A DNA stretch of 26,803 nucleotides from a virus, in the IMG/VR virus record IMGVR_UViG_3300033141_002166, positions 1-26,803 of that record. The stretch is one strand, 5' to 3'. Position numbers and translations under genes: made by a program. The notes below the pieces were generated by a model. The model had not been told where the DNA came from, searched no databases, and saw nothing but the letters and a program-made list of their open reading frames with translations. Positions 1 through 26,803 of the stretch are shown piece by piece (position 1 is the first letter of the stretch; each line of letters starts with the position of its first letter).

Positions 1-5
1 ATCTC

Positions 6-240
6 CACATGCCCTCCACATACATACACATGCCCCCCCCACAGAGCACGTGCTGTCACATGCGGGTCACGTGCTCTGCCTGGCTACACACATGCCTTCA
101 CATGCAGGCGGATGCAAGCACGAAACGGATGAGGAATCCGAAGCTAATACTAGGACGAACCCGAAGTCGAAACGGCCGTGCCAACACGTGCCTGCACACC
201 CGTGCGGGTACATCCCCCACCCCCACATGCGCCTACATGC
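6..240 (+). repeat. CACATGC iteron-like direct repeats
   Basis: CACATGC occurs at 6-12, 27-33, 57-63, 89-95, 99-105 and 224-230, with a TACATGC variant at 234-240 and an inverted GCATGTG at 473-479. A 7-mer is expected far less than once in this length by chance. The spacing (21, 30, 32, 10 and 125 bases) is irregular, so these look more like multiple protein-binding sites than a classical iteron array with helical phasing. Confidence 0.55.
42..78. repeat. Inverted repeat, 11-bp arms
   Basis: CAGAGCACGTG at 42-52 is the exact reverse complement of CACGTGCTCTG at 68-78. The 15-base loop contains one of the CACATGC words. Each arm contains CACGTG, which is itself palindromic. Confidence 0.6.
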
Positions 241-244
241 AAGA

Positions 245-295
245 GCCGGCTACCAGGTGTACCATAAAATATATGGTACACCTCTGGTGGCCGGC
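245..295. repeat. Long hairpin, 22-bp stem with small bulge
   Basis: GCCGGC at 245-250 pairs with 290-295. Residues 251-255 pair with 285-289 with one G.U. The perfect 11-bp arms GGTGTACCATA (256-266) and TATGGTACACC (272-282) close a 5-base AT loop, and two bases (283-284) bulge on the right arm. No T-run follows, so it is not a typical intrinsic terminator. Confidence 0.7.
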
Positions 296-309
296 TTATT
301 CGAACGGCC

Positions 310-329
310 GTAGGTATGCACATACCTAC
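310..329. repeat. Short palindrome, 9-bp arms
   Basis: GTAGGTATG (310-318) and CATACCTAC (321-329) are perfect reverse complements separated by two bases. This near-continuous palindrome is the size of a dimeric repressor operator. Confidence 0.6.
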
Positions 330-346
330 ACTACACATACCTATAC

Positions 347-414
347 GTGTGGGAGGAAACCGAAGCGTGAGTGTTACCTTCAGGTAACACGAACAATGAG
401 GTTTCCTCCCACAC
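347..414. repeat. Nested hairpin: 15-bp outer and 8-bp inner stem
   Basis: GTGTGGGAGGAAACC (347-361) is the exact reverse complement of 400-414. Inside it, GTGTTACC (371-378) pairs with GGTAACAC (383-390) across a TTCA tetraloop. The two stems are separated by symmetric 9-base internal loops (362-370 and 391-399). Two perfect nested stems with equal internal loops suggest selection for structure. Confidence 0.75.
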
Positions 415-428
415 ATACACACACACGG

Positions 429-471
429 CACACCACACGGGTGGCATGTAACATGACGGCCGTGTGGTGTG
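429..471. repeat. Nested hairpin: 12-bp outer and 5-bp inner stem
   Basis: CACACCACACGG (429-440) pairs perfectly with 460-471. The loop holds a second palindrome, CATGT (445-449) and ACATG (451-455). The outer right arm overlaps a CGGCCG at 457-462. Confidence 0.7.
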
Positions 472-501
472 GGCATGTGCGAGCTTGGCGAAGCACGTGC
501 C

Positions 502-530
502 GTCTATTATATACACAGTATATAATAGAC
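502..530. repeat. AT-rich perfect hairpin, 13-bp arms
   Basis: GTCTATTATATAC (502-514) and GTATATAATAGAC (518-530) are exact reverse complements around a 3-base loop. It is the only strongly AT-rich stem of the series, so it is a plausible DNA-unwinding or cruciform site. It contains TATAAT on the plus strand at 521-526. Confidence 0.7.
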
Positions 531-540
531 TAAGATACAG

Positions 541-912
541 ATGACATGGGACGACCGGCCGGAGTGCCGGTCGTGGCGAACACCTTCGCCTAAGAGATGT
601 CACCGAGAGGTTATACCCGGAACCCCCCTTGCAAACCCTTTCTCCTTTCTAGACGTTACCCCATCGCACCAACCCTATAAGGCAAGCAGGCAAGAACACC
701 ATAACCAGACAGATCCCAGGCAGGTAAACACCGTAGATTCGGCGCGTAATCAAAACAAAAACACTTGGAACAGGGGGAAAGAGCAAGAAAGCCTAAAATT
801 ATTTCAGATCCCCCCTCCTAGCATTAATCAGTACGGAAAGACAAAGGAAACGTGGTAAGATAAAAAGCATCAAACCAAAAAGGCAAACCAAAGACACCGA
901 AGGAGTCTCCTA
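541..912 (+). other. Probable untranslated leader; no supported gene
   Basis: A 105-codon frame (541-858) is open here. It has no Shine-Dalgarno sequence, is rich in Pro, Asn, Gln and Arg and resembles nothing I recognise, so I do not call it a gene. A 9-bp inverted repeat (551-559 with 566-574) sits at its left end. The right end (about 899-905, AAGGAG) is the ribosome binding site of the next gene. Confidence 0.4.
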
Positions 913-1872
913 ATGAGCAAAAGCGACAACGGGCAGGGGCCATCGACATCTCCCAAGGAAGAGAAGCAGGCCAAAGAGCAGACAGATGAGTCAAAAGAAC
1001 GGCCGAGCAACAACCCACCTCCTCCAAAAGTACAGAAAGAGAAGTGGTGGAAGGCAGGCGGTAAGGGCCAGGAGAAGAGTCACGAGTGGCAGCAGGGGCA
1101 GAGTGCCGAGTATGCTGGGGTGAACCTTCCAGAGCGTAAGCAACAAGACGAAAGCACAATAGACTGGTTAGCCAGGAGTTTAGGTAAGCCTAAGCACGAA
1201 GAGTTCGCTGAGATGACCAGGTGGGTGAGCAAAACCGCCCTAGAAGATAACATCACCGAGCATAATCTAAGATGGATAGAAAACGCACGGCCGATCCTGG
1301 ACAAAATAGACCAGTGGAAAATCAAGAACAGTGATCTGTTACAGATGAAGAGGACCATCCTACTCGTTGTTGCTGCTGATTACATGAACAAGCCCAGGCA
1401 CAAAGTATTCAAGCTAGACATCACCGCTACCGAGACCAGTTGGAAAAGGTGGATGACCATTCCAAGGATCAGGAGCGTATACGAAGAAATTTACAGCATG
1501 ATGGAAAGCGAGATCATGGCGCATGAGTTGGCAGAAGTGCGGAAGGCAACCAGGATCACGCGCATAAGTGCAGGACGGGCGGCAGAAGTCAGGACGCAGT
1601 TGTTAGAGCATCCAAACCCGTGGGTGCAACTGCAAGCTGCGAGAGACATCATGCAGGGCGCCGACAGGAGCACAGCCGCGAAAGGGCCAGTGAGCGTGAC
1701 ATTAAAAGGCGAGCTGAGCGAAGGGCAAATGGCACAGCTAATGGATCGGGCAACCAAAGAGCTAAACGGCTGGGACGAATTAGGCGCAGCACCAGGCACA
1801 GAAAACGGCCGTCCGGTCGTGATCCTAGACCAGACAAAAGTCAGCGACGATCAAGAACTCCCCGTCGAATAG
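913..1872 (+). CDS. Putative terminase small subunit
   Basis: The product has 319 residues. Residues 1-70 are a charged, low-complexity, probably disordered arm. The middle is helical, with a helix-turn-helix-like segment near residues 170-195 (ATETSWKRWMTIPRIRSVYE). Residues of about 205-250 (ELAEVRKATRITRISAGRAA, then LLEHPNPWVQLQAARDIMQG) match the pattern common after the DNA-binding part of phage small terminases, where a helical stretch ends in a 'NPxVQLxAAxxIL' type motif. It would recognise the packaging site and load TerL, which is about 6 kb downstream, an unusually large separation. The start is ATG 913 with AAGGAG eight bases upstream. It could instead be another DNA-binding regulator. 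Confidence 0.5.
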   Translation: MSKSDNGQGPSTSPKEEKQAKEQTDESKERPSNNPPPPKVQKEKWWKAGGKGQEKSHEWQQGQSAEYAGVNLPERKQQDESTIDWLARSLGKPKHEEFAEMTRWVSKTALEDNITEHNLRWIENARPILDKIDQWKIKNSDLLQMKRTILLVVAADYMNKPRHKVFKLDITATETSWKRWMTIPRIRSVYEEIYSMMESEIMAHELAEVRKATRITRISAGRAAEVRTQLLEHPNPWVQLQAARDIMQGADRSTAAKGPVSVTLKGELSEGQMAQLMDRATKELNGWDELGAAPGTENGRPVVILDQTKVSDDQELPVE

Positions 1873-1901
1873 TTGCGCAGTTCGGTTTCATCAGGTATAA
1901 T
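1873..1901 (+). promoter_or_regulatory. Sigma70-type promoter P1 (copy 1 of a duplicated promoter)
   Basis: TTGCGC (1873-1878), a 17-base spacer and a consensus TATAAT (1896-1901) are present. The stretch matches 3199-3227 at all but one position. The predicted start of transcription is about 1908-1909, which coincides with the ATG of the methyltransferase, so the mRNA is predicted to be leaderless. Confidence 0.8.
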
Positions 1902-1908
1902 CCTTCGT

Positions 1909-2424
1909 ATGCAACAACTAACCTATGGCAGTCTGTTTACAGGCATTGGAGGAATAGATGAAGGATTCGAGCGAGCAGGATTGGAGTGCAAATGGCAAGT
2001 AGAAAACGAAAGCTACTGCGTGAAAGTATTAGAGAAGCGATGGCCAGATGTAGAAAGGCATGAAGATGTCAGAAGAGTTGGGATACGAAACCTCGCGGCA
2101 GTTGACATTATATGCGGAGGATTTCCTTGCCAGCCACACAGTGTTGCCGGGAAGCGACAAGGCAAGGATGACGACCGCAACCTCTGGCCAGAATATCTCA
2201 GGATTATTAAAGAACTCAAGCCCACTTGGGTTATTGGTGAAAACGTGCCTGGGATCATCACGACCTATCTCGCGACAGTATTATCTAACCTGGAGAGTGC
2301 GGGTTATGAAGTCGCGACATTTAATCTTCCAGCTTTGGCCTTCGGAGCCGGGCATAGGCGAGAAAGAATCTTCATTGTGGCGCACACCGCAGGCATGGAA
2401 CGCCAGTCAGGGGCCAAAGAGTGA
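1909..2424 (+). CDS. DNA (cytosine-5) methyltransferase, N-terminal catalytic part
   Basis: The product has 171 residues from ATG 1909. An in-frame TTG at 1873 lies inside the promoter, so I reject it as the start. Clear C5-methyltransferase motifs appear in order: SLFTGIGG (residues 8-15, AdoMet binding), GGFPCQPHS (70-78, catalytic Cys74), GENVPGI (110-116) and GHRRERIFIVA (148-158). The target-recognition domain and the last motifs are absent because the frame stops at 2424, and they continue in the +1 frame (next entry). The pair is either a frameshift-inactivated gene, a sequencing error, a recoded gene or a genuine two-chain enzyme. The likely role is protection of phage DNA against host restriction. 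Confidence 0.85.
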   Translation: MQQLTYGSLFTGIGGIDEGFERAGLECKWQVENESYCVKVLEKRWPDVERHEDVRRVGIRNLAAVDIICGGFPCQPHSVAGKRQGKDDDRNLWPEYLRIIKELKPTWVIGENVPGIITTYLATVLSNLESAGYEVATFNLPALAFGAGHRRERIFIVAHTAGMERQSGAKE

Positions 2425-2890
2425 AGAGAAATACAGGCGAAGCATCGAGACAAACGAAAGCATGATCACCCTGGTGGATCAAGTAAAGCATGTTCCGAGG
2501 CTATGGCCTACGCCGGCGGCAAGAGACTGGAGAAGTCCAGGCTATAAAGCAAGCTACCATAAAAGGCGAGAGAAGCGGCAGCAGGCATTAAACGAAGAAG
2601 CCGCCTGGGGAGAAAAATCAGAAAAGCAAGGAGGCCAGTTAAATCCAGAATGGGTTGAGTGGCTCATGGGCTTTCCATCCGGGTGGACAGACATCGAGCG
2701 AGAAGGAAAGCTAGAATATCAAGCAGAAGAGGACGGAAGTTGGCCAGAAGAGCCAGACATCCCACGAGTAATCGGGCGAATACCGAACAGGGCCGCGAGA
2801 ATAAAAGCATTAGGCAACGCAGTCGTGCCGGTCGTCGCCGAGTTTATTGGGAGAGCGATCATAAGCGCAAGCGAAGGAGCAGACGAATGA
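2060..2890 (+). CDS. DNA (cytosine-5) methyltransferase, C-terminal part in the +1 frame
   Basis: This frame is open from ATG 2060 to TGA 2890, but only the part from about 2375 reads as methyltransferase. It begins LWRTPQAWNASQGP, continues through LWPTPAARDW and WLMGFPSGW, and ends in RIKALGNAVVP, the family's C-terminal motif. The first ~105 codons are the out-of-frame shadow of the catalytic part. If translated separately it could start at ATG 2066 (AAAGG seven bases upstream) or ATG 2462. If joined to the upstream gene, a single-base gain between about 2371 and 2384 would restore one protein of roughly 325 residues. The start given here is therefore nominal. Confidence 0.6.
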   Translation: MKMSEELGYETSRQLTLYAEDFLASHTVLPGSDKARMTTATSGQNISGLLKNSSPLGLLVKTCLGSSRPISRQYYLTWRVRVMKSRHLIFQLWPSEPGIGEKESSLWRTPQAWNASQGPKSEEKYRRSIETNESMITLVDQVKHVPRLWPTPAARDWRSPGYKASYHKRREKRQQALNEEAAWGEKSEKQGGQLNPEWVEWLMGFPSGWTDIEREGKLEYQAEEDGSWPEEPDIPRVIGRIPNRAARIKALGNAVVPVVAEFIGRAIISASEGADE

Positions 2891-3198
2891 GCAAACAAAA
2901 CGAGCGAGATCAGTGGGGAGGAAGATTAGTCGGGTACACAGCCAGAAAGAAAGGCGTAAAACTTCAGATCATCGAAGTCGAAGAGATCCGCGCCGACACC
3001 TGGAGCAGTCGGCGCAGTAAGAAAAGCAGAGAAATCATAGCCAGAGTCAAAGATCGAGTACGGGCGAAAGCGCATAGACGGCTAGAAAAGTATATCATCG
3101 GCGGGATTCTAAGTGACAACAAAATCACAGAGAAGCAGGGCTACATTGGAAGCAGAAGCGGTCCGCGAAGCTGGAGAGTGCAGCTAACCATCAGGTAA
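2887..3198 (+). CDS. Small basic protein of unknown function
   Basis: The 103-residue product starts at ATG 2887, whose ATGA overlaps the TGA of the methyltransferase C-terminal frame, implying translational coupling. It is very rich in Arg and Lys, particularly around residues 40-65 (WSSRRSKKSREIIARVKDRV), and has a beta-rich N-terminus and a positively charged C-terminus. That composition suggests nucleic-acid binding, but no family is recognised. The gene ends two bases before the start of the second promoter copy, so the P1 transcript may end or be handed over here. Confidence 0.65.
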   Translation: MSKQNERDQWGGRLVGYTARKKGVKLQIIEVEEIRADTWSSRRSKKSREIIARVKDRVRAKAHRRLEKYIIGGILSDNKITEKQGYIGSRSGPRSWRVQLTIR

Positions 3199-3227
3199 TT
3201 GCTCAGTTCGGTTTCATCAGGTATAAT
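3199..3227 (+). promoter_or_regulatory. Sigma70-type promoter P2 (copy 2 of the duplicated promoter)
   Basis: TTGCTC (3199-3204), a 17-base spacer and TATAAT (3222-3227) are present. The spacer is identical to that of P1 at 1873-1901. The predicted transcript starts near 3234 and reads the operon 3277-5882. Unlike P1 it leaves a ~43-base leader with a hairpin and a Shine-Dalgarno sequence. Confidence 0.8.
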
Positions 3228-3242
3228 TCATAGACAGTATAA

Positions 3243-3262
3243 CTCCTCCTGAGCAGGGGGAG
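3243..3262 (+). promoter_or_regulatory. 5' leader hairpin just after P2
   Basis: CTCCTCC (3243-3249) pairs with GGGGGAG (3256-3262), with one T.G pair, around a 6-base loop. It lies at the 5' end of the predicted P2 transcript and upstream of the separate ribosome binding site (AGGGGAAAG). It could stabilise the mRNA 5' end. No T-run follows, so it is not a terminator. Confidence 0.4.
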
Positions 3263-3276
3263 AAAGGGGAAAGCAA

Positions 3277-3528
3277 ATGAAAAAACAACAGCAACCGGCC
3301 TATCAAATAGATGTCTGTCATTATTGTGGTGCCAGCTATCATCCAATGCGGGTATACGTTAAAGAGCCATACCAAGAAAGGGGTAGAGCGAGGATCTACG
3401 TCTGCGATCTCAAAATCATCAGGGACGAGTGGGACGAAATCGTTCGAATCGAGCCAGTAACCGAGTGTCATGACAAAGCGACGGCCGAGGGGTGGAGCTA
3501 TTCCGAAGTATTAACACCGAGGAGGTAA
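3277..3528 (+). CDS. Small Cys-rich (zinc-ribbon-like) protein, unknown function
   Basis: The product has 83 residues. CHYCG near residues 14-18 forms one CxxC knuckle. A single Cys in YVCDLK (about 43-48) and another in ECHDKA (about 63-68) could complete a four-ligand zinc site, although their spacing is not that of a standard zinc ribbon. It is the first gene after promoter P2, with AGGGGAAAG a few bases before ATG 3277. Small zinc proteins of this kind are common in phage early operons, often as unassigned DNA- or protein-binding factors. No specific function can be given. Confidence 0.65.
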   Translation: MKKQQQPAYQIDVCHYCGASYHPMRVYVKEPYQERGRARIYVCDLKIIRDEWDEIVRIEPVTECHDKATAEGWSYSEVLTPRR

Positions 3529-3531
3529 GCG

Positions 3532-4026
3532 ATGAACGAAGCAAAAGCGAAAGCCGCCCTGATAGACGCGCTGCGAGAGATACAGAGTATTCGATATGCA
3601 CATCAAGCTGCCGTTAAATCATGGATGACAAGTCTAGACAGGCATGAACACACAGCAAAAGCGCAAGATGCAACAATAGCTAACCTGCGTGATGAACTCA
3701 TCGAAACCAAAAAAGAATTAGCGCACAGCTTAAAATGGGATGAGGCCGAAGCAAAAGCATACGAGCTGCAATATGCCGAGATGAAATCCGCGCATGAAGA
3801 GTTAGTAGAAGTCAAAGACGAGCTTCAATCAGCGCGTGATGAGTTTGAAAGCGTAAATATGGCTTTTGCATCTGCGCTAAATCGTCTATGGGAGGACTTG
3901 CTGCCAAAAAGCTATGGCGAATGGGACTACCCAAATCAAGCCTATAGATTTATCAAAGAAGAAGTAGAAAAACTTCGCGACGAATTACGCGAACTAAAAC
4001 AAGCTGTAGACGAAGGAGAACTGTAG
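3532..4026 (+). CDS. Coiled-coil protein, unknown function
   Basis: The 164-residue product starts at ATG 3532 behind GAGGAGG. Almost the whole chain is a charged helix with heptad-like spacing: IANLRDELIETKKELAHSLK, then VEVKDELQSARDEFE, then a C-terminal VEKLRDELRELKQAVD. A short non-helical insert around residues 123-140 (WEDLLPKSYGEWDYPNQAY) interrupts it. The stop codon overlaps the GTG start of the adenine methyltransferase (TAGTG), so the two are translationally coupled. No enzymatic motif is visible. It may be a structural or partner protein within the operon. Confidence 0.7.
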   Translation: MNEAKAKAALIDALREIQSIRYAHQAAVKSWMTSLDRHEHTAKAQDATIANLRDELIETKKELAHSLKWDEAEAKAYELQYAEMKSAHEELVEVKDELQSARDEFESVNMAFASALNRLWEDLLPKSYGEWDYPNQAYRFIKEEVEKLRDELRELKQAVDEGEL

Positions 4027-4751
4027 TGGATCAACAACACAGTCTCAACGCACATCAATTAATCAACCAGAGCAGCGGCAACGTAGAGTGGTACACGCCG
4101 CTGGACATCATCGAAGCCGTTAAGAAAGTATTCGGAGGAGAGATCGATCTAGATCCAGCCACCAGCCTGGAGGCAAACGCGAGGATCGGCGCGAGGCAGG
4201 CATATCTAGAGCCAGGCTGCCTAGAAGTACCCATCGAGTTAACCGCCAACAATCCAGCCGTAAGGTTCTACCGGCAGTATCGAGAGCAAGACGGACTGAG
4301 CAAAGAGTGGGAAGGGCGAGTCTGGTTAAACCCTCCATTCGGCCAGGCTGAGAGCGCCTGCAAGCTAGATGCAGACGGCAACTTCCGTTGTTACAAGAAA
4401 AAGTGTCAGAAGCGAGACTATCACATCGTACAAGATCGGCCGGGCATGATAGATTGGGCTGAGAAGATGGAACGAGAATATCTAATAGGGCGGGTTAAAG
4501 AAGGGCTGATGATCACCTTCGCGAGTGAGAGCACCGTATGGGGGAAAGTCCTATGCAGATATCCCAGGTGGAAACCAGATCAGCGAATCAACTACATTGA
4601 GGCTGGGACAGACAAGCCAGCCAACGGCGTGAGCAAAGAGAGCATGGTCACGTATTTCGGGCCTGCAGTAGACAAATTTGCCAGCATCTTCATAGCGCGA
4701 TTAGGCGGAAGCGTGGATATACCGTGGCGAGCAGAGAAGAGGAGCGAATGA
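4026..4751 (+). CDS. Phage DNA N6-adenine methyltransferase (Dam-type)
   Basis: The 241-residue product begins at GTG 4026. Hallmarks of the phage DNA N6-adenine methyltransferase family are present in order: EWYTP (residues 21-25), DLDPATS (41-47) and the catalytic LNPPFG (101-106, an NPPF variant of DPPY), followed by the substrate-side helix WAEKMEREY. A Cys-containing insert (residues of about 111-130, with CKLD, CYKKKC) follows the catalytic motif and may bind zinc. The enzyme would methylate adenine in phage DNA to evade restriction. It sits mid-operon, overlapping its neighbours at both ends (TAGTG and ATGA). Target specificity cannot be read from the sequence. Confidence 0.88.
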   Translation: MDQQHSLNAHQLINQSSGNVEWYTPLDIIEAVKKVFGGEIDLDPATSLEANARIGARQAYLEPGCLEVPIELTANNPAVRFYRQYREQDGLSKEWEGRVWLNPPFGQAESACKLDADGNFRCYKKKCQKRDYHIVQDRPGMIDWAEKMEREYLIGRVKEGLMITFASESTVWGKVLCRYPRWKPDQRINYIEAGTDKPANGVSKESMVTYFGPAVDKFASIFIARLGGSVDIPWRAEKRSE

Positions 4752-5281
4752 GCTATATGAGTTATACAACAATCATAAACATCTGGCCTGGAGAGAAAAT
4801 CGAAGAAGGAACAGAGCTAAGAAACTCCCATGGAGCCGCGCCAATCGTATGGAACGCGATGAACAAACGGTATCTTCATGGAAGAGATCACGGCTGGTTA
4901 AGCAGCGACATGAGAAACATATGGGATCTATGGGGAATCACAGCAGTACCGCTGCATCAGAGAGCCGTTATGGGCATGACCTTTGATCACGTCATCGTAC
5001 TGCGGGAAGATTACGGCCGGGCCGCGAAAGACATCCGACAGTTTCTAAAAGACTTTCCAGAAACATATACAGGCGTAAATCATTGGCCTGTCATAGCAGA
5101 GATGTACGAGGGAAACCCGGACGTGCCGGCCATCGGCATCTGGCAGACCAGCATAAGCGAGAACCCATACGAAGGGGAATGGGACGAGAAAGAAGAAAAA
5201 GAAGGCGAACCGCAGTGGGAGCTATTCTGGAGTTTATACGAGCATTTAGGACAGGAGAGCAAGGAGGCAATGACCGAATGA
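4748..5281 (+). CDS. Hypothetical protein, operon member
   Basis: The product has 177 residues from ATG 4748, which overlaps the preceding stop as ATGA. An upstream in-frame ATG at 4724 would lie inside the methyltransferase gene and has no better ribosome binding site. The N-terminal two thirds look globular and Trp-rich (WPGEKIEEG, WNAMNKRYL, WDLWGI), and residues of about 138-155 are very acidic (EGEWDEKEEKEGEPQWE). No signal peptide or membrane segment is seen and I recognise no family. Confidence 0.65.
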   Translation: MSYMSYTTIINIWPGEKIEEGTELRNSHGAAPIVWNAMNKRYLHGRDHGWLSSDMRNIWDLWGITAVPLHQRAVMGMTFDHVIVLREDYGRAAKDIRQFLKDFPETYTGVNHWPVIAEMYEGNPDVPAIGIWQTSISENPYEGEWDEKEEKEGEPQWELFWSLYEHLGQESKEAMTE

Positions 5282-5457
5282 GCGACACAAGAGAATGGAA
5301 AAGATTCATCCTCACAAAACTAGAGAAAGAAATTGAGGCCAGCAAAGACAAAGCGAAATCTTCCCGGAAAGCAGGAGATCGTGCGAGTGCCATCTTCAAC
5401 GAAGGACGGATAGCTGGATTGATCACAGCGGCCAGGCATATAGAGGGAAAACTATGA
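5278..5457 (+). CDS. Small helical protein, unknown
   Basis: The product has 59 residues, starting at ATG 5278 in an ATGA overlap with the previous stop. Its own stop overlaps the next start in the same way. It is strongly charged and helical (LTKLEKEIEASKDKAKSSRK, then FNEGRIAGLITAARHIEG). The overlapping organisation on both sides, rather than any homology, is the evidence that it is a real gene. Confidence 0.6.
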   Translation: MSDTREWKRFILTKLEKEIEASKDKAKSSRKAGDRASAIFNEGRIAGLITAARHIEGKL

Positions 5458-5657
5458 GCGAAAGCAGCAAGTTAGCAAGCGGCGCCATGAAAATCGAGTT
5501 AAGCCAATACGATATGGCGCAAGCAATAGAATATTGGTTAAACAAGCAAATATTAAAGCTAGAAGTAAGCGTCACAATGCTAACAAGGGAAAAGCAAAGC
5601 GTAAGTAGTAGTGCGACGTTCAGTGTAATCTTCGTCGAAAAGGAAGTGGAGCAGTAA
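5454..5657 (+). CDS. Small protein, unknown
   Basis: The product has 67 residues from ATG 5454, overlapping the preceding stop by four bases. It has an N-terminal helix (QYDMAQAIEYWLNKQILK, about residues 18-35) followed by beta-strand-like segments (VSVTMLT, SATFSVIFVEKEV). This helix-plus-strands layout is common in small phage regulators and inhibitors, but nothing specific can be assigned. Its stop abuts the next start. Confidence 0.6.
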   Translation: MSESSKLASGAMKIELSQYDMAQAIEYWLNKQILKLEVSVTMLTREKQSVSSSATFSVIFVEKEVEQ

Positions 5658-5882
5658 ATGAACGATAAATACGGAGCAATCCACAACGACAAGCCCAGGT
5701 TCCGAGCAATTCGGGAGTGGGGAAACAACTGGACCCTCTTAGATTTCAAGACCGGCATCCGAGTAATCGAAAAGAGTGGCAATCGGGCAGAAGTAGAAGA
5801 TAGCGCCGAGAAACTAAACAAGATAGCGGGAGATGAAGTAGTAGAAAAAGCGGAGATGCAGGCGATCATCAGGAGAGAATAG
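5658..5882 (+). CDS. Small protein, unknown; last gene of the P2 operon
   Basis: The 74-residue product starts at ATG 5658, immediately after the previous TAA, with GGAAGTGGAG as ribosome binding site. The N-terminal half has beta character (NWTLLDFKTGIRVIEKSG) and the C-terminal half is an acidic helix (AEVEDSAEKLNKIAGDEVVE). No family is recognised. The next promoter starts only three bases after its stop codon. Confidence 0.6.
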   Translation: MNDKYGAIHNDKPRFRAIREWGNNWTLLDFKTGIRVIEKSGNRAEVEDSAEKLNKIAGDEVVEKAEMQAIIRRE

Positions 5883-5884
5883 AG

Positions 5885-5912
5885 TTGCCTTATCCGTACA
5901 CTGTGGTACACT
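5885..5912 (+). promoter_or_regulatory. Promoter for the small RNA
   Basis: TTGCCT (5885-5890), a 16-base spacer and an extended -10 TGGTACACT (5904-5912) are present. The heptamer GTACACT occurs twice, at 5896-5902 and 5906-5912, ten bases apart and therefore on one helical face, which could be an operator over the -10. The predicted start is near 5919. Confidence 0.55.
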
Positions 5913-5918
5913 TGGTTT

Positions 5919-6052
5919 AATAACAAAAACGCCCCGGCACGTTGCTGAGACAACGAGACGGAGCTAACCCAAGAGCTAGTGCAAGTAGCAGAGGGGCTAA
6001 GCGAATAATAGCCTTTTAACTCCTTCCTAGCAATGGGAAGGAGTTTTTTTAT
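5919..6052 (+). ncRNA. Structured small RNA, unassigned
   Basis: There is no credible reading frame between a promoter and a strong terminator about 130 bases apart. The middle can fold into nested stems: GCCCC (5931-5935) with GGGGC (5993-5997), GCAC (5937-5940) with GTGC (5979-5982), GTTG (5941-5944) with CAAC (5951-5954), and AGCT (5962-5965) with AGCT (5974-5977), giving a closed multi-branch shape. It lacks a TpsiC arm and is not a tRNA. I could not match it to a known ribozyme or riboswitch. It may be a regulatory or packaging-related RNA. Confidence 0.55.
6018..6050 (+). terminator. Rho-independent terminator
   Basis: AACTCCTTCC (6018-6027) pairs perfectly with GGAAGGAGTT (6036-6045) around an 8-base loop. 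The stem runs into an uninterrupted T-run ending at 6050. It ends the small RNA and insulates the HNH/terminase region from the early operon. Confidence 0.9.
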
Positions 6053-6068
6053 GTATTGATCAAATAAC

Positions 6069-6150
6069 ATTCAAGGTTCGGACAGGAACGGTTTGGAGAG
6101 GACAGGACTGGAAAGGCAGAGACAGGACGGGCGAGGACTGGCAAGGATTA
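6069..6150 (+). repeat. GGNNN pentamer array, block A (one module)
   Basis: After ATTCAAGG (6069-6076) the sequence runs in strict 5-base steps. From 6072 to 6146, 14 of 15 consecutive pentamers have the form NNNGG, the exception being CAGAG at 6117-6121. The block ends CAAGGATTA. The NNN triplets vary (ttc, aca, aac, ttt, aga, act and so on), so only the GG phase is conserved. It sits between the terminator and the ribosome binding site of the HNH gene. Confidence 0.85.
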
Positions 6151-6170
6151 AACATAAGCGAAGGAGAGAT

Positions 6171-6593
6171 ATGGATAGAGGAAAGGAATACGCGAGGTAC
6201 ATCGCGTCGGCAGCGTGGAACAGGAAGCGCGAAGAGCGTCGGGCAATTGATAAGAGCCGGTGCAGGACGTGCGGAGTCAGCGAAAACCTTCAGTGTCATC
6301 ATGTGACATATAAGCGATTCGGTGATGAAGATGTAGAGAGAGATTTAATAACGTTATGTGCTGAATGTCATTTCGTAATAACAGGAGTCATACGGAATCG
6401 CAGATACAGCAAAAAAAAACATCAGGTTAAGCCAACAAAGGCAAAGGAAATGAGTTATGTTGCAAGAAAAAAGTTACCAACTAAAGTCAGTTTGTCCATT
6501 ATTGATGCACAACGGGCAGTTAGCAGATCCGCTGAACGATTTCACTATCGCTATGAAAGCAGTAAGCGGGAAACGAAACAAAACGCCGGCTGA
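6171..6593 (+). CDS. HNH endonuclease
   Basis: The 140-residue product starts at ATG 6171 behind GAAGGAGAG. The upstream frame (from 6093) only reads through the GGNNN array. Zinc knuckles CRTC (31-34) and CAEC (63-66) frame the active-site core QCHHVTYKRFGDE (41-53) and DLITLCAECH (58-67), a standard HNH layout. Residues after about 80 are basic and unstructured, and residues 97-140 are encoded in DNA that also encodes the next protein. In cos-type phages an HNH protein near terminase assists packaging-site cleavage. Its place upstream of TerL fits this, but a selfish homing nuclease is possible. Confidence 0.85.
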   Translation: MDRGKEYARYIASAAWNRKREERRAIDKSRCRTCGVSENLQCHHVTYKRFGDEDVERDLITLCAECHFVITGVIRNRRYSKKKHQVKPTKAKEMSYVARKKLPTKVSLSIIDAQRAVSRSAERFHYRYESSKRETKQNAG

Positions 6594-7029
6594 TCATCAA
6601 GAGATGGGGCGGATTGAATTCTTAGGCGGGTTGTACATGGGCCAGAATGGGAAAGGCATTGCGCCGGTAATCCCTCCACAGAACATACGGGGGATGCTCA
6701 TTCGGGCTGCGCGGAAACGGAAAGAAGGCAAGCTTGCAGAGTCAGGGCTTTTCATTATGGACAACACCTTCCTGGAGTACGAAGGTCCGACAGATCCAGA
6801 CGAGATGTGGGAAGATGGCAGATTCACAGATCGTCGTATGGTTGTAGTAAGTCGAAGTCGGATTGCCAGGACACGGCCGGTGTTTGACGAGTGGGAAGCG
6901 ACCGTTGATGTGACCTACGATGACGAGATCATCAGCGAGAGCATGTTAGACGAGTGGTTCCAGATCGCGGGGCATATCATCGGGCAGGGAGACAATCGAC
7001 CGCAGAACGGACGGTTTGAAGTAGTATAG
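6457..7029 (+). CDS. Phage protein with RAMP/Cas7-like motifs
   Basis: The 190-residue product starts at ATG 6457 behind AAAGGA, giving a 137-base out-of-frame overlap with the HNH gene. Three segments resemble the RAMP (Cas7/Csm3-type) ferredoxin fold: an N-terminal strand with CPLLMHNG (13-20), VIPPQNIRGMLIRAARK (71-87), which parallels the 'IPGSSLKGxLR' motif, and a C-terminal glycine loop GHIIGQGDNRPQNGRFEV (about 172-189), which parallels 'GGGxxRGxGRV'. This is motif-level resemblance seen by eye. No CRISPR array or other cas gene is present. The role is unknown: RNA binding, or interference with host CRISPR, are possibilities. Confidence 0.6.
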   Translation: MLQEKSYQLKSVCPLLMHNGQLADPLNDFTIAMKAVSGKRNKTPADHQEMGRIEFLGGLYMGQNGKGIAPVIPPQNIRGMLIRAARKRKEGKLAESGLFIMDNTFLEYEGPTDPDEMWEDGRFTDRRMVVVSRSRIARTRPVFDEWEATVDVTYDDEIISESMLDEWFQIAGHIIGQGDNRPQNGRFEVV

Positions 7030-7030
7030 A

Positions 7031-7566
7031 GATTCAGGATCGGGCTTGGAAAGGCGCGGAGAGAAAGGATTTGGTTTGGAGGGCCGCCGTGTGGAGTGGA
7101 TAGGCGGGACCGGGCAGGGAACGAAGGAGGAGAGTAAAGTCTCCTCCTTCGAGAGATTCAAGGTCAGCACGGGAAAGACGCGGCGATGTCGGGCAGGGCG
7201 AGCATGGGACAGGTGCGGCAGGGGAAAGTTTTAGGGCCTGATGTGGTGAGGACGGGACCGGCAGAGCGCGGAAAGGTCGGGCAGGAAGCGGCGCGGCGAG
7301 AACTGGCAGGGGTAAAAATCAAGGTGGGGTATGGCTAGAACTGGCAAGGACGGGAGAGGAAAGGTTCGGACCGGATCGGTATGGCAAGGAAAAGAATCAA
7401 GGTTTGGAAAGGCGGGGACAGGCATTGCAAGGACAGGACAGGACGGGATTGGTCCGGACCGGAAAGGATTGGCAAGGATTAGATTCAAGGATGGGTAGGA
7501 AAGGGACCGGCGGGGAAAGGTCAGCACCGGAATGAAGAGGACAGGACTGGCACGGCAAGGATTTAT
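7031..7566 (+). repeat. GGNNN pentamer array, block B (five modules)
   Basis: This is a non-coding stretch of over 500 bases. New modules begin with a GATTCAGG/AATCAAGG phrase at 7031, 7155, 7317, 7394 and 7482. The clearest module (7394-7481) has GG in one 5-base phase at 15 of 16 positions between 7401 and 7477. Module 7317-7393 has 13 of 14. The first two are more degraded. Modules tend to end GGCAAGGA followed by an A/T-rich trinucleotide. The last one runs into TATAAT (7564-7569) and the ribosome binding site of the next gene. Confidence 0.85.
7122..7151 (+). terminator. Perfect 12-bp hairpin inside block B
   Basis: CGAAGGAGGAGA (7122-7133) pairs exactly with TCTCCTCCTTCG (7140-7151) around a 6-base loop. 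It lies about 90 bases after the stop codon of the RAMP-like gene, where a terminator would be expected, but no T-run follows. One arm is a full Shine-Dalgarno sequence and the other its complement. Confidence 0.45.
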
Positions 7567-7588
7567 AATATTAGCAAAGGAGAGTAAC

Positions 7589-7825
7589 ATGGCACAACAG
7601 AAATTGCAGGCATTAGAAGAACTAGGAACAGTGTTGGATCTGGAGAGTTGGAATTGGTTATTGATGCAGCATCCTCCCATAGCGGGAGCATTGGAAGCGG
7701 CAATCGCGGCCGGGGCCAACATAGAAGATGTGAAGATGTTAGCCTGGTCTAGAACACAACGGCCGGAGATCGTTCAAAGAATCGTGAACGCTGCCAGGTG
7801 GTTGGAGGCGCAGGAAGAAGAATAA
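7589..7825 (+). CDS. Small helical protein, unknown, upstream of TerL
   Basis: The 78-residue product starts at ATG 7589 behind AAAGGAGAG. A TATAAT at 7564-7569 lies 20 bases before the start. The whole chain appears helical (LQALEELGTVLDLESWNWLL, then IAGALEAAIAAGANIEDVKM, then IVQRIVNAARWLEAQ) and is acidic at its end. It is bracketed on both sides by GGNNN arrays and followed by TerL, so a packaging or array-related role is conceivable. I recognise no family. Confidence 0.65.
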   Translation: MAQQKLQALEELGTVLDLESWNWLLMQHPPIAGALEAAIAAGANIEDVKMLAWSRTQRPEIVQRIVNAARWLEAQEEE

Positions 7826-8058
7826 GATTCGTGGTTTGGCAAGTAGAGATGAGCTATGGTAGGAAGGGAAACGGAACGGTCGGGACTGGAGAGGCAAGGA
7901 TCAGATTCAGGACTGGACCCGGCAGGGATCGGATGGGTGCGGTATGGACTGGCAAGGACGGACTGGAACGGGCAAGGGACAGATTCAAGGCACGGCAAGC
8001 TAAGGCCAGGAGAGAAGAGGATTGGCTGTGTCAGGAGAGGCTAGGTTCGGCAGGGAAA
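7826..8058 (+). repeat. GGNNN pentamer array, block C (three modules)
   Basis: Modules start at 7826 (directly after the preceding stop codon), 7904 and 7982, giving a period of 77-78 bases, each with a GATTC phrase. The second module keeps the GG phase for most of its steps, with one-base slips near 7920 and 7960. The third is the most degraded. The block gives way to an A/T-rich stretch and the TerL promoter. Confidence 0.8.
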
Positions 8059-8086
8059 TATTAAATCCTAGCGAAAAACACAAATA

Positions 8087-8095
8087 TGGTATACT
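8087..8095 (+). promoter_or_regulatory. Extended -10 promoter for TerL
   Basis: TGGTATACT forms an extended -10. No convincing -35 is seen upstream. The -10 ends nine bases before ATG 8105 and no Shine-Dalgarno sequence is present between them, so the TerL transcript is predicted to be leaderless or nearly so. Confidence 0.55.
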
Positions 8096-8104
8096 CGTTT
8101 TGTC

Positions 8105-9679
8105 ATGCAAGGCGAAGATACAAAAGAGATCGAGACCGAGATCCCCTCCCAAGACCAGGAAACAATAGCCGGTGAGCCTGAAAACTCACCGGCCAAAGAT
8201 CCCACCGTAGACTCGGCGCGACACACACAGCCAATCATCTCCCCAGAAAAAGACAATAATGCAATAGAGTTAGCCAAATGCAGCATGTCGCCCGGCTATT
8301 TCATCGATCAATACTGCGAGATCGACGATCCGAATCGTGGCGGAACCGCATGGTATCCATTTAATCTTTGGCCGGCGCAGAGAGAGGCCGTAAAGATCAT
8401 AAAAGAGAACAATAAAGTAATCGTTTTGAAAGCGAGGCAGCTTGGTATCTCATGGCTGACAATCGCATATGCGCTATGGTTAATGGTCGTAAAACCAGGT
8501 AGCATGATCCTCCTTTTCAGCAAGAACGGAGAAGATTCCAGAGAACTTGCCAGGAGATTATCAGGGATGTGGGAGCGACTACCGGACTGGCTACGACCAG
8601 AAGCAGACAAGGTATTAGAGCAACAGTTAATCCTCAAAAACGGCAGTCGCGCAAAATCCTTCATGACCACCAAGCACAGCGGTCGGTCATTTACAGCAAC
8701 ACTAGTAATCGTTGATGAAGCAGCATTCATTCCATTCCTGAGCCAGCTCCTAAACGCGGCCGAAGAAACAGCAGACGCCGGTGGACAACTCGTAATAGTT
8801 TCAACGAACGATAAAGAAAAACCAAACAACGGTTTTGCAGAATTATATCGAAGGTCCGTAAAAAGAGAGAGCGATTACATCTCAATATTCTTACCGTGGT
8901 ATGCACGGCCGAGTCGTGATGAAGCGTGGTACAAACACAAGCAGAAAACCAAACTTATAGATTCATTATGGCAGGAATATCCATCCATCCCCGCCGAGGC
9001 ATTAGCAGGACTCAGCGCCAACAAGCGATTCTTACCGAGCTGGATCAAAGCAGCCACCAGAGAGAACGAGCCATTAAGCATGATGGGCCGGGCTGGATTA
9101 CCAAGGATACCGGGGATCACCTACTATCAGCAGGTTATGTTAGGACGGCCGTACCTCGTCACAGCAGATCCAGCGGAAGGTGACACCGTTAATGATCCAA
9201 GCGCATTAGCAATATGGGATATGTTACTGTTCGAGGAAGTCGCGTATGCTGAGGGGGCATGGGAGCCAAGCACAATAGCAGGATATATCTATCGCCTCGC
9301 GCAATCATTCAACCAGGCGACCATCTGCGTTGAAAGAAACAACCATGGTCATGCCGTTCAGTTAGCATTAAGAGAGCTGTATGACTATAAGTGGTTATAC
9401 AAGAATCCATTTGATAACAAGCCCGGCTGGTTAACCACAGCCAGGACCAAGACAATCGCAATGGATAAACTCGCTGAATTAATGGAAATCGGAGAGATCG
9501 GCATACACAGCCCCATCATATTAGCGCAGCTCGCTAACATAGACGCCAGTACACAGGAAGCACCAGAAGGCGATCATGACGATGCTGCAATGACAGCCGT
9601 ACTAGCCGCTGCCGCATTAACCTGGACCAGCAAACAAAGACGACAGAAGCGGCGAAGATTAGTCAGCATCAGCATATAG
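8105..9679 (+). CDS. terL: Terminase large subunit (ATPase and nuclease)
   Basis: The 524-residue product is the packaging motor. After a ~50-residue acidic, probably disordered arm, the ATPase domain shows a phage-type Walker A, LKARQLGIS (108-116), and Walker B with catalytic Glu, LVIVDEAAF (200-208), followed by the coupling segment IVSTND (231-236). The nuclease domain carries acidic metal ligands in TADPAEGD (353-360), VERNNHG (409-415) and GDHDDAAM (489-496). The start at ATG 8105 is preceded by an extended -10 rather than a ribosome binding site. The portal gene follows nine bases later. The protein cleaves concatemeric DNA and pumps it through the portal. Confidence 0.95.
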   Translation: MQGEDTKEIETEIPSQDQETIAGEPENSPAKDPTVDSARHTQPIISPEKDNNAIELAKCSMSPGYFIDQYCEIDDPNRGGTAWYPFNLWPAQREAVKIIKENNKVIVLKARQLGISWLTIAYALWLMVVKPGSMILLFSKNGEDSRELARRLSGMWERLPDWLRPEADKVLEQQLILKNGSRAKSFMTTKHSGRSFTATLVIVDEAAFIPFLSQLLNAAEETADAGGQLVIVSTNDKEKPNNGFAELYRRSVKRESDYISIFLPWYARPSRDEAWYKHKQKTKLIDSLWQEYPSIPAEALAGLSANKRFLPSWIKAATRENEPLSMMGRAGLPRIPGITYYQQVMLGRPYLVTADPAEGDTVNDPSALAIWDMLLFEEVAYAEGAWEPSTIAGYIYRLAQSFNQATICVERNNHGHAVQLALRELYDYKWLYKNPFDNKPGWLTTARTKTIAMDKLAELMEIGEIGIHSPIILAQLANIDASTQEAPEGDHDDAAMTAVLAAAALTWTSKQRRQKRRRLVSISI

Positions 9680-9688
9680 GAGTAGGAC

Positions 9689-11275
9689 ATGGCACGGCCG
9701 GAACTAGAAGTAGAAGATTTAGAAGAAAAAATACCCCTCATAAACGAAAGCAACAGATTATATAGCATAGGAGATCATTGGCAGGCTGGAGCTGGGTATA
9801 CAGGGCCGCGATTACCATCCGATCATCCACAGTACAGCCAGTGGATAGCAGAGATGGAAAGGATCTTCGTCAGCGAAGATGTCCTGAACGAGATTCGGAA
9901 ACGAGAGCGATGGGCCTTAACAGGGAAAGCATGGACATGGGAACTGCACGACGCCGAGAACAAACCTCTTCCAGAAACAGAAGCATTAGAACTAAAACAA
10001 ATTGTTGAGCATTGGATGGAAGAAAAGCAAGTCGTCAGCACCGTAGCTGATGCAATCGAAGCTAGTGGATGGGCCGGCGATGAAGGGCAAGACGGCCGTG
10101 GAGTCTTACGGTTCTACATACCCGAGCAGCGATTAGAAACAGGCGGAACCATCGAGGCAGAAGATTTAGGCGCCGCCATGAGCCTAATCGAACTAGAATC
10201 ACCAGATTCAGGCACTGCAGTCGTATTCGAAGATGCAGACTCCGCATACGAGAAAACCGGATTCATCTCCTGGACAGAAGAACTCGCAGGCGACGAATTT
10301 GATCGCGCCGAACTCGTTTATATAGATGAGCAAGGAAACACCGTACTAGAAAGTTTGATCGACAGCGAAAACGTCAGCAAAGGAGTCGTAGAGATTCCTC
10401 TATTGGGGCGGCTGACCATGTATCAACTAGAACGGCCGTTATTAATGACCAACAGCCAGAGAAGCCAGCAGAGATTCCTAAACCACGTATATACCGCATT
10501 TCAAGCAGCAATCATGGGCGCCGCCTGGCCAGAGGACTTCTTCTTCGGGTTACTGCCGCCAGGCCATTGGGAAGAAGCAGAAAACGGCAAAGAAACCTTC
10601 GTTCCCGATCCCATGATCCGAGGAGCCGGTCGCAGTCACTTCCTACAGCCGTCCATGGTTATAGATGATAACGACGTAGAAAAAGCTGCCATGAGTGGCG
10701 GCTTTACCAGAACGCAGCCCGTTTCCCCCAACCTATTCACAGAAGCCAGGAAAGAACTACGGAACAGCATGATCGCCTCAGCCTTTCAAGAGTATACATT
10801 GCTAACCGGCTTGGCCCAGGCCAGCGGCGAAAAACTACAACTGGCAAAAGGAGACTTTGAAGCCAGCGCCACAGACATGGCAAACGAGACGCGGCTGATG
10901 GTGCGATGGGTAATCGAAACCGTTTTATTAATGGGTCAGTTTATATTAAGCAACAGCGCCGAGCCAACCCCCTACCGAGCATTAGTCGAAGTAAGAATTG
11001 ACACAGGCGTTGTTACCACCGAGCAAAAACTACTGTTGAGCCAGCTCAGAACAGATCGATTCATCAGTCATGAAACCGCACTAGCCGAAGCAGGCTACAG
11101 CCAACCGACTGCCGAGATCCTCAAAATCATACAAGCCATGGAAAACGCAGAATTGAACGTTGATGGAGCCACCTCGCAAGGCATGGTAGACGCGACCGGA
11201 GGAGAAGAAGGAACGCAATTAAGAACCGAGAAAAACAAAGTAGAGACGCCAACAGCAAAGAACACAACCACATAA
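9689..11275 (+). CDS. Portal protein
   Basis: The product has 528 residues. Its size, its position between TerL and the scaffold gene, and the conserved-looking start (SNRLYSIGDHWQAG, then EMERIFVSEDVLNEIRKRER) fit a siphovirus portal, the dodecameric ring through which DNA enters. A long helix near the C-terminus (ASGEKLQLAKGDFEASATDM, then ETRLMVRWVIETVLLMGQF) fits the crown/stem helices. It starts at ATG 9689 behind AGGAG. The C-terminal 40 residues are hydrophilic and low in complexity. No MuF-like domain is fused. Confidence 0.8.
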   Translation: MARPELEVEDLEEKIPLINESNRLYSIGDHWQAGAGYTGPRLPSDHPQYSQWIAEMERIFVSEDVLNEIRKRERWALTGKAWTWELHDAENKPLPETEALELKQIVEHWMEEKQVVSTVADAIEASGWAGDEGQDGRGVLRFYIPEQRLETGGTIEAEDLGAAMSLIELESPDSGTAVVFEDADSAYEKTGFISWTEELAGDEFDRAELVYIDEQGNTVLESLIDSENVSKGVVEIPLLGRLTMYQLERPLLMTNSQRSQQRFLNHVYTAFQAAIMGAAWPEDFFFGLLPPGHWEEAENGKETFVPDPMIRGAGRSHFLQPSMVIDDNDVEKAAMSGGFTRTQPVSPNLFTEARKELRNSMIASAFQEYTLLTGLAQASGEKLQLAKGDFEASATDMANETRLMVRWVIETVLLMGQFILSNSAEPTPYRALVEVRIDTGVVTTEQKLLLSQLRTDRFISHETALAEAGYSQPTAEILKIIQAMENAELNVDGATSQGMVDATGGEEGTQLRTEKNKVETPTAKNTTT

Positions 11276-11288
11276 AACAATAGAACGC

Positions 11289-11317
11289 TTGATTTTAGGC
11301 AGATCATGGATTATATT
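11289..11317 (+). promoter_or_regulatory. Promoter ahead of the scaffold/capsid genes
   Basis: TTGATT (11289-11294), exactly 17 bases, then TATATT (11312-11317) lie in the only sizeable gap of the head operon (11276-11353). A start near 11324 would give extra transcripts for scaffold, decoration and major capsid proteins, which are needed in large amounts. Confidence 0.55.
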
Positions 11318-11353
11318 AAATAGCAGAACCAAAAAACCAAATAGGGGATATAT

Positions 11354-12076
11354 ATGCGATTAATGCACGGATTATACCGTTCGCCAGACGATAATGGCGG
11401 TTCAGGCGGTCAAACGACACAAACGACGAGTCAAACGACACAAACGACAGGTGGATCGGGAGATGACGATGCGGCAAGAGCAGCCGATCTGAAAAGCCAG
11501 TTAGCCAGACACAACGGCGACGCCATGCGCCTCGTCGAGAAATTACATGAGCGAACCTATAATCTAAGACAACGAGCGCAAGCCGCAGAAGCACTCGTAC
11601 CAGAAGAAGGAAGCCTCGTACTCAGCTCCGCAGACGCCAAGACCTACAAGCAGTATAAAGACTTGGGAACCGTCGTAGAGATCGGAGACAGAGGAACCAA
11701 ACTCCTACAGCTAGAAAAATACCAGATGGTCAGCGAAGCGGCAGCAGTCGCACAAATGAACCCGAAGGTATTATCAAAGCTCCTGCCGAACGGAGCGAAA
11801 CTAGAAATAGGCGAAGCCTCAGATGATGACGGCAAGACGAAGAAAGTCGTCAACGTAGTCGAAGGTAATGACAAAACCGGCCTTGATACCTATGCCGAGA
11901 AAAACTGGACCGACTTCCTCCCTGCGCTGAAAGCAGCGGGAGACATCGAAACCGGCCAAACTTGGATACAGCAACAAGGCAGCACAACCGGCGATGCTGG
12001 TAACGGGATGAGTCCATTACTAAAGGCGAAGCTAGAACAAGCGAAGAAACGAAGCGAACCGCAAACGTCTAGCTAA
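11354..12076 (+). CDS. Capsid scaffolding protein
   Basis: The 240-residue product starts at ATG 11354 behind AGGGGAT. Residues 12-40 are low-complexity (Gly, Thr, Gln, Asp, with a QTTQTT duplication). Residues of about 45-75 are a charged helix (LKSQLARHNGDAMRLVEKLH), and the C-terminus is basic and helical (LKAKLEQAKKRSE), the usual capsid-binding end of scaffolds. Its place directly before the decoration and capsid genes supports the role. No protease motif is present and no separate head maturation protease is seen, so scaffold release probably does not need one encoded here. Confidence 0.7.
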   Translation: MRLMHGLYRSPDDNGGSGGQTTQTTSQTTQTTGGSGDDDAARAADLKSQLARHNGDAMRLVEKLHERTYNLRQRAQAAEALVPEEGSLVLSSADAKTYKQYKDLGTVVEIGDRGTKLLQLEKYQMVSEAAAVAQMNPKVLSKLLPNGAKLEIGEASDDDGKTKKVVNVVEGNDKTGLDTYAEKNWTDFLPALKAAGDIETGQTWIQQQGSTTGDAGNGMSPLLKAKLEQAKKRSEPQTSS

Positions 12077-12102
12077 GATATATTATATGATGAGGTAAAC
12101 AA

Positions 12103-12486
12103 ATGGCACGAGTAGTAACGCATGACGATGCCCTTCCGTTTGTAGCCCAGCCTAATTCGCTATTGTACGATATGGGCCGGGATATAGATTGGGATGAGAC
12201 ATCAAGTGCAACATTAGTAGCGGCAGGGACACCAATGTCCCTACTGGCTAGTGGCAAAATGTGTCCCAGGCTCACACGGCCGGGAGCAGAGGTTGCTTAT
12301 GGCATCCTAGTCGCTAGTGCAGACAAGAACGATAAATCAGGATTGCCCGGGCATGGACTAATCATCGGGGGCGTGTTGTTCGACAACCTGACCCCAGAAT
12401 TCGAAGATGCAGCTTGGGCGACCATAGTCACAGAATTAGGCGCCGCATTTATATGGCTCACCTATTCTGATGACAGGCTAGTATAG
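12103..12486 (+). CDS. Head decoration protein (lambda gpD-like)
   Basis: The 127-residue product starts at ATG 12103 behind GATGAGG. The order scaffold, small beta-rich protein, gpE-type capsid is that of lambda D and E. The segment LASGKMCPRLTRPGAEVAYG followed by ILVASADKNDKSGLPG resembles decoration proteins, which carry a 'G.vl....g.....A.GiL' core. It would trimerise on the expanded capsid to stabilise it against internal DNA pressure. Assignment rests on position plus this pattern. Confidence 0.75.
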   Translation: MARVVTHDDALPFVAQPNSLLYDMGRDIDWDETSSATLVAAGTPMSLLASGKMCPRLTRPGAEVAYGILVASADKNDKSGLPGHGLIIGGVLFDNLTPEFEDAAWATIVTELGAAFIWLTYSDDRLV

Positions 12487-12513
12487 GCAAAGGGAGGATA
12501 AAGGAAATAACCA

Positions 12514-13629
12514 ATGAATCTTAACTTTGCTGATGCTTTGAAAGAACTTGGGGCCGATGCTTCATTCCTATTCGCCAATGAAGTACGACCGCCAGCCTGG
12601 TATCTATTCAATCAGTATTTACCAGAAATGAACGAGCCTGGCTATAACGTAGAAAACGGTTCAATGACCGTTCGCTCCGCGATGGCCGGCTTAGCAGGAA
12701 CCGACTCTCCCTACCCCCCGACCGGGATCACAGAGGTGAGTACCTTCATGGAAGAAGTTAGCAAACTCGCTAACTACGTCGTTCTTCCAGAACGTGCGAT
12801 CCGACGTATGCAAGCCCTCTTGCGAGGAATGGGACAGAACGATTCAATCGACTTCATCCAAAACGAAGCCCTTAACTTCCTGGATAAAGTAATCGTGCAG
12901 GCGCATATTGATGCGTTTGAATGGTTGCGAGCGCAAGCCATCACCAGTGGCGCGATCTCCTGGAGTTTCAACGACATGGAAATTGCCGTTGATTACGGCA
13001 TTCCCGCTGCCAACATTCTCACCACCCGAACAGGGACGGCCGCGTGGGATAGTACAGCATCCGGGTTCTGGGCAGACATTGCCGAATTGCAGCGAGTGTT
13101 GCACTACAATGTCAACGATTTCATCGTTCACCCGAACACCCTGACCAAAATCATCGACAACGACGTGAACAGCATTGAGCTGGTCAACTTCACCGACATG
13201 GCAAACGGAACACAGGAATACACCTTCACGCGGCTGATCGGGACAACCGAACGTCTTGATTCTGACATGCGCCGAACCATTCGTATCAAAGCGTATGGCC
13301 TGGAAGCAGAAGTTATGAATCCTGCCGGTCCAGATTCAACCCAGCTGTTACCGTTTATGCCAGAAGGAAAGATCGTCGCCATAGCAAATGCTGGGCGAAC
13401 CGGCTATCGCGTTGGCGAAGGGTCAGTTGATGATCCATACAAGAGCATGGCTCTTGGCTACACCCACATCGGTCCTACCGTCGAAGGCGGCGGCGCACCT
13501 GGTCGTTGGGCGCAGTTATTCACACCTGAAGCAATGCCTATGCAATTGCACGGCCGTGCCGTGACCAATGGCCTTCCAGTCATCGAAGTGCCGGAAAAGA
13601 TTGCAATCGCTTCTAGCGACTTAACGTAG
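12514..13629 (+). CDS. Major capsid protein (lambda gpE-like family)
   Basis: The product has 371 residues. Segments typical of the lambda gpE group are visible: a central ISWSFNDMEIAVDYGIPAAN (about 150-170), then WADIAELQRV followed by a VNDFIVHPNTL strand, with a Gly/Pro-rich C-terminus. There is no N-terminal delta domain or cleavage signal of the HK97 type. Its arginines are all CGN codons, unlike the AGA/AGG-rich neighbours, as expected for the most highly expressed virion gene. The start is ATG 12514 behind GGGAGGATAAAGG. Confidence 0.92.
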   Translation: MNLNFADALKELGADASFLFANEVRPPAWYLFNQYLPEMNEPGYNVENGSMTVRSAMAGLAGTDSPYPPTGITEVSTFMEEVSKLANYVVLPERAIRRMQALLRGMGQNDSIDFIQNEALNFLDKVIVQAHIDAFEWLRAQAITSGAISWSFNDMEIAVDYGIPAANILTTRTGTAAWDSTASGFWADIAELQRVLHYNVNDFIVHPNTLTKIIDNDVNSIELVNFTDMANGTQEYTFTRLIGTTERLDSDMRRTIRIKAYGLEAEVMNPAGPDSTQLLPFMPEGKIVAIANAGRTGYRVGEGSVDDPYKSMALGYTHIGPTVEGGGAPGRWAQLFTPEAMPMQLHGRAVTNGLPVIEVPEKIAIASSDLT

Positions 13630-13640
13630 GTTTTCGAGCA

Positions 13641-13666
13641 GACGTTCCCGCGATCGGAACAAACGT
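13641..13666 (+). promoter_or_regulatory. Hairpin after the major capsid gene (first of two)
   Basis: GACGTTCC at 13641-13648 pairs with GGAAC at 13656-13660 and AACGTC at 13661-13666 (the inner five bp are exact, the outer ones need a one-base bulge). It lies 12 bases after the capsid stop codon and may protect the capsid mRNA 3' end. Confidence 0.45.
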
Positions 13667-13676
13667 CGCGACAGAT

Positions 13677-13724
13677 TTAGGGTGCAGAAGTTGCCTATCC
13701 CGCAAGCTCCTGCACCCTAAGTTT
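13677..13724 (+). terminator. Partial terminator or attenuator after the major capsid gene
   Basis: TTAGGGTGCAG (13677-13687) pairs perfectly with CTGCACCCTAA (13710-13720). An inner stem TTGC (13691-13694) with GCAA (13702-13705) can also form. Only GTTT follows, so termination should be incomplete, lowering expression of the connector genes relative to capsid. Confidence 0.6.
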
Positions 13725-13738
13725 AAAGGTGTGAAACA

Positions 13739-14122
13739 ATGGAAACAAGATACAGAAAACTTGGCAGCAAGTATGTCGATTGGTACGGCCGTCCTGCCAC
13801 AAAAGAGCAGTACGTAATATCTCATTCTGAGATACAGTCCCAAGAACCGCTGCCAATGCCAGAAGTCGATCTGCAAGAAGAGCCAGAGGGATATCCCATT
13901 CCATCAGACAAACTTACTGGAACACGTGTTCCACATAGCGCCGCAATTGAAAAGAATGGGATCACTACGATCTCGCAGCTTCCCAAATCCATCAAAGGAT
14001 TAAAAGCGTTAAACGGCATCGGCGTAAAGTCTGCCATAGACATTGCCTATTGGCTAGAAGAAACCAGAGGAATAAACGTGGCTGGGTATCCGCTAGTACA
14101 TGCCGTATCGGAAGAAGAGTAG
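13739..14122 (+). CDS. Head-tail connector region protein with helix-hairpin-helix motif
   Basis: The product has 127 residues. Residues of about 75-107 (GITTISQLPKSIKGLKALNG, then IGVKSAIDIAYWL) form a recognisable helix-hairpin-helix, a DNA-backbone-binding fold that includes the GIG turn. The N-terminal half (residues 1-60) is polar and Pro/Glu-rich. It sits directly after the capsid gene where head-completion proteins are encoded. The motif could contact packaged DNA at the portal vertex. The start is ATG 13739, preceded by AAAGGTG. Confidence 0.65.
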   Translation: METRYRKLGSKYVDWYGRPATKEQYVISHSEIQSQEPLPMPEVDLQEEPEGYPIPSDKLTGTRVPHSAAIEKNGITTISQLPKSIKGLKALNGIGVKSAIDIAYWLEETRGINVAGYPLVHAVSEEE

Positions 14123-14129
14123 GTGATTT

Positions 14130-14531
14130 ATGGCAAACCTCTTTGAATCAGTCCAGTTCGAGATAGGAGATAGCGTCGAAGAGAACGGAATCATGCCCGG
14201 TAACATTCCGGTTACCGAGAAGCAGTTTCAATATGCTTGTTCGGCAGAGCATGTTACAGAGCAGGCGACTCCTTCTCAAAGAGAAATCGGGCGCGTTTCT
14301 GCAAAGCTCCTTGAAATGGCCTCAGTTGCATGGGCATCTAAGCCGCTTGAAACCGAGCTTGGGCCAGCAACAGAAGTCAACAACTCCAGCATCATGCTAA
14401 GTCGCAAAGCGTCGAAGCTAAGGGCCATATGGGGATACGGCGATGAAGAACGAGGTGATGAGATCAAATCCAGGCCAGCAGCTACCTACGCCGCAGTCGG
14501 TATGTATCCGTCATTGCCAGGTATAAACTAG
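14130..14531 (+). CDS. Probable head-tail adaptor
   Basis: The 133-residue product starts at ATG 14130 behind AGGTGAT. A helical stretch (residues of about 29-65, TEKQFQYACSAEHVTEQATP onward to LLEMASVAWA) and its position as the second gene after the capsid fit the small helical adaptor proteins that dock under the portal. There is no diagnostic motif, so the assignment is positional. Its TAG stop overlaps the GTG start of the next gene. Confidence 0.5.
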   Translation: MANLFESVQFEIGDSVEENGIMPGNIPVTEKQFQYACSAEHVTEQATPSQREIGRVSAKLLEMASVAWASKPLETELGPATEVNNSSIMLSRKASKLRAIWGYGDEERGDEIKSRPAATYAAVGMYPSLPGIN

Positions 14532-14848
14532 TGTCCTACGAGCATCTAATGGTCACACATTGTGCCGTTATGGATGTCGATCAGGCAGGCGGAGCTTCTA
14601 CGGAAGTGATTAGCGATCTGCGCTGTTCTAATCCGTTCCCCTACATCTTTCGTCAAACTCGTGGAGAAACTGCCTACGACTTTCATCCAATTCAAATATT
14701 GACCGAAGTTCCAACAGAAACGATCAAGGAAAACATGCGAATGGTATTTGCTACCGGAGAGGATTATCGTATTCACAGCGTCAACAAATGGCCTATGACC
14801 AACTCCGAGTTCCTTGAAATAGTTTTACAAGGAGACGGCAATGCTTAG
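14531..14848 (+). CDS. Probable head-closure (stopper) protein
   Basis: The product has 105 residues from GTG 14531, overlapping the preceding stop (TAGTG). It appears beta-rich, with strands around VTHCAVMDVDQ, IFRQTRGETAYD, IQILTEV and DYRIHSVNKW, and a C-terminal LEIVLQGDG. The size and the order adaptor, stopper, gp10-like, tail terminator match siphovirus necks. The assignment is by position and predicted fold type only. Confidence 0.5.
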   Translation: MSYEHLMVTHCAVMDVDQAGGASTEVISDLRCSNPFPYIFRQTRGETAYDFHPIQILTEVPTETIKENMRMVFATGEDYRIHSVNKWPMTNSEFLEIVLQGDGNA

Positions 14849-15290
14849 ATGGTATGCGAATCCTAACCTTGATGTCTTTGCAGCTCAAATCCAAAAAGAA
14901 TCCGCTAGACTGCGCTCCCTCAAGGAAATAACAAAGCCGGGCAGGAATAATATTGCTTCACAAATAGCATGGTTCTTGGGCCGGCAATATTTGGAGATAG
15001 CACGGGGCATGGCGCCAGAAGATACCGGATTGCTCAAGCAGTCTCATAGAGTAGGACAACCAGAATTCTCAAGTACAACCGATGGCATCAAAGCCTCTGT
15101 AATCATTGACATCGATCCAAATACAATCGAGAACGTCAGATGGGGTGGTTATCCAGTTGATTACGGGGCAGACTATCACCAAGATCGCCTGCAGTGGTTC
15201 GATCATGCGGCAGCAGCAATGGACCCACTGATAGATAGATTAGCTGATGATATGTTTCACGCATACGTCGAAAGATTGTGGGATCGCTAA
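14841..15290 (+). CDS. HK97 gp10-like neck/tail completion protein
   Basis: The 149-residue product starts at ATG 14841, eight bases inside the previous gene and behind AAGGAGA. Family-like features are an N-terminal helix, APEDTGLLKQSHRVG (about residues 55-69, the 'P.DTG.L..S' motif of gp10-type proteins) and a later YPVDYGADYHQ ('v.YG..yH') near 104-114. These proteins sit at the head-tail interface. Its TAA overlaps the next ATG. Confidence 0.75.
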   Translation: MLRWYANPNLDVFAAQIQKESARLRSLKEITKPGRNNIASQIAWFLGRQYLEIARGMAPEDTGLLKQSHRVGQPEFSSTTDGIKASVIIDIDPNTIENVRWGGYPVDYGADYHQDRLQWFDHAAAAMDPLIDRLADDMFHAYVERLWDR

Positions 15291-15715
15291 TGTTGATCAA
15301 AGAAATTCGTAAAGAGATCGCAAGAGTCCTTGCGGCAGATACAGACCTTGGCGAAACAATGCAGGTCCATATCTACGATTCCTCTCAACTGCCTGGCAAG
15401 TATAACAGGGAACTTTGCGTCTACTCCGCTGGCTCCTCTCCAACCCAATACCCCGTAATCGGAAAATCATCAGGTGCGCCAGTCTATCAATATGTGCTCT
15501 ATTGGATTGTCAAATTCGACAGTGGTCAGTTAGCCGCAATGGAAGATGTCTGCGACGATGTTGAAAATGCAGTTTACCGTATTCTTGGAGAAGAAAACTA
15601 TCGCAACTCCTTGTGGAGAAAGATAGTATTCCCGAACTTTAGTTTACGGCCGTTAGCGCCAGGTGGCGTCAATAACGCGCACCCGGGCAGAGTTTTAGTA
15701 AGGATCATTACATGA
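15290..15715 (+). CDS. Probable tail terminator protein
   Basis: The product has 141 residues from ATG 15290 (TAATG overlap). An upstream in-frame ATG at 15278 would lie inside the previous gene. The pattern is an N-terminal helix (IKEIRKEIARVLA), central strands (YQYVLYWIVKF), a second helix (MEDVCDDVENAVYRIL) and a final strand (RVLVRIIT). This helix-strand-helix-strand order is typical of tail terminators that cap the tube and join it to the neck, and the position is right. Confidence 0.6.
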   Translation: MLIKEIRKEIARVLAADTDLGETMQVHIYDSSQLPGKYNRELCVYSAGSSPTQYPVIGKSSGAPVYQYVLYWIVKFDSGQLAAMEDVCDDVENAVYRILGEENYRNSLWRKIVFPNFSLRPLAPGGVNNAHPGRVLVRIIT

Positions 15716-15951
15716 CAAAAAAGAAAACGACCAAAGAGCCGCAGAGGCAGTACGTTATCCTTCAGCCAGTTCTATATAAGGCCATGATACCGGATGAGTT
15801 TGAACTTATTCAACCAGCGGCCGATCCTTATGCTGATGACGCCCCGCGCCGGCCGTTTGAACATTTAGGGAAAACAGATATAAACCGTCTACTCATGCGA
15901 AACATTATCGCAGAAGAACCGCCTACAAAGGCTACGACAGGAGATAAATAA
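15712..15951 (+). CDS. Small hypothetical protein between tail terminator and tail tube
   Basis: The 79-residue product overlaps the preceding gene (ATGA) and the next start (TAATG). It has a basic first 12 residues (TKKKTTKEPQRQ), a short beta-like stretch (YVILQPVLYKAMI) and an acidic, Pro-rich middle. It is a real gene by its double overlap and its place in the operon. No family is recognised. Small accessory proteins at this position occur in several siphoviruses. Confidence 0.65.
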   Translation: MTKKKTTKEPQRQYVILQPVLYKAMIPDEFELIQPAADPYADDAPRRPFEHLGKTDINRLLMRNIIAEEPPTKATTGDK

Positions 15952-16415
15952 TGGCCATAACAACTCAACTATATATTCCAGATCGCGGATCGGTCACAAT
16001 CAATGCGGCCGAAGAAAACGGCAGCGTCAAAACGCTTTCGTACAATGTTCCGCGTAAAAGCGAAAGAATCGTAAACAGTCTAGGCGGAAGCAAAACCGAG
16101 ACACAAGCCCGCGCAAAGGCTGGAAACTATGAAGTCGCCATGTCCGTTTTGGATGACCGATCGTTAGATGAAACCCTTGGAGTTTCGGGCCTTTTGGCGA
16201 CACTTTGGGAAGCATACGAAACAAATATCGAACTTGAAGATATGCTCGTCGTTCCAGCAGGCAGCACAACGGGCATGACCGGCTACACATTCGGCGGGAG
16301 CATACACGTCGTTTCCTGTCCTCCTCATGCGGATATGGATGCAGACACCGAAGAAGAGGGTGTCGCAGATGTCATTGTCGTGACAGAAACAATCACGCCT
16401 GCCGCAATTGCCTAG
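15951..16415 (+). CDS. Tail tube protein, copy 1
   Basis: The product has 154 residues and a mostly beta composition. Its position just before the G/GT chaperones and tape measure identifies it as the tube subunit. It is about 83% identical by eye to the next gene (128 of 154 positions), with variation concentrated at residues 16-22, 73-83 and 96-108. ATG 15951 overlaps the previous stop. The C-terminal 50 residues (MTGYTFGGSIHVVSCPPHAD onward) are nearly invariant between the copies. Confidence 0.8.
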   Translation: MAITTQLYIPDRGSVTINAAEENGSVKTLSYNVPRKSERIVNSLGGSKTETQARAKAGNYEVAMSVLDDRSLDETLGVSGLLATLWEAYETNIELEDMLVVPAGSTTGMTGYTFGGSIHVVSCPPHADMDADTEEEGVADVIVVTETITPAAIA

Positions 16416-16456
16416 TTCCGAAACGGCTTTAGCATCAATCAAAAAGGAAACAAATC

Positions 16457-16921
16457 ATGGCGATAACCACACAACTATACATACCCGACCGAGGATCAGT
16501 AAAAATCAACGGGACAGAACAAAACGGAAGCGTCAAAACGCTCTCCTACAACGTTCCACGTAAAAGCGAAAGAATCGTAAATAGTCTAGGGGGAACCAAG
16601 ACCGAAACCCAATCCCGCGCAAAGGCTGGAAACTACGAAGTAGCCATGTCCGTCCTGGATGATCGTTCCCTTCTAGAGTCGGCCGCAGCAACAGGATTGC
16701 TTAAATCCCTGTGGGAAGCCTACGAGAACAACGTTGAGCTAACCTCAATGGTTGTCATTCCAGCCGGTGTAGCAATAGGCATGACCGGCTACACATTCGG
16801 CGGAAGTATACACGTCGTTTCTTGTCCTCCTCATGCCGACATGGATGCAGACACCGAAGAAGAAGGTATCGCAGATGTCATTGTCGTGACAGAAACAGTC
16901 ACGCCTGCCGCAGTAGCATAG
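16457..16921 (+). CDS. Tail tube protein, copy 2 (tandem paralogue)
   Basis: The 154-residue product starts at ATG 16457 behind AAAAGGAAAC, 41 bases after copy 1. It is colinear with copy 1 with no gaps. Differences cluster in three short surface-like patches while the N-terminus (MAITTQLYIPDRGSV) and C-terminus are kept. Both copies keep intact frames and their own ribosome binding sites, so both are probably made. The tube may be a mixed polymer, or one copy may serve as a tip or terminator variant. Confidence 0.8.
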   Translation: MAITTQLYIPDRGSVKINGTEQNGSVKTLSYNVPRKSERIVNSLGGTKTETQSRAKAGNYEVAMSVLDDRSLLESAAATGLLKSLWEAYENNVELTSMVVIPAGVAIGMTGYTFGGSIHVVSCPPHADMDADTEEEGIADVIVVTETVTPAAVA

Positions 16922-16971
16922 CCGCGAATAGGCTACCAATAACGTATATCGTGAATATAAAGGGGAAATAG

Positions 16972-17337
16972 ATGGCGAACAAGCCGAAAGTTGTTAAAGC
17001 TTTTGTAAACGAACAAACAGTGGACATAGAAGCGGCGGGAATGAAAGGAACAGTCACCATTCCAGTTATGATGACGGATAGTGATCTGGCAACCTATCTT
17101 TCTCTCACAGAGAAAAATGTCGAGCTAATCAATAATTGGAAAGAGGATCAACCTCCTCTTCTAAGAGTGAACCTTGCATGGACTGCAAGAAAGCATTTAG
17201 TACGTGCAATAGACTTCCCAGGTGCAGCAATCGACAATTTCAGAAATGGAGACAAGCCGTTTCCAGTCCTTGTTCACGTAATTACGCCATTATTAGATCC
17301 TTTAATTGACGATGCGTTAAATCTCCCAAAGTCATGA
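16972..17337 (+). CDS. Tail assembly chaperone (gpG-like)
   Basis: The product has 121 residues. It stands directly between the tail tube genes and the overlapping T gene/tape measure, the fixed position of the lambda G analogue. Its first 45 residues are beta-like (VVKAFVNEQTVDIEAAG, MKGTVTIPVMM) and the rest helical. Three codons before its stop lies the heptamer CCCAAAG (17325-17331) in the correct phase for -1 slippage, which would extend it into the next frame. The chaperone coats the tape measure during tube polymerisation. The start is ATG 16972 behind AAAGGGGAAA. Confidence 0.8.
   Translation: MANKPKVVKAFVNEQTVDIEAAGMKGTVTIPVMMTDSDLATYLSLTEKNVELINNWKEDQPPLLRVNLAWTARKHLVRAIDFPGAAIDNFRNGDKPFPVLVHVITPLLDPLIDDALNLPKS
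17325..17331 (+). promoter_or_regulatory. Programmed -1 frameshift slippery site CCCAAAG
   Basis: It is read as C CCA AAG in the G frame (codons 17326-17328 and 17329-17331). A one-base backward slip gives CCC AAA, then GTC ATG AAG, entering the T frame. X XXY YYZ heptamers at exactly this point make the G-T fusion in lambda and many siphoviruses. No obvious stimulatory hairpin was noted just downstream. Confidence 0.75.
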
Positions 17338-17633
17338 AGCTCGTCTGGAATTGGGCAAAAGCAAAGAAAGGAACTAAACCACCCCTACATCCCATCCTTT
17401 CAATGTCCAATTGGCTGTATGACGCACAGGCGAGCCAAGCAGCAGGAAGGTACATTTTTCGCTTACCCTATCCAGGAGGCGATTGGATAGCCGAAAAAAA
17501 GAGAAACAGCTACCTACTGTATCTAATGGATATAGCTAAACAGGTAGCCGTTTTAGCATATAAGACAAGTACAGGTGAGAAATTAACCAAAGAAGAAGAG
17601 AAGCTTCTTAATCAAGTAGCCGAACATCTTTAG
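17334..17633 (+). CDS. Tail assembly chaperone T part, expressed as G-T frameshift fusion
   Basis: The frame from ATG 17334 encodes 99 residues. As in other siphoviruses it is probably made mainly as the C-terminal extension of the G protein (combined product about 16972-17633, roughly 220 residues) through CCCAAAG. ATG 17334 overlaps the G stop and has no good ribosome binding site. The sequence is Trp-, Tyr- and Lys-rich with a helical acidic end (GEKLTKEEEKLLNQVAEHL). It should recruit tube subunits to the chaperone-coated tape measure. The tape measure starts eight bases after its stop. Confidence 0.75.
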   Translation: MKLVWNWAKAKKGTKPPLHPILSMSNWLYDAQASQAAGRYIFRLPYPGGDWIAEKKRNSYLLYLMDIAKQVAVLAYKTSTGEKLTKEEEKLLNQVAEHL

Positions 17634-17641
17634 GAACCAGC

Positions 17642-20600
17642 ATGTCAAGAAAAATAGAAACAGAAGTTGGCGTAACAGCAAGCGCAAAAGGAATAAACGA
17701 GGCAGCGGCCGCAGTTGATAAACTTCTTGCTCAAATGCTGGATCTTAATAAAGGTCAAAAGGATACAGCAACTTCCTCAATTAAACTCACGAAAGCCATA
17801 CGCGGTCTTGATAACGCAACCGATCCAGCCGCAGAAGAACTCATGGTTCTTAATAAGGATCTGGATCGTCTTGGCGCCAACATGCAGAAAGTGGCGCAAG
17901 AAACAAAAGAATATGCTACCGCCGTAAAAGCTATGGACGGCGCGACTGATGATCAGATAAGAGATGCTGATCGTCTCGCTGAGATCACGCAAGAACAGGC
18001 AGACATTCAATCAAGATTAAACAGAGAGGTTCACGAAAGCACTCAGAAATCCGAAGCTGCAACCGCAGCAACAAAACAACATGCCGTTGCAGAAGAAAGA
18101 TTAACACTCTCCCTTGAAGAAGGATACGTTGCGCAGAAAGCCTCCACCGATGCAAACCAACAGCATGAAACAGAATTAAAGCGAATGACTATCGCGCAAG
18201 ACGCCAATTATCTTGCTGTCAAATCAACCGCAGATGCCAATCTCCGCTATAAAACATCCATGAAGGAAATGGCTCTGCAATCTCAAAAACAGTATGTAGC
18301 ACAAAAATCATTGGTCCAAGTCAACCAGCAAATGACTAATGAACAGCGGCGCCTTAAAATAGGATCGAGCGAAGTCGTTGTTGCTTTGAGAGCACAAGAA
18401 GCTGAAACACACCGGCTTGCTCGTGCTGAAATAAGAGCCAAGACAGAAACCCGATTATTCGGTATCGAAACACAGAAATTAAAAGAATCGCTTGTTACAG
18501 CCGTTGCCGCTGGTGGCGTAGCTGGTATCGTTTTCAAGGGTTTGCAGATAATTGGTGATGGTTTTAGACGAGCAGGAGAAGCGGCAAAAGAGTTCCAGCG
18601 CCAGGCCACAGAAACATTCTCCTCAGTAGAAGAAGAAGTCGCCAGAAGCAAAGCCCAAATCCCTGAACTAGTTCAAAGTCAAGAAGAGCTTTATAGCGCA
18701 ACCGTTCGTGCTGCCCGAGAGATAGGACGTGGGCCGTTAGAAACACAAACCGCATTGCGTAAAGCAATGAACCTTGGTCTTGATTACAACGACGCCATGC
18801 AAGCGGTAGAGGTATCAACAAAGGCTGCACGAGTTGCCAATGCGGATATGACAGAAACGCTTATCACAGGCATGAGTACGGTCAATGCGTACGGCCGTGG
18901 TATGTATGACATCAATGCAGTCCTGGACCAGTATGCTTACCTCGTCCAAAATTCCAATCTTGAAACACAAGACTTGATCAGCGGCATGGCAAAGATTATC
19001 TCCCCGGCAGCAGAGGCGGGAGTAAGCCTGGAGGAAGTCACAGCCGCTATGGTCGTCATGAATCGCCAGGGTGATGACTTCCAAGAAATTGGCGATCTGC
19101 TAGGCAATATGCTCACGCAGTTAGCAGTCAGAGGGACCACAGCCGGCAGAGCTTTTGAAGCAGCGGCAGGTATGGGATTCCGAGAATTTACGGCCGCTGG
19201 TGGAACATTAATAGAAGGCTTGATATTACTTGAAGATCATGCCGATGATACAGAGCAGTCAATAAGCGAACTAGTCCAGGGCAACAGCAAATTCTACCGT
19301 GATATGTTAGCCGGTCGTGGTGTCCTCGAATTAACAGGACGGCATACAGCAGAATTAGCAGAGGCATACGAAGGCGCCCTTCTCGCACAAGGAACATTAG
19401 CTGATCAAACAGCGCAATTTACAGGAACATTGTATCTTGCAACAGAGGAAATGAACGCGGCAAAGGAAGCTGCGTGGGCAACAGAAGGATCTCTTACACA
19501 AGGATTAGCTAGGGGATTCACAAATGCAAAAACAACTCTCTACGATTTAATCAACACCCTTTCAACCGCAGCAGTTTCATACAAAGACTTGAACTCCGCA
19601 TTTAATGAAGCAACTACTATCTATGGTGGAGATTTTGTAGAAATAGAGAACTTCATAGTTTCAATAATAGACAAATCTGGGACAGACCTAGAAATTCAGC
19701 ATGAAATTAATAAAACCAGAGCTGCCACAGCAGAAATAATAAGAGAAAACGTCGATATATCAAAAGAAGAATTAGAAATAGCAATCCAAAATTATTATTG
19801 GCAGCAACTTGCTTTAGAAGGAGCAAAACAAGAAAAGAATATCTATCAAGACATGGCCGACATAGATCGGATAAAAGAGTTTGATAGAATGACAGAGGCT
19901 CAAAGAGAAGCCTATGAACTTCAAAAGGCACAGGCCGACGAAGCCGAAAGAATAGAAAAGGCAGAGGCAGCCGCATTATTAACCGCAGAACAAAAAGCCA
20001 AGTGGGAACAGATCATAGCAGAAAGGCTTGCAGAACAATACGCTATATTGGTGTCTGCTTATGACGCTAGTAAATCCTACATAGATAACATCAGCGGTCT
20101 CCAAGTCGATTTAGGATTAGCCACAGATCCAGAGGAAATAGAACAGCTTAAAGAGCAATTAAAAGAAGCTGGAGAATCAATTGATACTTATTATCGACAA
20201 GCTCTAATAGATTCAATTGTCGCTAATGGCGATTTCAGTGAAAGTACAATCGACCTTAAAGTGAAACTTGGTCTGCTCACAAAAGAGGCCGGCGAGCTGC
20301 AAAAAGAATTCTTAGGTATAAAAACAGAGATCGATTTACTTGGGCAGTCGGAAGGATTTAATGATCTCAATCTTGAACAACAAGCATTAGCCGCTGAAAG
20401 AGTTGCAGCAGGTCTTATGACAGCCAAAGAAGCAGTTGAGCAATTCGATCCATCTAATTGGCGAGAAGGTGTTGCTCCTGGAATCGTAAGATCAGAAGAG
20501 GGGTTCCGGGATGCGATTGTGAATGTTCGCATACCAGAAGCAGATGAAGCAAAGCTTACCGCGATGGAAGAACAGCTAACACTTATCACCACAAGCAAAT

Positions 20601-20995
20601 GGGAAACGTGGGTATATGCCAATATAGATCCAGCCGAAATCGAGCTTGATGCACTTGAGCTACATTTGTCTAATGTTGTTTATGATCGACACATGACCAT
20701 CTACGTCGATTATCAAACATCAGGAGGTCCGAATCCTGACAAGTTGCCACCCGAATTCGCAACTGGTGGATCTATGATCGTGCCACCTGGCTATAACAAC
20801 GATGACTTCCTAATCGGAGTGTCAAGTGGCGAGTATGTTAATGTCACAACTGCAGGACAATCGCCAGGAGGAGGAGGGGGAATAAACATAGAAGTTATCA
20901 ATCAGTTTGCTACGGGTGTACACAACCCAGGCGAGGTTGCATCTGCGTCTCAAGATGGATTATACTCAGCGTTAGAGAAAGCAGGTTTGATATGA
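17642..20995 (+). CDS. Tail tape measure protein
   Basis: The 1117-residue product is the largest gene in the window and sets tail length. Residues 1-150 are helical and Ala/Gln-rich. 153-264 hold four 28-residue repeats. 282-298 is the one hydrophobic, Gly/Ala-rich segment (VTAVAAGGVAGIVF), likely membrane-active. 330-620 resembles the TP901-type tape-measure core (ATVRAAREIGRGPLETQTAL, then MTETLITGMSTVNAYGRG and AGVSLEEVTAAMVVMN). The rest is coiled coil, ending in a Gly-rich C-terminus. No muralytic domain is obvious. Its stop overlaps the Dit start by four bases. Confidence 0.92.
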   Translation: MSRKIETEVGVTASAKGINEAAAAVDKLLAQMLDLNKGQKDTATSSIKLTKAIRGLDNATDPAAEELMVLNKDLDRLGANMQKVAQETKEYATAVKAMDGATDDQIRDADRLAEITQEQADIQSRLNREVHESTQKSEAATAATKQHAVAEERLTLSLEEGYVAQKASTDANQQHETELKRMTIAQDANYLAVKSTADANLRYKTSMKEMALQSQKQYVAQKSLVQVNQQMTNEQRRLKIGSSEVVVALRAQEAETHRLARAEIRAKTETRLFGIETQKLKESLVTAVAAGGVAGIVFKGLQIIGDGFRRAGEAAKEFQRQATETFSSVEEEVARSKAQIPELVQSQEELYSATVRAAREIGRGPLETQTALRKAMNLGLDYNDAMQAVEVSTKAARVANADMTETLITGMSTVNAYGRGMYDINAVLDQYAYLVQNSNLETQDLISGMAKIISPAAEAGVSLEEVTAAMVVMNRQGDDFQEIGDLLGNMLTQLAVRGTTAGRAFEAAAGMGFREFTAAGGTLIEGLILLEDHADDTEQSISELVQGNSKFYRDMLAGRGVLELTGRHTAELAEAYEGALLAQGTLADQTAQFTGTLYLATEEMNAAKEAAWATEGSLTQGLARGFTNAKTTLYDLINTLSTAAVSYKDLNSAFNEATTIYGGDFVEIENFIVSIIDKSGTDLEIQHEINKTRAATAEIIRENVDISKEELEIAIQNYYWQQLALEGAKQEKNIYQDMADIDRIKEFDRMTEAQREAYELQKAQADEAERIEKAEAAALLTAEQKAKWEQIIAERLAEQYAILVSAYDASKSYIDNISGLQVDLGLATDPEEIEQLKEQLKEAGESIDTYYRQALIDSIVANGDFSESTIDLKVKLGLLTKEAGELQKEFLGIKTEIDLLGQSEGFNDLNLEQQALAAERVAAGLMTAKEAVEQFDPSNWREGVAPGIVRSEEGFRDAIVNVRIPEADEAKLTAMEEQLTLITTSKWETWVYANIDPAEIELDALELHLSNVVYDRHMTIYVDYQTSGGPNPDKLPPEFATGGSMIVPPGYNNDDFLIGVSSGEYVNVTTAGQSPGGGGGINIEVINQFATGVHNPGEVASASQDGLYSALEKAGLI
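18098..18433 (+). repeat. Four 28-residue repeats in the tape measure
   Basis: Residues 153-180, 181-208, 209-236 and 237-264 align without gaps. The shared pattern is a charged residue plus Leu/Met at the start, Tyr (or Val) at position 10, Ala at 12, Lys (or Arg) at 14 and Asn (or Glu) near 20. The fourth is the most diverged. Twenty-eight residues is four heptads. Confidence 0.7.
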
Positions 20996-21444
20996 CAACC
21001 TATCTAGTTCCCGCGACTTTTAACAGCGTTGATATAAGAGGGCAAAACCAGCCAAGTGGGATTGATACCCAGGCGTTTGAGCTTCCAGTTCCAATCGTTC
21101 AGTCTGGAATAATCCCCGCTGCTGGGGGATCTCTCTTTGATTTCAATTATGGTGACGGCGCCAAGCTAATCCCACGGCCGTTCTCCCTTGTCATGACCGT
21201 TTATGCCGTAGATGAATTTACCTTTAATACTGTGTTCAACAGTTTCTTTGGCCTTCCTCCAGCCGGATTCTATGGATTAACAGCAACGTTTACCGCTAAA
21301 ATTCATGGCAGTATTGATTATCTGAGCTGTCAGGTTGAACTAGAGAGTTATTCCTTTACCCAAGATGTTCGTTGGTATGACTCCGACAAGAAGATGATCA
21401 GTGGCATGGCAGTTGTATTCAAGCCGGTGGATCTCTTCTCATGA
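20992..21444 (+). CDS. Distal tail protein (Dit-like)
   Basis: The 150-residue product overlaps the tape measure stop (ATGA) and the next start (ATGA). Its size, beta-rich composition and place directly after the tape measure fit Dit or minor tail proteins that form the hexameric ring at the tube end. It lacks the long C-terminal carbohydrate-binding extension of evolved Dits. Strand-rich stretches include FSLVMTVYAVDEFTFNTVF and FTAKIHGSIDYLSCQVELES. The assignment is positional plus fold type. Confidence 0.65.
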   Translation: MTTYLVPATFNSVDIRGQNQPSGIDTQAFELPVPIVQSGIIPAAGGSLFDFNYGDGAKLIPRPFSLVMTVYAVDEFTFNTVFNSFFGLPPAGFYGLTATFTAKIHGSIDYLSCQVELESYSFTQDVRWYDSDKKMISGMAVVFKPVDLFS

Positions 21445-23936
21445 GTTCTAACTGGACAGGTCCATTCCTTCACGTCTATTCTCCTGCAAACCTCGCAACG
21501 AGAAAATCTGTTTTGGACAACGGAAGAAACGTAGATGAATTAAACCTCCAATCAACTGACGGGAAATTTGAAGGTGGAGGATTCGGCAGCGGCAAAGCAT
21601 CTTCTACACTAATGAATCGCGACAATCACCCGCTTGTCGAGAAGGGTGATATCGCACTAACATTCTGTAGGCATCCCCTCTTCCTGAATGGAGGGGATGC
21701 TATCTGTGCCATTTTCATTATTGAAGATGAAAACTTTGTAGAAAGCGCAGATGGTTCAGGGACCGTTACTTGGACAGGCTCAGGCATATCCAAAGAACTA
21801 CAACGAAAGGTTCTTCGACTTGATTACATCTGTAACAAGTATCCCGGCACAACACCGGGATGGACAGATACCTACATATATCTTGCAGCAGTTCATGAAG
21901 AAGCAGTAAATTTCTATAATGGCGGAATCATAGAAATAGCAGGCTATACAGCCGAGATTACATATTACACCGGCGCCGCAGAAAATAGAGTCTACGTCCA
22001 GGATTGGCAACCAGGCAATCCCGATTCTGGCGCAATAGAAGACTATGTTATATCGCACGGAAAAACAACCGAGGATATAACCCAAGCGATAGCATTTCCT
22101 CAAACAGATTGGACAGCAGATAGAGTAGGAACGCCGTATGGATCGTTTCATGAGGTCGCTGGCCGTAAATGTATTGATCTAGTTAATGACATCGTAACGA
22201 ATACTGGATGGCAGTACGCAACAAACATCACAGACGAACCTCTTCGTATGCTCTTCTGGTTTGATACCAAAGCGGCGCCAGTTGATTCCACCATGTATCT
22301 CAGGACAATTGAAGAAGTTGGCCTTCCGATTTTCAAGAACAATATCCATTTCGCACCAATTGTTGATTGCCAAAGAAACACAACAATCAAAAGCGGAGTG
22401 ACTCGTGTGCTCGCAGTCGGAGCAGATGGTCTTTCCTTCGTAGGCATAGACCCAGGCGATCTAACTATCCCTACCGGATTCACCTTATATGAAGCTGAAT
22501 CAATGCTCGTTTATGACACGGCAGAGATCGGCATGTCCGTCCATCAGATAGTTGAGAACAACGAATCATTCGACTACATCAAAAAGCAAACAGATACGCC
22601 AGAAGCAAAACTAGCTGCACAGCAGCGATTGTTAAACGCGTGTGTTGATTATCTTCTTGGTAGGTCGGTCATAAATGACGACTACACAGCAAAATCAATA
22701 ACATTAAGAAACGCGAGTATCGGACAATCGCTGAGCTTGAAATTCGCCAGATTAACAGGAGGAGAAGAAAGCTGGTCCGTTGACAAAGATTTATGGATCA
22801 GAAGTTTCGCCTGTAGTGCAGATGCTTCCAATGGTGTGCGCTTTGTTACATATGATCTTGGAGAGTTCTGGCACAAGGGTTCAGTAGATGGCAACACAGC
22901 TCTTGCCGATCGATTGAAACGAATGGGCGGTTCTTCAGGAGGAGTTGTTATCACAGGAGGAGGGACTGCCCCCCCCGCTACAGGAGATCATGGATTGCTC
23001 ACTGGATTGTCGGATGACGATCATCCACAATATCTTCTTGCATCAGGAGCACGAGAATTAGCCGGCGATCTTGGAGTTGCAGCAGGTAAAACAATAGACG
23101 GTATTGATATAAGCGATCAAGCGGCAGATTACGTGAGCCATAAAGCTGATCCAGATGCACATCATGATCATTCGACAGGCGGCGGGATTGTTGATCATGG
23201 CGATCTTACCGGATTAGGAGATGACGATCACGGCCAGTATCTTTTAGTTAATGGTACAAGAGGACTCGCCGGTGATATGCTAGTTTCGTCAGGGAAAACA
23301 ATTGACGGAGTAGACATCAGCGAATTTAAGTCAGATTTTAATTCACACGAAATAGATCCGGCTGCCCACCACGATCATGAGGATCTTGGCCTTAATCCTC
23401 TTGTAGCAGGGCCAGGAATCGACATATACACCTATTTTGATACAAACGCGGGTGTGTTCAAAGACCTTATTAAAATAAGCGATAGGATTATGATTCATGA
23501 ACAGATCAGAATAGGCGATGGCGCGATTTTCGAGATGTGGGATATAGCTTCTCAAGCATTTCGTCAAATCAAGATCGCTATTAAGAACGGTCAACCATTC
23601 CTCGAATTTGCGCCACCTAACGATTGGTCTGGTTACAGCCTTATCCCAGATTTTACAATGGTAAAAGATGGCTGGGGTGAAGTTAATAGAGTTTCAGTTG
23701 ACTCAACAGTAACATTTACTGACACGAGTTCTCCTACGGATGGCTGGACAATTATAGAATGGGAATGGGAAGTCTTTCTTATAGATGGTTATCTTCCAGT
23801 ATTTTATAATGTGAACCCACTTGACTTACCATTTTATGTCGAAGGCCAATGGAGGATTTCTTTAAGGATTACACAAGAAGATATTGCAGGGAATCGCGAA
23901 TTTAACAACATTACCAAATATTTAGAGGTGGTTTAA
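21441..23936 (+). CDS. Tail hub / receptor-binding-associated protein with PKD-like C-terminus
   Basis: The product has 831 residues. Residues 1 to about 490 are a large beta-rich region without recognised enzymatic motifs, in the position of the tail-tip hub (Tal-like). About 494-510 is a Gly/Thr/Pro linker. Two 69-residue repeats begin at His517 and His586, each with GLxDDDHxQYLL and ending in a His-rich DAHHDH/AAHHDH cluster. Residues of about 750-831 resemble a PKD/Ig-like domain (SVDSTVTFTDTSSPTDGWTI). The repeats and PKD domain suggest adhesin-like host contact. The start ATG 21441 overlaps Dit by four bases. Confidence 0.7.
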   Translation: MSSNWTGPFLHVYSPANLATRKSVLDNGRNVDELNLQSTDGKFEGGGFGSGKASSTLMNRDNHPLVEKGDIALTFCRHPLFLNGGDAICAIFIIEDENFVESADGSGTVTWTGSGISKELQRKVLRLDYICNKYPGTTPGWTDTYIYLAAVHEEAVNFYNGGIIEIAGYTAEITYYTGAAENRVYVQDWQPGNPDSGAIEDYVISHGKTTEDITQAIAFPQTDWTADRVGTPYGSFHEVAGRKCIDLVNDIVTNTGWQYATNITDEPLRMLFWFDTKAAPVDSTMYLRTIEEVGLPIFKNNIHFAPIVDCQRNTTIKSGVTRVLAVGADGLSFVGIDPGDLTIPTGFTLYEAESMLVYDTAEIGMSVHQIVENNESFDYIKKQTDTPEAKLAAQQRLLNACVDYLLGRSVINDDYTAKSITLRNASIGQSLSLKFARLTGGEESWSVDKDLWIRSFACSADASNGVRFVTYDLGEFWHKGSVDGNTALADRLKRMGGSSGGVVITGGGTAPPATGDHGLLTGLSDDDHPQYLLASGARELAGDLGVAAGKTIDGIDISDQAADYVSHKADPDAHHDHSTGGGIVDHGDLTGLGDDDHGQYLLVNGTRGLAGDMLVSSGKTIDGVDISEFKSDFNSHEIDPAAHHDHEDLGLNPLVAGPGIDIYTYFDTNAGVFKDLIKISDRIMIHEQIRIGDGAIFEMWDIASQAFRQIKIAIKNGQPFLEFAPPNDWSGYSLIPDFTMVKDGWGEVNRVSVDSTVTFTDTSSPTDGWTIIEWEWEVFLIDGYLPVFYNVNPLDLPFYVEGQWRISLRITQEDIAGNREFNNITKYLEVV

Positions 23937-26803
23937 ATGGCAACAGTTCATGTAGGTCCAGGGCAAGCATATGCAAGAATTAGCGATGGGGCAGTAGCCG
24001 CCGGCAATGGTGGAACAGTCATTGTTCACCAGGCTGATTATTTCGAGCAAGTCGTAATTAGAACTCCAAACGTTACGATTATAGCTAATTCTGGAGATAC
24101 TCCAGTTGTTACTGGGAGACTTCCCTTTTCTCGCAGGGATAATCCGACAAGTGGTGTTTTGCCAGGAGGTGAATGGCGTCCTTGGGTTTCAATTGGTAAT
24201 AACGGTGGCGCTTCGTTCAAATGGACCGCGTTAGTTCTGTTAGCCGCAGATGGGATTACTTGGGATGGAATTAATTCCTCCGAAAGTACGGGCCGCGGTA
24301 TTCAGTTAGGGGATGGGAGAAAAGACGGAAATGGTAATTATTATCGTTATCCTGGGATTGAAATAAAGAACACAGAAATTGCCTACCATCGAGGATCGGG
24401 ATTTGTTTTTTATCATACCGATGATGTCAAACTCACTAATTGCACGTTGCATCATTGCGTCAATTTCTATCTTGGTGATGAAACAAGTCATGGCACGAAT
24501 CACCCCGGCTGCATCAACTTTGTTGGGGTTAAAGATCCAATCATTACCGATTGTACATTTTACTACAATGGTGGAGAAAGTTTTTGTTTCGATTCGAATA
24601 ATCATGCAAGCACCGGGCTTATCGTTCGCGGCACTACCCTTTCTGATGGAAAAGAAGTTATTACATATCTTCACGCTTCAGAGGATATCTTTTATGAAAA
24701 TTGCGTATTTTACGGTTCAGTAGACAGGGATGCTTGGGGAGGCGCTGAGCAAAAGGGGTTTAGAGGTTTCAAGGGAGTTCCTATAGAATTGGAAAGTTAT
24801 AATAGGGCTAATCAAAACCCGACTTTTTGTGGAGTTCAAAATGTCGAAATTAGGAACTCATTATTTGTTGACATGGGTTCTAATATGAAGTTTGGTTCTG
24901 CTGCTAATATCCCGTGTACTACATATTACCGCAACTGGTTGATCACTGGCTGTACATTTGTTCAAACCCAATCGAAGGCTCAATTAGCTATAGAATCAAG
25001 CGCAATTGATGAAGCATCAAATATCGTCTTTGAGGGGAATTTGTTTTATGTCACAGATCCGAGTTATGGCAACATAGGAATTTGGCCTTCCGGTTTTACA
25101 TTTAAGAACAATATATGGAATTATAATCCTGGCAATCGTTTTTTGCAGGGGTCGAATGATATCTATAACGCTGATGTGAAGATGAATAATCCCACGGCTG
25201 TCATTCATAGGAATGGCATCAACGTCAACAACTACAAGGTTCTTTCTGGTAGTGCTGCAATTAACGAATGGGCTAGTCCTATTTCAAATGACTATTTTGG
25301 AAACCTGCGAACTATCCCTTCTGACTATGGATTTCATGACCTAGAAGCAACTGGCGACGATGGCGGAGATAATGTTCCATATGCGTCATTCACTCTATCA
25401 GAAAACAATGTTGAGCTAGGAACAGAGGTAACAGCAATTGACACCTCGATCCCATCTAGCGGGGCGACAATTGTAGAAACAGCCTGGTTATTAACCCTGC
25501 CGGGAACTGATATTCAATTAATTTCGCTGTCTCCATCTTTTGTTTTCGGCCTTAATATAGTTGGTAATTACACATTGCAACTGACGGTAGTACAGGATAA
25601 CGATGGGGAATCAACAATATCAAAGGGTATTACTGTTTACGAGGAAGATGGCGAAGATCCTCCACCACCACCGCCAGATCCGCCACCATGTAACTTAGGG
25701 ACATGGCAACAAGCAGTAAACAACGGTTCACCCAAATTTTCAGTTGTGGACAATGTTTATTCTATTGAGAACGATCCAGGCGATCAGGGAATGTTCTTAT
25801 CTTGGTGGAACACGGTCGTCACCGCTGCGGAAGAATTCACCCTGTCCGCTGAATTTTTCGTGGAAATGGAAGCTGGTAATTATGCTACCATGTTTGCGCT
25901 TTTCTACGATTCTGGAAATTCGTTATTGGGGAACGTTGCTTCAGTCTCGATTCAACCAAACTCTGATTTTACTTTAGTCGAGTTGGCTGCAATTGCACCG
26001 ACTAACGCAGTTAAGTTGCGTATGGATATACGAGCCTGGAATGGGGCCGGTAAACTTTCGTTTAAAGAACCTTGTGTAGTAGAAGATACCACTCTTCCAG
26101 ACGATCCTCCGCAAGCTGTCATAGAGGCAACTTCAGGCGGTCAACCTCTTTTGGCCGATGGCGTTGTTCCATTAAATGAAACTATCTATTTTGAGGGAGT
26201 TAATTCAATAGATGCAGTCGAGTATAAATGGCAATTATATAAACAGATTGGCAGAAAATATGAGCTTTGGAGAGATCCAGTTTATCTATCGGCGATTGCT
26301 CACAATATGGATGATGCTGGTGCATTTGTTATGCGTTTGACCGTCACATCAGCCGAAGGGCTTACAAATTATGAGAACCTATTCTTTAAGATTCTAGACC
26401 CAATTGATGCACTTGAAGTTTGGTTTACCGTTAATCAAGTATTGACAAGTGGTATTCCAGCGGACGATACTGTTACTGGAAACTCTCCCTTAACAGTACA
26501 ATTTGAGGCATATTACGAATCCGATGGCCTTGCGCTTATAGGGCATGTATGGGAATTGCTTGATGACCAAAGAGAAACAATCGACACTATTGCATCAAAA
26601 GAAGATCCAATAATTATTACGTTCCCATATGTAAACTTGGGCTGGACGGAAGAGATAACGATTGACTATGGTATGAGGCTAACTAGTACCTTTGAGGGGT
26701 ATCTTTCAAAAAGTCATGTGCAATATCTCGTGGTGTCGGTCACGGTAACTCCAATTAATCAAATTGGACCTGCTATTCCAGCAACCATTTCTCCCATAAC
26801 TGG
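23937..26803 (+). CDS. Right-handed beta-helix tail fibre/tailspike with Ig-like domains, truncated at window edge
   Basis: The frame opens at ATG 23937, immediately after the hub stop, and stays open to the last base (955 codons and more beyond). Residues 1 to about 440 read as a parallel beta-helix (VHVGPGQAYARISDGAVAAG, then GGTVIVHQADY and VTIIANSGDTPVV, then repeating N/G-rich rungs), the fold of tailspikes and pectate lyases. About 480-570 resembles a PKD-like module followed by a Pro-rich linker (DPPPPPPDPPPC), then a lectin-like region (about 590-715) and further Ig-like modules. It is likely the host-surface adhesin, possibly a depolymerase. Catalytic residues cannot be assigned. Confidence 0.8.
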   Translation, partial: MATVHVGPGQAYARISDGAVAAGNGGTVIVHQADYFEQVVIRTPNVTIIANSGDTPVVTGRLPFSRRDNPTSGVLPGGEWRPWVSIGNNGGASFKWTALVLLAADGITWDGINSSESTGRGIQLGDGRKDGNGNYYRYPGIEIKNTEIAYHRGSGFVFYHTDDVKLTNCTLHHCVNFYLGDETSHGTNHPGCINFVGVKDPIITDCTFYYNGGESFCFDSNNHASTGLIVRGTTLSDGKEVITYLHASEDIFYENCVFYGSVDRDAWGGAEQKGFRGFKGVPIELESYNRANQNPTFCGVQNVEIRNSLFVDMGSNMKFGSAANIPCTTYYRNWLITGCTFVQTQSKAQLAIESSAIDEASNIVFEGNLFYVTDPSYGNIGIWPSGFTFKNNIWNYNPGNRFLQGSNDIYNADVKMNNPTAVIHRNGINVNNYKVLSGSAAINEWASPISNDYFGNLRTIPSDYGFHDLEATGDDGGDNVPYASFTLSENNVELGTEVTAIDTSIPSSGATIVETAWLLTLPGTDIQLISLSPSFVFGLNIVGNYTLQLTVVQDNDGESTISKGITVYEEDGEDPPPPPPDPPPCNLGTWQQAVNNGSPKFSVVDNVYSIENDPGDQGMFLSWWNTVVTAAEEFTLSAEFFVEMEAGNYATMFALFYDSGNSLLGNVASVSIQPNSDFTLVELAAIAPTNAVKLRMDIRAWNGAGKLSFKEPCVVEDTTLPDDPPQAVIEATSGGQPLLADGVVPLNETIYFEGVNSIDAVEYKWQLYKQIGRKYELWRDPVYLSAIAHNMDDAGAFVMRLTVTSAEGLTNYENLFFKILDPIDALEVWFTVNQVLTSGIPADDTVTGNSPLTVQFEAYYESDGLALIGHVWELLDDQRETIDTIASKEDPIIITFPYVNLGWTEEITIDYGMRLTSTFEGYLSKSHVQYLVVSVTVTPINQIGPAIPATISPIT

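Follow-up and report, generated by a model that had tools for sequence, protein, structure and literature searches.

A tandem pair of predicted tail tube genes in a virus genome and the possible assembly of a mixed tail tube

The window analysed here, i.e. the whole stretch of DNA that was studied, is a virus record of 26,803 bases. On its plus strand, the window carries two adjacent genes for predicted tail tube proteins, which are referred to as copies A and B (Table 1). Both genes start with ATG and comprise 154 codons with no internal stop. The encoded proteins can be aligned without gaps and are identical at 128 of 154 residues (83%), and the genes agree at 366 of 465 bases if the stop codon is included. 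A search of the whole window for direct repeats of at least 60 nt (seed 12) yielded two repeats, both of which derive from the A/B pair and show an offset of 506 nt. Moreover, inspection by eye revealed Shine-Dalgarno-like motifs (AGGAG and AAGGA, respectively) 7-8 nt 5' of both start codons. The first-pass annotation of this DNA had described a tandem duplication with two intact and colinear copies that share 128 of 154 residues and keep their ribosome binding sites, and the two complete ORFs, the gap-free alignment and the two motifs agree with this description. It is unlikely that the pair is an assembly artefact because 99 of the 465 bases differ between the copies and because both proteins are encoded unchanged by the contigs L001 and L002, which match the window over 12 kb with identities of 99.86 and 99.88%.

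Table 1. Positions of the tube gene pair, its subregions and the neighbouring genes in the window
Feature	Position	Strand	Basis
Major capsid protein	12514..13629	+	Mostly annotated major capsid proteins of Bacillus/Geobacillus phages, 23-27% identity
Small gene, 79 aa, immediately 5' of the tube gene; kept in L004, L005, L008, L014 and L026	15712..15951	+	
Shine-Dalgarno-like AGGAG ahead of copy A	15939..15943	+	Sequence, by eye
Copy A, predicted tail tube (major tail) protein, 154 aa	15951..16415	+	ORF, alignment with B, predicted fold
Residues 72-109 of copy A, stretch richest in differences (loop, helix, strand, loop)	16164..16277	+	
Residues 110-154 of copy A, low silent divergence from B, likely conversion tract (approximate borders)	16278..16412	+	7/41 conserved codons
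Spacer between A and B, 41 nt, with Shine-Dalgarno-like AAGGA (16444-16448), partly within repeats	16416..16456	+	Sequence
Copy B, second predicted tail tube protein, 154 aa	16457..16921	+	ORF, alignment with A, predicted fold like that of A, mostly the same matches
Residues 72-109 of copy B, counterpart stretch	16670..16783	+	
ORF in tail assembly chaperone position	16972..17337	+	Position
Second ORF in chaperone position, 4-nt overlap with 16972..17337	17334..17633	+	Position
Tape measure protein, 1117 aa	17642..20995	+	PF10145, E=7.5e-17; annotated tape measure proteins as matches

The tube gene pair is preceded by genes in neck position and the capsid gene, and it is followed by the ORFs in chaperone position and the tape measure gene. 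The same gene order was found in the relatives L004, L005, L014 and L026 and likewise in L008, the contig of which starts just 5' of the tube gene. The ORF 16972-17337, which we take to be a tail assembly chaperone gene because of its position, also gave a sub-threshold Pfam match to Phage_tube (phage tail tube protein FII; E=0.0044). The phage encoding A and B probably has a long and non-contractile tail. No match to a sheath family was obtained among the 19 window proteins that were scanned in Pfam, a weak result as Pfam also misses the tube proteins. A scan of positions 15600-17100 for promoter-like sites uncovered three sites as compared to 2.1 expected, all of them on the minus strand and none convincing. 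In the same range, six terminator-like sites were detected (2.5 expected), of which five are located on the minus strand and one within gene B. Since neither a promoter-like nor a terminator-like site is present in the spacer between the genes, A and B would be translated from a single transcript.

The assignment of A and B to the tail tube proteins is supported by gene order and by the predicted fold. Comparison of both proteins with PHROGs and Pfam gave no family at E 0.01, a 10-row profile did not match any of the PDB sequences at E 10, and a tblastn search made with copy A alone against 50,697 phage records had no match at E 0.01. The AlphaFold models of A and B, which reached mean pLDDT values of 66.6 and 66.3, respectively, with most of the residues 37-56 below 50, consist of beta-sandwich strands, a long beta2-beta3 loop (residues 33-59), a helix (residues 81-91 in A and 81-90 in B) and further strands. 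A Foldseek search of the PDB returned no match under E 0.001, and the best one was Salmonella Hcp1 (3.6e-3); among the 50 rows listed, most are titled Hcp/T6SS, contractile injection system or phage tail. Using VIA-align, the best Z values were 9.3 for A and 9.5 for B, with an Hcp2-Hcp3 heterohexamer in the top row. The tube proteins SPP1 gp17.1, lambda gpV and that of YSD1 were matched by both models at Z 7.2-7.6 and R4C by A alone (Z 7.6), and most Z values obtained here are below 8, a range in which the tool warns that a match may reflect chance or a common arrangement of structural elements. The structural matches share only about 5-19% sequence identity with A and B. Among predicted viral structures, one match under E 0.001 was found, an uncharacterised protein, and named tail tube or major tail proteins rank lower. 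The fold assignment is persuasive because a single fold family fills most of the match list. Thus, the tail tube identity proposed previously is backed by gene order and predicted fold and not by any sequence family.

The pair is not restricted to the window. In 11 virus records that were searched whole, a tube match was present in seven, with two copies in six of them (L001, L002, L003, L004, L005 and L014) and one copy in L026. A single tube copy with the same two neighbours was also found in L008, a MAG contig binned as Candidatus Fermentibacteria, of which the other 4,920 bases were left out. The records L028, L029, L030 and L032, also searched whole, contain no tube match, and only their head-side genes match when 16 window proteins are compared. 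Furthermore, no tube match was found in the examined stretches of L021, L031 and L033, which end before or soon after the capsid/neck genes. L001 and L002 are of the window's own kind, the tube proteins of L003 and L004 are identical, and those of L005 differ from them by one residue per copy. The tandem pair is thus present in three lineages (the window, L003-L005 and L014), and a single gene occupies the same place in two (L008 and L026). The window and L003-L005 lineages are close relatives, as their capsid proteins are 92-93% identical. The tube proteins of the window and L005 have 154 residues each, whereas the L014 copies comprise 152 and 151 residues and are 54% identical. In a protein tree, the six copies of the window, L004 and L005 form one clade (100/99), and the two L014 copies group weakly (62/28). 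The L014 pair may have arisen by a separate duplication or may be an old one that was never homogenised.

The differences between A and B are unevenly distributed. Of 26 differing residues, 17 are located in residues 72-109, four in residues 14-32, two in residues 33-59 and three in residues 138-154. The clustering in residues 72-109 exceeds chance expectation (Fisher p = 1.2e-6; scan/permutation p = 0.0002). The first-pass annotation had confined the differences to three patches; the clustering stands, and the confinement is only roughly right, given that nine of the 26 differences lie in the other three segments. A similar picture was obtained for the L005 pair, in which 15 of 32 differences fall into residues 72-109 (p = 0.002; scan p = 0.04). 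By contrast, the differences in the L014 pair are spread along the length, and residues 72-109 are not enriched (21 of 70; p = 0.19). Between the window and L005, residues 72-109 again vary more than any other part, harbouring 15 of 28 differences for A and 11 of 24 for B. A and B do not differ at any of the 13 residues of the N-arm, the 8 residues of strand 60-67 or the 13 residues of strand 110-122, and they differ at two of 27 positions in loop 33-59. For known tube proteins, it is described that the beta2-beta3 loop joins the rings, that the inner sheet forms the barrel and that the helix is located on the outer side (PMC8718954). If the predicted models are correct, A and B would share the ring-joining loop as well as strands 60-67 and 110-122 almost unchanged, with most of their divergence facing outward.

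Silent divergence is informative about the age of the pair. The dS value between A and B was estimated to be 0.96 (NG86), 1.8 (YN00) and 2.1 (ML), of which the codon-model ML values are unstable. A fresh duplication was rejected on account of a silent divergence of about 1-2. The pair had been called young in the first-pass annotation, a view that is contradicted by these values and by the presence of the pair in two further lineages. It rather looks like an old and maintained arrangement than a fresh accident. The two copies within a genome are more similar to each other at the DNA level (363 and 354 of 462 identical bases) than copies are between the window and L005 (332-342 of 462). At the protein level, 128 and 122 of 154 residues are identical within a genome as compared to 126-130 across genomes, and the within-genome signal thus sits in the DNA. 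The higher within-genome DNA identity therefore points either to separate duplications or to sequence exchange between the copies.

Several observations bear on this choice. In the window pair, silent changes affect 28 of 63 conserved codons in residues 1-71, 13 of 18 in residues 72-109 and only seven of 41 in residues 110-154 (chi2 p = 1.7e-4; residues 72-109 versus the rest, p = 0.003). The silent divergence of the L005 pair is even along the gene (p = 0.75). Moreover, 23 of 25 sites that agree within but not between genomes are located outside residues 72-109, whereas 13 of 17 sites with cross-genome agreement are located inside this stretch (Fisher p = 7e-6, with patch borders and clades picked after inspection of the data). 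The cross-genome sites occur in blocks (runs test p = 0.02): residues 73-96 link A with the B copy of L005, codon 75 being the exception, and residues 97-105 link A with the A copy of L005. For the DNA outside residues 72-109, the grouping of A with either the A copy (AU p = 0.0013) or the B copy of L005 (p = 0.0008) was rejected, and the within-genome grouping received modest tree support (68/57 for A with B and 86/90 for the L005 pair). The tree inferred from residues 72-109 alone resolved nothing. Because the silent divergence is uneven and because cross-genome pairing is rejected outside residues 72-109, the sequences suggest that partial gene conversion occurred between the copies outside this stretch. 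Such conversion would be visible in the window pair only, since the L005 pair does not show this unevenness. No report on gene conversion between phage tube genes was found in the literature covered, which is a partial selection with most subscription journals outside.

The other explanation assumes that a single tube gene was duplicated separately in the window lineage, in the L005 lineage and in L014, without any conversion. We consider this scenario possible but rather doubtful. It would account for the rejected cross-genome pairing outside residues 72-109, for the single clade formed by the six window, L004 and L005 copies, for the existence of single-copy relatives and for the even silent divergence of the L005 pair. 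However, the copy offset is nearly equal in the window (506 nt) and in the L005 lineage (505 nt), and residues are shared in blocks between the two lineages. Furthermore, the contrast in silent changes between the patch and the 3' end would be unexpected from one duplication date without later conversion.

On balance, we lean towards the explanation that A and B are two functional and near-interchangeable tube proteins, which derive from a tandem duplication, have been partly homogenised outside residues 72-109 and co-polymerise in one mixed tube. One ancestral tube gene would have been duplicated in tandem, an event that probably predates the separation of the window lineage from that of L005. 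Subsequently, recombination in the form of partial gene conversion, a step that is supported but not proven, may have homogenised the stretches outside residues 72-109. As the two copies hardly differ in loop 33-59 and in strands 60-67 and 110-122, both proteins, if made, could fold alike and polymerise together into a mixed tube, and recombination between the copies may keep the assembly surfaces compatible. The outer face of such a tube, which consists of loop 72-80, helix 81-91, strand 95-101 and loop 102-109, would exist in two versions. The simplest purpose of this arrangement would be the supply of more tube protein combined with tolerated surface variation. While a heteropolymeric tube composed of A and B is plausible, a more detailed version must be regarded as tentative and rather unlikely, namely a hetero-oligomeric tube of two bare isoforms that polymerise through the same surfaces, the compatibility of which is kept by recombination, and that have different outer segments, exchanged between the copies at least once. 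If this version were true, two outer surfaces of the tail would be open to selection.

The pair could also serve dosage only, with two genes providing more of a much-needed protein and the surface differences reflecting drift in a weakly constrained region. The high variability of residues 72-109 between the window and L005 fits this idea, and gene conversion would keep the remainder alike. However, L008 and L026 manage with one copy at the same place, and the L014 copies have drifted apart along their whole length, which dosage alone does not call for. Dosage as the sole explanation therefore appears unlikely to us. It should be noted that the dosage reading is compatible with a mixed tube, and the probabilities that we assign to the rival explanations do not sum to one.

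Alternatively, the copies may divide their labour by position, with one making up most of the tube and its partner forming special rings near the baseplate or the neck. Where contractile injection systems have a second tube protein, it can sit in such a special ring. That these systems can encode two tube proteins is described for Bacteroidales (PMC7394362). The occurrence of the tandem pair in three lineages would be in line with a division of labour, as would the location of the differences mostly outside the regions that are expected to build the barrel and to join the rings. Position-specific rings might, however, be expected to differ in the N-arm and the ring-joining loop, where A and B are almost the same. 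Moreover, the loop version 'LDET' is present in A of the window but in B of L005, a poor fit to roles that are fixed to a gene. Thus, we regard a division of labour as improbable.

Diversifying selection on exposed patches, as suggested by the first-pass annotation and conceivable, for instance, as escape from a host defence such as DSR2, which senses a phage tail tube protein according to two studies (PMC11263360, PMC10981675), is very unlikely despite the concentration of differences on the predicted outer face, as dN in residues 72-109 (0.45) is below a dS that is saturated and does not permit an estimate, and as two expressed copies would present two targets. Likewise, the patch differences were not taken as proof of positive selection. 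The variation is explained equally well by an outer surface under weak constraint because residues 72-109 also vary most between the window and L005.

Phages with multiple paralogous major tail genes are already known. For instance, two major tail proteins are reported for Microbacterium phage Damascus and for Gordonia cluster DJ phages (PMC11080557, PMC10652937). Microbacterium phage DizzyRudy has three annotated major tail proteins, gp17, gp19 and gp20 (286, 586 and 255 aa), which are 41-51% identical over 216-224 residues. A search with DizzyRudy gp17 hit 480 places in 243 phage records, mostly from actinobacterial hosts, and when 60 of the 243 records were taken at even intervals, 55 had at least two such places. 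Like A and B, the two or three paralogous genes of the actinophages lie near one another and upstream of a tape measure gene. However, the copies of DizzyRudy differ in length, and another gene lies between gp17 and gp19. Moreover, the tblastn search with copy A at E 0.01 revealed no sequence homology to the actinophage sets. The previous statement that two tube-like proteins usually occur as diverged or fused forms fits DizzyRudy, the one actinophage that was compared. Compared to these cases, the A/B pair stands out as bare, equal in length, adjacent and 83% identical.

Two forms of a tube protein are known from SPP1, the tail of which contains gp17.1 and gp17.1* at a ratio of 3:1, and virions with gp17.1 only are viable (PMC8718954). 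Unlike A and B, which are encoded by two complete ORFs and lack an added domain, the SPP1 forms derive from one gene, with an FN3 domain being added by translational frameshifting. A duplicated tube domain is likewise found in T5 pb6 and in Thermus phage P74-26, in which fused duplicates form rings of three chains (PMC8718954, PMC10034513), whereas A and B are separate chains. The Hcp2-Hcp3 heterohexamer of the Bacteroides fragilis T6SS (PDB 9vne, by its entry title) contains a ring in which two proteins with this fold are combined. This entry reached the highest Z value with both models (9.3 and 9.5; 96 residues; 7% identity), tied with other Hcp rows. However, it belongs to a secretion system and not to a phage tail, and the similarity is a match of fold only. 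The tubular proteins A and B that occur in short-tailed phages are not known to be related to each other and were therefore set aside as a parallel pair. The phrase 'two major tail proteins' in another report refers to neighbouring subunits, and this case was likewise discarded (PMC11445458).

The usual picture of a tail tube is that of a single protein repeated many times. A bare tube gene pair of equal length that has been kept over a long divergence with signs of recombination would thus allow to test the mixing of subunits in rings and the role of the outer surface. The A/B pair may also serve as a system for studying how phages keep duplicate structural genes compatible.

Some further observations were made. 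The bin of L008, Candidatus Fermentibacteria, is a lead to a host and no more, and the contig end (L008:1-63) contains a near-perfect inverted repeat, as judged by eye, which could be an assembly artefact. Upstream of the structural genes, the window encodes a Dam-type adenine methyltransferase (4026-4751; PF05869) and an HNH endonuclease (6093-6593; PF01844). A gene for a C5 cytosine methyltransferase seems to be interrupted: the ORF 1873-2424 spans only positions 4-164 of the 324 positions of PF00145, and the overlapping ORF 2060-2890 in another frame contains by eye a stretch resembling the C-terminal part of a C5 methyltransferase. A sequencing error, a true frameshift and a split gene are all possible. 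The tape measure proteins of L004 and L005 are 66 and 59% identical to that of the window, and the tube proteins of these two relatives are one residue per copy apart; the tape measure gene thus seems to change or to recombine faster than the tube genes. Finally, L028-L030 and L032 share the capsid protein with the window at 48-50% identity, and L028-L030 also share the gene in portal position (9689-11275). As no tube gene is recognisable in these four records, the head module seems to have had a history separate from that of the tail module.
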